Origin: Hymenobacter cheonanensis
GTDB lineage: Bacteria; Bacteroidota; Bacteroidia; Cytophagales; Hymenobacteraceae
Assembly: GCF_030581075.1 (NCBI RefSeq)
Contig: NZ_JAUQSW010000014.1
Coordinates: 1-64,000, forward strand
Length of the DNA: 64,000 bases
Direction of reading: 5' to 3'
Below, piece after piece: positions 1 to 64,000 of this stretch; the first letter of the stretch is position 1; every line of letters starts with the position of its first letter. Under the pieces are notes generated by a model, which saw nothing but the letters and a program-made list of their open reading frames with translations, was not told the DNA's origin and did no database searches. A program made the translations under genes and the position numbers.

Positions 1-1
1 G

Positions 2-74
2 TGGCTCCGCTGGGATTCGAACCCAGGACCCGTACATTAAAAGTGTACTGCTCTACCAGCTGAGCTACAGAACC
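2..74 (-). tRNA. tRNA-Lys (anticodon UUU)
   Basis: Read on the minus strand, a full 73-nt cloverleaf is visible. The 7-bp acceptor stem pairs GGTTCTG with CGGAGCC using two G-U pairs. The D arm is GCTCAGCTGGTAGAGC, the anticodon loop CTTTTAA carries TTT, and the T arm is CTGGG-TTCGAAT-CCCAG. The discriminator base is A. The window edge cuts the sequence just past it, so whether CCA is encoded cannot be seen. A Bacteroidota-type promoter lies about 45 bases upstream. Confidence 0.97.
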
Positions 75-120
75 AATATCTTTGCGTTACAATCGCGGTG
101 CGTTACCGTTTTTGTGGGTG

Positions 121-152
121 CAAAAGTACAGCGACATTTTGAATCTGACAAC
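121..152 (-). promoter_or_regulatory. Promoter of tRNA-Lys (-33/-7 type)
   Basis: On the minus strand GTTG at 152-149 is followed after 20 bases by TACTTTTG at 128-121. This fits the Bacteroidota consensus TTTG-N19-TAnnTTTG. Transcription would begin near 114, about 40 bases before the tRNA. The elements overlap the 5' end of the divergent lipoprotein gene. Confidence 0.6.
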
Positions 153-921
153 ACCGGCGCAAAAAGAAACCACTTCTGCCGGCCGGGCTAATTGGTGGCG
201 GGCGCTTATCCTATTGCCTTTGTGCGGGTTGGCTACGGCCTGCGGGCCAATAAATTTTTCGAATACTACTCCGGCTAAGGGCCCGCTGGCCCAGGCCGAC
301 GCGCTTTTTGCCCGGGGCCAGTACGCGGCGGCGGCCCCGCTCTACCGGCAGCAGGTGTGGCGGCGGCAGCAGGTTTCGCCGCGCCTGCTGCTGCGCATGG
401 CCTACACGCAGCATCAGCTAGGGCACTACCCGGCCGAGCTGCTATACCTGAACCTGGCCCAGGCGCGGCAGCCGCGCCTGGGCACCTGGCGGCAGCTGGT
501 GGCCCTGGCCCAGCGCCAGCGGCTGGTGGGCTACCCCAGCACCTGGCAGCAAGAGCTGCGGGTGCAGGCCCAGCGCTACTACTACCCTGGCCTGCAAGCC
601 CTGCTAACCGGAGCCGTGGGCGCGGGCATTGTGCTGCTGCTGCGGCGCCAGCGCGCCAAGCCGGGCGCGTGGCTAGGCTACGGGGCCTACCTGCTGGCGG
701 CGGGAGCCTACCTGGTGCTGCTGCGCCCCGGCCCGGTAGGTGTGGTATCGCAGGCCGGGGCGGCCCTGATGGCGGGCCCGAGCGCGGGCGCGACCTGGCT
801 CAGCACGGCCGCGCCCGGCGACCGCCTGCCCGTGCTGGGCCGCACCGACATCTGGCTGCGCGTGCGCTGGCAGGAGCGCACCGCCTACCTGCGCGCCACC
901 GACGCGCTGGTGGTGGAATAG
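139..921 (+). CDS. Probable lipoprotein with TPR-like N-terminal half and membrane segments
   Basis: Unrecognised 260-residue protein. The frame is open from 82 (TTG), but a later TTG at 139 gives a short N-terminus followed by a lipoprotein signal ending in LATAC (hydrophobic stretch ALILLPLCGLATAC). I chose 139, as no ATG is available. After the lipobox come roughly 100 residues rich in Ala, Gln, Arg and Tyr that look like TPR helices (ADALFARGQYAAAAPLYRQ). Two hydrophobic segments follow (near LTGAVGAGIVLLL and GAYLLAAGAYLVLL), then a small C-terminal domain resembling an SH3-like fold (WLRVRWQERTAYLRATD). This TPR, membrane and SH3 order is seen in envelope proteins near BatE-like loci, but I cannot assign a role. 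It ends at a bidirectional terminator shared with the porin. Confidence 0.7.
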   Translation: MNLTTPAQKETTSAGRANWWRALILLPLCGLATACGPINFSNTTPAKGPLAQADALFARGQYAAAAPLYRQQVWRRQQVSPRLLLRMAYTQHQLGHYPAELLYLNLAQARQPRLGTWRQLVALAQRQRLVGYPSTWQQELRVQAQRYYYPGLQALLTGAVGAGIVLLLRRQRAKPGAWLGYGAYLLAAGAYLVLLRPGPVGVVSQAGAALMAGPSAGATWLSTAAPGDRLPVLGRTDIWLRVRWQERTAYLRATDALVVE

Positions 922-953
922 CCGGCGCGTTTCCAGCTCAATTTCAGCTCTAA

Positions 954-987
954 AAAAGCCCGCCCTGCATAAGCAGGGCGGGCTTTT
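954..987. terminator. Bidirectional intrinsic terminator
   Basis: A 15-bp perfect stem (AAAAGCCCGCCCTGC and its complement) closes a 4-base ATAA loop. A and T tracts on both flanks suit termination from either side. It separates the convergent lipoprotein and porin genes. Confidence 0.9.
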
Positions 988-1013
988 CAGTAAAACAGGG
1001 GCTAGCCGTTTTT

Positions 1014-2465
1014 TTAGTTGAAGTACACTTGATATTGCAGAATAACAGCGCTGCGGCGCGAGTCCATCACGTTTTCGCCGGAGGCGTTGGTGCTGAAATA
1101 CGGGCGGTTCTGGTACGCGAGGCTGAACTTGGAGGTGTGGCCCGAGATGAGCCAGTTGACGCCCGCATCGTAGAAATTCACGTCGTCGGCCAGGCGGCCG
1201 TAGCGCGAGTGCTGCACGGCCACGTAGGGCATAAAGGTGGTGCTGCCCAGCAGGTTATCCTTAAATTTATAGCCTAGCTGCGAGTACACCGAGTTGCCGG
1301 TGCCGTATTCGGGGTAGGCGTTGCCGAAGCCACCGATGCTGTTGCTGCTGGGGTTGGAGGTGCCGGTGGCGGGGTTCATGGGCGCGCCGCTGCGAATGTA
1401 GCCGGGGCCAAAATCGTAGTGGATGGCGGCAGCGTAGAAGCTAAGGCTAGCTGCGTCGGGCGCGGCCGTGAGCGGGGCGTCGTAGAATACGTCTACGGCG
1501 TACTGCTGCATGGCCTTGGTTTGCACGTTGGTGGGGCTGCCCTGGGTGTACCACACGGCCTCGGGCTGCACCACAAAGCCCGCGCCCACGTTGAACACGG
1601 CCTTCTTGCCCAGGTAGGTGCCCGCGCTGTAGGGCGTGAGGTTGCTTTCCTGGTCCTTAAACTGGTACGAGAAATACCCCTGGTACTGGGGCTTGGGCGG
1701 CGTGAGGGCAAACGAGGCGTTGGGGCCAGGCGTAGTTACAAAGCCGGCCGCCTTCTGGTAGAGCAGCGGGTCGGAGATGGCCACGCGGTAGTCGAGCTTG
1801 CCGAGCTTGCCCTTGAGGTAGATGCTGAGCTTGCGGCCAAACTGGTCGGTCACGTCGTTGGTGGCTTCCTCCAGGGTGGGCAGGTCGAGGCCCATGATGG
1901 TGCCAGCCGAGGAGAAGGCGAAGCGGGCCAGCCCGTTCCAGGCGCCGAGGCCGGTGCCGAAGGAAAGCTTGTTTTTGACGAGGGCGTATTCGGCCACGGC
2001 ATCGTGCAGGAAGAAGCCGCCCGTACCGCTCTGGCTAGCCCCCGGCGTGCCGCCGCTCTTGCGGTCAGCATTGTAGCTGAGGTTGTTGAGCCCGATTTGC
2101 GAGTAGATGAATACGCGGTCGGTGAGCTGGCCGTAGAACTGGATGCGGAAGCGCCGGATGCCGATATCGTAGGTATTGGGCACGTTGTAGCCGCCCACCT
2201 GGGTGCCGGGGTTGCTCTCGTTGTAGCGCATCCACACCTGGTTGAGGAGGGTGAACTTGATGTAGCGGCTGGCGTCGGCATTGAGCGGCAGCTTGCCATC
2301 CTTGAGGAAAAAATTGGGGGCAGGCTGGGCCTGCGGCTGTTGGGTGGCCTGCTCGGCCTGGGTTTGGGTAGGCTGCTGGCTGGAATTGGGATTGACCTGA
2401 GCCGCGGCCAGCGCGGGCACTAAAAAGGCCGCGCCGAGCACGGCGGGAGATAGCAGTTGCTTCAT
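1014..2465 (-). CDS. Outer-membrane porin (phosphate-selective porin-like)
   Basis: 483 residues. The signal peptide is at residues 1-22 (cleavage near ALAAAQ), followed by a Gln/Pro-rich linker to about residue 48, then a long alternating-hydrophobic beta-barrel. RRFRIQFYGQLTDRVFIYSQ is typical of the Bacteroidota OprO/OprP-like porins, and the final strand ends VILQYQVYFN with a near-terminal aromatic residue. It would sit in the outer membrane as a channel; substrate is unknown. It lies downstream of the dehydrogenase gene on the same strand, with a strong terminator in the 116-base gap. The gene begins only 22 bases after that terminator's T run, so where its own promoter lies is unclear. 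Confidence 0.85.
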   Translation of the reverse strand: MKQLLSPAVLGAAFLVPALAAAQVNPNSSQQPTQTQAEQATQQPQAQPAPNFFLKDGKLPLNADASRYIKFTLLNQVWMRYNESNPGTQVGGYNVPNTYDIGIRRFRIQFYGQLTDRVFIYSQIGLNNLSYNADRKSGGTPGASQSGTGGFFLHDAVAEYALVKNKLSFGTGLGAWNGLARFAFSSAGTIMGLDLPTLEEATNDVTDQFGRKLSIYLKGKLGKLDYRVAISDPLLYQKAAGFVTTPGPNASFALTPPKPQYQGYFSYQFKDQESNLTPYSAGTYLGKKAVFNVGAGFVVQPEAVWYTQGSPTNVQTKAMQQYAVDVFYDAPLTAAPDAASLSFYAAAIHYDFGPGYIRSGAPMNPATGTSNPSSNSIGGFGNAYPEYGTGNSVYSQLGYKFKDNLLGSTTFMPYVAVQHSRYGRLADDVNFYDAGVNWLISGHTSKFSLAYQNRPYFSTNASGENVMDSRRSAVILQYQVYFN

Positions 2466-2487
2466 CTAAAAGGAAAAATGGGAACGC

Positions 2488-2530
2488 AAAAAACCGGTCC
2501 CGCCCACCCATTTTGGGCAGGCAGGACCGG
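2488..2530 (-). terminator. Intrinsic terminator after the dehydrogenase gene
   Basis: On the minus strand a 16-bp stem containing three G-U pairs (CCGGTCCTGCCTGCCC with GGGTGGGCGGGACCGG, loop AAAAT) is followed directly by six T. It lies between the dehydrogenase stop and the porin start and could act as terminator or attenuator for the porin. Confidence 0.8.
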
Positions 2531-2581
2531 CAAAGGACCGGCGTGGCAAATGAACCTGGGGTGAGGCCCTAGCCCGGCGGC

Positions 2582-3382
2582 CTAGAAATCGCCCTCTTCC
2601 TTGCGGAAATTATTTAGTACCAGCTTGTCGGTCAGGCCCGGTAGCCATTTATTTAAAAAAACCGTCAGTTTGCCCTGGCCCGTGAGCACGAGGCTGCGCT
2701 GGCGCTGTGCCACGGCCCGGCGCAAGTGCTGGGCCACTTCCTCGGAGGTCATCATCTTGCCCTCGTCGCGCGGGGTATCGTTCTGGGTCTGGCCGTTGGC
2801 GAGCAGGGCCGTGTGGCGGATGTTGGAGGCCGTGAAGCCCGGCGCGGCCGTGAGCACATTCACGCCCTGGGGCAGCAGCTCGGTGCGCAGGGCTTCGAGA
2901 AAGCCGTTCATGGCAAACTTGGAGGCCGAGTAGCCGGTGCGGCCCGGCAGCCCCCGGTAGCCAGCTATGCTACTGATACCCACGATACTGCCCTTGCTTT
3001 CGAGCAGGTAGGGCAGCGCCGCCTTGGTGACGTACACGGTGCCGAAGAAGTTGGTTTGCATGAGCTGCTCCAGCACTTTCACGTCCACGTCGGCAAACTT
3101 GGCCCGCATGCTCAGGCCGGCATTATTGATGAGCACATCGAGGCGGCCGAAGGCGGCAATGGTGTCGGCCACGGCGCGGTTGGCATCGGCTAGCACGCCC
3201 ACGTCGCCCTGCACGGTGCGGTGCTGAATGCCGGCAGCCGTAAGCTCGGCGGCGGTGGCGGCCAGCTTGGCCGCGTCGCGGCCGGTGATAACGACGCTGG
3301 CGCCGGCCCGGCCAAACTCCAGGGCGCAGGCCCGGCCAATGCCCGAGGTGCCGCCCGTAATCAGAACTACGCTGGTTGTCAT
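2582..3382 (-). CDS. Short-chain dehydrogenase/reductase (SDR)
   Basis: 266 residues with a classical SDR Rossmann fold. The cofactor loop is TGGTSGIG near the N-terminus, NNAG follows at about residue 87, the catalytic Ser is in VGISSIAG, and the Tyr/Lys pair is in YSASK. It would use NAD(P)H to oxidise or reduce an alcohol or carbonyl compound in the cytoplasm; the substrate cannot be read from sequence. The start is ATG at 3382, giving MTTSVVLITGG. A TTG two codons further up is possible but less likely. The porin gene follows 116 bases downstream beyond a terminator. Confidence 0.92.
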   Translation of the reverse strand: MTTSVVLITGGTSGIGRACALEFGRAGASVVITGRDAAKLAATAAELTAAGIQHRTVQGDVGVLADANRAVADTIAAFGRLDVLINNAGLSMRAKFADVDVKVLEQLMQTNFFGTVYVTKAALPYLLESKGSIVGISSIAGYRGLPGRTGYSASKFAMNGFLEALRTELLPQGVNVLTAAPGFTASNIRHTALLANGQTQNDTPRDEGKMMTSEEVAQHLRRAVAQRQRSLVLTGQGKLTVFLNKWLPGLTDKLVLNNFRKEEGDF

Positions 3383-3534
3383 GCGCAAAGAATAAAAGAC
3401 ATTATTGGGGGGCTAGCCCCGGCCCGCAAACCTACGGCGGGGCTAGCCCTTGCCACTGCGGCGCCCGCCGGATTTTCGGCCGCGCCGCCAAAAATGCTGC
3501 GTTAATTCTGAGGCTTTTGGGTTGGGGGTGGGCG

Positions 3535-3542
3535 TAACTTTG
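3535..3542 (+). promoter_or_regulatory. -7 box TAACTTTG upstream of the SGNH/MBOAT cluster
   Basis: TAACTTTG matches TAnnTTTG and ends 20 bases before the ATG at 3563. No clean -33 TTTG at 19-bp spacing is visible; a TTTTGG lies at 3515-3520 with shorter spacing. Confidence 0.55.
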
Positions 3543-3562
3543 CGGCTGATACTCGACCCAGA

Positions 3563-5101
3563 ATGAATTCGTCGCGCTCGCAAAACCCCTTTCTATTGGT
3601 TTTGCTTACGGTAGGCCTGCTCGGCCTGCTTTCCCTCCTCAAACCGGGCCTCACGGTGGGCGGCGTGGCGCTGCGCCCCGTGCGCCTGCTGGCCGATGTG
3701 CTGCGCAAAGACCCTGGCGCGGCCCGCGCCGCCCTAGCCACTGCGGCGGGGCTAGCCCCGCCCCCACCCAATGGCCCGGCCGGCCCGGTGGCCGCCGATA
3801 CGGCGGGCCTGCGCGCCGCCCTGGCCGCCGACTCGCTGGCGCTGGCCCGCGAGGCCGCCGCCCGCACCAGGTCGAACGCGCCCACGCCGGCCAACCTGCC
3901 GGGTCTCGACAGCTTTCTGGCCGCGCTGCGCCAAACCAAGGCCACGGGCAGCCAAACGCGCATTGCCTACTTCGGCGACTCGATGATTGAGGGCGACCTG
4001 CTCACCGGCGACCTGCGCAACCTGCTCCAAACGGCGTTTGGCGGCTCGGGCGTGGGCTTTGTGCCGGTGAATTCGATTACGGCCGATTTCCGCGAAACCA
4101 TCCACGAAACGTTTTCGCCCGACTGGTATGAGTACAACCTGCTCTCCGACCGCCGCCACCCGGCTAGCTACCCGCTGGGCATTTCGGGCCACGCCTTTGC
4201 GCCCCGCGAGGTGTCGAATGCCGACAGCTCGGGCATCGTGGCCGACACGAGCTGGGTGCAGTACCGGGCCGGCCAGCGCTTTGCCGGCACCCGGCGCTTT
4301 GCCGAGGCGCGGCTGTTTTACGGCCCCGGCACCCGGCGCGACCAGGTACTGGTGACCACCGACGGCCACCGCGTGCCCCACCCCCTGGCCGGCACCGCCC
4401 CCATAAACGAGCTGCTGCTGAAGCCTGGCACCCCTGCCCGCAGCATGCGGCTGGCCTTCGCCACCCACGGCCCGCGCCCGGTGTACGGCGTCAGCTTCGA
4501 GAGCCCGCAGGGCGTGGTCCTGGACAACTTTTCCTTCCGGGGCAACAGCGGCATGTCGCTCACCAAGATTCCCTACGCGCAGCTCGCTGCCTTTGGCCAA
4601 CTGCTTGACTACCGCCTTATTATTTTGCACTACGGGGTAAACGTGGCCGATGCGCGCAACAAGAATTACGTGTTTTATGAGCGGGCCATGACGCGTGTCG
4701 TCGACCGCATGCAGCGCGCTTTTCCGCGGGCCAGCATCCTCATCATCGGCATGAGCGACAAGAGCACGCGCCTCGACGGCGAGTTTGTAACCGACCCCAG
4801 CGTGCCGCTGCTGCTGGCCGCCCAGCAGCGGCTGGCCCAGCACAACCACGCCGCCTTCTGGAATTTGTTTGAGGCAATGGGCGGCGAAAACTCCATGAAG
4901 AGCTGGGTCGAGCAGTCGCCACCGCTCGCCAACCACGATTACACGCACCTCAACAGCCGGGGCGGGCAGCGCATTGCGGGCCTGCTCTATGGCTACCTCA
5001 TGGGCGAATACAACCGCCCGACTAGGCCCGCTGCCGGCCCCAACCGGCCCGATAGCACTACTCGCCCGCCGGCCAGCTCCCCCGATTCGGCCAATTTATA
5101 G
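3563..5101 (+). CDS. Membrane-anchored SGNH/GDSL-type protein (probable polysaccharide O-acyl transfer/esterase partner)
   Basis: 512 residues. One N-terminal membrane segment (about residues 9-26) is followed by an Ala/Pro-rich linker to about 130. The SGNH domain has block I GDS at 138-140 (YFGDSMIEGD), an inserted beta-rich region of about 150 residues, LHYGVN as the block III region, and the block V Asp/His pair in DYTHLN. The C-terminus is a Pro/Ser/Thr-rich tail. Proteins of this layout act at the periplasmic face with MBOAT acyltransferases (compare the AlgX/AlgJ partners of AlgI) to add or remove acyl groups on exported polysaccharide. Here a second SGNH protein and an MBOAT protein follow on the same strand, supporting that role. 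The polysaccharide is unknown. Whether it transfers or hydrolyses is inference. Confidence 0.85.
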   Translation: MNSSRSQNPFLLVLLTVGLLGLLSLLKPGLTVGGVALRPVRLLADVLRKDPGAARAALATAAGLAPPPPNGPAGPVAADTAGLRAALAADSLALAREAAARTRSNAPTPANLPGLDSFLAALRQTKATGSQTRIAYFGDSMIEGDLLTGDLRNLLQTAFGGSGVGFVPVNSITADFRETIHETFSPDWYEYNLLSDRRHPASYPLGISGHAFAPREVSNADSSGIVADTSWVQYRAGQRFAGTRRFAEARLFYGPGTRRDQVLVTTDGHRVPHPLAGTAPINELLLKPGTPARSMRLAFATHGPRPVYGVSFESPQGVVLDNFSFRGNSGMSLTKIPYAQLAAFGQLLDYRLIILHYGVNVADARNKNYVFYERAMTRVVDRMQRAFPRASILIIGMSDKSTRLDGEFVTDPSVPLLLAAQQRLAQHNHAAFWNLFEAMGGENSMKSWVEQSPPLANHDYTHLNSRGGQRIAGLLYGYLMGEYNRPTRPAAGPNRPDSTTRPPASSPDSANL

Positions 5102-5124
5102 AAAAATTAACGCGTTAAAGTTCT

Positions 5125-5233
5125 TCATGCTGAGCGGAGCGCAGCGTAGTCGAAGCATCTTGGCAGGGCACGAGTAAACTGTTCAACGAAACGAACAAGA
5201 TGCTTCGACTTCGCTGCGCTGCGCTCAGCATGA
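5125..5233. repeat. Inverted repeat, family A copy 1
   Basis: Arms 5125-5162 and 5196-5233 (38 bases, two mismatches) begin TCATGCTGAGCG and end CGAAGCATCTTG. They flank a 33-base spacer. The element sits between the two SGNH genes. Three more copies of the family are at 24671-24759, 40773-40887 and 60935-61059. Confidence 0.95.
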
Positions 5234-5279
5234 CGAGATATTTACTTCATTTTCAGTTTTTAATTTTCTCCTCTGCTTC

Positions 5280-6533
5280 ATGCTGCTCCGCCTGCTGTTC
5301 CTCCTGCCGCTGCTGCTAGCCCTCGCGGCTGGCCCGGCCCGGGCGCAGGCGAGCGGGCCCCTCGACAGCCTGCAAACTGCTTACCCATTTTTAGTTACCT
5401 CGGCCAATCATATCGAGAACGCCGATATCGGCCTCCAGCGCTTTTATGGGCGGCTACGGCAGCTGCCCCGCCACCCGGCCGACCTGGGCGGGCGGGTGCG
5501 CGTGGTGCACCTCGGCGACTCGCACCTGCAAGCCGACATCTTCTCGGGGCGGGTGCGGCAGGAGCTGCAGCGCACCTACGGCAACGCCGGGCGGGGCCTG
5601 GCCTTTCCGTTTCGGGTGGCGCGGGCCGATGGCTCGCCCAGCTTTCGCACCGCCGCCACGGCCGGGCAGTGGCAGGCGCGCCGCGTGGTGGGCAAGCCCG
5701 ATAGCCTGCTGCCCGTGGGCCTGGCGGGCTTCGTGCTCACGACCACCGACTCGGGGGCGGCCTTCTCGCTAAGCGTCTCGCCGCTGCGCCGGCCCAACTA
5801 TGCGTTCAATAAACTCACGCTGCTGCGCCGGCCCGGCCCGACGGCCTTCGACTGGCAGGTGCGCTCGGCGCGGGGCCGCCGGCTGGGCACCCTGGCGGGC
5901 AGCGCGCCCGGCGTGGCCACCACGCTGGTACTCGACTCGCTGCGCGACTTTGTGGAGCTGCGCGCCACCCGCGCCAGCTCCCGCCAAACTGGTGCCCAGC
6001 TCTACGGCCTGCTGCTCGATAATGGCCAGCCGGGCGTGGTGTACCATACCATCGGGGTCAATGGCGCGGCCGTGCGCCACTACAACCGCGCGCCGCTGTT
6101 TTTTGAGCAGCTGCCGGTGCTAGCTCCCGATTTGCTCATTCTCTCGCTCGGCACCAACGATGCCTACGAGCCGGGCTTCAACCCCGCCGCCTTCGAGCGG
6201 CAGCTCGATACGCTGGTGAGCCGCCTGCGCCGCCGCTGCCCCGGGGCCGATGTGCTGCTCACGGCCCCCGCCGACTCGTACCGCCGCCACGGCGCCCGCA
6301 ACCCCGACCTGGCCCGCCTGCGCACCGTGCTGCGCGCCTACGCCCAGGCCCACGACCTCGCCTACTGGGATTTTGCGGCCGTGCAGGGCGGCTACGGCAG
6401 CATGCGCGCCTGGCAGGCCCACGGCCTGGCCGCCAACGACTTAGTTCATTTTACCAACAAAGGCTACGATGTGCAGGGCCTTTTGCTTTACCTCGCTCTT
6501 CAGGATGGATTTGCTGCGTTCCCTCTTCGCTAG
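5280..6533 (+). CDS. Secreted SGNH/GDSL-type protein
   Basis: 417 residues. The signal peptide covers about 1-22 (cleavage near ARAQA). The SGNH hallmarks are clear: block I HLGDSHLQ with Ser81, block III GTNDAYE, and block V Asp-x-x-His in DLVHFTNKG. A beta-rich insertion of about 170 residues separates blocks I and III, similar in placement to that of the upstream SGNH protein, so the two may be distant paralogues. It is predicted to be periplasmic and to work on acyl esters of a glycan. The downstream MBOAT gene overlaps its 3' end by 29 bases, strong evidence for joint translation. Upstream, family-A repeat copy 1 fills most of the gap to the first SGNH gene. Confidence 0.87.
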   Translation: MLLRLLFLLPLLLALAAGPARAQASGPLDSLQTAYPFLVTSANHIENADIGLQRFYGRLRQLPRHPADLGGRVRVVHLGDSHLQADIFSGRVRQELQRTYGNAGRGLAFPFRVARADGSPSFRTAATAGQWQARRVVGKPDSLLPVGLAGFVLTTTDSGAAFSLSVSPLRRPNYAFNKLTLLRRPGPTAFDWQVRSARGRRLGTLAGSAPGVATTLVLDSLRDFVELRATRASSRQTGAQLYGLLLDNGQPGVVYHTIGVNGAAVRHYNRAPLFFEQLPVLAPDLLILSLGTNDAYEPGFNPAAFERQLDTLVSRLRRRCPGADVLLTAPADSYRRHGARNPDLARLRTVLRAYAQAHDLAYWDFAAVQGGYGSMRAWQAHGLAANDLVHFTNKGYDVQGLLLYLALQDGFAAFPLR

Positions 6534-8007
6534 CCTCAACCTAGACTTCGACCTCGATAAGCTGGCCAGCCAGTTTCGGTACCACCCCGGCGTGCCGCTT
6601 ATTTTCAATACGGGCTTCTTTTTACTGCTCTTTCTGGGCTTTTTGGGGGGCTACGAGCTGCTGCGGCGCCAGCACCGGGCGCGGCTGCTCTACGTCACGG
6701 TGTTCTCGCTGTTTTTTTACTACAAATCGAGCGGGCTGTACTTTTTGCTGCTGGTTTTTTCGACCATTGTCGAGTACCACTTTGCCCTCTGGATTGCCGA
6801 CTCCGCTAGCCCCGCCCGACGCCGGCTGCTGCTCACGCTCAGCCTGTTGGTGAATTTGGGTATGCTGTTTTACTTCAAGTACACCAACTTTTTCCTCAGT
6901 GGCTGGCAGGCGCTCACCAGGCAGCCGGTGCCGGTGCTGCACGTGCTGCTGCCGGTGGGTATCTCGTTCTACACCTTCCAAACGCTGAGCTACACCATCG
7001 ACGTGTACCGGGGCCAGATAAAGCCGCTGCGCAGCATCTGGGACTTTGCCTTTTTCGTGACCTTCTTCCCGCAATTGGTGGCCGGGCCCATTGTGCGGGC
7101 GTCCGATTTTATTCCGCAAATCTCGAAGGCCCCCTTCCTCACGCCCGCCGATATGGGCCGGGCGGTGGTGCTCATTGCGGCGGGCCTGTTCAAGAAAGCC
7201 ATCATCTCCGACTACATTAGCCTCAACTACGTCGACCGCATTTTCGACAATCCCGGCCTCTACAGCGGCATCGAAAACCTGCTGGGTGTGTACGGCTACG
7301 CCCTCCAGATTTACTGCGATTTTTCGGGCTATTCCGATATGGCCATCGGCATTGCGCTGCTGCTGGGCTACCGCCTGCCCACCAATTTTCTGTCGCCCTA
7401 CCAAAGCACGAGCATCACCGAGTTTTGGCGGCGCTGGCATATTTCGCTCTCCAGCTGGCTGCGCGACTACCTCTACATCCCGCTCGGCGGCAACCGCCGG
7501 GGCGTGGTGCGGCAATATATCAACCTGTTTCTGACCATGTTGCTAGGGGGCCTGTGGCACGGTGCCTCGCTCACCTTTGTGCTGTGGGGCGCGCTGCACG
7601 GCGCCGCCCTGGCCGTGGATAAGCTCTTCAAACAGATTTTTAAGCCCGGCGATAATTGGTTTATCAAGCTGTTGGGCTGGGTCATCACCTTCCATTTCGT
7701 GTGTTTCTGCTGGATATTTTTCCGGGCCGGCACCTTTGAGGTGGCTAGCCAGGTCATCCACCAGATAATCCACAACCTGCGGCCCGATTTGCTGCCCGCC
7801 GTGGTGGGCTCGTTCCGGCCCGTGTTTGCCCTGGTGGCGCTGGGCTACCTGCTGCACGCGCTGCCCGATGGCTTCACCTGGCAGCTCGAAGGCGCGCTGG
7901 CCCGCCGCTCGGTGCTGACCCAGGCGGTGGTTGTGACGGTGGTTATCTGGCTGGTTATCCAGGTGAAATCGGCGGAGATTCAGCCGTTTATTTATTTTCA
8001 GTTTTAG
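6505..8007 (+). CDS. MBOAT-family O-acyltransferase (AlgI/DltB-like)
   Basis: 500 residues with many membrane helices. The MBOAT signature is visible: FWRRWHISLSSWLRDYLYIP followed by GLWHGASLTF, with the invariant catalytic His at residue 352. This family moves acyl groups, usually acetyl, across the inner membrane onto polysaccharide or teichoic acid. The start is ATG at 6505 inside the end of the upstream SGNH gene, preceded by CAGG. An earlier in-frame start would sit deeper inside the SGNH gene. With its two SGNH partners it forms a compact O-acylation cassette; the glycan modified is unknown. The polysaccharide genes at 36.8-42.4 kb are candidates but are not linked by sequence evidence. 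Confidence 0.93.
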   Translation: MDLLRSLFASLNLDFDLDKLASQFRYHPGVPLIFNTGFFLLLFLGFLGGYELLRRQHRARLLYVTVFSLFFYYKSSGLYFLLLVFSTIVEYHFALWIADSASPARRRLLLTLSLLVNLGMLFYFKYTNFFLSGWQALTRQPVPVLHVLLPVGISFYTFQTLSYTIDVYRGQIKPLRSIWDFAFFVTFFPQLVAGPIVRASDFIPQISKAPFLTPADMGRAVVLIAAGLFKKAIISDYISLNYVDRIFDNPGLYSGIENLLGVYGYALQIYCDFSGYSDMAIGIALLLGYRLPTNFLSPYQSTSITEFWRRWHISLSSWLRDYLYIPLGGNRRGVVRQYINLFLTMLLGGLWHGASLTFVLWGALHGAALAVDKLFKQIFKPGDNWFIKLLGWVITFHFVCFCWIFFRAGTFEVASQVIHQIIHNLRPDLLPAVVGSFRPVFALVALGYLLHALPDGFTWQLEGALARRSVLTQAVVVTVVIWLVIQVKSAEIQPFIYFQF

Positions 8008-8070
8008 GGCGGCCAGCCATACAGCTGGGCATGGTTGCGGGCGTTGGCACTACGTACAAAAGCCTTCTTT

Positions 8071-10047
8071 ATGCGTTACCCGGCTATTGCCCTCGGGCTG
8101 CTGCTGCTGGCTTGCGGAGCCTGCAGTCCCTCCACTTCCGCGCCCTCGGCGGCGGCTTCAATGGGAGCCCGGTTTCCCATTGTGGTGCAGGGCCGCTGGG
8201 GCTTCATCGACTCGACGGGCGCGGTGGTGGTGGCGCCCCGGTTTGCCCAGGTGCAGGAGTTTGCCGAGGGGCTAGCCCCGGTGCGCGAGGCGGGGCACTA
8301 CGGCTACCTAAATGAGGCTGGCCAGCTGGTATTGCCGCAGCGCTACGGCTACGCGGCGCCCTTCCACAATGGGCGGGCGCTGGTGCAGCCCGACAGCATA
8401 CCCCGGCTACTCGACCGCGCCGGCCGCCTGCTACCGCTAGCGGCTGTTTACAGGCAGCTGGAGTGGCAGCCAGCGGCGGCCGGCAGCCGCGACCGGGGCG
8501 GCCGGTGGGTAGGCACGCTGCCCTCCTACCAGCGCCAGCTGCTGGCCGCCAGCGGCCAGCTCCTAAACCCGGCCCGGTTTGAGCTGATAGGGGAGCTGAG
8601 CAACAACCGGATAGTGGTAACGGGCTCCGAACCCTTACGCAATGCACAGGGCAACAGCGAAGTAGCCGCCGTGGGCGTACTCGATGGGCGCGGGCGGTTT
8701 GTGATTCCCTACTACCGCTTTCACGACCTATCTACCTTCCACGAAGGCCTGGCCCTGGCGTCCATCTACCAGCCGGGCAATGACGAGGCCGACCACTGGG
8801 GCATCATCGATACCACCGGGCGCGTGGTGGCCCGGCTGCCCGCGGGGTATTATTTCAGCTCCCTCGATGAGCACAGCTTTTCCGACGGCCTCGCGCAGGT
8901 TAACTGCATAAGCAGCGGCCAGTACCCCAACGATGAGAGCTACCCCGCGCCTATCGACCACGCGGGCCGGGTGCTTTTCCGGCGGCCCGGCCTGCGGCAG
9001 CTCAGTGCCTTTAGCCACGGCCGGGCCTGGGCGCAGGACTCGGCCTTTCACTGGCAGCTACTGAATAAAGCGGGGCTAGCGCTCAACAAAGTACTTATCA
9101 AGCAAGTAGTTAGCAGTGGCCGTGGCGGGGCGCCTACGTTTGCCGACGGCGTGGAGCTGGTGGCCCTCGACAACGGTGATTTTGCCGCTCTCGATAGCCT
9201 GGGGCAAGTCGTGCGCCGCATTTCGCCCCCCGCGGCCGGCAGCAATAGCCCGCAGCGGCAAGGCAACCTGCTCACGTTTTACGCCGCCAGCCAGAGGCAG
9301 CGCCTGGGGTTTTGGAACTGGCGCACGGGCCTGCTGGTGCCGCCGCGTTTTTCTGCTATCGACTACGCAGGCTACCGGCACGGGCTGCTGGCGGTGGTAG
9401 AAGGCGACCGCCCGGGGTATCTCTCGCCGGCGGGGCGCTACGTGTGGCGGGCCGCACCCGCCGCCAGCACCCCGCTAAACCTGGATTTTATGCGGCGCGG
9501 CAGCTACCTGGTAGCATCGGCCCCGCTGCGGCGCTACGCGGGCTTTGGCGGCTGGGGGCGGTCAGGTAATTTGGCCCGGCCCATACAGGGGCAGGTTTTC
9601 GCGCCGCGCACCCTAGCGGTGCAGGTGGCTACCCGCGCAACGCCCGGCGCTTTTGGGCCGCACCACGGCCACGCGCTCGCCATTGCCAACACCAGTGCCG
9701 ATACCGTAGTGTTCGACGCCCAGGATAGCAACCTGGCGCTCACTATACAAGCGCGCGATGCCCAGGGCAAATGGCGGGCTATCGAGCACACCCCCAGCAG
9801 CTGGTGCGGCAATAGCTACCACCAGGTTTTCCTGGCTCCCGGCCAGTGCTGGCAGCTTACGGTGCCCGCTTATGCGGGCGAGTTTGCGACGCGGCTCCGG
9901 GTGAGGCTGCTGCGGCGCCAGGCAAAGGGCTCGCGCAAACAGGTAGCGGTGTATAGCAACGAGTTTGCGGGCAGCGTTAACCCAGCGCAGTTTTGGCGGC
10001 AGGAAGGCTACAGCCCGCAGGACATTATGGACCCGTACACGAATTAG
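8071..10047 (+). CDS. WG-repeat lipoprotein
   Basis: 658 residues. The lipoprotein signal ends LLLACGAC, followed by an array of WG/beta-propeller-like repeats: GRWGFIDSTGAVVVAPRF, GHYGYLNEAGQLVLPQRY, HWGIIDTTGRVV and later more degenerate units. A C-terminal beta domain from about residue 510 has a conserved-looking Cys pair (SSWCGNS, PGQCWQL). WG-repeat proteins are usually surface or periplasmic binding modules of unknown ligand. ATG at 8071 is chosen because it begins the signal peptide; the frame is open upstream to an alternative start at 8035. The gene starts 63 bases after the MBOAT gene and may be co-transcribed, but functional linkage to acylation is only inference. Confidence 0.87.
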   Translation: MRYPAIALGLLLLACGACSPSTSAPSAAASMGARFPIVVQGRWGFIDSTGAVVVAPRFAQVQEFAEGLAPVREAGHYGYLNEAGQLVLPQRYGYAAPFHNGRALVQPDSIPRLLDRAGRLLPLAAVYRQLEWQPAAAGSRDRGGRWVGTLPSYQRQLLAASGQLLNPARFELIGELSNNRIVVTGSEPLRNAQGNSEVAAVGVLDGRGRFVIPYYRFHDLSTFHEGLALASIYQPGNDEADHWGIIDTTGRVVARLPAGYYFSSLDEHSFSDGLAQVNCISSGQYPNDESYPAPIDHAGRVLFRRPGLRQLSAFSHGRAWAQDSAFHWQLLNKAGLALNKVLIKQVVSSGRGGAPTFADGVELVALDNGDFAALDSLGQVVRRISPPAAGSNSPQRQGNLLTFYAASQRQRLGFWNWRTGLLVPPRFSAIDYAGYRHGLLAVVEGDRPGYLSPAGRYVWRAAPAASTPLNLDFMRRGSYLVASAPLRRYAGFGGWGRSGNLARPIQGQVFAPRTLAVQVATRATPGAFGPHHGHALAIANTSADTVVFDAQDSNLALTIQARDAQGKWRAIEHTPSSWCGNSYHQVFLAPGQCWQLTVPAYAGEFATRLRVRLLRRQAKGSRKQVAVYSNEFAGSVNPAQFWRQEGYSPQDIMDPYTN

Positions 10048-10120
10048 CGTTGCCCCGGCAGACGCGCCTGCTGTTGCAGGCCCACGCACGGCCTGGCGGA
10101 GTCTGCAAATCGGCCGGCCG

Positions 10121-10128
10121 TAACTTTG
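10121..10128 (+). promoter_or_regulatory. -7 box TAACTTTG upstream of rlmD
   Basis: Match to TAnnTTTG, 21 bases before the ATG at 10150. The TTG inside this box is an in-frame alternative start, but the promoter position argues against it. No clear -33 element. Confidence 0.55.
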
Positions 10129-10149
10129 CGCCCCTCACCGCAAAAAGTT

Positions 10150-11577
10150 ATGCCTAGCAAAGCCACCAAACTCGCTAACTCTATCCCGCCCGAAGCCCTG
10201 CTCAACGTCGAAATTCAAGACATGGTGGCCGAGGGCAAATGCCTGGTTCGCATCAATAATCTCGTCGTTTTTGTCAACCAGGTCGCCCCCGGCGATGTGG
10301 TGGACTTGCGCATCAGCAAGGCCCATAAGCGCTTTATGGAGGCCACGCCCACCAAGTACCACAAGTACTCGGAACTGCGCACCACGCCGTTTTGCCAGCA
10401 TTTTGGCACCTGCGGCGGCTGCAAGTGGCAGCACATCAGCTACGACGCGCAGCTCAATTACAAGCACCAGCAGGTAGAAGACACTTTGCAGCGCATCGGC
10501 AAAGTGGAAATTCCCGAAGTGCGCCGCATCCTGGCCTCGCCCGAGCGCAAATACTACCGCAATAAGCTCGAATACACGTTCAGCTTCATGGGCTGGCTCA
10601 CGGAGGAGCAGATTAAGGACGAAACCGCGCAGTACGACCGCCGGGTGCTGGGCTTCCACACGCCGGGCCGGTTTGATAAGATTATCGACGTGGAGCACTG
10701 CCACTTGCAGCCCGAGCCGAGCAACGAAATCCGCTTGTTCATCCGCGACTACGCGCGGGAGCACATGCTGCGCTTCGGTAACATCATCAAGCAAACCGGG
10801 CTGCTGCGCAACCTCATCATCCGCACCGCCGAGAGCACCGGCGAAACGATGGTGATTCTGCAATGCTACCGCCAGCACCAGGCCATCGAGCCGCTGCTCG
10901 ATGCGGTGTACGCGAAGTTTCCGCAGATTACGTCGCTCAACTACGTGCTCAACGACAAGGGCAACGAAACCTTCCACGACCTCGAAGTGGTGTGCTACAA
11001 AGGCAAGCCCTACATCGAGGAGGAGATGGAAGGCCTGCGCTTCCGCATCGGCCCCAAGTCGTTTTACCAAACCAACTCGGCCGGCGCCTACAATCTCTAC
11101 AAAGTGGCCCGCGAGTTTGCTGAAATCAAGCCCACTGACCTCGTGTACGACCTCTACACCGGCGCCGGCACCATCGCCAACTTCGTGGCTCGCCAGGCCG
11201 CTAGGGTCGTCGGCGTCGAATACGTGGAGCAGGCTGTGCTCGACGCCCGCGTCAACTCGGAAATCAACGGCGTGACCAATACCGAGTTTTTCGCCGGCGA
11301 CATGAAGGATATGCTCACCGAGGCCTTCACCAGCCACCACGGCCACCCCGACGTCATCATCACCGACCCGCCCCGCGCCGGCATGCACGAAGACGTGGTG
11401 AAGCGCCTCGTGGAGCTGCGTGCCCCCCGCGTCGTCTACATCAGCTGTAACCCCGCCACCCAGGCCCGCGACCTGGAACTGCTCGACGAGGTGTACAAAG
11501 TAACCCGCGTGCAGCCGGTGGATATGTTTCCGCACACGCACCACGTGGAGAATGTGGTGCTGCTGGAGTTAAAGTAG
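10150..11577 (+). CDS. rlmD: 23S rRNA (uracil-C5)-methyltransferase, RlmD/RumA family
   Basis: 475 residues. An N-terminal TRAM-like domain (VEIQDMVAEGKCLVRINNLVVFV) is followed by the 4Fe-4S Cys cluster CQHFGTCGGCKW. The central domain leads to the SAM-binding fold with DLYTGAGTIANF and the DPPRAGM motif. The catalytic Cys lies in YISCNPAT. The family methylates C5 of a uridine in 23S rRNA (U1939 in E. coli) using SAM; other family members modify tRNA U54 or U747, so the exact target is inferred. ATG at 10150 is chosen over the TTG at 10126, which lies in the -7 box. It is convergent with and directly abuts the next gene's stop codon. Confidence 0.93.
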   Translation: MPSKATKLANSIPPEALLNVEIQDMVAEGKCLVRINNLVVFVNQVAPGDVVDLRISKAHKRFMEATPTKYHKYSELRTTPFCQHFGTCGGCKWQHISYDAQLNYKHQQVEDTLQRIGKVEIPEVRRILASPERKYYRNKLEYTFSFMGWLTEEQIKDETAQYDRRVLGFHTPGRFDKIIDVEHCHLQPEPSNEIRLFIRDYAREHMLRFGNIIKQTGLLRNLIIRTAESTGETMVILQCYRQHQAIEPLLDAVYAKFPQITSLNYVLNDKGNETFHDLEVVCYKGKPYIEEEMEGLRFRIGPKSFYQTNSAGAYNLYKVAREFAEIKPTDLVYDLYTGAGTIANFVARQAARVVGVEYVEQAVLDARVNSEINGVTNTEFFAGDMKDMLTEAFTSHHGHPDVIITDPPRAGMHEDVVKRLVELRAPRVVYISCNPATQARDLELLDEVYKVTRVQPVDMFPHTHHVENVVLLELK

Positions 11578-12000
11578 TTAAACTACTTCGTCGTAGTAAC
11601 CGGCCCGAAAGCAAATGATAGTTTCTGCCGGTTCTTCGAGCAATTCAATATCTTCTGTGTAGCAGCCGAAGCCATTTTTATGAGAAGTGAAGCCACTTTC
11701 GTCTTCTTCTAATTCGTCATCTTGCTCACGCACAAAGTCAAGCACTTCGCCTAATGGTACTGGAAATAATTGTTCACCTCGCCAACTCACTAGAGCTGGT
11801 GAGGTGAACTCAACTGCTGCACACTTTCTATTTTCATCGTAGATAACGAAAACTCCTGCTGCTTGAAAATAGTCCGTTAGCTCAGTGCCTCCTCTTTCAA
11901 ATTCGTTAGGCTTTTCGTCAAAAAGTTTACGAATACTTTCTTGCGCTGCTCCAAATACAATTTGTCCGGCACCTTCGTAAGAATGAATTTCCCAAGTCAT
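11578..12000 (-). CDS. Hypothetical acidic protein, AT-richer than its neighbours
   Basis: 140 residues, unrecognised. Soluble and acidic, no signal peptide. Notable stretches are MTWEIHSYEGAGQIVFGA at the start and AVEFTSPALVSWRGEQLF in the middle, with an Asp/Glu-rich segment (REQDDELEEDESGF) and a Gly-Phe-Gly-Cys-Tyr motif. Codon use is clearly less GC-biased than in flanking genes, suggesting more recent acquisition or relaxed selection. Small acidic proteins of this kind are often immunity proteins or contact-system leftovers, but no toxin is adjacent, so that is only a thought. It sits between rlmD (stop codons abut) and a divergent small gene. Confidence 0.75.
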   Translation of the reverse strand: MTWEIHSYEGAGQIVFGAAQESIRKLFDEKPNEFERGGTELTDYFQAAGVFVIYDENRKCAAVEFTSPALVSWRGEQLFPVPLGEVLDFVREQDDELEEDESGFTSHKNGFGCYTEDIELLEEPAETIICFRAGYYDEVV

Positions 12001-12036
12001 AATAGTCGCTGATATTCTGCCAGCAAAGTAAATACA

Positions 12037-12411
12037 ATGGACTACTTCAACGACCCCGAGCTAAACGGCAAATACCTGGGCACGATTACCAAGGATTTTG
12101 CCACCGCGTCCGACACCATTAAGGAAGCGTCGTACCAAATCCGCAAGCGTGAGATTTCGCAGTATCCGGTGTTCGTGTTTGCGCGGCAGGCGGTGCAGCT
12201 CGGCAGCCTGCTCATCAACGCCGACGAGCAGGAATTGCAGTGGCACGTCTTCGCCAGCTACCTCGAAATACTAGCCCAGCAAGGCATCGTGGACCCCGAG
12301 AAAATCGAAGATTTCATCGGCACCTGGAAAAACCCGGATGAGTTTTGCTGCCTCTTCGTGGTGGATGAGGAGTTCACGAATTTCGTGTACATCCCCTACC
12401 CGGAAGACTGA
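12037..12411 (+). CDS. Conserved-looking hypothetical protein
   Basis: 124 residues, soluble, no signal peptide and no motif I recognise. It starts MDYFNDPELNGKYLGTITKDF and ends FVYIPYPED. The predicted mix is alpha/beta with an internal amphipathic segment (HVFASYLEILAQQGIVDPEKI). Base composition at third positions is like the genome, so it looks native. It is divergent from the AT-richer gene at 11578-12000. Its stop codon overlaps the left arm of a perfect 45-base inverted repeat that also reaches the stop of thiL. Confidence 0.75.
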   Translation: MDYFNDPELNGKYLGTITKDFATASDTIKEASYQIRKREISQYPVFVFARQAVQLGSLLINADEQELQWHVFASYLEILAQQGIVDPEKIEDFIGTWKNPDEFCCLFVVDEEFTNFVYIPYPED

Positions 12412-12558
12412 CCGCAGATTTAACGGATTAAACGGATTGCGCCGATACGCCCGCCTGCGCGGGCTGGCTATGCTTACGACCAAGTGGCTGTAGCAAGTAG
12501 TCAGCTCGCGCAAGCGGGCGTATCGGCGCAATCCGTTTAATCCGTTAAATCTGCGGTC
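12410..12558. repeat. Long inverted repeat, family B, overlapping two stop codons
   Basis: Arms 12410-12454 and 12514-12558 are perfect 45-base complements (GACCGCAGATTTAACGG at the ends). Pairing continues inward to about 12471/12497 with one mismatch and three G-U-compatible differences, so almost the whole element folds as one hairpin. Its outer bases overlap the TGA of the 124-aa gene and the TAG of thiL. Confidence 0.95.
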
Positions 12559-13586
12559 TAGAAGTGGTTGAAGCCCTGGGCCCGCAGCGGCACAGCCTGG
12601 CCGCCTTTGGTAATGAGGTTCACCGCGTCGTTGTGCTCGGTGAGGTGGCCGATAACGGTGATGTCGGGGTGGTTTTTGATTTTGGCGTGGTCGGCGATGG
12701 CGATGGTGAAGAGCAGCTCGTAGTCCTCGCCGCCGTTGAGGGCGGCCGTGATGGGGTCGAGGTTGAACTCGGCCGCTGCTTCGAGCGTGGGGTTGGCCAG
12801 GGGCAGGTATTCGCTGAAAACACGGGCCCCGGTGCCGCTGGCGGCGCACAGGTGCAGCACCTCGGAGGCTAGCCCGTCGCTGATGTCAATCATGGCGGTG
12901 GGGTGCACGCCCAGCTCGCGCAGCTCGTGCACCACGTCGAGGCGCGCCTCGGGCTTGAGCTGGCGCTGCACTACGTAGTTGTAGCTGTCCAACTCGGGCT
13001 GGGTTTCGGGGTCGGCCAGGAAGGCCTGCTTTTCGCGCTCCAGCACTTGCAGGCCCAGGTAGGCGCCGCCGAGGTCGCCGGTTACGCACAAAATATCGGT
13101 AGGCTTACCGCCCGAGCGGCGCACGGCCTTGCCGGCCTCGGCCAGGCCTAGCGCCGTGACGCTGATAACCAGGCCGCCGCGGCTGCCGGTGGTGTCGCCG
13201 CCCACCAGGTCGACGCCGTAGGCCTCGCAGGCTAGCCGCATGCCAGCGTATAGTTCTTCCACGGCCTCCACGGTAAAGCGGCTGGGCAAGCTCAGGGCCA
13301 CTACCACCTGGGTGGGCGTGGCAAACATGGCCGCCACGTCCGACACGTTCACGGCCACGGCCTTGTAGCCGAGGTGGCGCAGGGGCGAGAACGACAAATC
13401 GAAGTGCACGCCCTCGACCAGCATATCGGTCGAAACCACGACTTCCTGCCCGGCCGGCGGGGCCAGAATGGCAGCATCGTCGCCGATGCCGAGGACGGTG
13501 CTGGGCTGGGTAAGGGCAATGTCGCGCTGCAAGCGGCGGATGAGGCCAAACTCGCCGAGCTGGGAAAGGGGCGTTAAATCAGCCAT
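12558..13586 (-). CDS. thiL: Thiamine-monophosphate kinase
   Basis: 342 residues, the usual ThiL length. ThiL/PurM-type ATP-binding motifs are present: GIGDDAAIL near residue 33, STDMLVEGVHFD near 50, GGDTT near 130 and DISDGLASE in the C-terminal half, plus GGEDYELLF. It phosphorylates thiamine monophosphate to thiamine pyrophosphate with ATP in the cytoplasm. ATG at 13586 gives MADLTPLSQLGEFGLI, the expected N-terminus; the open frame upstream crosses the -7 box. No other thiamine gene is adjacent. It is transcribed divergently from a small lipoprotein gene. Confidence 0.95.
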   Translation of the reverse strand: MADLTPLSQLGEFGLIRRLQRDIALTQPSTVLGIGDDAAILAPPAGQEVVVSTDMLVEGVHFDLSFSPLRHLGYKAVAVNVSDVAAMFATPTQVVVALSLPSRFTVEAVEELYAGMRLACEAYGVDLVGGDTTGSRGGLVISVTALGLAEAGKAVRRSGGKPTDILCVTGDLGGAYLGLQVLEREKQAFLADPETQPELDSYNYVVQRQLKPEARLDVVHELRELGVHPTAMIDISDGLASEVLHLCAASGTGARVFSEYLPLANPTLEAAAEFNLDPITAALNGGEDYELLFTIAIADHAKIKNHPDITVIGHLTEHNDAVNLITKGGQAVPLRAQGFNHF

Positions 13587-13622
13587 AAAAAAACAAGAAA
13601 AACGAGCGGAAAAACCGGGCCG

Positions 13623-13630
13623 CAAAGGTA
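13623..13630 (-). promoter_or_regulatory. -7 box TACCTTTG of thiL
   Basis: On the minus strand TACCTTTG lies 36 bases upstream of the thiL ATG and matches TAnnTTTG. A matching box for the divergent gene lies 30 bases away, but no clear -33 element is seen for either. Confidence 0.55.
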
Positions 13631-13659
13631 CGGCCGCTGGCGGGCCACGGGCGCGGCCG

Positions 13660-13667
13660 TAAATTTG
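13660..13667 (+). promoter_or_regulatory. -7 box TAAATTTG of the lipoprotein gene
   Basis: TAAATTTG matches TAnnTTTG and lies 48 bases upstream of the ATG at 13716, back to back with the thiL box. Confidence 0.5.
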
Positions 13668-13715
13668 ACCACCCGGGCGGGGCATTATTACCGCCGGGTT
13701 TGCCGTTTGGTTTTC

Positions 13716-14321
13716 ATGAAATCACTCCTCTTCGCTAGCCTGCTCGTGCTGGCCGTGCTGCCCATGTGCAAGCCCGACGCCTCTAAAAGCACCGCCACTG
13801 CCACCACCGACAGCCCGGCCTCGCCGGCCGCCGTGCGCGCCCAGTTCGACATCCTGCGCGATTCGGCCGACGTGAACTGGCAGCGCATGATGACCAGCGA
13901 CGACAAAAAGAATGCTGACCTGCGCGAGCTGCTGCAAGACCTCAGCAAATACCCCAATGCCAACCAGGCCCAACTCGAAGGCCTGCGCACGGCCCGCGCC
14001 CGCCTCGCCAAGCAGCGCTACGACCGGGCCAGCATGGCCTCGTCGGCGCTCATCGACCGCTACGATGCCGCCCAGGATTCGGTGCTGAAAATAGTGGTGC
14101 CCCTGGCCGCGCCCGAGGGCAACGCCCCCTCCGAGCGCGTGCGCGACTACGTGGAGGCCATTCAGCTGGCCGATGCCAACGTAGTGGGCTACCGCGCCCA
14201 CTACGATGCCGCCGCCAAGGCCTACAACAACTACCTGAAAGTGCACGGCGAGGAGCTGACCAAAATGGGCGGCAAGTACGCCGGCCTACAGCCGCTGCCA
14301 CTGTTTGAGCTGGGCCAATAG
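13716..14321 (+). CDS. Hypothetical lipoprotein
   Basis: 201 residues. The lipoprotein signal is LLFASLLVLAVLPMC, with the modified Cys at about residue 18 followed by a Thr/Ala/Ser-rich linker. The rest is helical and charged (LRELLQDLSKYPNANQAQLEG, many Ala, Asp and Arg), consistent with a coiled-coil or four-helix periplasmic domain. No recognised family. ATG at 13716 begins the signal peptide; the frame is open upstream to 13665, which overlaps the -7 box. A second, tiny lipoprotein gene follows after about 115 bases. Confidence 0.78.
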   Translation: MKSLLFASLLVLAVLPMCKPDASKSTATATTDSPASPAAVRAQFDILRDSADVNWQRMMTSDDKKNADLRELLQDLSKYPNANQAQLEGLRTARARLAKQRYDRASMASSALIDRYDAAQDSVLKIVVPLAAPEGNAPSERVRDYVEAIQLADANVVGYRAHYDAAAKAYNNYLKVHGEELTKMGGKYAGLQPLPLFELGQ

Positions 14322-14436
14322 CCTGAAAACGTTGGGAGTTACTAAAAAAAGAGTATCTTTTGGCGCGGTTGCAACCCCGGCTTTCCGGCCGGGCTCTTCC
14401 CGCTAGCCTCACCCTCACTTTTTACCTCCTACGCCC

Positions 14437-14601
14437 ATGCCAAAAGCCCTTACTTACTTGCGCCTGCCGCTACTAGCCCTGCTCACGAGCTTCGCGCTCA
14501 CGTCGTGCTTCGATACCGACAAAAAGTGCGACCCCAAGCCCAGTAAATGCGGCACAACTACCAAAACCACCACGCCCACGCCCACCGGCGGCGCCAGCTA
14601 G
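14437..14601 (+). CDS. Small Cys-containing lipoprotein (54 aa)
   Basis: A short open frame, ATG 14437 to TAG 14601. It encodes a lipoprotein signal (LLALLTSFALTSC) and a mature part of about 31 residues with two further Cys (KKCDPKP, SKCGTTTK) and a Thr/Pro-rich tail. It is followed 25 bases later by a strong intrinsic terminator. Signal peptide, lipobox and terminator together make it likely to be real despite its size. Function unknown. Confidence 0.7.
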   Translation: MPKALTYLRLPLLALLTSFALTSCFDTDKKCDPKPSKCGTTTKTTTPTPTGGAS

Positions 14602-14626
14602 GCCAGGGAGCATGGGTATAAGAAAC

Positions 14627-14658
14627 AAAAAGGGAGCGCCGCGGCGCTCCCTTTTTTT
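14627..14658. terminator. Bidirectional intrinsic terminator
   Basis: Stem AGGGAGCGCC/GGCGCTCCCT with a 2-base GC loop, five A upstream and seven T downstream. It lies between the small lipoprotein (+) and the convergent NYN-domain gene (-). Confidence 0.88.
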
Positions 14659-14669
14659 GTGGTGGTGGG

Positions 14670-15788
14670 CTAGGCCGCTGGCTTGTCCTCCGGAGGGCCG
14701 GGGTTTAGCTCGCGCACGTCGGGGTGCTGGTAGTTGACGAGGATAACCGAGAAGGGGTGCGGCTCGCCCTCGCGCTTTTCGAGGCGCACGGCCCCGGCGT
14801 CGCGCAGCTGGTTGAGAAGCTGGCGGCGCTCCCAGTCGGGCAGCTCGGGCAGCACATCGGTGAGGCGGCGCAGGAAAGGGCTGGCCCATATTTCGGGCGT
14901 AGCCTGCTGGCTGGCAAATTTTTGCACTTGCAGCAAGAGGTATTCCAGCACGCGGCGCTCGTCGGTGCGCGTGATGCGGCGAACGGGCGCAAACGTGGCC
15001 GGCGGCTCCTGCAATAATTGTTCGAGCATACTGGGCCGCGCCGGGGCGCTGGCGCGGCTGGGGGCGGGTGCGGCGGGGCCGGCTTCTTCTTCGGCCGGCG
15101 CGGCGGCCAGCCGGCTGGCCACGTCTTGGGCGGCCTGCCGGCCGGCGGCCGACTGCACGCCCACCAGCCCCTGCTCGCGTAGGCGGCGCATTTCTTCGCC
15201 CTGGCGCAGGCGGGCAGCGCGGTGGTCTTCGAGGGCCTGCAGGCGCTCGGCGGGCAGCAGGGCCCGGGCGTCGATGAAGTGCTCCTGGCCCAGCATCTGC
15301 AAGAGGTCGCCCGATACGCTTTCGCGGAAGCCCACCACCTTCACCTGCCGGGCCTGGCGGCGCAGGTGCTGCAATACGGGGATGTAGTCGCGGTCGCCGG
15401 CCACCAGCACAAACGTGCCGATGGCGGGCCGGGTGTAGAGCACCTCCAGGGCATCGATGCAGAGCTGCATGTCGGCCGCGTTTTTATGGTCGGTGCCCAG
15501 CACGTTGCGCGTGCTCACGCCCATGAGGTAGAGCGGGCCCTGCGGGCCGGTGGGTATCTTATCGAAGTCGGCGTAGGCGTTGAGCACCAGCGAGTCGAGG
15601 CCCAGCTCACGCTTCAGGGCATCGCGCAGAGCGCGCACCAGGTCGAGGGCGTAGTCGTGGGGGTCCTGGGGGTCGAGGTAGTGGTTTTTGAGAAAGTAGT
15701 AGACGTTCTCAAAATCAATAAAAACGGCGGCATACGGCGAAGCCGCCGCGGCAGGCGGGGCCGCCGCAGAAGGAGCATAGGTGGACAT
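14670..15788 (-). CDS. NYN-domain protein (LabA/DUF88-like predicted RNase) with C-terminal helical domain
   Basis: 372 residues. After a Pro/Ala-rich leader the NYN (PIN-like) domain spans about residues 20-180. Its acidic metal-binding residues are in VFIDFENVYYF, in KNAADMQLCIDAL and in VLVAGDRDYIPV. The fold is known for ribonucleases; catalytic activity here is inferred from the intact acidic set. A central Ala/Arg/Glu-rich linker (about 190-270) leads to a C-terminal domain (RRVLEYLLLQVQKFASQQATP to VILVNYQHP) that looks like a winged helix and may bind nucleic acid, as LOTUS domains do in related proteins. It stands alone, convergent with the lipoprotein genes. Confidence 0.87.
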   Translation of the reverse strand: MSTYAPSAAAPPAAAASPYAAVFIDFENVYYFLKNHYLDPQDPHDYALDLVRALRDALKRELGLDSLVLNAYADFDKIPTGPQGPLYLMGVSTRNVLGTDHKNAADMQLCIDALEVLYTRPAIGTFVLVAGDRDYIPVLQHLRRQARQVKVVGFRESVSGDLLQMLGQEHFIDARALLPAERLQALEDHRAARLRQGEEMRRLREQGLVGVQSAAGRQAAQDVASRLAAAPAEEEAGPAAPAPSRASAPARPSMLEQLLQEPPATFAPVRRITRTDERRVLEYLLLQVQKFASQQATPEIWASPFLRRLTDVLPELPDWERRQLLNQLRDAGAVRLEKREGEPHPFSVILVNYQHPDVRELNPGPPEDKPAA

Positions 15789-15986
15789 TATTGGTAGATA
15801 AGAATACTATTATTCAGCTGATTAACTCAGCGAATAAATAAGAGAGCGAGGTGCACAAAGGTCGGTCGCAAATGGGGCCGGGCAGGCAAAGAATTCGGGC
15901 AACTTGCCGGCCGGGGTGGCCGTCTTCACGGGTAGCCCCGCGCGGGTGCGCCCGGGCACTGACCTTTGCAGCCTGACTTCCTGCTT

Positions 15987-18900
15987 ATGCTTGCCTCGTT
16001 TTTACGCCGTGCCGGCTGGCTGCTGCCCGCCGCGCTTTTTTTCGCCAGCCCCGCCCATGCCCAGCGCGAGGGCGAGCGCCCGCCCACCCAGGCCCCGTTT
16101 GGCCGCCGCCAGCCGCTAGCCCCCGCGGTGCCGGGCGGGCGGTATAAGTCGCACTCGTTTGATGTCGGCAGCAGTATTCTGACCATTCGGGCTACCGACG
16201 GCAGTGCGCGGCAGGTGCAGCCCTGGGCAAATGGCGTAGTGAAAATCAGCTACTTCGCCCCCGGGGCCCGCCCCGTAGCCGACTCGTCGGTGAGCGTGGT
16301 GCAAGTACCTGAGAAATGGCGCTCGCCCGACCTCAATGGCGAGGGCCCGGAATACGGCAGCCCACCCGCCGCGTTCAGGGCTTGGCACAAAAAGGTGGCG
16401 AATGGCAATGTTCAGCAAACGAGTTCGACGCTAACCTGGCATATCAGCGGGTATGCCGCCGGCCGGCAGCAGTTGATTGTCATCGACAAGAACACGCTAC
16501 GCATCAGCTTGCACCAAGGCGCCGAAGCCTTATTCGGCGAGGCCAGCCCCGCCTTCCGCCGCCAGCCGCTCCCCTCTCCCACTCCCACCGCCGCCGACAC
16601 GCCCCCTGGCCGCGCCGACGAGCTACCCGGCACCGGCGTGCGCTTTCGGCTAGCCCCCGGCGAGCGGCTGTACGGTACCGGCGCCCGCGCCCTGCCCCTC
16701 GACCGGCGCGGCTACCGGCTGGAGCTGTATAACCAAGCCCACTACGGCTACCAGAACGGCGAGCAAAACCTGAACGTGACGCTACCCGTGGTGCTCAGCA
16801 GCCGGGGCTACCTGCTGCTGTTTGACCACTATGCGGCGGGCTACCTGGACCTGGGCAAGAAGCAATCTGATGTGCTTGAATACGGCGCGCAGGGCCTGAG
16901 CAGCCTGAGCTACTTTGTGGTGACGGGCCAGAGCCAGGCCGAAATTCTGGACCGCTACACGGCCCTGACGGGGCGGCAGCCACTGCCGCCGCGCTGGGCG
17001 CTGGGCCTCATCCAGAGCCGCTTTGGCTACCGCAGCCAGGCCGAGATGCTGCGCGTGGCCAGCCAGATGCGCCGCTCGGATTTCCCGCTCGATGCGCTGG
17101 TGCTCGACCTGTATTGGTTTGGGGGCACCACCCGGCAGGGCGATTTTCGGTGGGACGCCGCCCACTTCCCCGACCCCGCCGGCATGATGCGCGACCTCAA
17201 GGCGCAGGGTGTGAATACCATCTTGATTTCGGAACCCTACGTGATGCGCACCTCGCTGAACGACAGCCTCGTGCGCACGCAGGGGCTGGTGGGCACCACG
17301 GCGGCCGGGCGGCCGTTTACGGTGGGCTCGTTTTGGGCCGGGCCGGCGAGTATTCTCGATGTATTTAAGCCCGCGGCGCGCACCTGGCTGTGGGCACAGT
17401 ACCGGCGCCTGCACGACCAGGGCGCCGCCGGCTGGTGGAGCGACCTTGGCGAGCCCGAAAACCACCCGCTGGCCATGCACCACCGGCTAGGCCCCACCGC
17501 GCAGGTGCACAATGCCTACGGCATGACCTGGGCGCAGATTTTTCAGGATAACTACGCCAAAGAATACCCCAATGAGCGCCTCTTCAACCTGGCGCGCTCG
17601 GGCTGGGCGGGCATGCAGCGCAACGCGGTGTTTCCGTGGAGCGGCGACATCAACCGCTCGTGGAGCGGCTTGCAGGCGCAGGTGCCCATTATGCTGGGCA
17701 TGGGCCAGGCGGGCGTGGGCTACATGCACTCCGACGCGGGCGGCTTCGGGGCCAACGCTATTCAGGACCCCGAGCTGTACACGCGCTGGCTGCAATTGGC
17801 GGCGCTCTGCCCCATCATGCGCCCGCACTCCGACCAGGTGGTGGCGCCCGAGCCCTATACCTACCCCGAGCCCTACCAAAGCATCGTGCGCAAGTACGCC
17901 CACCTGCGGATGGAGCTGCTGCCTTACTTCTACACCCTGGCCGCCGAGAATACGCTGACCGGCGCCCCGTTGGCTAGGGCCCTGGATTTTGGGTCGGCCG
18001 CAGGGCCCGACCCGCTAGCCCCACCTGCCCCGCACCCCGACCTGGATGCGCCCGACGAAGGCGGCAACTGGAGCGGCACCGAAGCTGCCGACCGGTTTTC
18101 GCTGCTAGCCCCTCCGCTACCCGGCAGCAGCGCTACCGCTGCCCAAGTGCCCCCCGGCAATCAGTACCTGCTGGGTCCCAACCTGCTCGTAGCGCCCATT
18201 AATCAGCCCGGCCAGCGGCGGCGCAACGTGGACCTGCCCACTACCCCCGGCGGCTGGGTCGATTTTGAAACCGGCCAGTCGCTGCCCGGCGGCCAAACGG
18301 TGGGGCTGCCCGCGCCGCTGGGCCACGTGCCGCTGCTGGCGCGGGCGGGTGCCTTTGTGCCCATGACGGCCTACCGGGCCAGCACGGCCGCTTTTCGGCC
18401 CGATACGCTGGCTGTGCGCTACTTCCCTACCCCGGCAGTAGCGGCCTCTTTCTTCACTGTGTATGAAGATGATGGCCATTCGGCGCAGGCGCTTACCCAG
18501 CGGCAGTATGCCACGCTGCGCCTCACGGGCACAGTAGGCGCCGCGCAAACTGTCATAACAGCCACGGTAGCCGGCACCTACGCCGGCGCCCCTGCCCGGC
18601 GGCTGGTGCAGCTGCTCGTGGCCCGCGTAGCTACCGCGCCCACGGCGGTACTGCTGGGCGGCCAGCCCCTGGCGGCTACTGCGTGGCACTTCGATGCGGC
18701 CCGCCACGAGTTGCACGCGGCCTTTCCATTAGCAAAGCAGGCCAGGCTCACGCTCACCGGGCTGCGCCTGCTCGCGCCGCCCGCCGCCCAAACCGACCCC
18801 GAAACGCTGACCCTCACCGCGCCCGACAGCCGCACGTTCGGCGGCGCGGCAGGGCTGCACTACGAGCGCTACGTGCCGGCCAGCACGCCGGCGCCGCTAC

Positions 18901-19070
18901 GCATTCGCAATGCGCGTGGGCAAGTAGTGCGCGAGTTGCCTACTGCAAGCGAGGTTGGCGCGCAATCGACCACCTGGGATGGCCGCGATGCGCAAGGCCG
19001 CCCGGCCGCGCCCGGCCTTTACGACGTGGAGCTGGCCGGCCAGCACCAACGACTGGTGCGGCTGCCCTAG
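15987..19070 (+). CDS. Secreted glycoside hydrolase family 31 (alpha-glucosidase/alpha-xylosidase type)
   Basis: 1027 residues. A signal peptide (about 1-29, ending SPAHAQ) is followed by an N-terminal beta-sandwich and the (beta/alpha)8 barrel. The nucleophile Asp486 lies in WWSDLGEPE and the acid/base Asp583 in MHSDAGGFG, both GH31 hallmarks. A DUF5110-like beta domain follows, then a C-terminal segment (RNARGQVVRELP, TTWDGRDAQGRPAAPGLYDV) resembling the FlgD-type Ig-like fold seen on secreted Bacteroidota proteins. It would release alpha-linked sugars in the periplasm or outside the cell. Substrate is not decided by the motifs. ATG at 15987 starts the signal peptide; the TTG at 15966 adds seven residues. 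The gene is not flanked by SusC/SusD genes. Confidence 0.92.
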   Translation: MLASFLRRAGWLLPAALFFASPAHAQREGERPPTQAPFGRRQPLAPAVPGGRYKSHSFDVGSSILTIRATDGSARQVQPWANGVVKISYFAPGARPVADSSVSVVQVPEKWRSPDLNGEGPEYGSPPAAFRAWHKKVANGNVQQTSSTLTWHISGYAAGRQQLIVIDKNTLRISLHQGAEALFGEASPAFRRQPLPSPTPTAADTPPGRADELPGTGVRFRLAPGERLYGTGARALPLDRRGYRLELYNQAHYGYQNGEQNLNVTLPVVLSSRGYLLLFDHYAAGYLDLGKKQSDVLEYGAQGLSSLSYFVVTGQSQAEILDRYTALTGRQPLPPRWALGLIQSRFGYRSQAEMLRVASQMRRSDFPLDALVLDLYWFGGTTRQGDFRWDAAHFPDPAGMMRDLKAQGVNTILISEPYVMRTSLNDSLVRTQGLVGTTAAGRPFTVGSFWAGPASILDVFKPAARTWLWAQYRRLHDQGAAGWWSDLGEPENHPLAMHHRLGPTAQVHNAYGMTWAQIFQDNYAKEYPNERLFNLARSGWAGMQRNAVFPWSGDINRSWSGLQAQVPIMLGMGQAGVGYMHSDAGGFGANAIQDPELYTRWLQLAALCPIMRPHSDQVVAPEPYTYPEPYQSIVRKYAHLRMELLPYFYTLAAENTLTGAPLARALDFGSAAGPDPLAPPAPHPDLDAPDEGGNWSGTEAADRFSLLAPPLPGSSATAAQVPPGNQYLLGPNLLVAPINQPGQRRRNVDLPTTPGGWVDFETGQSLPGGQTVGLPAPLGHVPLLARAGAFVPMTAYRASTAAFRPDTLAVRYFPTPAVAASFFTVYEDDGHSAQALTQRQYATLRLTGTVGAAQTVITATVAGTYAGAPARRLVQLLVARVATAPTAVLLGGQPLAATAWHFDAARHELHAAFPLAKQARLTLTGLRLLAPPAAQTDPETLTLTAPDSRTFGGAAGLHYERYVPASTPAPLRIRNARGQVVRELPTASEVGAQSTTWDGRDAQGRPAAPGLYDVELAGQHQRLVRLP

Positions 19071-19092
19071 TCAGACGCGGCCCTGGCGCATA

Positions 19093-19126
19093 AAAAAGCC
19101 TCTTCCTGTTAGGGAAGAGGCTTTTT
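19093..19126. terminator. Bidirectional intrinsic terminator
   Basis: A 14-bp stem (AAAAAGCCTCTTCC and its complement) with a 6-base loop and flanking A/T tracts separates the GH31 gene from the convergent L,D-transpeptidase gene. Confidence 0.9.
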
Positions 19127-19144
19127 CAATACCGAAGTCAACTC

Positions 19145-19996
19145 CTAAGAATTGGTGGCCGGCTTGAGCGAAAGCGCGGCCAGCGCGATATCCTGGTTTA
19201 AATACTTGGAGGTGTAGCCAGCATTCGACTTGCTCAAAAACAGGCAGCTACCGCCTTTTACCTGGTCAATAATCTGGGCGTACTGGTCGAGCGGCAGGGC
19301 GGGGCAGCCGAGGCTGCGGCCCAGGCGGCCATTTTGCTTGATGAAGTCTTCGCTCACATAATCAGCGCCATGCATCACGATGGAGCGGGCAAAGGCGTTG
19401 GTATTAAAGCCTTCATCTACGCCTTGCAAACGCAGCGAGTGGCCATGCTTGCCTTCGTACTCGTTGCCGGTTACGTAAAAGCCGAGGCTGCTCATGTTGC
19501 TCTCGTTGGTGTTCGAGAACTGGCTGGCTCCGTTTTCGCCCGAGTTGTGGCCGTGGGCTACCAGGGTGTGAAACAGAATCTTATCACTAGCCAAGTCGAG
19601 CACCCACAGGCGCTTTTCAGTCGAGGGCAAGTCAAAGTCTACTACCGTCAGGTGTTGCTGGTCGGCGGCCAGGTGGCCGGTTTCGCGCAGGTTGAGGTAG
19701 CCGGTCATGGCTTTCTGAAACACTTCAAAGCGCAACCCTTGCTGCTCGGCACCAAGGCGGTCGTAGGTTTCGCGCAGGGTAGCATCGAAGCGGGCCAGCG
19801 GCGTGGCCGCTATGGCCGCCGTGCGGTGCATGGTAGTAGCCGGCGCATGGGCCGACGATTTCAGCAGCGGGCCGGCCAGCGGCGTAGCCAGAAACAGCGA
19901 GGCCACAAAGGGCAGCACGCGCCGCACCAGGCGCTGCGAGCGGCGGCGGCCATCGCGCTGACGTTGAACGACGCTGGAATGATGATGCTTTTTCAT
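19145..19996 (-). CDS. Murein L,D-transpeptidase catalytic-domain protein (YkuD_2 type), paralogue 1
   Basis: 283 residues. The basic N-terminus and membrane segment (RRVLPFVASLFLATPLAG) suggest a signal anchor or signal peptide. The catalytic part carries SLGCPALP, the active-site Cys motif of YkuD-like proteins, preceded by a conserved-looking block (IVMHGADYVSEDFI). Family members are thought to cross-link or remodel peptidoglycan or attach proteins to it in the periplasm; activity of this subtype is less well established. A second copy of the same length lies directly upstream on the same strand (128-base gap), and the two share the motif order throughout, indicating tandem duplication. 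Confidence 0.88.
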   Translation of the reverse strand: MKKHHHSSVVQRQRDGRRRSQRLVRRVLPFVASLFLATPLAGPLLKSSAHAPATTMHRTAAIAATPLARFDATLRETYDRLGAEQQGLRFEVFQKAMTGYLNLRETGHLAADQQHLTVVDFDLPSTEKRLWVLDLASDKILFHTLVAHGHNSGENGASQFSNTNESNMSSLGFYVTGNEYEGKHGHSLRLQGVDEGFNTNAFARSIVMHGADYVSEDFIKQNGRLGRSLGCPALPLDQYAQIIDQVKGGSCLFLSKSNAGYTSKYLNQDIALAALSLKPATNS

Positions 19997-20124
19997 GACA
20001 AATTCGGCGTGAAAGAATCGTTGAAAGACGCCCGCCAGAGCCGGCTAGCCTTCCAGCGCTGTTATACGCAGCGCTTTCCGCTAAGATAACAGTAAACGAC
20101 CCGGATACGAGAAAAATTCCCGGC

Positions 20125-20976
20125 CTAGCGCCAGCCGCGCTGCGCAAAGCGCCGCCCGGCGGCCGGCCCATCGAGCCAGCGCGAGGCTAGCCCCGGCCCG
20201 CTCACCAGCAGCATACTGCCCGTGCGCAGGGTGCTGATAATGGCCTTGTACTGCGCCGGCGGCAGGGCGGGGCAGCCCCGGCTGTAGCCCAGGTGGCCGT
20301 GCTGGCGCACGTAGTCGGGGCTGGCGTAGTCGGCGGCGTGCAGCACGATGTAGCGGTCAAACACGTTGGTATTCTCGCCCTTGTCGTAGCCCTGCAGGCG
20401 GCGCGAGTAGCCGTGAATACCATCGTAAGTGCCCGAGGTGCGGTAGAACCCCAGCGAGGTGCATTCCGAGCTTTCGATGTTGGAAAAGCGCCGCGCCCGC
20501 AGGTGGCCCGAGCCCGCGCCGTGGGCTACCAGGCTGCGGTGCAGCACCTTGGCTTCCTTCAGGTCGATTACCCAGAGGCGCTCGGTGGTGTTGGGCAGGT
20601 CCATGTCGGCCACGGCCAGCACGCCGCCCCGCTCGATGCGGCCGGTGGGGTGCAGCGTGAGGTAGCCCACGCAGGCCTGCTCCAGCACCTCGGGGCGCAA
20701 GTTGGCGGCGGCGGGGCCTAGCGCGGCGTGCAGCTGCGCAATAGCCCGGTGCAGGGTATCGGGCACGCCGGCCACGGGCGGCACGGGCGTGGGTTGCAGC
20801 GAATCGGGCAGGGCGGGCGGCGGCAGGGCTAGGGCCGCTACCGGCCGGGCAGCCAGGGGCGTAGCGCGGCCCTCGGCGTGGCTGGTGCGCGAGCACCCGC
20901 TGAGCTGCGGCAGCAGCCCCAGCAGGGCCAGGCCGAGCCAGGTAGCGGCTTTTTGCGTGTGCTTACGAGTGCTCAT
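20125..20976 (-). CDS. Murein L,D-transpeptidase catalytic-domain lipoprotein (YkuD_2 type), paralogue 2
   Basis: 283 residues. Unlike its neighbour it has a lipobox (LLPQLSGC, Cys28), then a Pro/Ala-rich linker. The catalytic region mirrors paralogue 1: HAADYASPDYVRQHGHLGYS, then RGCPALP with the active-site Cys. It would be a lipid-anchored periplasmic enzyme acting on peptidoglycan peptides. The ATG at 20976 is the only start that keeps the lipoprotein signal. A well-spaced -33/-7 promoter ends only 5 bases upstream, so the transcript is probably leaderless. It may be co-transcribed with paralogue 1. Confidence 0.88.
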   Translation of the reverse strand: MSTRKHTQKAATWLGLALLGLLPQLSGCSRTSHAEGRATPLAARPVAALALPPPALPDSLQPTPVPPVAGVPDTLHRAIAQLHAALGPAAANLRPEVLEQACVGYLTLHPTGRIERGGVLAVADMDLPNTTERLWVIDLKEAKVLHRSLVAHGAGSGHLRARRFSNIESSECTSLGFYRTSGTYDGIHGYSRRLQGYDKGENTNVFDRYIVLHAADYASPDYVRQHGHLGYSRGCPALPPAQYKAIISTLRTGSMLLVSGPGLASRWLDGPAAGRRFAQRGWR

Positions 20977-20981
20977 ACCTT

Positions 20982-21011
20982 CAAAAGTAAGGCCATCAGG
21001 CAGGGAGGCAA
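20982..21011 (-). promoter_or_regulatory. Promoter of L,D-transpeptidase paralogue 2, probably leaderless
   Basis: On the minus strand TTG (21011-21009) is followed after 19 bases by TACTTTTG (20989-20982), an exact Bacteroidota arrangement. Only 5 bases separate the -7 box from the ATG at 20976, putting the start codon at or next to the transcription start. Confidence 0.65.
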
Positions 21012-21022
21012 TCTGCTCGCGC

Positions 21023-23353
21023 TTAAAAAAACACGCTGCCGTTGAGCTTCAGGTAGAAGGGCGTGCCGGGCGTGAAATTCAATTCCGTTACGGGCATAGT
21101 TTCGCCCCGCAGCTGGCTGGTGGTGGCAAACTGGGCCTCGTTCCAGCTCACGTTCAGCAGGTTTTGCACGCTGGCCCCCAGCTGGTAGCGCGGCCGGGTG
21201 TAGCTAAGCACGGCATCGAGCAGGAAGTAGCCGTGGGCCACAATGCTATTGTCCTCCACGGCCGGGCGGCTGTCGATGTGGCGGTAGCGCAGGCTGGCGC
21301 TCAGGCCATTAGGCTGCCGATAGGTGAGGCCGCCGATGCTGGTGAAGGTGGGCGCCAGCGGAATGTAGTTGTCGTACTCGGCGCGCTCCAAAAGGCGGCC
21401 GTGGCTGTAGTTGGCGTCGGCATCGAGGAAAAGCCGGGGCGTGAGCTGGTAGCGGGCCGACACGTCGAAGCCGAAGCGCTGGGTGGCGCCCACGCTCTCG
21501 GTGGTGCCCTCGTCGCCCGAGTACACCAGCTCATTTTGCAGACGCAGGTACCACAGGGCGGCGTTCACTACTAGGGCCGGCAGCGGCTTGAAGGTGCTGC
21601 CCACCTCGGCGCCGGTGGCGCGGGGCAGCGCCTGGCTAGGGCTGGTTTCGCGCACCACGCCCCGCGCATCGTTCGAGTGGAAGCCCAGCCCCGAGCGCAC
21701 AAACAGCTGCACGGCCGGCGACAGCTGGTAGTAGAAGTTGAGCTTGGGCGATACGCGGGCGGCGTTTACCCGGCCCCGCAGCGGCCCGGCCGCGCCGGTC
21801 GAGTCGGCCACCTGCCCCCGAAAATCAAACACGAATAAGTCGGCCCGCAGCGCCGCGTTCACGCTCAGGCGGTCGGTGAGAGCCAGGGTTTCGTCGAGGT
21901 AGGCGTACACGTTTTGCTCGTGCAGGCGGCCGGTGCTGAGGGTGTCGCCGGCCACGCGGCGCACGGCGCGGCGCAGCAGCAGGCCGCCGTCGTCGAGGCG
22001 GGTGCCCACCCCTAGCGTCGAGTGCAGGGCGCGGGCGCCCGGGTCGTCGTCGCGGTCGTAGGTGGCGGTGTAGCCGTAGAGGTTGCGGCCGGTGTCGCGC
22101 TGGTCTATCTCGTCACCGCCCACCGGGTTATCCTTAAAAAAAGTAAAATTCGAGTACAGGTTGAAGTAGTAGCGCGAGTAATAGGCCTGCTGGCGCAGCA
22201 CCGCCGCGTGGGGCAGCGCCGTGGTCAGGATGGCGTAGGCGTTGGTGCGGCTGGTGTTGCCGCCCTCGCTCGGGTCGATGCTACCAAAGCGCGAGATAAT
22301 GCCTTCTTCCACTGCCCGTTCGGGTATTTGCCCGCTGGCATCCCAGCTCGACTGAAAGTGCGAGCCCAGCAGCACCAGCGAGGTTTTATCCGAAAGCTGG
22401 CCCGTGTACTTGGCTAGCCCATTGAAGCGCTTGAAGTGCTGCGGGTTATCGAAGTAGGAGTTGGTAAAATTATACTCGGCCGCTACGTAGGCGCTCTCGG
22501 CTTTTTTGCTCAGCAGGTGGTGCGGACCCAGCAAATCGAGCATAACGAGGGCGCGGTAGGTGTTATACTGCCCCACTTCGAGCTTCACCTGGCTGCGGTC
22601 GAGGCTGGTTTTGGTGCTGAACTCGCCCGCGCCGGCCGTAGCAAAGTCGCCGAAGCGGGCCGTATACGGCCCTTTATAAATCTTGAGCTGCTCAACGGTT
22701 TCGGGAATCACAAAGTGAAAATCGGCGTAGCCCTGGCCGTGGGCGTGGCTCACCATATTCACTGGCATGCCGTCGATGTTCACCGAAAAATCGGTGCCGT
22801 GGTCGGCGTCGAAGCCCCGGATAAAAATCTGCTCGGCCTTGCCGCCGCCCGCGTGCTGGGCAATAAAGAGGCCCGGCACGAGCCGCAGCAGGTCCTGGGC
22901 CGAGTTGATGGGCCGCAGCATCTGGTCGATGTGCGAGATGGCCGCCAGCGTCTGATTAAAGTCGCGGGGCTGGCTCACGGTCACCTCGGCCAGGTCGAGG
23001 GCTGCTGGGGCCAACGCCACGGTCAGGCCGCGCATTTCGCCGGCCAGCAGCGTCACGTGCGGGCTTTTGAGGCGGTAGCCCAGCGCGCCCACCCGCAGCT
23101 GATACGTACCGGGCGCCAGGCTGCGAAGCTGAAACTGGCCTAGCGCATCGGTGGCGGTGCCGCCGGCCTGGCCCAGCAGCCCTACGCTCACACCCGCCAG
23201 CGGCTGGCCCGAAAGCGAATCAGTGACGGTGCCACGCAGGGCCGCCGGGCTTTGGGCCTGAGCTGGCCGGCCCAGGCATACTAAGGCAAGCAGCCCCCCT
23301 AGCCAGACCCAGCGGCCGGCGGCCGATTGTTGAAATAAGTACTTAAAGTGCAT
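21023..23353 (-). CDS. TonB-dependent receptor with carboxypeptidase-regulatory-like domain
   Basis: 776 residues. The signal peptide covers about 1-33. A CarboxypepD_reg-like domain follows (GTVTDSLSGQPLAGVSVGLL to about 115). The plug domain runs from PINSAQDLLRLVPGLFIAQH through IFIRGFDADHGTDFSVNIDG. A His-containing stretch (NMVSHAHGQGYADFHF) precedes the barrel, which ends in SVFF with a terminal Phe. It imports a ligand across the outer membrane using TonB energy. Its neighbours are a small exported protein, a HupE/UreJ-like membrane protein and a TPR protein on the same strand, so a metal ion or metal complex (nickel, cobalt or copper) is the likeliest ligand; that is inference. Confidence 0.93.
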   Translation of the reverse strand: MHFKYLFQQSAAGRWVWLGGLLALVCLGRPAQAQSPAALRGTVTDSLSGQPLAGVSVGLLGQAGGTATDALGQFQLRSLAPGTYQLRVGALGYRLKSPHVTLLAGEMRGLTVALAPAALDLAEVTVSQPRDFNQTLAAISHIDQMLRPINSAQDLLRLVPGLFIAQHAGGGKAEQIFIRGFDADHGTDFSVNIDGMPVNMVSHAHGQGYADFHFVIPETVEQLKIYKGPYTARFGDFATAGAGEFSTKTSLDRSQVKLEVGQYNTYRALVMLDLLGPHHLLSKKAESAYVAAEYNFTNSYFDNPQHFKRFNGLAKYTGQLSDKTSLVLLGSHFQSSWDASGQIPERAVEEGIISRFGSIDPSEGGNTSRTNAYAILTTALPHAAVLRQQAYYSRYYFNLYSNFTFFKDNPVGGDEIDQRDTGRNLYGYTATYDRDDDPGARALHSTLGVGTRLDDGGLLLRRAVRRVAGDTLSTGRLHEQNVYAYLDETLALTDRLSVNAALRADLFVFDFRGQVADSTGAAGPLRGRVNAARVSPKLNFYYQLSPAVQLFVRSGLGFHSNDARGVVRETSPSQALPRATGAEVGSTFKPLPALVVNAALWYLRLQNELVYSGDEGTTESVGATQRFGFDVSARYQLTPRLFLDADANYSHGRLLERAEYDNYIPLAPTFTSIGGLTYRQPNGLSASLRYRHIDSRPAVEDNSIVAHGYFLLDAVLSYTRPRYQLGASVQNLLNVSWNEAQFATTSQLRGETMPVTELNFTPGTPFYLKLNGSVFF

Positions 23354-23491
23354 AGCAACGCCTCATGTGAAGCCAGCGCGCCCACGGGCGTCAAGCCGAC
23401 TCCTGGTTAATACAATACCTTAGCCTCCAGGCAGCTACCGAGCCGCGCAGAAGCAACGCGGCAGCCGGGCGGCTGCCGCAAGCGAATTGTC

Positions 23492-23887
23492 TTAACCGCG
23501 TTGGGGCGGCGGGTAGTCGCGCCCGCCAAAGCCCGCTGGCAGCAACTGCCAGCACGGGGCTAGCCGCTGCGGCGCAGCCAGCCCGCGGCGCGACGCCAGC
23601 GCCAGGGTTACCGCCACAACGGGGTAATGCACATCGAGGCCCTTGAGCTGGGCCAGGTAGTGCAGGCCCGTGCCGGTGGGCAGCTTGTGGTGCACTTCGT
23701 GCTGGTCGCCGTTGCAGCGCTCGAAGCAGTCGAGGCGCAGGTAGTTATGCTGCTGGCAGTCTTTGCTATGCACGTAGGGGTGCGCAGCGGTAAAGAGCGG
23801 CTCCGACGGCCGGCTCACGAGCAGACCCGCCCCCACTACCAACAGGTAGTTGAGCAGCAAAAGCCAGGTGAGGAGGGCGCGGAGCAT
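23492..23887 (-). CDS. Small exported Cys/His-containing protein of a metal-uptake-type locus
   Basis: 131 residues. An N-terminal hydrophobic segment (LLTWLLLLNYLLVVGAGLLV) acts as signal peptide or anchor. The following part has a cluster of possible metal ligands (HSKDCQQHNYLRLDCFERC then HEVHHK). No named family is recognised. Position between a TonB receptor and a HupE-like gene on the same strand, plus the Cys/His content, suggests metal binding or sensing, which is inference. The C-terminus is Pro/Gly-rich. Confidence 0.7.
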   Translation of the reverse strand: MLRALLTWLLLLNYLLVVGAGLLVSRPSEPLFTAAHPYVHSKDCQQHNYLRLDCFERCNGDQHEVHHKLPTGTGLHYLAQLKGLDVHYPVVAVTLALASRRGLAAPQRLAPCWQLLPAGFGGRDYPPPQRG

Positions 23888-23988
23888 AGCCAGAATTAAA
23901 ACCGTTGCGAAGCTAGCCAGCCACCCGCAACGGCAGCGTTTACAATCGACAGTTCAGGGAAAAAGTGTAATAAGAGGCTAAGTCGGTG

Positions 23989-24675
23989 CTAGACCAGCAG
24001 CCGGTCCACGGTCCAGTAGGCGGCCACCAGGCCGATAACTATCGACACGGGCACCACCACCCGCGCCCGGTACCAGGGCCGGTCGGCGGCCCAGCGCCCA
24101 ATCAGCAGCCAGCAGAGCAAAATAATGGTGACCTGCCCCAGCTCGACGCCCACATTAAACGAAATGAGCGAGCCGAAATAGTCTTTCTTCGGCAGGCCCA
24201 GCCCCGTGAGCGCGCTGGCGAACCCCATGCCGTGAATCAGCCCGAAGCCGAACACAATGGCTAGCCGCCACGGACTTAGCTTGGTGGTAATGATATTTTC
24301 CAGCGCCACAAACAGGATGGAGAGCGCAATAATCGGCTCCACGACGCTGCTCGGCGGCCGAATGAGCCCGTACATAGCCAGCCCCAGCGTGATGGAGTGC
24401 GCCACCGTGAAGGCCGTGGCCTGAAACAGCACCGGTTTCAGCTTGGGCTCCAGGATATAGAGGCTGACAATGAACAAAATATGGTCGAAGCCCAGCGGCA
24501 AGATGTGCGTGAAGCCCAGCTGGATGTAGGTCCAGAAAATCTGGGTGCGCGAGAGCTTGCTCAGGTCGGCATCGATGACGTGGGCGGCGGCTGGCAGGGC
24601 TAGCAGCAGGAGCGCTGGCACGAGCACCCAACCAGTGCACCTTATACCTGCCCTTCTTACACAAAAAGACGTCAT
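23989..24675 (-). CDS. HupE/UreJ-like membrane protein
   Basis: About 228 residues from the ATG at 24675. A signal-like segment ends in PAAAHV, followed by several membrane helices with the family's His motifs: TYIQLGFTHILPLGFDHILF, AFTVAHSITL, and GFGLIHGMGFA. HupE/UreJ proteins are nickel or cobalt permeases; Bacteroidota versions like this are less well characterised. The frame stays open to 24756, but those extra residues are a translation of family-A repeat copy 2. The ATG at 24675 is itself the last bases of that repeat; a GTG at 24627 is the other candidate, directly before the hydrophobic segment. Likely co-transcribed with the TPR gene upstream and the receptor downstream. Confidence 0.85.
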   Translation of the reverse strand: MTSFCVRRAGIRCTGWVLVPALLLLALPAAAHVIDADLSKLSRTQIFWTYIQLGFTHILPLGFDHILFIVSLYILEPKLKPVLFQATAFTVAHSITLGLAMYGLIRPPSSVVEPIIALSILFVALENIITTKLSPWRLAIVFGFGLIHGMGFASALTGLGLPKKDYFGSLISFNVGVELGQVTIILLCWLLIGRWAADRPWYRARVVVPVSIVIGLVAAYWTVDRLLV

Positions 24676-24759
24676 GCTGAACGTAGTGAAGCATCTTGGC
24701 TGCTTTACTAAAGCGAACCTACCGAAGCGACCAAGATGCTTCACTGCGTTCAGCATGAC
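24671..24759. repeat. Inverted repeat, family A copy 2
   Basis: Arms 24671-24699 and 24731-24759 (29 bases, one transition) begin GTCATGCTGAACG and end GCATCTTGG around a 31-base spacer. It sits between the TPR gene and the HupE-like gene and contributes the probable HupE start codon. Confidence 0.95.
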
Positions 24760-24797
24760 ATGCTTTTATAGTGGTAGTGTACCGTACCTAATGCTTC

Positions 24798-26129
24798 CTA
24801 GCGCACGGCCAGCATCTTTTTGCCCTCGGCCTCTACCTCGGGGTTGAGGTAGGGCGCCGTATTCAGGGCCTTGGTAATGAGGGCCTGGCCCTCGGCCACC
24901 TGGCCAGTTTTGGTGAGGATGAGGCCGGCGCGGCACAGCAGCACGGGGTTTTGCGAGTTGGTGCGGCGGGCCACAGCCATGTACTTCTGGGCCTCCTTAA
25001 AGTCGCCGCGCTTGTAGTAAACCCAGGCCAGGGTTTCGTTCACGTCGATGTTGTCGGGGCGGCGGGCGTACTCGATTTTGGCGTGTTCCAGCGCCTTGTC
25101 CAGCTCGCCGGTTTTGAGGTAGGCGTAGGCCAGCTCGCGGTCGGTGTAGTGGCCTAGCTGCTCGTTGTCGTTGGCATCTTTGGCGGCGGCGGCCAGCATC
25201 TCCACCGATTCGCGGGCCATTTTATTGGCCTCCTCGGGCTGGTGGTTGAGGCGGTACACATCCACCAGCTCATCGGTAAAGGCGTAGTCCTTCACCGTAG
25301 CGCGGGCCAGGTTCAGGTCTTTGATGGCCGTGGGATAATCGTGGCGGGCGGCGGCCACCCGGGCCAGCCCCGCCAGCGCGTAGGCGTAGTTGGGGCGCAT
25401 GGCCAGCGCCTGCTGGTAATAGCCTTCGGCCTCGGGCAAGTGGCCGCTCACTTCGTAGAGGTGGCCCAGCGCCACGCGGCTCCACTCGGTTTGCTCCAGG
25501 CCGGGGTAGCCGGCTTTCACGGCCTTGTCCATGGCGTCGATGGCGCCGGGCACGTCGCCATAAATCTCGCGCAGGTAGCTCACCCGGGCGTAGGCCGTAA
25601 GGTCGGGGCGCACCTGGTTCATCTTATCGGCCGTTTGCACGGCTTCGGGGTAGCGGCCCAGCTCCACGTTGGCATCGGTGAGCAGGCCGTACACGTAGCC
25701 GCTGCTGGGGTTAATTGCCTGCGCCTGCTGGGCCAGGGCTAGCCCCTGCGAAAAGTGGTGCTGCGTGAGGCTCAGCGAGGCCTGGCAGCACAGGGCCTCA
25801 AAGTTTTCGGGGTCCGTCTTCAGCACTTGCTGCAAAAGCTCCATTGCCGCCGCGTCGTAATACGGGTGGTTGCCAGTAATGCGGCCCTCCTGCATGTAGG
25901 CCTCGGCCAGCAGCAGGCGGCTTTTCTGGTCGCTGGGGTCGGCGCGCAGCCTGGCCAGCAGGCCCTGCATCGAGGCTTTGGTATTCACCCACTCGCCGCC
26001 CAGCGCCAGGCGCCCAATGCGGTCTTTGGGCTCGGGCAGGCCGGGCGGGCCCTGCTTCTTGAAAAAAATAATGGCTAGCACCGCCAGCCCGAAGGCCAGC
26101 AGCAGCGCAGGGTAAAGCTTTTTACGCAT
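24798..26129 (-). CDS. TPR-repeat protein with N-terminal membrane anchor
   Basis: 443 residues. The membrane segment is at about 6-23 (ALLLAFGLAVLAIIFF), after which the protein is almost wholly tetratricopeptide repeats, for example HLPEAEGYYQQALAMRPNYA and DKALEHAKIEYARRPDN, up to about residue 430. It would be an inner-membrane or periplasmic scaffold. TPR proteins of this type occur next to HupE-like genes in Bacteroidota; here the HupE-like gene follows on the same strand, separated only by a family-A repeat. A structural role in metal import is inference. Confidence 0.85.
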   Translation of the reverse strand: MRKKLYPALLLAFGLAVLAIIFFKKQGPPGLPEPKDRIGRLALGGEWVNTKASMQGLLARLRADPSDQKSRLLLAEAYMQEGRITGNHPYYDAAAMELLQQVLKTDPENFEALCCQASLSLTQHHFSQGLALAQQAQAINPSSGYVYGLLTDANVELGRYPEAVQTADKMNQVRPDLTAYARVSYLREIYGDVPGAIDAMDKAVKAGYPGLEQTEWSRVALGHLYEVSGHLPEAEGYYQQALAMRPNYAYALAGLARVAAARHDYPTAIKDLNLARATVKDYAFTDELVDVYRLNHQPEEANKMARESVEMLAAAAKDANDNEQLGHYTDRELAYAYLKTGELDKALEHAKIEYARRPDNIDVNETLAWVYYKRGDFKEAQKYMAVARRTNSQNPVLLCRAGLILTKTGQVAEGQALITKALNTAPYLNPEVEAEGKKMLAVR

Positions 26130-26490
26130 AAAAAGAAGAGTATCGTTTCCGCATTAAGGTAGTTCGGTGGCCGGAGGACAGAAACAGTGGGTGGGAAAAG
26201 GTGCGTAAACGTAACTGCAGGCCTCGGGGCTAAGCTATTTAGCGCTGGCCCCGAATAATTTAGCCCGGCAGGCGAAACTACCTACGATGCAGCTTACAAA
26301 ACGGATTATGGCCCGGCCAAGGCCGGGGGCAACCGGCCGGGCCGCAACTTTTTGGCCCGCCCCGGCTTACTACCTACTGGCTAGCCTGGCCCGCCCCGCC
26401 CGCGCCGCCGGGCGTACTTTTGCGGGCCGGGCGGCGGTTTATCTCACTTGTTTTTTGCGGGCTGCGTGGGCGCGGCCGCTTTTTTTTCTT
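26130..26490. other. Intergenic region upstream of the Hsp70 gene
   Basis: Divergent spacer between the TPR gene (-) and the Hsp70 gene (+). Apart from the -7 box at 26415-26422 I see no gene, repeat or RNA. The Hsp70 frame is open back to 26287, but that stretch contains the promoter box and lacks Hsp70-like sequence. Confidence 0.5.
26415..26422 (+). promoter_or_regulatory. -7 box TACTTTTG of the Hsp70 gene
   Basis: Match to TAnnTTTG, 68 bases upstream of the ATG at 26491; no clear -33 element in this GC-rich stretch. Confidence 0.45.
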
Positions 26491-28365
26491 ATGGCTAAAG
26501 TTGCCATCAATCTCGCCACGGGGGCCATTCAGCAGGAAGAGCTGATTGTGGGCATCGACCTGGGCACCACCAACAGCCTCGTGGCCTACGTGCACCCCGA
26601 AACCCGCCAGCCGGCCGCCATCAACGACCTGGGCCGCGGCACCATCGTGCCGTCGGTGGTGCATTTTCCGGCCGATGGCAGCACGCCGCTCATCGGCAAC
26701 GAGGCTAAGGATTTCCTGCTTTCTGACCCCGCCCACACCATTTATTCGGTGAAGCGCCTGCTGGGCAAAAGCTACCGCGACCTGGGCCAGCACGCCGGCC
26801 AGCTCGGGTACAAAGTCATCGACGACGACACCGAAGGCCTGGTGAAAGTGCGCGTGGGCGAGCGCTTCTACTCGCCCATCGAGCTGTCGGCCGACATCCT
26901 GCGCGAGCTGCGCCACCGCGCCGAGCACGCCCTCAAAACGCCGGTGCGCCGCGCCGTTATCACGGTGCCGGCCTACTTCAACGACTCGCAGCGCCAGGCC
27001 ACCCGCGACGCCGGCCGCCTGGCGGGCCTCGAAGTACTGCGCATCGTGAACGAGCCCACCGCCGCCGCTCTGGCCTACGGCATCGGCCTTGACCCTAGCG
27101 AAGAAAAAACCGTGGCCGTGTACGACCTCGGCGGCGGCACCTTCGATATCAGCATCCTGCGCCTGCACCAGGGCATTTTTGAGGTGCTGAGCACCCACGG
27201 CGACACCTGGCTGGGCGGCGACGATATGGACCGCGCCGTGGTGGAATTTTGGCTGGAAAAATTCCCGCTAGCCGCCACTTTCAAAGAAGTGCCAGCCCTG
27301 CAGCAGCAGCTGCGCCTGGCCGCCGAAATGGCCAAGCGCTACCTCAGCCAGCACGATGATTTCACAACCCAGCTCATTGATGGCGACGAAGAGGTGACTG
27401 TCGTCACGCTCACCCGCGCCGAGTTCGACGGCCTCATCGGGCCGCTCGTGGCGCGTACTATTGCGGCCTGCCGCCAGGCGCTCGGCGATGCCGGGCTAGC
27501 CCCCGCCGCCATCCAGGCGGTGCTGCTGGTAGGCGGCTCTACGCGCGTGCCGCTGGTGGTGGAGGAAGTGTCGAAGTTCTTCGGCCAGCCGGCCAACAAC
27601 TCGCTGAACCCCGATGAAGTGGTAGCGCTGGGCGCCGCCATTCAGGCCGATATCTTGGCCGGCAACCGCCGCGACGTGCTGCTGCTCGATGTGACGCCGC
27701 TCACGCTGGGCATCGAAACGCTGGGCGGACTTATGGACGCCATTATTCCGCGCAATTCCAAGATTCCGACCAAGGCCGGGCGCCAGTACACCACGAGCGT
27801 GGATGGCCAGGTAAACCTGAAAATCGGCGTGTATCAGGGTGAGCGCGACCTGGTGGGCGAAAACCGCAAGCTGGGCGAATTTGTGCTCACGGGCATCCCG
27901 GCCATGCCGGCGGGCCTGCCCAAAATCGACGTCAACTTCTTCCTCAATGCCGACGGCATCCTGCGCGTAGAGGCCGTGGAGCTGCGCTCGAACACCCGCC
28001 AGCAGGTCGACATCAAGCCCCAGTACGGCCTCACCGACGACCAGGTGGAGCAAATGCTGATGGACTCGCTCCTCAATGCCAAGCAGGATGTGGCCGCCCG
28101 CCTGCTCATCGAGGCCCGCACCGCCGCCGAGCAGCTGCTCTACCAGGTCGAGCGCTTCCTCAAAAAGAACGCCGAGCACCTCGAAGCCGATGAGGTAGGC
28201 ACCACCACTGCTAAAACCGACGAGCTGCGCGAAGCCCTTAAAGGCAATGACCGCGACCTCATTCTCAAGCGCATGGATGAGCTGGATGAGCTAACCCGCC
28301 CCTTCGCCGAGCGCGTGATGAACATCTCCATCAAGCAGGCCATGAGCGGCAAAAAAATAGGCTAG
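26491..28365 (+). CDS. Hsp70-family chaperone (HscA-like)
   Basis: 624 residues. Hsp70 ATPase motifs are present: GIDLGTTNS near residue 22, [21 protein letters not shown], and GGSTRVP in the second lobe. The substrate-binding domain follows ([14 protein letters not shown]) with a shorter lid than DnaK. The short acidic DnaK C-terminal tail is absent and the length of about 620 fits HscA, the Fe-S assembly chaperone, but no isc genes are adjacent, so a general Hsp70 role is also possible. ATG at 26491 gives [11 protein letters not shown]; the 68 upstream in-frame codons are rejected. It is followed by a strong terminator. Confidence 0.92.
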
Positions 28366-28385
28366 CGAACGTGGCTAGACCGACA

Positions 28386-28424
28386 AAAAAGCCCCGGCCG
28401 CTCAGTGAGCAGCCGGGGCTTTTT
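28386..28424. terminator. Bidirectional intrinsic terminator
   Basis: Stem AAAAAGCCCCGG with its complement around a 15-base loop, flanked by A and T tracts, between the Hsp70 gene (+) and the convergent Thr-rich protein gene (-). Confidence 0.88.
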
Positions 28425-28446
28425 AGTTGGCTTCGATGGCTCGCGC

Positions 28447-28863
28447 TTAGGGGCGCGTAGTGGTAGTGTTGGTGCTCGTGCCGGTGCGCGTGCGGCTGTT
28501 GAGGCGGCGGGTTTGCTGCGTGCCCGGCGTGGTGGGGCTGCCCGCTGGCTGGTCCGTACGCAGCGTACCGCCATCTACGGTGCGGGTGGAGGTGCCATTG
28601 GGGTACATGGTGCTGCCCGAAGTACCGATGGGCGTAGTCGCGCCGGGCGATACCGTGCCCGTGCCGATTACGCTGCCGACGCCGGTACCCGAGGTAGTGC
28701 TGGGCTGGCCCGGCACAACGGTGCCCATGCCCGTGGCCGACGTAGCCGGCGCGCCCGGGGTGCTCATGGTGCCCGGCGCGCCCACTACGGGCGTTTGGGC
28801 GAAGGCCGAAAAGCTGGTAGCTAGGCCCAGCAGGGCGGCGCCAAAAAATTGGGTGGTTTTCAT
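28447..28863 (-). CDS. Secreted Thr/Gly/Ser/Pro-rich low-complexity protein
   Basis: 138 residues. A clear signal peptide (about 1-22, ending AFAQ) is followed by a mature part made almost entirely of Thr, Gly, Ser, Pro and Val in loose repeats (GTVVPGQPSTTSGTGVG, GTGTVSPGATTPIG). It looks unstructured and possibly surface or matrix associated. ATG at 28863 is used; a TTG two codons earlier is not needed. The sequence is repetitive enough that the opposite strand is also open for more than 900 bases, which is an artefact. No family recognised. Confidence 0.7.
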   Translation of the reverse strand: MKTTQFFGAALLGLATSFSAFAQTPVVGAPGTMSTPGAPATSATGMGTVVPGQPSTTSGTGVGSVIGTGTVSPGATTPIGTSGSTMYPNGTSTRTVDGGTLRTDQPAGSPTTPGTQQTRRLNSRTRTGTSTNTTTTRP

Positions 28864-29176
28864 AATCAAGGATGGAAAAGGAAGTTGCCAGGTAGGAATT
28901 TCCGGGGCCGCTTGGCTTGCAGGAAGGCTTTATCTTACGCAGTCTGAGTTTATAAGGCTAAAAATCAGCCGCTGCCGGACGGGCCGCCTGGCCCTTTTTT
29001 ATCTCCAATTAGCAGGCACGTTTCTTACTTACAGGCAGTTACCAGGTCTAGCGTGCAGTCAGCAAAGTTTACGTCCGGTTAGCCCGGGTTCGGGAATGGC
29101 CAATCCCGCACCTGAGCCAGTTCAGCGCTTAGCAACGACAGGTGGCGTAAATTTGAGGATATCTCCGACTGATTTA
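28864..29176. other. Intergenic region upstream of sbcD
   Basis: Divergent spacer. It holds the sbcD -7 box at 29148-29155. It also holds a small hairpin with a T tract (GGGCC-GCCT-GGCCC then six T, 28981-29000) that reads as a plus-strand terminator although no plus-strand gene ends before it. Nothing else recognised. Confidence 0.5.
29148..29155 (+). promoter_or_regulatory. -7 box TAAATTTG of sbcDC
   Basis: Match to TAnnTTTG, 21 bases upstream of the sbcD ATG at 29177; the -33 region has no clear TTTG. Confidence 0.55.
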
Positions 29177-30433
29177 ATGCGCGTATTGCACACCGCCGAT
29201 TGGCATTTGGGCCAGCGTTTCCAGAATGGGCATGAGCGCCTTGAGGAACATCGCTGCTTTTTACAGTGGCTGGGCCACACGATTGCCGAGCGGCAAGTAG
29301 AAGTGCTGGTAGTGGCTGGCGACGTTTTTGATACCGGCGCGCCTTCGGCGGCGGCCCGGCAGCTTTACTACGACTTTCTGGCCGACCTGCGCCGCAGCAA
29401 TACCTGCCACGACGTGGTAGTAGTGGGCGGCAACCACGACTCGGCTGCCACGCTCAACGCCTCGGCCGGCCTGCTGAAAGGGCTCCGGGTGCACGTAGTA
29501 GGCGGTGTGCCCGCCGCGGTGGAAGAGCAGTGCCTGGCCCTGCCGCACGGCGCCGCTAGCCCCCGGCTACTGGTGGCGGCGGTGCCTTTCCTGCGCGATG
29601 GCGACGTGCGCCGCCTGGTAGTGGGCGAAACCTTTCAGGAGCGGGAGGAGCGCTTGCGAGCGGGCATTGCGGCGCACTATCAGCAGGTAGCCGACTGCTT
29701 GCGTGGCTCGTTTGCGGCGGGCATACCAGTGCTGGCCACGGGCCACCTGTTTGCGGCGGGCTGCGCCGACAATGACCAGCTCACTGAGCGCCCGCTTAGC
29801 ATTGGCAACCTGGGTCAGATTACCGCCGATGCCTTTCCTGACCTGTTCGATTACGTGGCCCTGGGCCACCTGCATCGCCCCCAGGTGGTGGGCGGCCAGG
29901 CCCGGGTGCGCTATTCGGGCGCGCCCGTGCCCCTCTCCTTTTCCGAAACCGCTTACCCGCAGCAGGTGCTGCTGCTCACCTTTGCGGCCGAGCCGGGCTG
30001 CCCGGCCGTTGAAGTGCTGGAAGTGCCCTGCACCCGCCGCCTGCTGCGCCTGCGCGGCAGCCTGCCCGAGGTGCTGGCAGCCCTCGCCGCCTACGACAAT
30101 GCCGGCTACCAGCACGAGGCCTGGGCCGAGGTGCTCGTGCGGCCCGGCCTGCCCTGGGCCGAGGTGCAGGAGCAGGTACGCGAAGCCTGGCTGGCTACCC
30201 AGGGCAAAATCAGGGTGGTGGCCGGCCCCCGCCCCTGGCGCGATGCCGACGCCCAGGAGGCAGCGCCTCAGGCCGAGCCAGCAACTACCCCTAGCCTGCC
30301 CCACCTCGATGAGCTAACGCCGCAAACCGTGTTCGACCAGTTGCTTGACACCCCGGCCTACGCGGGGTTTGAGCCCGCCGCGCGTGAAGAGCTGCGCGGC
30401 ACCTTTGCCGAATTGCTGCGGCTGGCCAGCTAG
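29177..30433 (+). CDS. sbcD: Exonuclease SbcCD subunit D
   Basis: 418 residues. Metallophosphoesterase motifs in order: HTADWHLGQ at the N-terminus, GDVFDTGAPS, GGNHDSA, then TGHLFAAGC and ALGHLHRPQ, supplying the two-metal site. The C-terminal capping region follows. SbcD is the nuclease subunit of the Mre11/Rad50-like complex that opens hairpins and cuts ends of double-stranded DNA. ATG at 29177 gives MRVLHTADWHLGQ, the family N-terminus; the 239 in-frame upstream codons overlap the opposite gene and are not coding. sbcC follows after 57 bases. Hairpin-cleaving activity is relevant in a genome with so many long palindromes. Confidence 0.95.
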   Translation: MRVLHTADWHLGQRFQNGHERLEEHRCFLQWLGHTIAERQVEVLVVAGDVFDTGAPSAAARQLYYDFLADLRRSNTCHDVVVVGGNHDSAATLNASAGLLKGLRVHVVGGVPAAVEEQCLALPHGAASPRLLVAAVPFLRDGDVRRLVVGETFQEREERLRAGIAAHYQQVADCLRGSFAAGIPVLATGHLFAAGCADNDQLTERPLSIGNLGQITADAFPDLFDYVALGHLHRPQVVGGQARVRYSGAPVPLSFSETAYPQQVLLLTFAAEPGCPAVEVLEVPCTRRLLRLRGSLPEVLAALAAYDNAGYQHEAWAEVLVRPGLPWAEVQEQVREAWLATQGKIRVVAGPRPWRDADAQEAAPQAEPATTPSLPHLDELTPQTVFDQLLDTPAYAGFEPAAREELRGTFAELLRLAS

Positions 30434-30490
30434 TTTTCCCTTAGCCCTGCGGGTGTAATTTTAGGGTTCCGCTGTTTTCGATAGTTTCCT

Positions 30491-33400
30491 GTGCGCATTA
30501 TTTCCGTTGCCTGCCGCAACATTAACTCGCTACGCGGCACCCGCGAGCACCGCCTCGATTTTGAAGCCGCGCCCCTGGAGGGCTGCGGCCTCTTCGCCAT
30601 TACGGGCGCAACGGGGGCCGGCAAAACAACGCTGCTCGATGCGATTACCCTGGCCCTCTACAACCAGACGCCCCGCCAAAAAAACTCGCAGGCGTTGCTC
30701 AGCCACGGCGAGGGAGAAGGCTGGGCCGAAGTAGTGTACGAGGTAGAAGCCGGCCGCTTCTTGAGCCGCTGGAGCTTGCAGCGCGCCCACAAGCGGCGCG
30801 GCGGCAACTTGCAAACGCCCACCATGGAGGTGTGCTCCTGGCCCGATGCCAAGCCCCTCACGCAAAAGCTAACCGAAAGTATTCAGCAGAATACCTTGCT
30901 TACCGGGCTTGACTACGAGCAGTTTAAGCGCTCAGTGCTGCTGGCTCAGGGTGACTTCGACAAGTTTTTGAAGGCGAAAGACGATGAGCGCGCCGGCCTG
31001 CTTGAGCGCATGACGGGCACCGCCATTTACAAGCAGCTTTCGCGCCAGGCCCACGAGCGCAAAGTAGCCGAGGAGCTGGCCGAAGAGAAGCTGGCTACCC
31101 AGCTAGGCTACGTAAGCCTGCTCGCCCCCGAAGACATAGCGGCCAAGCGCACCGCTACCGAAGCTCTGACCGCGGCCCTGGCTACGGCGGCGCAAGCGGT
31201 GGCGGCCCAGCGTGCCGCGCACGACTGGCATGGCAGGCTGGCCGAGCTGGCGGGCAAGCTGGCCGCCGCCGGCCGGGCCGTAGCCCAGGCCGAAACCGAG
31301 CTGGCCAACCACCGCCCGGCCCTCGACCGCCTGGCTGCCCACCAGGCGGCTGAGCCCTTTGAAGAGCCTTGGAACACGGCCCGCAACGTAGAAGCGGAAG
31401 CTCGCAAGGCCGGCGAAAAGTACCACGAGCTGGATGCCTTGGCAAAAGGCGCGGCCACGAAGCTTACTAAAGCCCAGGCCGTGACGGCCGAGCTAGCGGC
31501 CACTTGGCAGCACACCACCCACGACCTGGCACGCGAGCAGCCCGTACTTGCGGAGGCCCTCAAGCAGTTGCCCAATCTGCAAACGCTACAAAGGGTTTTG
31601 CAGGAAGCCGCTACCGACCACTCGGCCAAAGTCAATGCGCAGGCTGCTGCCCGCCAGCAGCTGGCCGAAGCCGAAACCAAGCTCGACCTTACCCAGCAGC
31701 AACTGGCCGACGTGACGAGCTGGCTGGCTACCCACGCGGGCGACGCGCAGCTGCCCGACCGGCTCAACGACCTCGACCACCTGCTTCAGGGCCGCGAAGC
31801 CGTTCTAAAACAGCATAAAGAGCACAGCGAGGAACACAGGCTGCTGCTCACCACGCTCGAAGGCGCCCGCCAAAAGCGCGTCAGCGCCGCCAAAGCGGGC
31901 GAGCAGGCCGCCGAGGCCCTGCGCGCCCTGGCGGAAGAGGCCAGCCAGGGCGCGCAGCAGTATGCCGCTCTCTGGCACGATGCGCAAGCGCGCGCCACCC
32001 GGCTTAAAGCCGAGCTAGCCGACAGGCAGCACCAGCACGGGCGCTGGTACGAGCAGCTGGTAGGCAAGCAGTTTCTGGCCAACCACCAAAATCTGCTCCG
32101 CACGGGCCAGCCCTGCCCGGTATGTGGCGCCCTGGAGCACCCTGCCACCGGCACCGACACCTCAGAGGAAGCCATTGAGCAGCTAACCGACCAAGTGGCC
32201 AGGGCCGAGGAAACGCTGCAACGCCTGCGCGATGAGCAATCGGCTAACCAGGAGCTGCTTACGCTACTGAGCACCGTGCCCTTAGCAGTTCCTGCCCCCA
32301 CCGTCTACCTTACCCTCGATATGGCGGCCGCCACCCGCCAGGCCCGGGCGCTGGTGCACGAGCTGGTCGATATACCCACCCGCCGGGCGCGCCTCGAAGG
32401 CGATTTGCGGCAGGCCACCGTTGTGGGGGCCAGCGCCCAGGAGCAGCAGGAAAGCGCCCAGGCCCAAGTAGCGGCAATGGCCAGTAAGCTCGAAACCATT
32501 CGGCACGAAGGCCAGCGCCTGGCCCAGCAGCTCGCCGATTTAGCCGGGGCCTTTGGTACCAGCTTCGACCCGCGCCACCCGCAGGCGCTGCGGCAAGAGT
32601 TTGAGCAGCGGGTTGCCCACTTTAAGAAGCTAACTGAGCAGCAACAAGAGCTGCGTACCCTGCGCGCCGTCACCGACGGGTCGCTCACGGGGCTGCGCCA
32701 GCAGGTGGCCGACCGGCAGGGCGAGGTGCTAGGGGCCGCGCGCCGCCGCCAAAGCGCCCAGGCGGAGTATGACACCTGTGCCGCCGGCATTGCCCGCACG
32801 CACCAGGGCTTTGCCTCGCCCCAAGCCGCCCTGGCCCACTGGGAAGGCGCCGAGCAGCTGGCGCGCCAGCTGCTTGAGCGGCAGCAACGAGCCGAGAGCG
32901 AGGCTGCCGAGCGCCACCGCACCCTGCTGGCCCGCAAGGCCGACCAGGAAACCCAGCGCGACGATGCGCTGGCCCGCGCCAAAATCTTATTCGCTGACCT
33001 CGACCGCGACCTGGTGGCGGCCGGCTACGACCCTAAGAGCTTGCGCCTGAGCGCCCTGCTGCTGCCAGCTGCCGAGCGCCCCACGCTGCGCGCCTTGCAC
33101 GCCCGCCTGCACGGGGCGGTGGAGAGCGCCCAGGCCATTCAGCGTCAGGTAGCAGCCGAGCAGCGCCACACGGCGGCCCTGGCCATCAGCCCCGAGCCAG
33201 CCGAAACGGTAGCGGCGGCCTACGAGGAGGCGCAGCGGGCGCATCAAACCCTCTATGATGAGCTGCTGCTACTGCGCAAAGCCCTCGCCGACGACGAAGC
33301 CAACCGCCAGCAGTACGCTGCCCTGGCCGACCAACTGAGCGCGCAAAAGGCCGAAACCCGCCGCTGGCGCAATCTGCACGAACTCATTGGGCACAGCGAG

Positions 33401-33883
33401 GGCACCAAATTCAGCCGCTTTGCCCAGGGCCTGACCCTAGCCCGCCTGGTGGCACTGGCCAACCAGCACCTGGCCCAGTTCAACGACCGCTACCAACTTC
33501 GGCGCAAAGACGAAACTACGCTGGGCCTGCTGGTGGCCGACGCCTACGACGACTGCACCCGCGATGTAAGCACGCTGTCGGGCGGCGAAACCTTTCTGGC
33601 CAGCCTGGCGCTGGCACTGGGGCTAGCCGAGTTGGCCTCGGCCAACTCGGCCCGGCTCGATTCGCTCTTTATTGATGAAGGCTTTGGCACGCTCGACGCC
33701 GATACGCTCGACGTAGCGCTGGCAGCGCTGAGCAGCCTGCGCCGCCGGGGCAAAACCATTGGTATCATCACGCACGTTAACCCCGACAGCTTGCGCGATT
33801 ATATTGATACTCAAGTGATAGTGGAGCGCCTAGGGCAGGGCACCAGCCGCCTGCGCCTGCTGCCCGAGGTTGCCCTGCCTTAG
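30491..33883 (+). CDS. sbcC: Exonuclease SbcCD subunit C (Rad50-like ATPase)
   Basis: 1130 residues. Walker A is GATGAGKT at 39-46. Long Ala/Glu/Gln-rich coiled coils flank a zinc-hook CPVCG (Cys542 and Cys545). The ABC signature is TLSGGETF and Walker B is SLFIDEGFGTLD near the C-terminus. It is the SMC-like ATPase partner of SbcD, controlling nuclease access to DNA ends and hairpins. The start is GTG at 30491 (MRIISVACRNINSL), which matches the expected first strand of the ATPase fold. Its stop overlaps the stop of the convergent gene by a few bases. Confidence 0.95.
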   Translation: MRIISVACRNINSLRGTREHRLDFEAAPLEGCGLFAITGATGAGKTTLLDAITLALYNQTPRQKNSQALLSHGEGEGWAEVVYEVEAGRFLSRWSLQRAHKRRGGNLQTPTMEVCSWPDAKPLTQKLTESIQQNTLLTGLDYEQFKRSVLLAQGDFDKFLKAKDDERAGLLERMTGTAIYKQLSRQAHERKVAEELAEEKLATQLGYVSLLAPEDIAAKRTATEALTAALATAAQAVAAQRAAHDWHGRLAELAGKLAAAGRAVAQAETELANHRPALDRLAAHQAAEPFEEPWNTARNVEAEARKAGEKYHELDALAKGAATKLTKAQAVTAELAATWQHTTHDLAREQPVLAEALKQLPNLQTLQRVLQEAATDHSAKVNAQAAARQQLAEAETKLDLTQQQLADVTSWLATHAGDAQLPDRLNDLDHLLQGREAVLKQHKEHSEEHRLLLTTLEGARQKRVSAAKAGEQAAEALRALAEEASQGAQQYAALWHDAQARATRLKAELADRQHQHGRWYEQLVGKQFLANHQNLLRTGQPCPVCGALEHPATGTDTSEEAIEQLTDQVARAEETLQRLRDEQSANQELLTLLSTVPLAVPAPTVYLTLDMAAATRQARALVHELVDIPTRRARLEGDLRQATVVGASAQEQQESAQAQVAAMASKLETIRHEGQRLAQQLADLAGAFGTSFDPRHPQALRQEFEQRVAHFKKLTEQQQELRTLRAVTDGSLTGLRQQVADRQGEVLGAARRRQSAQAEYDTCAAGIARTHQGFASPQAALAHWEGAEQLARQLLERQQRAESEAAERHRTLLARKADQETQRDDALARAKILFADLDRDLVAAGYDPKSLRLSALLLPAAERPTLRALHARLHGAVESAQAIQRQVAAEQRHTAALAISPEPAETVAAAYEEAQRAHQTLYDELLLLRKALADDEANRQQYAALADQLSAQKAETRRWRNLHELIGHSEGTKFSRFAQGLTLARLVALANQHLAQFNDRYQLRRKDETTLGLLVADAYDDCTRDVSTLSGGETFLASLALALGLAELASANSARLDSLFIDEGFGTLDADTLDVALAALSSLRRRGKTIGIITHVNPDSLRDYIDTQVIVERLGQGTSRLRLLPEVALP

Positions 33884-34992
33884 CTATTGAGTGCGCTAGC
33901 CGCCCGCACCTCGGCCCAGGTCCAGTACTTTCTGGGCTGAATGCCCGCGTAGCCCTGCCGCATAAAAGCCACTATTTCGGCCTCTATTGTGCTGGCAGCC
34001 AGCGAGGAAGCGTAAATGGGCCGGCCATCGGGGTCGGCGTAGCGCTCGGCCTTGGCCAGGGGGCGGCCGGCCAGGCGCAGCAGCGGGCCAGTATCGGTGA
34101 GGGGGTCGGCGGCCCAGCGGTAGCTGCCCTTTTCCAGTTCGTTGAGCCGGGCGGCGAGCGGCGCCAGCGCCAGACGCGGCAGCGTGGGGCGGCTTTCGAG
34201 GTCAATCCAGGTCGTGTACTTGCCTTCCAGTTCGTAGCGCTGGCCGTCGTAGAGGCTCAGCACCCAGTCGAGCCCCGCCGTGGGGCCAAACAGGGCATAG
34301 TACGGCACCGGCTCGGGTGTGCGCACCACGGCTAGCCCAATTTCCGGGTAAGCGGTGCGCTGCGTCAGCGGGCCTTGCAGCTGAGATAGCGCCCGCTTCA
34401 CGCGCAGGTACTCCGGCTCCCAGGCCGCGCGGCCCGATTCCGTATTTAGTATTATTCCAGCAAATCTTGGTAGAAACCAACTAAACTTTTCGGCCGATGC
34501 CTCGTCCTCCCGCCGGCGCCGGGCCGGCGCCCCGAAGGGCTCGTAGAAGCGCGCTTTTTCCTCCGCGTTCAGCCAGCAGGCGAGTTGCAGGGCGTGGTCG
34601 GCCAGGGGGTGCTGCCAGTCAAGCTCCCGAAAATCGCCCAGCGTAGCGGTGAGGCGCAGCAGCGCTTCGTGGGCCAGCGCCAGCTCGGGATGCAGCAAAG
34701 CCCACACGCCAATAAAGCCATCAATGTCGAAATGATTGGCCGTTACGGCGCGCGCTGCGAGGCCGGGCGTGGCGGGCGCGTGCAGCGCGCGTAGGCACGA
34801 GCCGGCGCTGGTATCGTCGCGCAGGGCTGGCGGCGTGGCCGCGCCGCGCCAATGAGCCAGGGTCAGCGCCGCGCCCAGGCCGGTGCTATCGACCACAATG
34901 GTGGGCTGCCGCCGCAGCTGCGCAAACGGCACAAAGTACCGTACTTGGTCGGCTACCTCATGGCTAGCTACTTGTTCCTTAAACTGTTCCAT
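33880..34992 (-). CDS. Hypothetical protein (possibly DUF6687-type)
   Basis: 370 residues, soluble, no signal peptide. N-terminal VRYFVPFAQLRRQPTIVVDS and ANHFDIDGFIGVWALLHPE, with an Asp-x-Asp-Gly segment, recall a Bacteroidota family of unknown function that I associate tentatively with the name DUF6687. His and Asp residues in HFDIDGF suggest a DHH-like or hydrolase active site, but I cannot confirm it. It lies 7 bases downstream of the HNH gene on the same strand, so the two are probably one transcript. The convergent sbcC gene ends on the same four bases. Confidence 0.75.
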   Translation of the reverse strand: MEQFKEQVASHEVADQVRYFVPFAQLRRQPTIVVDSTGLGAALTLAHWRGAATPPALRDDTSAGSCLRALHAPATPGLAARAVTANHFDIDGFIGVWALLHPELALAHEALLRLTATLGDFRELDWQHPLADHALQLACWLNAEEKARFYEPFGAPARRRREDEASAEKFSWFLPRFAGIILNTESGRAAWEPEYLRVKRALSQLQGPLTQRTAYPEIGLAVVRTPEPVPYYALFGPTAGLDWVLSLYDGQRYELEGKYTTWIDLESRPTLPRLALAPLAARLNELEKGSYRWAADPLTDTGPLLRLAGRPLAKAERYADPDGRPIYASSLAASTIEAEIVAFMRQGYAGIQPRKYWTWAEVRAASALNS

Positions 34993-34999
34993 TAGGGGG

Positions 35000-35335
35000 C
35001 TAACTACTAGCGCGGCGGTTACGAATTTTTTCCACCTTGCTTTTGCGAATCCAGCTCAGGTAGCCTTGCAGCTCTTCGGCGGCGCGTAGCGCTTCTACGG
35101 TGTGGTACTGGCGGGCGAGGGCGCGGTTGGTGAGAAAGCGGTGCACGCTGCTGTGGCAGGGCTGGCACAGGTCTACGGTTTCGCCGTGGCGGCCGCCTTC
35201 CTCGCGGGGCACCAGGTGGTGGCGGCTGGTTTGCTGCACGGCGCGCTCGCAGAGGCCGCAGCGGGTTTCGAGGGGGCGCTGGGCGCGGGCGGCGGCTTCG
35301 GCGGCGGCCTGGGCAAGTTGCTGGCGGCGGGTCAC
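35000..35335 (-). CDS. HNH endonuclease-domain protein
   Basis: 111 residues. The compact HNH fold is nearly complete: a CGLC zinc knuckle, RHHLVPREEGG with the catalytic His region, and LCQPCHSSVHRF with the second Cys pair and metal-binding His. The start is GTG at 35335. The family cleaves or nicks DNA; stand-alone HNH proteins of this size are common in Bacteroidota and their targets are unknown. A short basic C-terminus (RKSKVEKIRNRR) could bind nucleic acid. It is the first gene of a two-gene unit with the 370-residue unknown protein. Confidence 0.85.
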   Translation of the reverse strand: MTRRQQLAQAAAEAAARAQRPLETRCGLCERAVQQTSRHHLVPREEGGRHGETVDLCQPCHSSVHRFLTNRALARQYHTVEALRAAEELQGYLSWIRKSKVEKIRNRRASS

Positions 35336-35504
35336 GGAGCGAGCGGGGCGAGAAAAAAAAGTGTGGAATTATTTAACCCCTATCAGCCACTTAGAGTTGC
35401 GCAAGTTGAGTTTACGTCCCTATATTGACCGCCAATTGGCAAGTTGAGCTAATATTATTTTTCCGCGAAGCTTTCATCTCTTTTTTCTCTCTTTTTTTCT
35501 CTAA

Positions 35505-35963
35505 ATGGTACACTATTCTACTTCTTTACGCTCCACTAACGGCTGGGTGCGCCAAGGCGCCGCCGTGCTGGCCGTGCTGGCTGGTAGTCTTTTTGCCTCC
35601 AGCGCCCACGCCCAAACCTGGATGGTTTCGACCACGCCCTACATCAAGCTGGGGGTGCTCGATAAGTACAATGCGCTAGGGGGTTACAGCGCCGTTTTTA
35701 TTGTTACTAACGAGAAGACGAGCCAGGAATTCATGCTCACCAAGCAGGTGCCCAAGGGCGAGAGCGGCGTCGACGTGTTCTTCCCAACCGAGCCTAGCGA
35801 CCCCGAGTATTTCAAAAATATGGCGGGCCTGGCGGCCCAGGCCACCCCGGGCCGCTACCACTGGGAGTGCCGGGTGAACGGCAAAAAAGCCGTGGGCGGC
35901 TTCTTCAACTACCCCGAAACGGGCAACGACATTACGGTAATCGGCAGCGCGGCGGCGCGCTAG
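35505..35963 (+). CDS. Secreted hypothetical protein
   Basis: 152 residues. The signal peptide runs to about residue 36 (AVLAVLAGSLFASSAHAQ). The mature part is a small beta-rich domain (YSAVFIVTNEKTSQEFML, ATPGRYHWECRVNGKKAVGG) that may be an Ig-like sandwich. No family recognised. ATG at 35505 follows a long T/C-rich leader. The convergent gene's stop codon overlaps this gene's stop by the sequence CTAG. Confidence 0.75.
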   Translation: MVHYSTSLRSTNGWVRQGAAVLAVLAGSLFASSAHAQTWMVSTTPYIKLGVLDKYNALGGYSAVFIVTNEKTSQEFMLTKQVPKGESGVDVFFPTEPSDPEYFKNMAGLAAQATPGRYHWECRVNGKKAVGGFFNYPETGNDITVIGSAAAR

Positions 35964-36556
35964 CCGCGCACCACCCGCATGTAGGGCACGGTATCGGGCA
36001 GCGGGCCGAGCAGCTCGGCCAGGGCCTGCAGGAAGCGGCCGGCCGTATCGGGCCGGCCGGCCGGGGGGCCGGGGGCGTGGTGGCGGTAGTGCTCGCCGCG
36101 CAGCTCGCCCAGCACGGTGGGCGTGCCGGCCTCTTCGGCGCTGCGGCCCAGGGTAGCTTCGAGCAAAAAGTAGCGCGGCAGGGCCTCCTCGGGCGCCAGG
36201 TCGTCGTCGGCCTCCTCGGTTTCGTCATCGTCCGGAATGCGCGACTGGTCCTGCGGGTCGGGCTCGGGGCCTTCGTACACAATGGCGGCCAGATGCGCCT
36301 CGCCGGTGGCCTGGGGTGGCGGCAGCTGTAGCAGCGCCGTGGCGCGGCCCGCCACCTGGTGCCAGCTCAGGTGCAGGCCCCGGGGCGGCACCCGCTCGCG
36401 CGGGGGCAGGCTTTCGGCGGCTTTGTCCCACATATACAGCAGCAGCTCGCGGGCCAGCAAGGGGTCGCTAAGCTCGCGGCGCACGGCGGCGGGCCGGCGC
36501 CACACCAACTGCGGCAGCATGAGGTAGGCAAAATGGTGCGGGTGCGGGCGGGCCAT
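35960..36556 (-). CDS. Hypothetical protein
   Basis: 198 residues, soluble. It starts MARPHPHHFAYLMLPQLVW and has a strongly acidic middle (DDDETEEADDDLAPEE) and a C-terminal helical segment (RFLQALAELLGPLPDTV). No motif recognised. Codon use matches the genome. It is preceded by the 244-base gap that holds inverted repeat family E and is convergent with the secreted protein gene. Confidence 0.72.
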   Translation of the reverse strand: MARPHPHHFAYLMLPQLVWRRPAAVRRELSDPLLARELLLYMWDKAAESLPPRERVPPRGLHLSWHQVAGRATALLQLPPPQATGEAHLAAIVYEGPEPDPQDQSRIPDDDETEEADDDLAPEEALPRYFLLEATLGRSAEEAGTPTVLGELRGEHYRHHAPGPPAGRPDTAGRFLQALAELLGPLPDTVPYMRVVRG

Positions 36557-36688
36557 TAGTCTCGGGAAAGTGATAAGACGCCCGTAACAACCAGCCGCGA
36601 GCCGCTGCTACAAAGCCCGGCAAAGATAAACCGGGGGCTAGGCGGCCCCGGCAGGCTACTAGAGCAATTTTCTATTTTCAACAGGGGG

Positions 36689-36757
36689 TTAAATGCCAAA
36701 AGTGGGATGACAAACATCTGTCAGTCATATATTTATCATCCCACTTTTGGCATTTAA
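36689..36757. repeat. Inverted repeat, family E
   Basis: Perfect 22-base arms 36689-36710 and 36736-36757 (TTAAATGCCAAAAGTGGG and onwards) surround a spacer with a small nested hairpin TGACA-AACATC-TGTCA. AT-rich relative to the genome. It lies 44 bases past the glycosyltransferase stop and may end its transcript. Confidence 0.92.
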
Positions 36758-36800
36758 TTTTACCTAAGAATGTGATAGCCGGGGTTTTCTACCCTAGCGC

Positions 36801-37967
36801 TTAGCTGCTGGCCTGGCCACTTGCTACTGCTGCCTCCACAGCCTGCCACAGCACCCGGGCCGTGTGCTCCCAACTGAAGCTAGCCGCGTTGGCGAGGCCG
36901 GTGGCGCGCAGGCGCGCCCGCAGCGGCGCATCGTGGGCCAGCCGCCGCAGCCCCGCCGCGATGGCCGCCGGCTGGTGCGGGTCGCACAAAACGGCGGCTT
37001 CGGGGCCGCCCGCCGCCTCGGGCAAGGAGGAGATATTGGAAGTGAGGACCGGGCAGCCGCTCGCCTGCGCCTCCACCACGGGCAAGCCAAACCCTTCGAA
37101 GAAAGGCACATACGCCGTAGCCAGGGCCGCCGCGTAGAGGTCGGCCAGGTCGGCCTCGCTCACGCGGCCCGTGAAGGCGACGGCGGCCTGCACCTCGTCC
37201 GGCAGGCTGCGAAACACTTCGAATACCGGCCCGGCCTTCCAGGCAGTGCGGCCCACCAGCAGCAGGCGCACCGGGGCAGCCGCCGCGCCGGCTTCGGCCT
37301 TAAACAAGGCAAAGGCGCGGAGCAGATTGCGCAGGTTTTTGCGCGGCTGCAAGGCCCCCACAAACAAAAAATAGGGCTGCCCCTGGCTGAAGCGCGCCCG
37401 CGTGGCCGCTTGCGCAGCGGCGGGCTGCGGGGCAAAGTGCCGGGCCGGCGCATTGTGCGCTACCCAAATGCGGCTAGGGTTCAGTCCGTATTGCAGGGCA
37501 ATATCCTGGCGGGTGGCGTCGGACACGGCCACCAGTTGAGTAGCGGCGCGGGCAAAGCGCGGCAAAAAATACGCGTAGTAGCGGCCCATAACTCGGCCAA
37601 TATCCTGCGGGCGGTGCAGGTAGGCCAGGTCGTGCAGTACCACTACGCGCGGCACGCGGGTGCCCAGCACCGTAAAGCCCTCGGGCGAGAGCAGGGCAGC
37701 CGGCCGGTGGCGGCGCAGCCACAGGGCCACCGCCCCCTCGTACCAGGCCAGCATCAGCAGGGGGTGGCGGGCCGGGGGCGGCAGCACGTGCGGTACTACA
37801 TTGGGGCCCAGCAGGTAGCGTGGGTCGTAGGCGCGGTCGAAGAGAAAGTGAAACGTGCACTGCGGCTGCTGCTGCACCAGGCAGCGCAGGGCCTCGAAGG
37901 TGTACCGCCCCAGGCCTTCGAGGTGGCCGCCGGGCAGCAAAAAGCGAGTCGTGACGGCAATGTGCAT
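36801..37967 (-). CDS. Glycosyltransferase, GT4 family
   Basis: 388 residues. GT-B fold with the GT4 signatures GALQPRKNLRNLLRAF at the start of the second domain and the acidic motif EGFGLPVVEAQASGCPV near the C-terminus (Glu-x7-Glu), plus VSDATRQDI and HNAP in the hinge region. It would transfer a sugar from a nucleotide donor in assembly of a surface glycan. ATG at 37967 (MHIAVTTRFLLPGG) is the family-like N-terminus; the frame is open far upstream into the flippase gene but that part is not glycosyltransferase. It is downstream of the flippase gene on the same strand. Confidence 0.9.
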   Translation of the reverse strand: MHIAVTTRFLLPGGHLEGLGRYTFEALRCLVQQQPQCTFHFLFDRAYDPRYLLGPNVVPHVLPPPARHPLLMLAWYEGAVALWLRRHRPAALLSPEGFTVLGTRVPRVVVLHDLAYLHRPQDIGRVMGRYYAYFLPRFARAATQLVAVSDATRQDIALQYGLNPSRIWVAHNAPARHFAPQPAAAQAATRARFSQGQPYFLFVGALQPRKNLRNLLRAFALFKAEAGAAAAPVRLLLVGRTAWKAGPVFEVFRSLPDEVQAAVAFTGRVSEADLADLYAAALATAYVPFFEGFGLPVVEAQASGCPVLTSNISSLPEAAGGPEAAVLCDPHQPAAIAAGLRRLAHDAPLRARLRATGLANAASFSWEHTARVLWQAVEAAVASGQASS

Positions 37968-38095
37968 GGGCTGGGCTACTGCGGTGGGTGGCGAAGTTTT
38001 CGGACGCGCCAGCCCGTGCCACAGCCCCAAAACTAGGGCCGCCGGCCCAAGTAGCCGGCCTCCTTGCAACCCCGCCGCCGGGCCAGGTCCGGGTA

Positions 38096-39571
38096 CTAGC
38101 CCCGCCGCCGGGGGCGCAGCTGGCGCAGCTCGCGCAGGTGCACTAGGCCGGTGAGCGGCAGCAGGCCGACAAAAAACACGCTCATCAGGCCGGCCTCCAG
38201 CCACCAAGGCAGGGCTAGCTGGGTGCGGGCCAGGTACCAGCCGCCGCACAGCAGCCCAAAGGCCAGCGCCAGCCGGGCCAGCAGGTGCCAGGGCACGGCA
38301 ATGCCCATGCGCCGCGCCACCAGCCACACGTAGCCGCCCGATACCAGCACGCCGCTCAGCAGGGTGTTGAGGGCGGCGGCCACGGCGCCGTAGCTGGGCA
38401 GCAGCAGCAGGTTTAAACTCAGGTTGAGGGCTATGCTGCCCGCCACGAGCCAGCTTACCGGCCGCTGGTAGCGCGTGCCCGTGAGCAGGGTGCTGTAGAT
38501 GGCAAAGAAGGCATTGACCAGCACATTCAGAAATAATATCTTGAGGCACAAGGTCATGTGGGCCACCTCGGCGCCGGTACTGCGGCTGAACTGCCAGAAC
38601 AGCACCTCGCCCCGAAACAGCACGAAGGCCACTACCAGCAGCAGCGGCACGGCCACCACCCGCTGGCCCGCCCACAGCAGCTGGCGCAGCTCGCGGGGGC
38701 GGGCGGCGGCGTAGGCAAAACGTGCAAAAAACAGCGGCAGCACCGTCCAGGCATACATCATGGCGGCGTCGAGCCAACGGTAGGCGCCGGCGTAGTAGCC
38801 CGCCTCGCGGGCCGAGGACAGCCGTTCGAGCAGCACCATATCCACGCGCTCATTGATGCCGTAGAGCAAGGCAATGAAGGCAAACGGCAGGCTGCTGCGC
38901 AGCAGCAGCCCCGCCGGCCGCCGCCGGGGCCAGCGGTGGGGCAGGCGCCCAAACAGCCGCCGCAGCAGCCCCAGAAACAGCACCGCCGTGAAGCCCGCCA
39001 CCACCAGCCTAGCCCCCACATACATACTCAGGCTCAATTGATTGCCCAGCAGCAGGCCCGCTACCAGGGCTAGCGCCAGCAGCTTTTCGAGCACCGACAG
39101 CAGGGCATCGGTATTGAAATGCTGCCGGGCCTGCACCGGCGCCCTGAGAAACTGCCCGTACTGGGTAAGCAGCAGCCCCGCCCCCACCGCCGCCAGCAGC
39201 CCTAGCTGTGGGCCACGGTAGCCCATGCCCCAGCCCAGCGCCACCAGGGCCAGCAGCGAGGCCAGCGTGAGCAGCCCCCGCAGCGGAAACAGCGTCCCAA
39301 ACTGCCGGTCGGCAAAGGCCGGCTCGGCGGCCAGGCGCTGCACCGTAAACTGCGTGAGGCCCAGGTCGGCAAAGGTGGCCACTACCACGGCCAGGGCCGA
39401 GCAGGCCGCCAGCAGCCCAAACGTGCTGTGGCCCAGCCGGTCTTGCACGACGTTCTCGAGCAGCACCCAGCCGGGTTTCACCAGCAGGTTGAGGGCCACG
39501 GCCAGGCTGATATTACCGAGAAAGCGTTTGATGCGAAGAAGTGGGCTAGCCGACGGTGGGTGAACGCACAA
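38096..39571 (-). CDS. Polysaccharide/oligosaccharide flippase (Wzx-like)
   Basis: About 480-490 residues with around a dozen membrane helices; GYYAGAYRWLDAAMMYAWTVLP and YAAARP resemble MOP-superfamily export proteins such as Wzx. It would flip lipid-linked glycan units across the inner membrane. The start is uncertain: the only TTG (39571) lies inside a -7 box, and no ATG or GTG occurs before the first helix (RIKRFLGNISLAVALNLLVK). A rare start codon near 39540 is likely. Head-to-head with the Wzz-like gene through a symmetrical promoter region. Confidence 0.85.
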   Translation of the reverse strand: MCVHPPSASPLLRIKRFLGNISLAVALNLLVKPGWVLLENVVQDRLGHSTFGLLAACSALAVVVATFADLGLTQFTVQRLAAEPAFADRQFGTLFPLRGLLTLASLLALVALGWGMGYRGPQLGLLAAVGAGLLLTQYGQFLRAPVQARQHFNTDALLSVLEKLLALALVAGLLLGNQLSLSMYVGARLVVAGFTAVLFLGLLRRLFGRLPHRWPRRRPAGLLLRSSLPFAFIALLYGINERVDMVLLERLSSAREAGYYAGAYRWLDAAMMYAWTVLPLFFARFAYAAARPRELRQLLWAGQRVVAVPLLLVVAFVLFRGEVLFWQFSRSTGAEVAHMTLCLKILFLNVLVNAFFAIYSTLLTGTRYQRPVSWLVAGSIALNLSLNLLLLPSYGAVAAALNTLLSGVLVSGGYVWLVARRMGIAVPWHLLARLALAFGLLCGGWYLARTQLALPWWLEAGLMSVFFVGLLPLTGLVHLRELRQLRPRRRG

Positions 39572-39611
39572 AGATAAAGCCGCTGCCAGGGCAGCTAGCG
39601 GTTTATCTTTG
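39569..39611. promoter_or_regulatory. Divergent symmetrical -7 boxes (flippase / Wzz-like gene)
   Basis: TATCTTTG on the minus strand (39576-39569) and TATCTTTG on the plus strand (39604-39611) form the ends of an imperfect palindrome (CAAAGATAAAGCCGCT against AGCGGTTTATCTTTG). Both match TAnnTTTG and would drive the two halves of the polysaccharide locus. Confidence 0.55.
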
Positions 39612-39662
39612 CCTGCTGCTGCCGGGGGCCAGCGCGCGCTGCCGGCTCCTTTTACATTGTTT

Positions 39663-40736
39663 ATGCTGCCCGACTCGCCTCTCCCCTTCTCGTCTGCCGG
39701 CCTGCGGGCTCTTTTTCAGCGTTGGAAATACTTGCTGGGCCTGGCCGTGGCCGTGGCGGCGGTGGCGAGTGCCGTGGTGGCGTGGTCGCTGCCCAACATC
39801 TACAGCTCCACGGCCATTTTCCTGCCCACTTCGCCCCAAAGTACCGACCCCGACCGCCTGGTGGAGGGCTCGAAGCTGGAGGTGGGCGCCCGCTCCGAAG
39901 ACCTCGACCGGGTGCTCACCATCGGGCAGTCGCTACCGCTGGCCGAGCAAATGATTCGGCGCTTTAACCTCTACGAGCACTACCACGCGGGCCGGCCCGG
40001 CACCGACGCCGTGGAGAACAGCGTGCTGGCCGAATATACTGGCAACCTGAGCATTATCCACAACGAGCGCGACGCCATCGAGCTCACCTTCGAGGACCGC
40101 GACAAGAAGCTGGCCGCCGCCGTAGCCAATGCCCTGGTGGCCGCCATCGACTCGACCAACCAGCAGCTGACGCTCGAAAACCGCCGCAACGTACTCGAAA
40201 TCTACCGCCAGCGCTCCGAGCAGCTCGGCCGCAGCTACGAGCGCACCCGCCAGCATTTGCTGGCCGCGCGCCGCCGCTACGGCGTGTTTGGGCTGGAGCA
40301 ACAGGGCCGCTACCTGGGCAAGGCCGTGATTGATACCGAAAAGGAGCTGCGCCTGGCCGAGGGCGGCGGCCCGGGCAACGCGGCGGGCCTGCGCCGCGCG
40401 CTGCGCGGCCTCACCCAGGCCGCGGGCGGCAACCTCATCAACCTCGAAAACTGGACCCAGGGCGCCGACTCGGTGGGCCTGCTGGCGGCGCGCCTCGCCG
40501 ACCTGCAGGCGCGCTTCGTGGGGTCGCAGGGCGCTTTTGAGCAGGCCCAAACCTCGCTGCGCAGCCGGGTATCGTCGCTCTACCTGGTGCAGAAAGCTTA
40601 CCCGGCCACCCGCAAAAGCAAGCCCTTCCGCGCCGTTATCGTGCTGGGCTCGGTGCTGGTTACGCTGGCGCTGTCGGTGTTTCTCATCCTGCTGTTGGAG
40701 ATGTACCGCCGCCGGCCCTCTTCAGCCAGCAGCTAA
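39663..40736 (+). CDS. Wzz-type polysaccharide chain-length/co-polymerase protein
   Basis: 357 residues. Two membrane segments (about 22-42, LLGLAVAVAAVASAVVAW, and about 325-347, VIVLGSVLVTLALSVFLILL) flank a periplasmic alpha-helical region with coiled-coil character (LENRRNVLEIYRQRSEQLGR). This is the Wzz/PCP1 layout; no kinase domain is attached. It would set chain length of a polymer made with the downstream Wzy-like protein. ATG at 39663 follows the -7 box by 51 bases. A family-A repeat separates it from the polymerase/ligase gene. Confidence 0.87.
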   Translation: MLPDSPLPFSSAGLRALFQRWKYLLGLAVAVAAVASAVVAWSLPNIYSSTAIFLPTSPQSTDPDRLVEGSKLEVGARSEDLDRVLTIGQSLPLAEQMIRRFNLYEHYHAGRPGTDAVENSVLAEYTGNLSIIHNERDAIELTFEDRDKKLAAAVANALVAAIDSTNQQLTLENRRNVLEIYRQRSEQLGRSYERTRQHLLAARRRYGVFGLEQQGRYLGKAVIDTEKELRLAEGGGPGNAAGLRRALRGLTQAAGGNLINLENWTQGADSVGLLAARLADLQARFVGSQGAFEQAQTSLRSRVSSLYLVQKAYPATRKSKPFRAVIVLGSVLVTLALSVFLILLLEMYRRRPSSASS

Positions 40737-40772
40737 AGCCTTTTAGGAAGTGCCTTCTAGGAAGTTGTTCTC

Positions 40773-40887
40773 CCGTCATGCTGAGCGCAGCGCAGCGCAG
40801 CCGAAGCATCTTGGCCGGGCATATCAGGGCCGGTAAACGGAGCGGCCAAGATGCTTCGGCTGCGCTACGCTACGCTCAGCATGGCGG
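40773..40887. repeat. Inverted repeat, family A copy 3
   Basis: Arms 40773-40816 and 40844-40887 (44 bases, three transitions) carry the same ends as copy 1 (TCATGCTGAGCGCAGCG, CGAAGCATCTTGG). It lies between the Wzz-like and Wzy/ligase-like genes, both plus strand. Confidence 0.95.
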
Positions 40888-40946
40888 AAAAAATGATTGC
40901 TCCCCTACCTTCATTAGCCCTCATTGCTATTTATTAGCTAGCTCCC

Positions 40947-42443
40947 ATGCGCCAACTTCTGCTTCGCCTGCGGCCCACCGATGCCAGCCAGCGGCTGTTT
41001 CTGGGCTTTGTGGCGCTGCTGCTGCTGGGGGGCGTGCTGGCGGGTGCCCGGCAGCAGGCGGCGCCGCTGCTGCTAGCCCTGGCGGTGCCGGCGCTGGTGC
41101 TGGTGGCCACCCGCTGGCAGTGGCTCTACTACGGCCTGTTTCTGACGCTGCCCTTCACCCACGAGATGACCGTGGGCGGCCAGAAAATGGAAGTGCCCTC
41201 CGAGCCGCTGCTGCTGGCGCTGCTGGCCTGCGTGCCGCTAGCCCTGGTTTTGGGGCCGGGAGGGCGGCGGCAGCTAGCCCCGCGCGAGTGGCGCCACCCC
41301 CTGCTGGTGCTGCCCTTTATGCTGCTGGCGTGGTCGGTGGTCGACTGCTACTTCTCGGTCGATAAGATACGGTCTATCAAGTATATACTGGCTAAGTGCT
41401 GGTTTCTGGTGGCGCTGCTGCCGGGCACGCTGCTGGTGCTGCGGCGCCCGGCTCATTTCTGGCGGCTGGCCGCCTGCTACGTGGGCGGCGCGGTGCTGAG
41501 CCTGCTGTGGGTGCTGCCGCGCCACGCCAGCATTGGCTTCAGCTTTGCCCGCACCAACTGGGCTATTCAGCCGTTTTACGTCAACCACGTGATATACGCC
41601 ACCACGCTGGCGCTGCTGCTGCCGTTTGCCTTTGGGCTGGCGGCGGGGGCTAGCACGCCGGGCCGGCGGCGGCTGTGGCTGGGAGCGGGCCTGCTGCTGC
41701 TGTTTGGGCTGATTACCTCGTACACGCGCGCCTCGTGGCTGGCCGTGCCGGCGGCGTTTTTTTTCTACTGGGTTATGCGCCTGCGCCTCACGCGAGTGCT
41801 GCTGCTGGCCACGGTGCTGGCCACGGCCGGGGCGGCGGTGTATTTCGTGAGCGATGAGAATTTCATGCGCTACCGGCCCGATTATGAGAAGACCATCTGG
41901 CACGGCGGCAACCTGGCCGCACACCTCCAATCGACCTACAAGTTTCAGGATGTGTCGGGCATGGAGCGGGTGTACCGCTGGGTGGCCGCCGCCCGCATGA
42001 TTGCCGATAAACCCCTGACCGGCAGCGGCCCCTCTACCTTCAACCCCACCTACAAGCGCTACACGGTGTCGAGCTTCCGCACCTACGTGAGCGCCAACCA
42101 CGAGGGCTCCACGGCCCACAATTACTTTTTGCTGCAGCTGGCCGAGCAGGGCGTGCCCTCGTTCGTGCTGTTTTGCATTCTGGTGGGCACGGCCTTGCTC
42201 ACGGCCGAGCGCCTCTACCACGCCACCCGGCACCGGCCCGAGCTGCACCGGCTGGTGCTGGCCGTCAGCTTGTCGTTTGTCATCATCCTCTTCCACTTGT
42301 TTCTCAACGAGTTGGTGGAGAACGACAAGGTCGGCTCCATCTTCTTCGTAGCCCTGGCCATGCTTATCCGCTGCGGCACCTGGCTGGAAGAGGCGCAGGC
42401 CGCCGATGCCTCAGCGGCGCGGGAGCTGCCGGGGCAGGCCTAG
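40947..42443 (+). CDS. O-antigen ligase/polymerase family protein (Wzy_C)
   Basis: 498 residues, about twelve membrane helices. A large periplasmic loop between late helices contains SGMERVYRWVAAARMIADKP and GSGPSTFNPTYKRY followed by ANHEGSTAHNYFLLQLAEQG, the conserved RxxxW/GxG and His region of Wzy_C proteins. Such proteins polymerise or ligate lipid-linked glycans at the outer face of the inner membrane; ligase and polymerase cannot be told apart here. Together with the Wzz-like, flippase and GT4 genes it makes a small polysaccharide locus. Its 3' end overlaps the convergent gene by 33 bases. Confidence 0.88.
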   Translation: MRQLLLRLRPTDASQRLFLGFVALLLLGGVLAGARQQAAPLLLALAVPALVLVATRWQWLYYGLFLTLPFTHEMTVGGQKMEVPSEPLLLALLACVPLALVLGPGGRRQLAPREWRHPLLVLPFMLLAWSVVDCYFSVDKIRSIKYILAKCWFLVALLPGTLLVLRRPAHFWRLAACYVGGAVLSLLWVLPRHASIGFSFARTNWAIQPFYVNHVIYATTLALLLPFAFGLAAGASTPGRRRLWLGAGLLLLFGLITSYTRASWLAVPAAFFFYWVMRLRLTRVLLLATVLATAGAAVYFVSDENFMRYRPDYEKTIWHGGNLAAHLQSTYKFQDVSGMERVYRWVAAARMIADKPLTGSGPSTFNPTYKRYTVSSFRTYVSANHEGSTAHNYFLLQLAEQGVPSFVLFCILVGTALLTAERLYHATRHRPELHRLVLAVSLSFVIILFHLFLNELVENDKVGSIFFVALAMLIRCGTWLEEAQAADASAARELPGQA

Positions 42444-42992
42444 CGAATCGGGCTGCCAGCGCAGCAGCTGGCGCGCCCGGGCCCGCACCGAAGACTCGCG
42501 CACAAGCTCATTCAGCATGGCCAGGCTGCCAATCAGGACGGAGGTACAGCCACCGCTATGCCCCTTAGGGGTTTCCAGCAGGATAAACGTGCGCTGGCCC
42601 AGCCAGTAGAATTCGCCGGCCAGCGTATCGGCCTGCGGGGGGCCGTAGCGCACGGTCAGGGCTTGCAGCGCTTGTTCGGGTGCTTGTTTGCGGCAGCTAT
42701 TGAAATCAATACCAATGAATTGGCCTTGCCGAAACCAATAGCTATCCGGCCGGCCGAGGCCACCTAGCTGCGTAGTGTCTTGCAGCCGCTTGTATAGCTG
42801 GGTGCGCAGCCGGGGCCGGCCCTGCTTGCGAAACTGCGCAGCGAAACCCGGGATAGCCGTTGCAGCCTGGCCGAAGGCCACTCCGCCCGCGCTAGCCTGC
42901 TGGTCTAGCCTGAAGCCCGGTGGGGGCGCCTGGCTGGCCAGCAAGCTGCCGGCTAGCCCCACGGCCAGCGACAGAAGCAGCGGCCGGCTCAT
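42411..42992 (-). CDS. Secreted hypothetical protein
   Basis: 193 residues. A signal peptide (LLLSLAVGLAGSLLASQA) leads to a mature domain with one Cys pair (NSCRKQ, GGCTSV) and aromatic-rich strands (DSYWFRQGQFIGIDFNS, AGEFYWLGQRTFILLE). No family recognised. Its ATG overlaps the stop of the SpoIIE-type phosphatase gene as ATGA, so the two are probably translationally coupled. The 3' end runs 33 bases into the convergent Wzy-like gene. Confidence 0.78.
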   Translation of the reverse strand: MSRPLLLSLAVGLAGSLLASQAPPPGFRLDQQASAGGVAFGQAATAIPGFAAQFRKQGRPRLRTQLYKRLQDTTQLGGLGRPDSYWFRQGQFIGIDFNSCRKQAPEQALQALTVRYGPPQADTLAGEFYWLGQRTFILLETPKGHSGGCTSVLIGSLAMLNELVRESSVRARARQLLRWQPDSLGLPRQLPRR

Positions 42993-44122
42993 TTCACCCG
43001 CAAGCTCAGCATGGTCACGTCGTCGGCAAAGCGCTCGCCGTTGGCGTTGAAGTCGCGGATGCAGCGCAGCAGTTCCAGGTGCAGGCGCGGCAGCGGCAGG
43101 TAGCGGTTGCGGCTGAGCGCGTGCAGCACGCCGGCTTCGCCAAACTCTTCCTGCTGCGCATCAAATACTTCGGTGAGGCCGTCGGTGTAAATGAACAGCA
43201 GCGAGTGCGGCGGCATGGCGGCCAGCCCCACCTTAAAGCGGGGCAGCTCGGGCATGATGCCGAGCATGACGGTGCCGTGGTGCAGGGGCTGGGGCGGGCC
43301 CACGTCGGGCAGCAGCAGCGGGTCGTTGTGGCCGGCATTCACGTACTCCAGCACCTGGGTGCGGCGGTCGTAGAGCGCCAGAAAGGCAGTAATAAACTTC
43401 TCGCCGCCCGAATTCCGAAAAATCAAGTGATTAAGCTCGTGCACGATTGTCACCAGGTCGGCGCCCTGGCGCAGCAGCGTGCGCAGGCCGGCCTGGAAGT
43501 TCGACATCAGCAGCGAGGCCGGTACACCCTTGCCGCTCACATCGGCCACGCACACCAGCAGGCGGTGGGCATCAATCTCCATCACATCGTAGTAGTCGCC
43601 GCCGATTTCGGTGTGGGGCTGGTAGGTAGCGTGTAGGGCGTAGTGCGCATTGTTGGGCAGCACCTGCGGAAACAGCAATTGCTGCACCTGCTGGGCAATC
43701 TCGATTTCGCGCCGCACCGAAGCCTCGGCCACCAGCAGGGTTTCGCGCTGGCGGGCCAGGCGCAGGTTGGCCACGGCCCCGAGCAGGATGTTGCTCAGCG
43801 TTTCGAGAAAGGCCAGGGCTTCGCGGCTGGCGTAGTCGCCCTGCATGGTGCCCACAAACACGAGCGCCTGCACGTTTTCGCGCTGGCGCACCGGCACCAG
43901 CAGCTCAAACTGGGCCCAGGCGGCGCCCAGCGCCAGCTCGGCTACCAGGCAGGTGGCCTCGGGGCACCAGCTGGCTACCTCGGTGGGCAGCAGGTGCGAG
44001 TCGGCGGCCAGGGCGGTGCCAAAATTCACCTTCAGCCGAAAGGCCCCCTCTTCGAGCACGTACAGGGCTAGCCGCCGCACGCCCAGCTGCCCGATAAGGG
44101 TGAACTGATAAATCTTGTACAA
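42989..44122 (-). CDS. SpoIIE/RsbU-type serine phosphatase with N-terminal GAF-like sensor
   Basis: At least 377 residues. A GAF-like N-terminal domain (about 1-140) and a short coiled coil (VRREIEIAQQVQQLLFP) lead into the PP2C/SpoIIE catalytic domain. The Asp metal ligands are in IGGDYYDV, VADVSGKG, YTDGLTE and ADDVTML. Such enzymes dephosphorylate anti-sigma-factor antagonists in partner-switch signalling. The first standard start codon is TTG at 44122, but the same frame is open and clearly protein-like for 48 more codons up to a TAA at 44267 (EKRLFLKERELGALLEITQ), and family members include that segment. The true start is therefore probably upstream with a rare codon, or a frameshift is present. 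The next gene overlaps its stop. Confidence 0.88.
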   Translation of the reverse strand: MYKIYQFTLIGQLGVRRLALYVLEEGAFRLKVNFGTALAADSHLLPTEVASWCPEATCLVAELALGAAWAQFELLVPVRQRENVQALVFVGTMQGDYASREALAFLETLSNILLGAVANLRLARQRETLLVAEASVRREIEIAQQVQQLLFPQVLPNNAHYALHATYQPHTEIGGDYYDVMEIDAHRLLVCVADVSGKGVPASLLMSNFQAGLRTLLRQGADLVTIVHELNHLIFRNSGGEKFITAFLALYDRRTQVLEYVNAGHNDPLLLPDVGPPQPLHHGTVMLGIMPELPRFKVGLAAMPPHSLLFIYTDGLTEVFDAQQEEFGEAGVLHALSRNRYLPLPRLHLELLRCIRDFNANGERFADDVTMLSLRVK

Positions 44123-44359
44123 ATCGACCTCGGCCGAATTGTGCGTGATGGCTTGCGTGATTTCCAGCAGCGCGCCGAGTTCGCGCTCCTTCAGGAAGAG
44201 GCGCTTTTCGAGGCCCGCTACAATGGCGGCAGGGGTGAGAAAGGGCGCGTTGATGGGCTGGAACAGTTACGAAGTGGAGACAAATTTCGGTCCTGGCAAA
44301 AGGCCGGCCGCAATTCCTTACAATAATACGCCCGGCTGCCGCACTCGCCACCGCCGGGC

Positions 44360-45559
44360 CTAGGTAAGCTGCGTCTTGGGGTCGAAGGCATCGCGCAGGC
44401 CATTGCCCAGCACGTTAAAGCTCAGCACCAACAGGCTGATGGCCAGGCCCGGCAGCAACGTTAGCCACAGGCCGGCCTGGGTACCTAGCAGGTCGTAGCC
44501 CTCCTTCACCATGAGGCCCCAGCTCGGAGCCGGCGGCTGCACGCCCAGCCCCAGAAAGCTCAAGCCGGCTTCGAGCAGAATGGCCGCCGCAAAGTTGCTG
44601 GTAGCCAGTACAATGAGCGGGCCGCGCAGGTTGGGCAGCAGGTGCACAAAAATGAGCCGGCTGGTGGGTAGCCCCAGCACCCGCCCCGCCTCAATAAACG
44701 TGGCCGAGCGCAGCCCCAGCACCTGCCCGCGCACCACCCGCGCCACATCGACCCACATGGTAAGGCCCACGGCTACAAAGCTGACCCACACGCCTTTGCT
44801 GTCCAGCGCCAGCGAAATACCGATAACCAGCATAATACCCGGAATGCTCCACACCACCGTCATCAGCCCCAGCAGCACGCTATCGACCCAGCCGCCGAAG
44901 TAGCCGGCCACCGCGCCCACCGCCACCCCAATAACGAGCGAGATGAGCACCGCCACCAGCCCGATACCCAGCGAGATGCGCGTGCCCAGCAGCAGGCGGC
45001 TCAGCTCGTCGCGGCCGGCTTTGTCGGTGCCCAGCCAGTAGGTGCGCTTTTCCCAACTAACTTCAGGAAAATCCTGAAAATTGCCCGTCCAGTCTTTTAA
45101 AACCAAGTTTATCGGTTGTGCCGTGCGGTTGCCAGTGGCCGTCCAGGGGTACACTAGCAGCGAATCCGTACCGTTAGGCACATCCACTTCTTCAGCCCAA
45201 TCTATTGGCATCTCCGCTACGGCCGGCTGGCCCCGCCACCATTCAGTGACAAAGCTGGTGGCCCTTCGCATAGAGTCAGTTGTAGTATGCCGAATAAAAT
45301 TAGCCGTAAAGCCAGGCGGCTGCTTTTGCAACTGTACAAAGCCGTTGTTGGCGTTGGGTGAGGGGTCGGGCAGCACCCAGTACCCTAGCAGCGCCACCAG
45401 CGCGCACAGCCCAATAAACACCAGCCCGGCCACCGCCGGGCGGTTGGCCCACAGGCGCTGGCGCACGTAGTAGCCGGGGGTGCGCACCGGGGGCGGCACC
45501 ACCACGGCCGTATCGGGCGCGGCCGGCTGCGTATCGGGAAGAACGGGCGCGGCGGCCAC
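44360..45559 (-). CDS. ABC transporter permease, oligopeptide/dipeptide (DppC/OppC) type
   Basis: 399 residues. One N-terminal helix (about 45-62) is followed by an extra periplasmic insertion of about 110 residues that enterobacterial DppC lacks. The binding-protein-dependent transport fold follows, with the OppC-type GTDKAGRDELSRLLLGTR and the EAA loop region EAGRVLGLPTSRLIFVHLLPN. It would form one half of an importer channel. No partner permease, ATPase or binding protein is in the window, so partners must be elsewhere. The start is GTG at 45559, two bases past the stop of the small upstream gene, implying translational coupling. Confidence 0.9.
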   Translation of the reverse strand: MAAAPVLPDTQPAAPDTAVVVPPPVRTPGYYVRQRLWANRPAVAGLVFIGLCALVALLGYWVLPDPSPNANNGFVQLQKQPPGFTANFIRHTTTDSMRRATSFVTEWWRGQPAVAEMPIDWAEEVDVPNGTDSLLVYPWTATGNRTAQPINLVLKDWTGNFQDFPEVSWEKRTYWLGTDKAGRDELSRLLLGTRISLGIGLVAVLISLVIGVAVGAVAGYFGGWVDSVLLGLMTVVWSIPGIMLVIGISLALDSKGVWVSFVAVGLTMWVDVARVVRGQVLGLRSATFIEAGRVLGLPTSRLIFVHLLPNLRGPLIVLATSNFAAAILLEAGLSFLGLGVQPPAPSWGLMVKEGYDLLGTQAGLWLTLLPGLAISLLVLSFNVLGNGLRDAFDPKTQLT

Positions 45560-45561
45560 GG

Positions 45562-45819
45562 CTAGCGGGTGTTGTGCTGAAGCAAACCCTCCTTGGAGGC
45601 CAGGTAGCTGGCATCCTGGCCCAAGGCGCCAAAGGAGGTGGGCTCGTAGGCTAGCTCGGTGTCGGGGTCGGGCCAGTAGTAGCGCACCAGGCCGCGCTCG
45701 AGCAGGCCGCCCAGCAGGGGCAGCAGCTCGGCGGCGGGGCGGCCGGTTTTTTCTACCAGCACCCGAAATGGCGTGACGAAATATAGCTCGTCTAATAAGT
45801 CAAATTCAGCGTCGTTCAT
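45562..45819 (-). CDS. Small conserved-looking protein coupled to an ABC permease
   Basis: 85 residues, starting MNDAEFDLLDELYFVTPF. The pattern of short helices followed by a hairpin (RPAAELLPLLGGLLERGLVRYYWP) looks like a winged-helix domain, but no family is recognised. ATG at 45819 is chosen: it lies 6 bases after a -7 box, so the mRNA may be leaderless; an in-frame start at 45852 is upstream of that box. Its stop is two bases before the permease GTG. Confidence 0.75.
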   Translation of the reverse strand: MNDAEFDLLDELYFVTPFRVLVEKTGRPAAELLPLLGGLLERGLVRYYWPDPDTELAYEPTSFGALGQDASYLASKEGLLQHNTR

Positions 45820-45825
45820 GGCTGG

Positions 45826-45833
45826 CAAAAGTA
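45826..45833 (-). promoter_or_regulatory. -7 box TACTTTTG of the small gene/permease operon
   Basis: On the minus strand TACTTTTG ends 6 bases before the ATG at 45819. A TTG about 16 bases upstream (45852-45850) may serve as -33 box and lies in the arm of an inverted repeat. Position again suggests a leaderless transcript. Confidence 0.5.
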
Positions 45834-45848
45834 CTTCCGATTGGCTTT

Positions 45849-45927
45849 GCAAGCGAAGTGCGGCCAGCTTTCCTTCACGTTAAGGCAGGCGCCCTAGCGT
45901 AAAGAAAGCTGGCCGCGCTTCACTTGC
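45849..45927. repeat. Imperfect inverted repeat, family G
   Basis: Arms 45849-45886 and 45893-45927 share GCAAG-GAAG-GCGGCCAGCTTTC, with mostly C/T differences and one or two indels, around a 6-base spacer. It lies between the stop of the six-hairpin glycosidase gene and the promoter of the small gene, both minus strand. Confidence 0.85.
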
Positions 45928-45942
45928 CCGGACAACAGGTTT

Positions 45943-48672
45943 TTAGTTTCCCACCTTGCGCACGCGCAGGTAGTCGAGCATGGCCTGGTTCACGGCGCCG
46001 TTCATGTTGGTGTTGGCGGGCTCGTAGGTGAGGGCAAGGGTATTCTTGCCTTTAGCCAAGCGCACTAGAAGGGGGTTTGAGAAGCCCCAGTTGCTCCACT
46101 CGTCTACGCCGCGCTGGGGCAGCACCACGGTGCCGAGCAGCCGGCCCTGGCCGTCGCGCAGGGTGCGGATGGCGCACTTGTTATTGGTGTTGATGGGCCC
46201 GTTGCCGTTGGCATAGCGGAAATCGAGGGCGTAGAGGCCCGCCTCGGGCGCCTCCACCGGAATGGTGAGGCGCGGGTTCTTACTAGTACTCACCTCCACA
46301 AAGCCCTTGCCGCTGAAGCCTTTGTAGGCGTAGCTGGCGGCGGGCGCCACGGTTTCGAGCTGCACCTCGGCAGCGGGCGCTCCCACGGCCAGCGGCTCGC
46401 TGGCGAATGATTCGAGGCCCTGGTTGTCGATGGCCAGCACCTGGTATTCGGCAAAGCTGCCGGCTGGCACGGCGTAGGTGGTGGCGCCGCTGGCGTTCAC
46501 GGGCTGGCCGTTTTTGAGCACGCGGTAAGTTTGCGCGCCCTTGATGGCAGGCCAGCTGAGCTGGCCGCCGGCTAGGGTCACCTGCGGTGTTTCGGGGCTG
46601 AAGAGGTTGGCCACGCGGGTGTCTTTCGCCGCGGCCGGGGCCTGGCTTTTGAGGATGATGCGCACGGCGTGGGCGCCGGTGAGGCTAGCGGGCACGGCCG
46701 CGCCGGCCAGTGGCTTGCCGTCGAGGGTAATTTCTTGAATCTCATTACCGAAGCCCAGCATCTCGATATTCAGCACCGCCCGGCGGTACTTGAAGTTCAA
46801 GAGCTTGCGCTCGCCTTGTAAGGCTTGCGGCACGAAGGGCCGGAATACCAGCCGGTCGGTTTCGTAGTGCATGCCAAACAGCACCTTGTACACCAGCCCC
46901 AGGCTGCCCGAGAGGCTCCAGAGCATGTTGCTGGAGTTGACCTGGGTGCCCGCGAAGTCGCCGTTGCCGGCCACAAAGTTCTCTTTATTAGTCAGAAACA
47001 ACGCGGCCGGCCGGTACACGGCGGCGATGCTCGCCATGAGCGAGGCCTCGTTGCCGGCCTTGGCGGCGGCCAGCGCCCAGAAACTCTGCACAAAGGGCCA
47101 CACGGCGTCGTTGTGGTAGGGCGGGATGCCCGGAATCTGGGGGTAAATGCACGAGATGCCGAAGGGCACGGTGGGCGTTTTCTCTACCACCGTTTTGGCG
47201 CGGCTAGGGTCGGCCACGTCGAATAGCACGCTCAGGGCCTCGCCCAGCGCCTCGGCCCGGGGCGACACCACCGGGAACACCCGGCCGTAGCGGTACTGGC
47301 CGTAGTAGCCCGCCTTCTCCAGCCACAGATGCTGGTTGATGGCCTGCTTGATGGTAGCGGCGGCCTGCTCGTGGCGGCTCGCCACGGCGGCCTCGCCGAG
47401 CTGCCGAGCCATGAGGGCCAGCACGGTATTAGCTTGAAAATGAACGGCGTTGGTGCCCAGGTTTTCGCTCTGGTAAATGTCCACCGGCTGCATCCAGCGC
47501 GGGTAGGTTTCCTCGCGCCAGTCCAGAAACGACGACTCGCCGCGCACGAGCCCGGTGGCCGGGTCGTAGGCATTCTGGGCGTCTTCTTCGAGCGATTTCT
47601 GAATGATGGGGTACACCTTGCGCAGCCACGCTTCGTCGCCGGTCACCTTGTACACTTCCCAGGCGGCCACGGCCCAAATCACGCGGTCGGTCGAGCACGG
47701 GTAGGCACCGCCGGTGCCCGTATCCTGAATAATGCGGCCCTCGGGGCTCACCTTGCGCAGCAGGCTTTTCATGGCCGACTTGGGCTGCAACGTGGCCTGC
47801 GCCAGGATGATGGAGTAGCTCACGTCGCGCGTCCACACGCCCGCCCACTCCTTGCCGGTGCGGAAGGTGCTGTCGGGCTCCACGGCGCGGCGGGCTTCTT
47901 CCAGGGCCAGGTTATAGAGTGCGTCGGCCAGGGGGTAGTCGGAGCTGTATTGCGGAAAGTCGTCGGTAGTAATCGTCTTTTTCCAGCTGGCGGCGGTGCT
48001 TTTGGCGGCGGCCGGCTGGTTGAGCGTCAGCGTTACCTCGTAGATGCCGTCGCCGTCGGGGTCGTGCATTTCCAGCTCGGGCTTGTTCACCAGGTTGTCA
48101 AAATCCCAGCTAAGCGGGGCCGTGTTGCCGGCCACAAAAACCTTTTTAAAGTCTTGCTTATAAAGCTTTTCGCCTTTAAAAGTGGTGTAGAAGCCCTGTT
48201 TTTCAAATGCCTGCAATACCGGCCGCAGGTCGAGGCGGATTTTCACCTTGGTATTCGGCGCCAGGTACTGGCCGCTGGGCACGGGCCGGGCATCTACGTA
48301 GCGCTGGCCGAAGACAATAACGGGCGTTTCGATGGCCGCGCCGCCGGCAGCGGGCAGGGCCAGAAACACGTTGTCCTGGCCCGGCGGCAACTCGTTGTCC
48401 TTGCCGTTGAGGCTGAACTTGAAGGCAATTTGCGGGCTCTGCGTCTCGTTGGCCGGGCTGCGGTAGTTCGACGTGAGTTCGGTGGCCGACACGGCGCGGG
48501 CGTGGTTGCGGCCCTGCACCACGCTGTCGCGGTACAGGGTGTAGGCGTCGGACTGCCAGATGGCCCCGGCCGCCGCGCCAGTGGCTTTTTCATCGGCGCC
48601 CGGCTTCGACTGGCAACTCGCCAGCAGCAGGCCGCCGGCCAGTACTGCTGCACTCAACTCGTAGTAGTTCAT
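45943..48672 (-). CDS. Six-hairpin (alpha/alpha)6-type glycosidase lipoprotein with C-terminal carbohydrate-binding-like domain
   Basis: 909 residues. The lipobox is LLLASC (Cys20). An N-terminal beta region precedes an (alpha/alpha)6 toroid at about 230-630, with GKEWAGVWTRDVSYSIILAQ, GESSFLDWREETYPRW and YHNDAVWPFVQSFWA, which resemble MGH1-like and trehalase-like glycosidases and carry several candidate acidic residues. The C-terminal third has a fibronectin-like segment and a CBM35/CBM6-like domain (ALDFRYANGNGPIN, WGFSNPLLVRLAKGKNTLAL). It probably acts on oligosaccharides in the periplasm or at the cell surface; specificity is unknown. It is not in a SusC/SusD locus. Confidence 0.83.
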   Translation of the reverse strand: MNYYELSAAVLAGGLLLASCQSKPGADEKATGAAAGAIWQSDAYTLYRDSVVQGRNHARAVSATELTSNYRSPANETQSPQIAFKFSLNGKDNELPPGQDNVFLALPAAGGAAIETPVIVFGQRYVDARPVPSGQYLAPNTKVKIRLDLRPVLQAFEKQGFYTTFKGEKLYKQDFKKVFVAGNTAPLSWDFDNLVNKPELEMHDPDGDGIYEVTLTLNQPAAAKSTAASWKKTITTDDFPQYSSDYPLADALYNLALEEARRAVEPDSTFRTGKEWAGVWTRDVSYSIILAQATLQPKSAMKSLLRKVSPEGRIIQDTGTGGAYPCSTDRVIWAVAAWEVYKVTGDEAWLRKVYPIIQKSLEEDAQNAYDPATGLVRGESSFLDWREETYPRWMQPVDIYQSENLGTNAVHFQANTVLALMARQLGEAAVASRHEQAAATIKQAINQHLWLEKAGYYGQYRYGRVFPVVSPRAEALGEALSVLFDVADPSRAKTVVEKTPTVPFGISCIYPQIPGIPPYHNDAVWPFVQSFWALAAAKAGNEASLMASIAAVYRPAALFLTNKENFVAGNGDFAGTQVNSSNMLWSLSGSLGLVYKVLFGMHYETDRLVFRPFVPQALQGERKLLNFKYRRAVLNIEMLGFGNEIQEITLDGKPLAGAAVPASLTGAHAVRIILKSQAPAAAKDTRVANLFSPETPQVTLAGGQLSWPAIKGAQTYRVLKNGQPVNASGATTYAVPAGSFAEYQVLAIDNQGLESFASEPLAVGAPAAEVQLETVAPAASYAYKGFSGKGFVEVSTSKNPRLTIPVEAPEAGLYALDFRYANGNGPINTNNKCAIRTLRDGQGRLLGTVVLPQRGVDEWSNWGFSNPLLVRLAKGKNTLALTYEPANTNMNGAVNQAMLDYLRVRKVGN

Positions 48673-48741
48673 TTTAGCTTAGAAAGAGTAAGGCCGACGC
48701 AGCAGGCTGGCCCGGCGCAGTAAAAAATTCCCTGCATTTTG

Positions 48742-48778
48742 GGTAGGTTATTTTTTGAAACTCAGAAAATAACCTACC
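48742..48778. terminator. Hairpin at the aroA stop codon (inverted repeat F)
   Basis: A perfect 13-bp stem (GGTAGGTTATTTT with AAAATAACCTACC) and an 11-base loop. The right arm contains the aroA stop codon (48774-48776). It may terminate the aro operon on the minus strand, though the following T tract is weak. Confidence 0.65.
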
Positions 48779-50036
48779 GCTCGCCCACCTGCATACCCAC
48801 GGCCGCCAGCGCCCGCCAGAAGCTGGGGTACGACTTGCGCACCACCAGCGGCTCGGCAATGGTGAGCGGCCCCAGCATGGCCAGCGGCGCAAAGGCCATG
48901 GCCATGCGGTGGTCGTCGTAGGTTGCCACGGTTTGGCCATCGACATGAAAGTTAGTCGCTTGCACTTCGAAAACCCCCGGCTCTACCTCCGGCATGTCGG
49001 CCCCGAACTTGCGCAGCTCGGTTTGGATGGCCGCGATGCGGTCGGTTTCCTTGATGCGCAGGCTGTCGAGGCCGGTGAAGCGCCGGCGGCGGCCTAGCGC
49101 GGCCGCTACCACGGCCACGGTCTGGGCCAGGTCGGGGCAATCGGTGAAGTTGGTAGTGGGGGCGCCGGCCGGCGCCGGGGCCAGCGGCACCTGCGTGAGG
49201 CTAGCCCCGCTCCCATCGGCCAGGAATTCGGTAGCCACCCCCAGCGGCCGCATAATAATCTGGATAACGTGGTCGCCCTGCCACGATTTTTCGCGCAGGC
49301 CGGGCAGCAGCAGGCTGGAGCCGGCCGGGGCCAGCGCCAGCAGCGCGTACCAGTAGCTGGCCGCCGACCAGTCGCTCTCCACGGTGTAGTCGGCCGGGCG
49401 GTAGCCACCGGGCGGCACCTCAATCACGTCGCGGCCCACCTCGGCGGCCGTGGCGCCGAAGTGGCGCATCAGCTTGAGCGTCATTTTGATGTACGGCCGC
49501 GAGCCTACCTCGCCAGTGAGGCGCAGGCGCAGGCCGCCGGGCAGCATGGGCCCTACCATCAGCAGGGCCGAAATGTACTGGCTGCTTACGTCGCCGCGCA
49601 CCGCCAGCTCGGCCAGTTGGCCGGCCGGGGCCGCCACGGGCTGCCCGCCGAAGCGCAGCGGCGGGTAGCCTTCCTGCTCCACGTACTCGATGCTGGCCCC
49701 CAGCGACCGCAGGGCATCGACCAGAATGGCAATGGGCCGCTGCTTCATGCGGGCCGCGCCCGTGAGGGTGCCGCGCCAGCCGGTCACGGCCAGGTAGGCG
49801 GTCATGAAGCGCATCACGGTGCCGGCGTCTTCGGCGTCGAGGTGGTCGGTGGTAGCGGCCTGGGCTAGCAGGCGCTGCATCAGCACGGTATCGTTGGCTT
49901 CGGACAAGTTGCCGACGGTGCCGCCACCGGCCAGGCGCTGGAGCAGCAGGGCGCGGTTGGCTTCGCTTTTGGAGGCGGGTAAATGGGCGGTGCCGGTGAG
50001 CGGGCCGCCCGGCCAGCGCAAGGGTTGGTTGGTCAT
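48774..50036 (-). CDS. aroA: 3-phosphoshikimate 1-carboxyvinyltransferase (EPSP synthase)
   Basis: 420 residues. EPSP synthase landmarks: PASKSEANRALLLQRLA at the N-terminus, DAGTVMRFMTAYLAVTG, GSRPYIKMTLKLM, and RIKETDRIAAIQTEL late in the protein. The usual NAGT is DAGT here, as is common in this branch. It joins shikimate-3-phosphate to PEP, the sixth step of the shikimate pathway. The ATG at 50036 overlaps the upstream membrane-protein gene's stop as ATGA, and that gene overlaps aroB in the same way, so all three are one operon. The stop lies in a hairpin. Confidence 0.95.
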   Translation of the reverse strand: MTNQPLRWPGGPLTGTAHLPASKSEANRALLLQRLAGGGTVGNLSEANDTVLMQRLLAQAATTDHLDAEDAGTVMRFMTAYLAVTGWRGTLTGAARMKQRPIAILVDALRSLGASIEYVEQEGYPPLRFGGQPVAAPAGQLAELAVRGDVSSQYISALLMVGPMLPGGLRLRLTGEVGSRPYIKMTLKLMRHFGATAAEVGRDVIEVPPGGYRPADYTVESDWSAASYWYALLALAPAGSSLLLPGLREKSWQGDHVIQIIMRPLGVATEFLADGSGASLTQVPLAPAPAGAPTTNFTDCPDLAQTVAVVAAALGRRRRFTGLDSLRIKETDRIAAIQTELRKFGADMPEVEPGVFEVQATNFHVDGQTVATYDDHRMAMAFAPLAMLGPLTIAEPLVVRKSYPSFWRALAAVGMQVGER

Positions 50037-50485
50037 AACGTGACTGTTGGCTTCAAAAACTTAGGGAAGAGAATGGCACCATAGAGCAAACCCAGAACGC
50101 TACCAGCCCAAACTGTGGATTCATCGAGGGCGATGTACCAGCCAATTGCAAGGGTCCAATAGCCAGCGGCTATGCCAATGATTATCCCGCCTAATACTGC
50201 ATAAATAAGCTTGTTATAGCCTATTAGCCGCAGAAGCCGAAAAAGAAAGTAGAGTAGGAGTAGCGTCGGCAGCCAGTAGATACTCATAAAAAGAAGGAAG
50301 CCGCCGATGAACTGTATTTCGGCCAGACTGATGGCAGCTCCCGGATGCCAACCTGGCCCTGGCCGGTCTGAGTAGGGAATGTATCCGATTAAAAGTGTAA
50401 CGATTAAGTAGCAAAACAGCCCACCAAGCACTACACTGGTTCCCCAGAGCATGTGCAGCCCTAACTGCTTCACGGAGTGGCTCAT
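50033..50485 (-). CDS. Small integral membrane protein inserted between aroB and aroA
   Basis: 150 residues with about four membrane helices (GTSVVLGGLFCYLIVTLLIG, FIGGFLLFMSIYWLPTLLLL, YAVLGGIIIGIAAGYW, WAGSVLGLLYGAILF). No family recognised. Codon use is noticeably less GC-rich than in aroA and aroB, yet both boundaries are exact ATGA overlaps. So it is firmly coupled into the operon at the translational level while looking compositionally foreign. Function unknown; no sequence link to aromatic synthesis. Confidence 0.8.
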   Translation of the reverse strand: MSHSVKQLGLHMLWGTSVVLGGLFCYLIVTLLIGYIPYSDRPGPGWHPGAAISLAEIQFIGGFLLFMSIYWLPTLLLLYFLFRLLRLIGYNKLIYAVLGGIIIGIAAGYWTLAIGWYIALDESTVWAGSVLGLLYGAILFPKFLKPTVTL

Positions 50486-51537
50486 ACTCCTGTGGTGTTA
50501 CTATCGGCATACGCCCGCAGCGAAGCGGCAATATCCGCCACCGTCACGGGCTGGTCAAAAATGCCGTACCCGATGCCTTGCAGCAAGGTGCACTTGATGA
50601 CATCGCCCCGGTTTTTCTTGTCGTGCCGGGCATAGGCCGCGATTTCGTCGATTTCGCCTTCGGCAAAGCTTAATGGCTCGAACGAGGCGCCGACTACGGC
50701 CCGCACCTGCGCCAGCTCGTCGGCCCCTAGCAGGCCGCGCCGGGCAGCCAGCCAGCTTTCGCAGAGGAGGCCCGCCGCCACGGCTTCGCCGTGGCGCACG
50801 GCGCGGCCGGGCTGGGCCAGCAGGTAGCTTTCGAGAGCGTGGCCCACGGTGTGGCCGAAGTTGAGCAGCTTGCGCGGGCCGGTTTCGTGCGGGTCCTGGG
50901 CCACAATGGCTTCCTTAATGGCCACCGAGTGGCGGATGAGGGGCGTCCAGTCGGGCACGGCCGCCACGGCTAGCCCTTGCAGGTTGGCAAAGGCCGCCGC
51001 GTCGGCAATCAGCGCGTGCTTGATGACTTCGGCGTAGCCCGAGCGCAGCTCGCCGGCCGGCAGCGTGGCCAGAAAGGCGGGGTCCATCACCACGGCCTCC
51101 GGCTCCTGAAACACGCCGATGTGGTTTTTAAAGCCCTGAAAATCAACGCCCGTCTTGCCCCCCACGGCGGCATCGACCTGGGCTAGCAGCGTGGTGGGCA
51201 CGCCCACGCAGCGCAGCCCGCGCTTGTAGGTGGCCGCGCAAAACCCGCCGAGGTCCGTGACCACGCCGCCGCCCAGGCACACGAGCAGCGCGTGGCGGTC
51301 GGCCTCGTGGCGGGTTAGCCAGTCCCACACCAGCTCGCAGGTAGCCAAGGTTTTGTGCGCTTCGCCGGCCGCGATGGTCAGCAGCTCGTGGGCCGGCAGG
51401 TGCGGTTGCAGGCGCGGGTAGCAGTCGCGGGCAGTATTGGCATCGGCCAGCACGAAGAGGCGGCTGGGCGGGGCCTGGCGCAGCAGCGCGGCCAGGGCGG
51501 GCAGCGCCTCGGGGCCAATGATGGGCGGGGTAGTCAA
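50482..51537 (-). CDS. aroB: 3-dehydroquinate synthase
   Basis: 351 residues from TTG 51537. AroB motifs: LADANTARDCYP near the NAD site, LLVCLGGGVVTDLGGFCAA, GVPTTLLAQVDAAVGGKTG, PRKLLNFGHTVGHALES with the zinc-binding His, and RHGEAVAAGL. It converts DAHP to 3-dehydroquinate with NAD and a metal ion. The frame is open to 51768 but the extra residues (Arg/Pro/Ser-rich) are not AroB-like; TTG gives MTTPPIIGPEALPAL, the right length. The weak start fits its place as first gene of the aroB-membrane protein-aroA operon. Confidence 0.93.
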   Translation of the reverse strand: MTTPPIIGPEALPALAALLRQAPPSRLFVLADANTARDCYPRLQPHLPAHELLTIAAGEAHKTLATCELVWDWLTRHEADRHALLVCLGGGVVTDLGGFCAATYKRGLRCVGVPTTLLAQVDAAVGGKTGVDFQGFKNHIGVFQEPEAVVMDPAFLATLPAGELRSGYAEVIKHALIADAAAFANLQGLAVAAVPDWTPLIRHSVAIKEAIVAQDPHETGPRKLLNFGHTVGHALESYLLAQPGRAVRHGEAVAAGLLCESWLAARRGLLGADELAQVRAVVGASFEPLSFAEGEIDEIAAYARHDKKNRGDVIKCTLLQGIGYGIFDQPVTVADIAASLRAYADSNTTGV

Positions 51538-51676
51538 GACGAAAACGGCGGAGGTAAAGCGAGTGCAAATAAACGGCGGGCTGGCCCACCATCGGCCCCG
51601 GCCGGCGCTGGGTGCAACCTTTCGGGGCCGGCCGGGCCTCTTGCTGCTGCCCTTCTTTTCCACTCGCCGGTGCCCC

Positions 51677-52144
51677 ATGCGTACACTTCTCCTCTCCCTA
51701 ACCCTGCTAGGCGCCAGCCAGCTGCTAAGCGGCTGCCAGACCACCGACACCGACCTGCGGCCCGCCAACTACGACGAGTTGGCCATGGCCACCGGGCACT
51801 GGGAATGGGAGCGCTCGGTACTGGGCTTTACTTATAATAAAACGCCGGCCTCGGTGGGCTACACGCGCCAGCTGGTTTTCGGGCCCGACCACCGCCTGCT
51901 GCTGCGCCGCCGCGGGCAGGCCGACTTCGCCACCACTTATCAGCTCACTACGTACGCGCCGCCGGGCGGCACCAAGAGCCTGCCGGCCCTGCGCTTCGAC
52001 ACGGCCGAGCCCGCGCTGCCCACCGGCAGCCTGCGGTATTATGACCTGAGCCAGCAAAATGGCCAGCAGCTGCTGACATTGGTAGGTGAGCGGGCCAACC
52101 TCGATGCCGATGCCATCGAAACCTATCATTGGGTTGCCGAGTAA
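51677..52144 (+). CDS. Hypothetical lipoprotein
   Basis: 155 residues. The lipobox is LLSGC after LLLSLTLLGASQ. The mature domain is beta-rich (GHWEWERSVLGFTYNKTP, YTRQLVFGPDHRLLLRR) and looks like a small barrel, as in lipocalin-type lipoproteins of this phylum; not otherwise recognised. ATG at 51677 starts the signal. It is divergent from aroB and followed after 28 bases by a second lipoprotein of similar plan, so the pair may be one transcript. Confidence 0.8.
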   Translation: MRTLLLSLTLLGASQLLSGCQTTDTDLRPANYDELAMATGHWEWERSVLGFTYNKTPASVGYTRQLVFGPDHRLLLRRRGQADFATTYQLTTYAPPGGTKSLPALRFDTAEPALPTGSLRYYDLSQQNGQQLLTLVGERANLDADAIETYHWVAE

Positions 52145-52172
52145 GCGCAGCTGTCTTAATCCTGCCTTCATC

Positions 52173-52577
52173 ATGAAAAACCTGCTGCCCCTGCTGCTGC
52201 TCACCGCTAGCCTCGCTGGCTGCCAGCGCGGCGCCACCACCTCCCCTGGCCCCGAAAGCACGCTCTTGGGCTCGTGGCGCCTCACCGGCTACCAGTGTCA
52301 CTGCCCGCCCAACCAGCCCGTGCCCGACGAGTCGGTGACCTTCGGGGCCGGCCAGCATTTCAAGCTCTACCGCAACCAGGCGCTGGCGGCCGAGGGCACC
52401 TACACCACGGGCCAGGGGGCTAGCTGCGGCGGCACCCCCGAGCCGATTATTACCCTCACGCCCACCGCCGCCAGCACCTACGCCCCCAAGGGCGCCTACA
52501 CACTGGAAGGCAATACGTTGGTTATCGACCAATGCAGCGCGGCCGATGGCCCCCGCTACACCTACACCCGGCAGTAG
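52173..52577 (+). CDS. Hypothetical lipoprotein
   Basis: 134 residues. The lipobox is LAGC (Cys after LLPLLLLTASLAG). The mature part begins like a lipocalin-type domain (LLGSWRLTGYQC) with four more Cys (YQCHCPP, SCGGT, DQCSA), perhaps two disulfides in the periplasm or outside. The upstream lipoprotein (GHWEWERS) shares the general plan but not clear identity. ATG at 52173 is the signal start. It ends 10 bases before a perfect inverted repeat. Confidence 0.8.
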   Translation: MKNLLPLLLLTASLAGCQRGATTSPGPESTLLGSWRLTGYQCHCPPNQPVPDESVTFGAGQHFKLYRNQALAAEGTYTTGQGASCGGTPEPIITLTPTAASTYAPKGAYTLEGNTLVIDQCSAADGPRYTYTRQ

Positions 52578-52586
52578 TGCTTGGTT

Positions 52587-52661
52587 AAGTATGAGTTATG
52601 ACGTGTGAGTTATGAATTGCTCACCGAGTAACTCATAACTCACACGTCATAACTCATACTT
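52587..52661. repeat. Inverted repeat, family D
   Basis: Perfect 29-base arms 52587-52615 and 52633-52661 built from repeated TGAGTTATGA units around a 17-base spacer. AT-rich against the genome. It fills the gap between the convergent lipoprotein and DAHP synthase genes and probably ends both transcripts. Confidence 0.93.
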
Positions 52662-52664
52662 TCC

Positions 52665-53798
52665 TTAAAGCCCCGGCCCGAGGTTGGTGGGCCCATCTAC
52701 GGGCCGGCCGTTGAGTACCTGCGTTTGCTGCCGGATGCTCTCGATGTGGATGAGCTTGTAGAGTTCGCCCACGAATTTTTCGTCGATATTTAGCTTCTTA
52801 CCCCATTCGGGGCGGGTTTTGAAGATTTCCTGCCAGCGCTCGAGCTGTAAAATCTTCACGTTGTTCTCCTTCTTGTACTCGGCCAGCTCCTGGATGAGGG
52901 CCATGCGCCGGGCCAGCATTTCGAGAATTTCGTGGTCGGCGGTGTCCATTTTCTGGCGCAGCTCCTCGGCCTTGTTGCGGTAGTCGGCGTTGTCGGAGGA
53001 GCGGTAGCGGTACTTCAGCTCGCTCAGAATTTCCTGCAGGCGGGCGGGCGTCACCTGCTGGGCGGCGTCGCTCAGGGCGTGGTCGGGGTCGGGGTGCGTC
53101 TCGATGATGAGGCCATCGTAGTCGAGGTCCAGCGCCTTCTGGGCAATGGGCAGCAGCAAGTCGCGCGAGCCGCCGATGTGGCTAGGGTCGTTGATGAGCG
53201 GCAGCTGCGGGTAGCGGGTTTTCAACTCAATCGGGATGGCCCAGGTGGGCGCGTTGCGGTAGCGCGAGGGCGCAAACGTGCTGAAACCCCGGTGAATAGC
53301 CGCCAGGTCGGTAATGCCCGCGCGCTCCAGCCGCTCCAGGGCGCCGGCCCACAGCGCCAGGTCGGGGTTCACGGGATTTTTCACCATCACCGGCACGCCG
53401 GTACCGGCCAGGGCATCGGCCAGCTCCTGCACCGCGAAGGGGTTGACGGTGGTGCGCGCCCCAATCCAGAGCACGTCGATGTCGTGCTTCAGGGCTTCTT
53501 CTACGTGCTTGGGCGTGGCAACTTCGATGGCCATCGGCAGGCCGGTTTCCTGGCGGGCGGCTTGCAACCAGGGCAGCGCGGCGGTGCCCATGCCCTCGAA
53601 GCCGCCGGGCTTGGTGCGCGGCTTCCAGATGCCGGCGCGGTACATATCGGCCTGCCCGGCCGCCTTCAGGGCGCGGGCCACGGCCAGCACTTGCGCTTCT
53701 GATTCGGCCGAGCAGGGGCCGGCAATGATGAGAGGCTGCCCCTTGGCGGCCAGCTTGCGGGTAAAATACGTATCGGGGGTAGCTAGGCTATTTTCCAT
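52665..53798 (-). CDS. DAHP synthase fused to chorismate mutase (type II)
   Basis: 377 residues. The N-terminal DAHP synthase domain (about 15-265) has GPCSAES and IWKPRTKPGGFEG, DVLWIGARTT, and the metal-binding DPSHIGGSRDL. The C-terminal chorismate mutase domain (about 275-365, KAEELRQKMDTADHEILEML, RRMALIQELAEYKKENNV) is the AroQ helical type. It makes DAHP from PEP and erythrose-4-phosphate and also rearranges chorismate to prephenate; the fused mutase is typically involved in feedback control. With aroB and aroA nearby it forms a partial shikimate cluster. An inverted repeat lies in its leader. Confidence 0.95.
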   Translation of the reverse strand: MENSLATPDTYFTRKLAAKGQPLIIAGPCSAESEAQVLAVARALKAAGQADMYRAGIWKPRTKPGGFEGMGTAALPWLQAARQETGLPMAIEVATPKHVEEALKHDIDVLWIGARTTVNPFAVQELADALAGTGVPVMVKNPVNPDLALWAGALERLERAGITDLAAIHRGFSTFAPSRYRNAPTWAIPIELKTRYPQLPLINDPSHIGGSRDLLLPIAQKALDLDYDGLIIETHPDPDHALSDAAQQVTPARLQEILSELKYRYRSSDNADYRNKAEELRQKMDTADHEILEMLARRMALIQELAEYKKENNVKILQLERWQEIFKTRPEWGKKLNIDEKFVGELYKLIHIESIRQQTQVLNGRPVDGPTNLGPGL

Positions 53799-53813
53799 TA
53801 AACAGGGTAGCGA

Positions 53814-53873
53814 GGACTCTGCGAGTCTGCGCGGGGGAACGGCGGGATTGCTACGCGCAGGCTTGCAGAGCCC
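53814..53873. repeat. Inverted repeat, family H, upstream of DAHP synthase
   Basis: 20-base arms 53814-53833 and 53854-53873 (GGACTCTGCGAGTCTGCGCG against GGGCTCTGCAAGCCTGCGCG on the complement) differ at three positions, all transitions. It begins 15 bases upstream of the DAHP synthase ATG and could fold in its leader. Confidence 0.85.
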
Positions 53874-53993
53874 GCGCCACTTTTAAAAGCCTAAAAGTAA
53901 CCTCCGGTTGCCGAACAGGGTTTTCGCCGGGGGCCGTACCTTCGTGTACCCGCGCTAGCCTCCCCACCCGTCTCACCCGTTTTGCCCCCGTTT

Positions 53994-55202
53994 ATGCCTG
54001 CCAACCCCGCCGTGCCCGCGCTGCCCGCCGCTCCTATCTCGTTTGAAGACACCCGCATTGCCTTCGAAGCCAAGACCGATGCCGAGCTGCGCAAGATGTA
54101 CGCCCTGTTTGCAGCCATGAACAACGGCAGCCTGGTAAAAGCCGGCGGCGGTCTCATGCAGTCGGCCCTGAAATTTAATTTTCCGGGCACCAAGTTTCTT
54201 ATCAAGCACAGTATTTTCAAGCAGTTTTGCGGCGGCGAAACCATTAAGGAATGTGAGCCGGTGATTGCCGAGCTGGGCCGCTACCACATCGGTACCATCC
54301 TCGACTACTCGGTGGAAGGCACCGGCAACGACCGCAGCTTCGACCACACCCGCGACGAGATTCTGGCCACCATTGCCCTGGCCGCTACCACGCCCAATGT
54401 GCCGTTCTCCGTTTTTAAAGTAACGGGCCTGATGCCCACCGCCCTGCTCGAAAAAGTGCAGGCCGGGGCTGCCCTCACGCCCACCGAGCAGGCTAGCTTC
54501 GAGCGGGGCCGCCAGCGCCTCGATGCGCTGTGTGCCAGCGCTCATCAGCACGGCGTGCGCCTGTTTGTGGATGCCGAGGAAAGCTGGTTTCAGCAAACTA
54601 TCGACGACCTGGCCGAGGATATGATGCGCCGCTATAACGAGGAGCGCGCCATTGTCTGGAACACGTATCAGCTTTACCGCCACGACCGGCTGGAGGCGCT
54701 GCAAGCCGCCCACGACCGCGCCGCCCACGGTAATTTTTACCTCGGCGTGAAGCTCGTGCGCGGCGCCTACATGGAGAAGGAGGCCCGCGTGGCTCAGCAG
54801 CGCGGCCATCGCAACCCCATCAACCCCACCAAGCAGGCCACCGATGACCTGTATAATGAGAGCCTGCGCTACTGCGTGCAGCACGTAGACCGCATCAGCC
54901 TGTGCGCGGGCACTCACAATGAGGCCAGCTCGCTGCTGCTCACGCAGTTGATGCAGCAGGCCGGCATAGCCCCGCAGGATGAGCGGGTGTGGTTTGCCCA
55001 ACTCTACGGCATGAGCGACAACCTGAGCTACAACCTCGCCCACGCCGGTTACCACACCGCCAAGTATGTGCCCTACGGCCCCGTAGAGGCTGTGATGCCC
55101 TACCTGCTGCGCCGCGCCAACGAGAACACGGCCATTGCCGGCCAAAGCAGCCGCGAGTTTCTGCTAATTCAGAAAGAGCTGCGCCGCCGCCAGGGCCGCT
55201 AG
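53994..55202 (+). CDS. Proline dehydrogenase
   Basis: 402 residues. Single-domain PRODH of the (beta/alpha)8 type: FSVFKVTGLMPTALLEKVQ, GVRLFVDAEESWFQQTIDDL, FYLGVKLVRGAYMEKE and the C-terminal VPYGPVEAVMPYLLRRANEN. It oxidises proline to pyrroline-5-carboxylate with FAD. The P5C dehydrogenase domain of PutA is absent, as in most Bacteroidota. ATG at 53994 gives MPANPAVPAL; a TTG at 53982 is the alternative. Monocistronic as far as the window shows. Confidence 0.93.
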   Translation: MPANPAVPALPAAPISFEDTRIAFEAKTDAELRKMYALFAAMNNGSLVKAGGGLMQSALKFNFPGTKFLIKHSIFKQFCGGETIKECEPVIAELGRYHIGTILDYSVEGTGNDRSFDHTRDEILATIALAATTPNVPFSVFKVTGLMPTALLEKVQAGAALTPTEQASFERGRQRLDALCASAHQHGVRLFVDAEESWFQQTIDDLAEDMMRRYNEERAIVWNTYQLYRHDRLEALQAAHDRAAHGNFYLGVKLVRGAYMEKEARVAQQRGHRNPINPTKQATDDLYNESLRYCVQHVDRISLCAGTHNEASSLLLTQLMQQAGIAPQDERVWFAQLYGMSDNLSYNLAHAGYHTAKYVPYGPVEAVMPYLLRRANENTAIAGQSSREFLLIQKELRRRQGR

Positions 55203-55431
55203 CCCGTCCAATAGTAGCCCGCCGGGCAAATAGTGGATTTTTACCAGCCAGCGGGCTGCTTTTGCAACGTAGGCCTGATTTTTGGTATCCTACCCAAGCC
55301 CGTTTGGCAGCTTGGCAAACCCCGTGCTTGCCAGGCCGTTGCGGCGCGGCACTTCGTTCCTCCTCCCACCTTTTGTTAAGTTTCGGCCTGGCTGGCTGGT
55401 ACCAGCTGCTGGAGCCGTTCGCTTTTCTTCC

Positions 55432-55812
55432 ATGATTAACCGCCTCCGTCACTACCTCATCCGCTACGCCCGGCAGCAGGCTGGCACGGTCAGCTACCTC
55501 ACGCTGGTGCAGGAATCCGAACTGGGTTTAAACCTGGACATCTCGCACGAGAAATCGCGCCTCAACGAGATGCTGGCCGAGATATCGACCGAAGAATTTG
55601 CGGCCGGCCGGCCCATTCTCAGCAGCCTGGTGCGCGTGCAAGGCTCAAAGGGACAAGGCGATAACTTTTACAAGATGTGCGAGCGCCTGGGCATGGGCGA
55701 GTGGCGCACGCTGAAACAGGATGAAAATTTTCTGAAAAATCTTATTAAGGAATGCCGGGAGTTCTGGCAGCAGGAAGCCAACTATACCACGTATGCCCTA
55801 AAGGAAGCCTAG
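55432..55812 (+). CDS. Hypothetical small protein (helix-rich, possibly nucleic-acid associated)
   Basis: 126 residues, soluble. MINRLRHYLIRYARQQAGTV and SRLNEMLAEISTEEFAAGRP look helical; the centre GRPILSSLVRVQGSKGQGDNF is a pattern I have seen in a family of small Bacteroidota proteins of unknown role. No catalytic motif can be defended. ATG at 55432; the upstream frame is open but not protein-like. It is followed by a strong terminator and stands alone. Confidence 0.75.
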   Translation: MINRLRHYLIRYARQQAGTVSYLTLVQESELGLNLDISHEKSRLNEMLAEISTEEFAAGRPILSSLVRVQGSKGQGDNFYKMCERLGMGEWRTLKQDENFLKNLIKECREFWQQEANYTTYALKEA

Positions 55813-55856
55813 GCCCTTTGGTGGGCCTTAATCTTCCCTAAGCCTCTGTTACTTAT

Positions 55857-55890
55857 AAAAAAAGCTTCAGCCAGCGCTGAGGCTTTTTTT
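55857..55890. terminator. Intrinsic terminator
   Basis: A 15-base stem containing one G-U pair (AAAAAAAGCTTCAGC with GCTGAGGCTTTTTTT) and a 4-base loop, 44 bases after the small protein's stop. Confidence 0.9.
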
Positions 55891-56033
55891 ATGCAGGCCT
55901 GGCTAGCCGGCTCGGAGCGGCGGTTTGGCCTAATGTACCCTAATTCGCAACCCGGCTTCCGCCACCCCCGTTTAGGTATTCGAAGCCGGACAACAGCTCT
56001 GGCGCCTATTCACTCACCCACCCCCCTTTTCCG

Positions 56034-57185
56034 ATGAACACCAACGATGCGAATAACCCGATGAATACTGGCACCGGCGCTGGCGCTAACTACGGCACTA
56101 GCAACACCGGCACCGGCCTCGGCAATAGCGGCACTACCAGCAACGAAAGCACGAGCTATAACGCAGGCACCGACTACAGCAGCGCCACTGGCGGCAGCAC
56201 TTCTTCGGACGCCGATAACCTCGACTCTACTACCACTAAGCCCCTTTCCACTACTTCACCGACCATGCCGACTAACTCCACCGACCCGAACGCTCGCCCC
56301 GGCGATGACTATACTGCTACCCAAAAAGGTGGCGAAATTGCTGGCGATGCCGGTGCGGCCGTAGGCCGTGGCATCGACGCAGTAGAAAATACCGCCTCGC
56401 GCGCTGGCCATGCTATTAAAGATGCCGTAACCGGCGAAAACGATAGCTACGACGGCGACCACTCGCGCAACACTACGACGACCAATGCCGCTGGCGATGG
56501 CTCGACCCGCCCCGGCGACGACTTTAGTGCCACTGCCAAAGGCGCCGCAGTAGCTGGCACGGCCGGTGCCGTAGCAGGCCGCGCAGTTGATGCCGTACAA
56601 AACACGACCGACCGCGCTGCCCACGCTGTGAAAGATGCCGCTACCGGCACCAACGACAGCTACGATGGTGACTATAACCACACGAGCGGCATTTTCCGCG
56701 ACCGCGATAGCGCGGAGAAGGCCTATCAGTCACTGCACGAGCGTGGCTACAGCAAAGACGACGTACACTTGATGATGTCGGACGACACGCGCAAAACGCA
56801 TTTCGGCGACGACACGGTACACACTGAGCTGGGTGACAAGGCCATGGAAGGTGCGGGCGTAGGCTCGGCCATCGGTGGCACGGCCGGTGCTATTATTGGC
56901 GCTATTGCTGCTATCGGCACGTCGGTAGCGCTGCCGGGCCTTGGTCTTATCATTGCCGGCCCGCTGGCCGCTGCCCTGGCTGGTGCCGGTGCCGGTGGCC
57001 TCACGGGTGGCCTGGTAGGCGCCCTGGTAGGCTCGGGCATCCCCGAGGAGCACGCTGCCGAGTACGAAGAAGGTATTAAGAACGGCGGCATTGTAATGGG
57101 TGTGAAGCCCCGCAACGCCGAAGACGCCAAGTACTTCGAAGAGCAGTTCAAGAACAACAACGCCGACAAGGTGTACCGCTATTAG
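56034..57185 (+). CDS. Repeat-containing stress-type protein with glycine-zipper-like C-terminus
   Basis: 383 residues. The N-terminal 90 residues are Asn/Thr/Gly/Ser-rich and disordered. A unit of about 58 residues then occurs twice in tandem (ARPGDDYTATQKGGEIAGDA and TRPGDDFSATAKGAAVAGTA starts, each ending NDSYDGD). The C-terminal half resembles general-stress-protein 17M-type domains (GIFRDRDSAEKAYQSLHERG) joined to a Gly/Ala-rich hydrophobic stretch (GSAIGGTAGAIIGAIAAIG) typical of glycine zippers. Possibly osmotic or desiccation related by analogy with family members; function not proven. It starts at ATG 56034 and is followed by a terminator. Codons are less GC-extreme than in neighbours. 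Confidence 0.83.
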   Translation: MNTNDANNPMNTGTGAGANYGTSNTGTGLGNSGTTSNESTSYNAGTDYSSATGGSTSSDADNLDSTTTKPLSTTSPTMPTNSTDPNARPGDDYTATQKGGEIAGDAGAAVGRGIDAVENTASRAGHAIKDAVTGENDSYDGDHSRNTTTTNAAGDGSTRPGDDFSATAKGAAVAGTAGAVAGRAVDAVQNTTDRAAHAVKDAATGTNDSYDGDYNHTSGIFRDRDSAEKAYQSLHERGYSKDDVHLMMSDDTRKTHFGDDTVHTELGDKAMEGAGVGSAIGGTAGAIIGAIAAIGTSVALPGLGLIIAGPLAAALAGAGAGGLTGGLVGALVGSGIPEEHAAEYEEGIKNGGIVMGVKPRNAEDAKYFEEQFKNNNADKVYRY

Positions 57186-57552
57186 GCAGCCTAGCTGCCG
57201 AAACAAAAGCCTCTCCTGTAAGGGAGAGGCTTTTTTGTGTTTGCTGCGCAATAGTTAGGCCTCATTTGGCACGCTGGTGCCCGTCAGCCCACTGTTTTTC
57301 AACTTCTTGCTACCTAGGTTATGCCTGGGTTTTTACCTGGCGAATGTGGGAAACTTACGGCCAACATCGGTAATTATTCAAAGAGCAATTTCTGCTAATG
57401 AATTATTAGTGAATTTGTTGCCTATCGCACTTATTAACTACTAGCCGTGCAACTATTCGCCGCGAGTGTAGTTTTTAGTGCAGAATTCGGGCCTAGGCGG
57501 CAGGGTTCCATTAGTTGAACGAGTGACCTGGGGGCACCCCGGGCAATAGCTT
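57186..57552. other. AT-richer intergenic region before the RND operon
   Basis: It contains the terminator of the preceding gene at 57205-57236. The remaining 315 bases are AT-richer than the surroundings and probably hold the efflux promoter, but no convincing TAnnTTTG pair, repeat, regulator gene or RNA is visible. Confidence 0.5.
57205..57236. terminator. Intrinsic terminator
   Basis: Stem AAAAGCCTCTCC with its complement, 6-base loop, followed by six T, 20 bases after the stress-type gene. Confidence 0.9.
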
Positions 57553-60500
57553 ATGTGGATAGTACGGTTGGCACTGGCGCGGCCCTACACCTTCGTGGTG
57601 ATGGCGCTGCTCATTCTGATAGGGGGCGTGCTGACGATTCAGCGCATGGCGGTGGACATTTTCCCCGACATTCCCATTCCGGTGGTGGGCGTGGTGTGGA
57701 CCTACTCGGGCATCTCGCCCGAGGAAATGAACCAGCGCGTAGTTATTCCCAACGAGCGGGCGTTTACCACCACCGTCAATAATATTGAACACATTGAAAG
57801 CCAGAGCCTAAAAGGCATTGGCCTGATAAAAGTATTCTTCCAGCCGGGCGCCAACCCTGATGCGGGCGTGGCCCAGCTTACGGCCATTACCCAAACGCTG
57901 CTGCGGGTGCTGCCGCCCGGCATCACGCCGCCGCTCATTATTCGCTACTCGGCTTCTAACGTGCCGATTGCCCAAACCTCGCTCAGCTCCGAAACGCTGG
58001 GCGAGTCGGACCTCTTCGACGCGGCCAATGCCTTCATCCGGCCGGGGCTGGCGGTGGTGCAGGGCGCCTCGGTGCTGCTGCCCAATGGCGGCAAGCCCAA
58101 GCAGGTGATGGTAGACCTCGACCCGCAGAAGCTGGCTGGCAAGGGCCTCAGCGCCAACGACGTAGTAACTGCCCTCACCTCGCAAAACCTGACGGTGCCC
58201 GCTGGCTCGGCCAAGATTGGCAGCCGCGAGTACGACGTGAAGCTGAACTCAAGCCCCGAGGCCATTGCCACGCTCAACGACCTGCCGGTAAAGGAGGTAA
58301 ATGGCACCACCATCTACATCCGCGACGTGGCCTTTGTGCACGAAGGTTCGGCTGTGCAGCAGAACATTGTGCGCCAGAATGGCCGCCGCACGGCCATTAT
58401 TCCGATTCTGAAGAGTGGGGCGGCTTCTACCCTGGCCATTATAGACGGTATTAAAAAGGCCCTCCCAAATATTCAGGCCAACGCCCCGCCCGGCCTGAAT
58501 ATCAAGCTCTTGTTTGACCAGTCGTTTTTTGTCCGGGCCAGCATTAAGGGCGTTATTATTGAGGCTAGCATTGCGGCGGCCCTCACGGGCTTGATGATTT
58601 TGCTTTTTCTGGGCTCGTGGCGTTCCACGCTCATTATTGCCACAAGCATTCCGCTGTCTATCCTGGTGAGCATCATCGTGATGAACATTGTGGGCCAGAC
58701 GCTGAACATCATGACGCTGGGCGGCCTCTCGCTGGCCGTGGGCATCTTGGTGGATGACGCGACGGTGGAAATCGAGAACATTCACCGCAACATGGGCCAG
58801 AAGAAGGGCCTGAAACGCAGCATTCTGGATGGTGCGCAACAAATTGCGACGCCCGCACTGGTAGCCACGCTGGCTATTTGCATTGTGTTTGTGCCGGTGT
58901 TTTTCCTGGGTGGCGTGGCTTCGGCCATCTTCGCGCCCCTGGCCACGGCCGTGATTTTTGCCATGCTGGCCTCGTACATCCTCAGCCGGACGCTGGTGCC
59001 GACGCTGGTAATGTATTTGCTGCGCAAGGAGTTGCCTATTTACCACGCGCAGGAGGAAGAGGAAGTGCCCAGCGCGCATTTCCGCAACGGCCGCGAGGTA
59101 ACGCAGGGCGAGCGCGACCTGGCCCGCCTGCACCGCGAGCAGTTTGAAAAAGAGCACCCGAGCGGCACCCCCGAGGAAGAAGCCGAAGTACCCATTACCG
59201 ACGCCGAGCGGCAGGCCAGCGAGGGCATTACCAAGAGCTGGGTGTGGCGGGTGCACACCGCCTTCGAGCACAAATTCGAGAAATTCCGGGGCATTTATAC
59301 CGGGGCCCTGGACTGGTCGCTGAGCAACCGGCCGCTGGTGGTTACGGCTTTCGCGGTGCTGTTTGTGTGCTCGCTAGGGCTGTATCCACTTATTGGCCAG
59401 AACTTCTTCCCGACCGTGGATGCCGGCCAGTTGCGCCTGCACGTGCGGGTGCCTACCGGCACGCGGGTAGAGGAAACCGAGCGTCGCTTCCGCCAGGTAG
59501 AAGGCGTTATCAGGCAGGTCATCCCGGCGAAGGAATTGGACCTAGTACTTGATAATATCGGCCTGCCGGTGGTGCCCATCAACCTGCTGCTGAGCGATAA
59601 CCCCACCATCGGGGCCGGCGACGGCGAAATACTGGTGAGCATGAAGGAAGACCACGGGCCCACCGGCGAGTACATCGAGCGCATCCGGCGCGAGCTTCAC
59701 CGGCAGTACCCCGACCTGATTATCTTCTTCCAGCCGGCTGATATTGTGAATCAGACGCTGAACTTCGGCCTGCCCGCCCCCATTGACATTCAGGTAACGG
59801 GCCGCGACAAGGCGGCCAACCAGCGCATTGCCGGTGAGCTGAAGCTGAAAATTGACAAAGTGCAGGGCGTTGTGGATGCGTTTGTGTACCAAGCCTTTGA
59901 CCAGCCGCAGCTGCGCCTGGACATTGACCGGGTGCGGGCGCAGCAGGCGGGGCTGGCCCAGCGCGACATCGCCAACAACGTGCTCGTGAACCTGAGCAGC
60001 AGTACCCAAACCAGCCCCAACCAGTGGCTGAATACCGTGACGGGTGTGAACTACACGGTGGCCGTGCAAACGCCGCCCAGCCAGCTGGCCAGCCTCAACG
60101 AGCTGGGTAACATTACCGTGACGGGCCCCGGCCAGCCGGTGCCGCAGCTGCTTACCAGCTTTGCCCAGCTGCGCCGCACCGAAACCACGGCCGTGGCCTC
60201 AGACTACAACATTCAGCGCACCGTGGACCTCTACGCCAGCGTGAGCGGGCGCGACCTGGGCGGCGTGAGCAAGGAAGTGCGCAAAATTATCGCCGATGCG
60301 GAGAAGCACTTGCCCAAGGGCACGACCATTGTGCTGCGCGGCCAGGCCGAGTCGATGCGCACCTCGTTTATCGGGCTGGGGCTAGGGGTGGCGGGCGCCA
60401 TCCTGCTGGTTTACCTGCTGATGGCGGTGAACTTCCAGAGCTGGCTCGACCCGCTTATCATCATCACGGCCCTGCCGGGCGCGCTGGCGGGCATTCTGTG

Positions 60501-60909
60501 GATGCTGTTTGTGACCCAGACCACCCTGAGCGTGCCAGCCCTGATGGGCGCCATTATGTGCATTGGGGTGGCCACGGCCAACTCCATTCTGCTCGTGACC
60601 TTCGCCAACGAGCGCCGCGAAGAGGAGCCCGACCTGAGCCCCCGCGACGCGGCCCTCGACGCAGGCTACACCCGCCTGCGCCCGGTGCTGATGACGGCCC
60701 TGGCCATGATTATCGGCCTGCTGCCCATGTCGCTGGGCATGGGCGAGGGCGGCGAGCAAAATGCCCCGCTCGGCCGCGCCGTAATCGGCGGCCTGATGCT
60801 GGCCACCGTCACGACCCTGTTTTTTGTGCCCATCATGTTCTCTTATCTGAAGAAGAAAGAGGAGGCGCCGGCCGAGGCGGAAGCCGAGCCGCAAACGCAG
60901 GCGGCGTAG
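57553..60909 (+). CDS. RND efflux transporter permease (AcrB/MexF-like)
   Basis: 1118 residues, slightly longer than AcrB because of an acidic cytoplasmic insertion at about 495-560 (YHAQEEEEVPSAHFRNG). The RND layout of two sets of six helices plus two large periplasmic loops is intact. The proton-relay Asp pair is Asp401/Asp402 (GILVDDATVEIENI), and PDIPIPVVGV in the first loop is typical. It would expel hydrophobic compounds by proton antiport in a tripartite pump with the next two genes. Substrates unknown. It starts ATG 57553 and is followed by a family-A repeat before the adaptor gene. Confidence 0.94.
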   Translation: MWIVRLALARPYTFVVMALLILIGGVLTIQRMAVDIFPDIPIPVVGVVWTYSGISPEEMNQRVVIPNERAFTTTVNNIEHIESQSLKGIGLIKVFFQPGANPDAGVAQLTAITQTLLRVLPPGITPPLIIRYSASNVPIAQTSLSSETLGESDLFDAANAFIRPGLAVVQGASVLLPNGGKPKQVMVDLDPQKLAGKGLSANDVVTALTSQNLTVPAGSAKIGSREYDVKLNSSPEAIATLNDLPVKEVNGTTIYIRDVAFVHEGSAVQQNIVRQNGRRTAIIPILKSGAASTLAIIDGIKKALPNIQANAPPGLNIKLLFDQSFFVRASIKGVIIEASIAAALTGLMILLFLGSWRSTLIIATSIPLSILVSIIVMNIVGQTLNIMTLGGLSLAVGILVDDATVEIENIHRNMGQKKGLKRSILDGAQQIATPALVATLAICIVFVPVFFLGGVASAIFAPLATAVIFAMLASYILSRTLVPTLVMYLLRKELPIYHAQEEEEVPSAHFRNGREVTQGERDLARLHREQFEKEHPSGTPEEEAEVPITDAERQASEGITKSWVWRVHTAFEHKFEKFRGIYTGALDWSLSNRPLVVTAFAVLFVCSLGLYPLIGQNFFPTVDAGQLRLHVRVPTGTRVEETERRFRQVEGVIRQVIPAKELDLVLDNIGLPVVPINLLLSDNPTIGAGDGEILVSMKEDHGPTGEYIERIRRELHRQYPDLIIFFQPADIVNQTLNFGLPAPIDIQVTGRDKAANQRIAGELKLKIDKVQGVVDAFVYQAFDQPQLRLDIDRVRAQQAGLAQRDIANNVLVNLSSSTQTSPNQWLNTVTGVNYTVAVQTPPSQLASLNELGNITVTGPGQPVPQLLTSFAQLRRTETTAVASDYNIQRTVDLYASVSGRDLGGVSKEVRKIIADAEKHLPKGTTIVLRGQAESMRTSFIGLGLGVAGAILLVYLLMAVNFQSWLDPLIIITALPGALAGILWMLFVTQTTLSVPALMGAIMCIGVATANSILLVTFANERREEEPDLSPRDAALDAGYTRLRPVLMTALAMIIGLLPMSLGMGEGGEQNAPLGRAVIGGLMLATVTTLFFVPIMFSYLKKKEEAPAEAEAEPQTQAA

Positions 60910-60934
60910 CCCTCATTATTTACCAATGAAGACA

Positions 60935-61059
60935 CACCATTGTCATGCTGAACGCAGTGAAGCATCTTGCATGGCGCAGTAAGTAAATCGTTGACTTGAC
61001 CAAATGTCCTTTCAACGGTGCGAGCAAGATGCTTCACTGCGTTCAGCATGACAATGGTG
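60935..61059. repeat. Inverted repeat, family A copy 4
   Basis: Perfect 36-base arms 60935-60970 and 61024-61059 (CACCATTGTCATGCTGAACG and onwards, ending CATCTTGC) around a 53-base spacer. It fills most of the gap between the RND permease and adaptor genes. Subtype like copy 2. Confidence 0.96.
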
Positions 61060-61079
61060 GTGTTTTAAGATTTCCCTAC

Positions 61080-62276
61080 ATGTCAACTGACTCTTCTTCT
61101 GGCGGCAAAGGCCGTTTCTGGCTGATTATTTTCATTATTCTGCTTGTGTTTGGCGGGCTGTTTCTGCTAGGCTTCCTGCCCCGCCTCAAGCACCAGCAAG
61201 CCCGCGACGAGGCCACCCAACAGGAAAGCACTGCCAAGCCCGTGGTGACGGTGCTGCCCGCCAAAGCGGCGCCCGACACCACCACCGTAACGCTGCCCGC
61301 CGACCTGCGCTCGAACCACGAAACCTTCGCCTTTGCCCGCGTCAATGGCTTTGTGCAGAGCTGGACGGCCGACATTGGCCAGCGGGTGCGCAAGGGCCAG
61401 GTGCTGGCCACCATTGCCACACCCGAGATTGACCAGCAGATTGCCCAGGCCCAGGCCAACCTGAGCCTGGCGCAAAGCTCCTACGCCCGCCTCACCAGCG
61501 TGAGCTTGCCGGGCGCCATCTCCAAGCAGGAGCTGGATGCGGGCAAGGCGCAGTACGCGGCCCAGCAGGCGGTGGTGCGCCAGCTACAGGCGCAGCGGGG
61601 CTTCCGCCAGGTTATTGCGCCGTTTAACGGGGTGGTGACGCAGCGTAATGTGGAGGTGGGCACTCTCGTGACGGGCGGCAACGCCACGGGCACCCAGCTC
61701 TTTAAGATTGAGCAGACTGACACGCTCCGCGCCTTCGTGGATGTGCCGCAGAACTTCGTGCCCAGCATCCGGCGGGGCCTGCGGGCCGATGTGCTGGTGC
61801 CCGAATTCCCGAACAAGCCCTTCGAAGGCCGGGTAGCGCGCGACGCGGCCGCCCTCGACGACCAAACCCGTACCCTGCGCACCGAGGTGCAGCTGCCCAA
61901 CCGCGGCGCCCGCCCGCTGCGCCCCGGCGTGTACGCGCAAGTGCGCTTCCGCCTGCCCCAAACCGCGCCAAGCGTGCTCATCTCGGCCAATGCGCTGGTG
62001 CCGGGCATCGACCCCAAAGTGGCGATGGTGCGCGAGGGTAGAATTCACTTCGCCAACCTCACGCTAGGCCGCGATTTTGGCTCGACCATCGAGGTAACCA
62101 AGGGCCTGCAAGGTGGCGAGCAGCTGGTTATTAACCCCGCCGAAAGCCTGGCCGAGGGGCTAGCCGTGGACACCAAAGCCCCGCCCAAACCCAAAACCCC
62201 GGCTGGCCCCCCGCCCGCCAAGCCCCGCCCCAACGACCCCGACGCCCCGCGCGTGTCGTCGCCGGTAGCGAAGTAG
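61080..62276 (+). CDS. RND efflux periplasmic adaptor (membrane fusion protein)
   Basis: 398 residues. One membrane anchor (about 13-33, FWLIIFIILLVFGGLFLLGF), then the HlyD-type lipoyl halves (DIGQRVRKGQVLATIATPEI and RQVIAPFNGVVTQRNVEVG), a short coiled-coil hairpin, and beta-barrel and membrane-proximal domains. The C-terminus is Pro/Lys-rich. It links the inner-membrane pump to the outer-membrane factor encoded next. ATG at 61080 begins just after a family-A repeat; the upstream in-frame extension is repeat sequence and is rejected. The gap to the NodT-type gene holds an inverted repeat of a different family. Confidence 0.93.
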   Translation: MSTDSSSGGKGRFWLIIFIILLVFGGLFLLGFLPRLKHQQARDEATQQESTAKPVVTVLPAKAAPDTTTVTLPADLRSNHETFAFARVNGFVQSWTADIGQRVRKGQVLATIATPEIDQQIAQAQANLSLAQSSYARLTSVSLPGAISKQELDAGKAQYAAQQAVVRQLQAQRGFRQVIAPFNGVVTQRNVEVGTLVTGGNATGTQLFKIEQTDTLRAFVDVPQNFVPSIRRGLRADVLVPEFPNKPFEGRVARDAAALDDQTRTLRTEVQLPNRGARPLRPGVYAQVRFRLPQTAPSVLISANALVPGIDPKVAMVREGRIHFANLTLGRDFGSTIEVTKGLQGGEQLVINPAESLAEGLAVDTKAPPKPKTPAGPPPAKPRPNDPDAPRVSSPVAK

Positions 62277-62285
62277 AAAATCATC

Positions 62286-62372
62286 TGTCCTGGCGAGGCG
62301 AAACGATGAAGCAAGTGCACCGAGACGAGCTGTTCTGGTGCGCTTGCTGCGTCGTTTCGCCTCGCCAGGACA
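62286..62372. repeat. Inverted repeat, family C
   Basis: 36-base arms 62286-62321 and 62337-62372 (TGTCCTGGCGAGGCGAAACG and onwards; three mismatches) around a 15-base spacer. It sits between the adaptor and outer-membrane factor genes. Confidence 0.94.
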
Positions 62373-62400
62373 CACGTTAGCATTTAGTTAATAAGTGAGT

Positions 62401-63948
62401 ATGCGTATCCCTGTTGCGTTACTAGGCCTGGCACTGGGCGGCTGTGCCGTGAGCCATTATAAATACGAGCCGCCCGCCGTGCCGGTGCCCACGGCGTTTA
62501 AGAACTCGGCCCCTGTCGATTCGCTGGGCCGGGGGCGGCCCGAGTTGCCGGCGCCCGTAGCCGCCCGGGCCGATACGGCCGCCCGGCAGCTGCGCCAAAC
62601 CCCTACCCTGCCCGCCTGGTGGGCCGTGTTCAACGATACGACCCTCACGCGGCTCGAAGGCCAGGCGGCTAGCCTCAATTTCACGACCCGGGCCGCGGTG
62701 GCGCGCATCGACCAGGCGCGGGCCCAGCTGCGCATTGCCGAGGCCCAGCGCTCGCCGGTGGTGGCGCTGGCCCCTTCGCTGTATAACACCCAGCTCTCGG
62801 CCCTGCGGCCGGTGCAGTCGTCGCTGATTCCGGCCGTGGCGGTGCAGCAGCAGCAGTATTACCTTCCGCTGAATGTCAACTACGAGGTGGACCTATTTGG
62901 CCGGCTGCGGCGCGGCGCCCAGGCCGCCCGCGCCACCGAGCAGGCTAGCGAGGCCGACGAGCAGGCCGTGCGCCTCTCCGTATCGGCCGATGCGGCCAGC
63001 ACCTACTTCAGCCTGCGCGGCCTCGATGCCGAGCTGCTGGTGCTCGACAGTGCCCGCCAGGCCCGCCGCTACAACGTGCAGCTCACCAACGCCCGCTTTC
63101 AGGCCGGCGTAGACAACGAAATCGGCGTGCGCCGCGCCCAAACTGAGCTAGCCAACGTGGAGGCCAGCGCCATTGAACTGCGCCGCCAACGCGCCGGGCT
63201 GGTAGCCTCGCTGGCCACCCTAACAGGGCGGCCGGCCAGCAGCTTCGTGCTGCCCTCGCTAGCCCCCGACTCGGTGAGCTACCGCAGCGCACTGCCGCTG
63301 ACGGATAATACCAAGGCGCCGGCGGCTTCGGCCGTGCCGCCGCTGCTGCCGCCGCTGCCGGGCATTCCGGCCACGCTGCCGGCCAGCCTGCTCACGCGCC
63401 GCCCCGATTTGCGCCGCCAGGAGCGCCTGCTGTCGGCCGCCGACCTGCGCGCCGACCAGGCCCGCCTCAACCGCCTGCCCACGCTGCTGCTCAATGGCTT
63501 CATCGGCCCTCAAAGCAGCCACATCGGCGACCTGCCCAAGGTGGGCCAGGGCCTGACCTACTACGTGGGCGGCGGCTTCAACATTCCGCTCTTCGACGGC
63601 GGCCGCCTGCGCGGGGCCGAGCAGCTAGCCCGCGCCCAGGGCCGCGAGCAGGAAGCCGTGTACAACAGCACGGCCCTCACCGCCTATGAGGAAGTGGAAA
63701 CTGCCCTGGCCGACGTGCGCGCCAGCGAGGCCCAGCTCGCCGCCCAGCAGCGCGCCCTCACCGCCGCCCGGCTGGCCGGCCGCCTCACCCTAGAGCGCTA
63801 CCGGCGCGGCCTCACCGACTACTTTGCCGTGGTCGATGCCGACCGCCAGACCCTCGACGCGGCCCGCCTGCTGGTGCAAACGCAAACTACCCAGCTGCGC
63901 GCCGCCGTGGCGCTGGTGCGGGCGCTGGGCGGCGGCTGGCAGCAGTAG
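62401..63948 (+). CDS. NodT-family RND outer-membrane lipoprotein (TolC-like)
   Basis: 515 residues. The lipobox is LALGGC (Cys15). Two long helical halves repeat as in TolC, with YEVDLFGRLRRGAQAARATE and FNIPLFDGGRLRGAEQLARA, the duplicated NodT motif. It would be the trimeric outer-membrane channel of the tripartite pump. ATG at 62401 directly follows an in-frame GTG two codons earlier; the ATG gives the better lipoprotein signal. The window ends 52 bases after its stop. Confidence 0.94.
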   Translation: MRIPVALLGLALGGCAVSHYKYEPPAVPVPTAFKNSAPVDSLGRGRPELPAPVAARADTAARQLRQTPTLPAWWAVFNDTTLTRLEGQAASLNFTTRAAVARIDQARAQLRIAEAQRSPVVALAPSLYNTQLSALRPVQSSLIPAVAVQQQQYYLPLNVNYEVDLFGRLRRGAQAARATEQASEADEQAVRLSVSADAASTYFSLRGLDAELLVLDSARQARRYNVQLTNARFQAGVDNEIGVRRAQTELANVEASAIELRRQRAGLVASLATLTGRPASSFVLPSLAPDSVSYRSALPLTDNTKAPAASAVPPLLPPLPGIPATLPASLLTRRPDLRRQERLLSAADLRADQARLNRLPTLLLNGFIGPQSSHIGDLPKVGQGLTYYVGGGFNIPLFDGGRLRGAEQLARAQGREQEAVYNSTALTAYEEVETALADVRASEAQLAAQQRALTAARLAGRLTLERYRRGLTDYFAVVDADRQTLDAARLLVQTQTTQLRAAVALVRALGGGWQQ

Positions 63949-64000
63949 AGTAGCGTAGCGGTTGCGGGCACTGTATGTTTGCGCTATCCACCTCAACCAA

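Follow-up and report, generated by a model that had tools for sequence, protein, structure and literature searches.

A palindromic repeat that probably supplies the translation start of a HupE/UreJ-like gene in Hymenobacter

The window analysed here is the opening 64 kb of contig 5 in a Hymenobacter genome of 5.36 Mb. Within it, an ORF for a HupE/UreJ-like membrane protein (hereafter hupE) follows a co-directional gene for a TPR protein, and a palindrome at 24663-24767 lies between the two. The features concerned are as follows:

23989..24756, minus strand: ORF of the HupE/UreJ-like membrane protein (255 aa; PF13795 HupE_UreJ_2, E 8.3e-47)
24798..26129, minus strand: gene for the TPR protein, upstream of hupE and co-directional with it
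24663..24767, no strand: REP-like palindrome of family A, with arms at 24663-24705 and 24725-24767
24754..24756, minus strand: ATG within the 5' arm that shares the HupE frame; if it is used, the whole palindrome is coding (255 aa)
24673..24675, minus strand: start candidate of the initial annotation, an ATG at the palindrome's 3' outer end that is likewise in the HupE frame
24625..24627, minus strand: alternative GTG, in frame, 14 residues from the Ala-His site

The PF13795 score of the ORF (159.2 bits against a curated cut-off of 24.5) places it among the HupE/UreJ proteins. The palindrome has 43-nt arms that are 86% complementary and a 19-nt spacer, and its core (24672-24758) is bounded by outer TCATG and CATGA motifs. 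On the minus strand the end of the repeat reads ...TTCAGCATGACG, and its ATG (24675-24673) shares the frame of the HupE ORF (24756..23989), so that sequence and ORF frames confirm what the initial annotation had said of the position and frame of this codon; the GTG at 24627 is likewise in frame. That GTG had been named as the only other reasonable start, which does not hold, since the other arm holds a further in-frame ATG, at 24756, and the hupE frame is free of stops through the whole palindrome. The mechanically called ORF begins at ATG 24756, three codons downstream of an in-frame TAA. The Ala-His site lies 30 residues from ATG 24675, 57 from ATG 24756, and 14 from GTG 24627, and a start at the GTG would leave no basic residue ahead of the hydrophobic segment. 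In the predicted RNA fold, both ATGs have an unpaired probability of 0, which agrees with the earlier suggestion that the hairpin covers the start codon, and GTG 24627 is the least structured of the candidates. A promoter and terminator scan gave no hit at hupE, although its stem and loop limits may not suit so long a hairpin.

Orthologues were sought in 120 genomes of the genus, the window's own genome included, and their upstream regions were compared after rows with an identical 120-nt upstream stretch had been dropped as duplicates. The window's clade comprises 15 species with 100/100 support in a tree of 1197 columns and 8 outgroup rows. For orthologues of at least 70% identity, we counted the distance from each ATG to the Ala-His site, leaving out ATGs fewer than 14 residues from it. 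Outside the clade, an ATG at a distance of 14 residues or more exists in 48 of 51 orthologues, the nearest lying 19-43 residues away (median, 26), and three (L067, L072, and L092) have none. Inside the clade, members other than the window's also show 49-63 residues. A repeat-less orthologue starting at or after the position of GTG 24627 would have spoken against the initial annotation, and none was found among the orthologues read; five (L016, L017, L067, L072, and L092), however, lack an ATG ahead of the signal segment and so need a GTG or TTG start, unless their sequences are in error.

Within the clade, the TPR-hupE gap holds either of two palindrome families, assigned partly by eye. Family A is present in L009 (the window's own locus), L010, L018, and L020, with a 3' half in L022; family B is present in L012, L013, L014, and L019, with a 5' half in L021; and L011, L015, L016, L017, and L106 have no repeat. 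The hupE frame is open through all eight full repeats, as read by script in L009, L010, L012, L014, L018, and L020 and by eye in L013 and L019, two degenerate copies that the pair detector missed. An in-frame ATG lies upstream of the repeat in L012, L013, L014, L018, L019, L020, and L021; in four of these (L012, L013, L014, and L021) none lies within or downstream of it, so that the repeat must be translated there unless a TTG or GTG serves as the start. Openness of B-type palindromes was rejected as evidence on its own, since 48 of 102 of their frames are open anyway.

In L009 and L010, the first in-frame ATG sits in the 5' arm. L011 is the sister of the window's row within a group that also holds L010 (supports 98/90 and 97/95); it has lost the hairpin, and its sole in-frame ATG is the repeat-end ATGACG, which gives MTFCYKPKCAGLWVLLLLLL, a plausible signal segment. 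Because L009 and L010 share the repeat and L011 is nested in their group, this ATGACG is most simply a remnant of the repeat. The repeat-less L015 starts with ATGGCGTTC (MAFVYKQ), similar to the ATGACGTTC of L010 and L011 (MTFCYKQ in L010). Outside the clade, none of the four script-detected family-A repeats (L024, L028, L093, and L095) is open, and all four precede a conserved ATG. Three further repeats, in L094 and, of other kinds, in L025 and L029, leave the hupE frame open although they, too, lie ahead of a conserved ATG, showing that openness can arise by chance. By parsimony, with half repeats counted, there were at least seven changes of repeat state at hupE and at least seven at the second locus described below; since orthologues share ancestry, their counts are not independent.

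When the palindrome was searched against the own genome, it had at least 85 matches, with strands counted apart, among the best 40 of 168 first-look candidates scored; 40 stretches were fetched, 35 of which yielded 36 two-armed copies while 5 held no clean pair, and the genome may contain further copies. The outer sequence of the repeat, GTCATG.../...CATGAC, puts one ATG at each end, and the distance between the two ATGs is divisible by three in 10 of the 36 copies. By a simple codon-score gene call, 34 copies overlap no gene; the neighbouring genes, counted by eye on the same call, are co-directional for 19 copies, convergent for 13, divergent for 2, and unclear for 2. The caller places the hupE start after the repeat and so cannot settle starts. 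About a quarter of the copy, strand, and frame combinations (51/216) are free of stops, which sets the family-A background. Sixteen gene-like frames (codon score ≥50, a cut-off chosen after the list was seen) are open to the end of a repeat, and only two, hupE and one other, are open through it; a role for the repeat as a general start donor was rejected on these numbers. Among the matches listed in three genomes, 17 further stretches were chosen by open-frame length, which does not amount to a survey, and in two of them (L257 and L262) the palindrome is open through into the scored frame; that of L262 (G000:C16:196200-199300), a family-A palindrome, has a weak coding score of 16.

A TTT follows the core within 12 nt in 23 of the 36 copies and an AAA precedes it in 22; 17 copies have both, in the manner of a bidirectional terminator. 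The 10 nt outside each core match as inverted repeats at 5.11, against 3.90 for shuffled partners (shuffle maximum, 4.53; 36 copies). The genome's single Y1_Tnp (RAYT-like) match (L159, G000:C11:49261-49485) is flanked by palindromic repeats of its own that are unlike family A, and was rejected as the family-A mobiliser on that account. The window itself holds another family-A copy, with perfect 36-nt arms (60935-61059), two related GC-richer palindromes (CATGCTGAGCG...; 5122-5236 and 40768-40892), and strong inverted repeats of other sequence (12410-12558, 36689-36757, 52587-52661, and 62286-62372).

Another copy in the own genome (L132, on G000:C16) is open through the repeat and begins a 390-aa protein encoded downstream of a CcmE-like gene; the protein has no Pfam match. 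The gene was matched in 66 of the 120 genomes, and we read it at 64 places, namely 63 genomes plus one paralogue, leaving out the fragmentary or weak matches of G018, G046, and G071. The script found a full family-A repeat at 13 of the 64 places, and 12 of these 13 are open with the 5'-arm ATG in frame; the frame is kept even though the repeats vary in length (85, 87, 90, 91, and 94). The outer 3' ATG shares the frame at 6 of these 13 places. L220 has a closed repeat, where only an ATG in the 3' arm can serve as the start, and the paralogue (L253) is similar. L191, derived by an internal deletion, retains the 3' ATG alone and is sister to the full-repeat L193 (SH-aLRT 99, in a quick tree). In the L190-L195 group the ATG arrives together with the repeat, and in the nearer repeat bearers a hydrophobic segment is encoded directly after it (MTFFFALLLF in L192). 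Repeat-less L200, L204, and L217 have, by eye, a different hairpin with a T-run in the same place, with the frame of the gene open; set beside the repeat bearers, they look like hairpin replacement at one site.

The third locus is a gene for a radical-SAM/B12-binding protein, in which a family-A palindrome lies in frame in mid-gene. It was found in 7 of the 10 clade genomes searched, the own genome included (L274, G000:C15:21977-22690, a copy missed by the pair detector), with a remnant in G079 and an empty site in G028 and G106. Measurement of the G084 palindrome gave 40-nt arms with 98% complementarity; the others were read by eye, that of G102 being degenerate. The segment concerned has 97-118 residues with the palindrome, 84 with the remnant, and 64 without, and it contains no in-frame stop in any of the 10 genomes. 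Judged from these alleles, translation of the palindrome is hard to avoid.

At any single locus, an in-frame ATG at the end of a repeat is expected, by our estimate, about once in three times; the weight comes from the orthologues and the two further loci. On these comparisons, we think it probable that a REP-like dimer was inserted and kept, and that it supplies the start and the n-region of hupE. A head-to-head dimer would have entered the short TPR-hupE gap and would have been retained because it left hupE a usable in-frame start; the loss of harmful insertions would explain why in-frame ones persist. HupE translation would then begin inside the repeat, whose sequence would form the front (n-region) of the signal segment, and initiation, with both start codons sealed in the hairpin, would probably be weak or conditional. 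As against GTG 24627, a start within the repeat is most likely, given the orthologue distances, and the initial annotation's proposal that an inserted repeat has become coding sequence is supported. Of the two ATGs, 24675, on which we are about evenly divided, has in its favour the deletion derivatives and the signal-segment length, and 24756, a credible though less probable choice, the preservation of the frame; both may be used. Across the three loci, family-A palindromes are captured occasionally as coding sequence, such capture being exceptional.

A sharper form of this explanation, in which translation starts at ATG 24756 only, the hairpin is coding throughout as in the palindromic elements of Rickettsia, and 24675 is an internal Met, is a real possibility that we would nevertheless not put first. 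Since the frame is usually open through the whole palindrome elsewhere, translation may indeed start at 24756 and continue across the hairpin: 16 of 17 full family-A repeats (4 in the hupE clade and 13 at the second locus) are open with an in-frame 5'-arm ATG, against a background of about a quarter of frames open, and the radical-SAM gene shows such palindromes being translated. L011, L191, and L220, however, have no start available except at or within the 3' arm, and the 57 residues before Ala-His exceed the 19-43 seen outside the clade, even if clade members with 49-63 exist.

It is unlikely that ATG 24675 is instead the ancestral hupE start, beside which the repeat was inserted without adding anything, a reading that overlaps with the preferred one on the start codon. 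The likeness of the repeat-less L015 start to those of L010 and L011 fits it, as does the fact that the end of the repeat is itself CATGAC, but the position of L011 within the repeat-bearing group makes its ATGACG most simply a remnant, L014, L019, and L021 keep a likely ancestral start (ATGGC near the TPR stop) upstream of the repeat, and in the L190-L195 group the ATG comes with the repeat. Least probable of all is that the repeat stays untranslated, as an intergenic REP that serves as a terminator or mRNA stabiliser, with HupE starting at the least structured candidate, GTG 24627, and the in-frame ATGs accidental: the intergenic position of 34 of the 36 copies, their flanking TTT (23/36) and AAA (22/36), and the conserved ATG downstream of the hupE repeats outside the clade all suit it, but it leaves 14 residues without a basic one where the nearest ATG of 48 orthologues leaves 19-43, L011 retains the ATG though its hairpin is lost, all eight full clade repeats are open, and the terminator scan, with its limits on long hairpins, was negative here.

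With the start placed inside the repeat, an N-terminus predicted as MLNAVKHL..., for instance, can be genuine, and start codons under hairpins call for experimental start mapping. The three loci, with their full, shortened, and empty alleles, allow comparative tests of how selfish palindromes turn into coding sequence and into starts of translation. More speculatively, GTCATG...CATGAC head-to-head REP dimers may in Hymenobacter have taken the place, time and again, of the start codon and n-region in genes for exported and membrane proteins, because the element has an ATG at each end, can be open in several frames, and codes for a basic peptide; the hairpin would then gate initiation. We hold this wider idea only tentatively. 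If true, it would be a recurrent route from selfish palindromes to translation starts, mirroring the GTAG REPs that provide TAG stop codons (PMC3733652).

Among known elements, family A resembles the CGTC-tagged REPs, which are reported from Bacteroidetes too (Di Nocera et al. 2013, PMC3733652). As described in the available part of that paper, the two have in common (i) the terminal tag (CGTC, TGTC, or CCTC in that class), which is CGTC in 38 and TGTC in 22 of the 72 family-A arms (60/72); (ii) a complementary AT closing the stem on its outer side (AT beside the tag in 69/72 arms; closing AT, 65/72); (iii) the head-to-head dimer form; (iv) a location mostly between co-directional or convergent genes (19 and 13 of 36); and (v) the lack of association with tyrosine transposase genes, the single Y1_Tnp being flanked by other repeats. 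They differ in the stem, which is 8-9 bp with a 4-5-nt loop in CGTC-tagged REPs and, in one family-A consensus arm, 5 + 2 bp with an internal loop, and in the CCA tail, in place of which family-A arms end, by eye, in CTTG or CTCG. With stem and tail different, we say that family A resembles a CGTC-tagged REP and do not file it as a member. CGTC-tagged REPs are mostly intergenic, and they also occur inside ORFs and at ORF N-termini, with the caution that in the N-terminal cases a downstream translation start is possible (PMC3733652); start-codon donation is a putative family-A trait that we did not meet in the part of that paper at hand. The case in PMC2229807, from what is accessible of it, concerns a different element, and the present loci allow a comparison among orthologues in which the repeat is full, deleted, or absent. 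The open-licence PMC literature, as far as its accessible text goes, yielded no report of coding repeats of this kind in Hymenobacter. The best functional analogue of family-A capture is provided by the Rickettsia palindromic elements (Ogata et al. 2000/2002), which are translated in frame within unrelated genes (reviewed in PMC10969869). Most family-A copies found here are intergenic, Rickettsia belongs to another phylum, and the likeness is one of function and not of compared sequence; it lies in a palindrome translated in frame within a gene, as in the radical-SAM gene with its empty-site orthologues, to which family A seemingly adds the donation of start codons.
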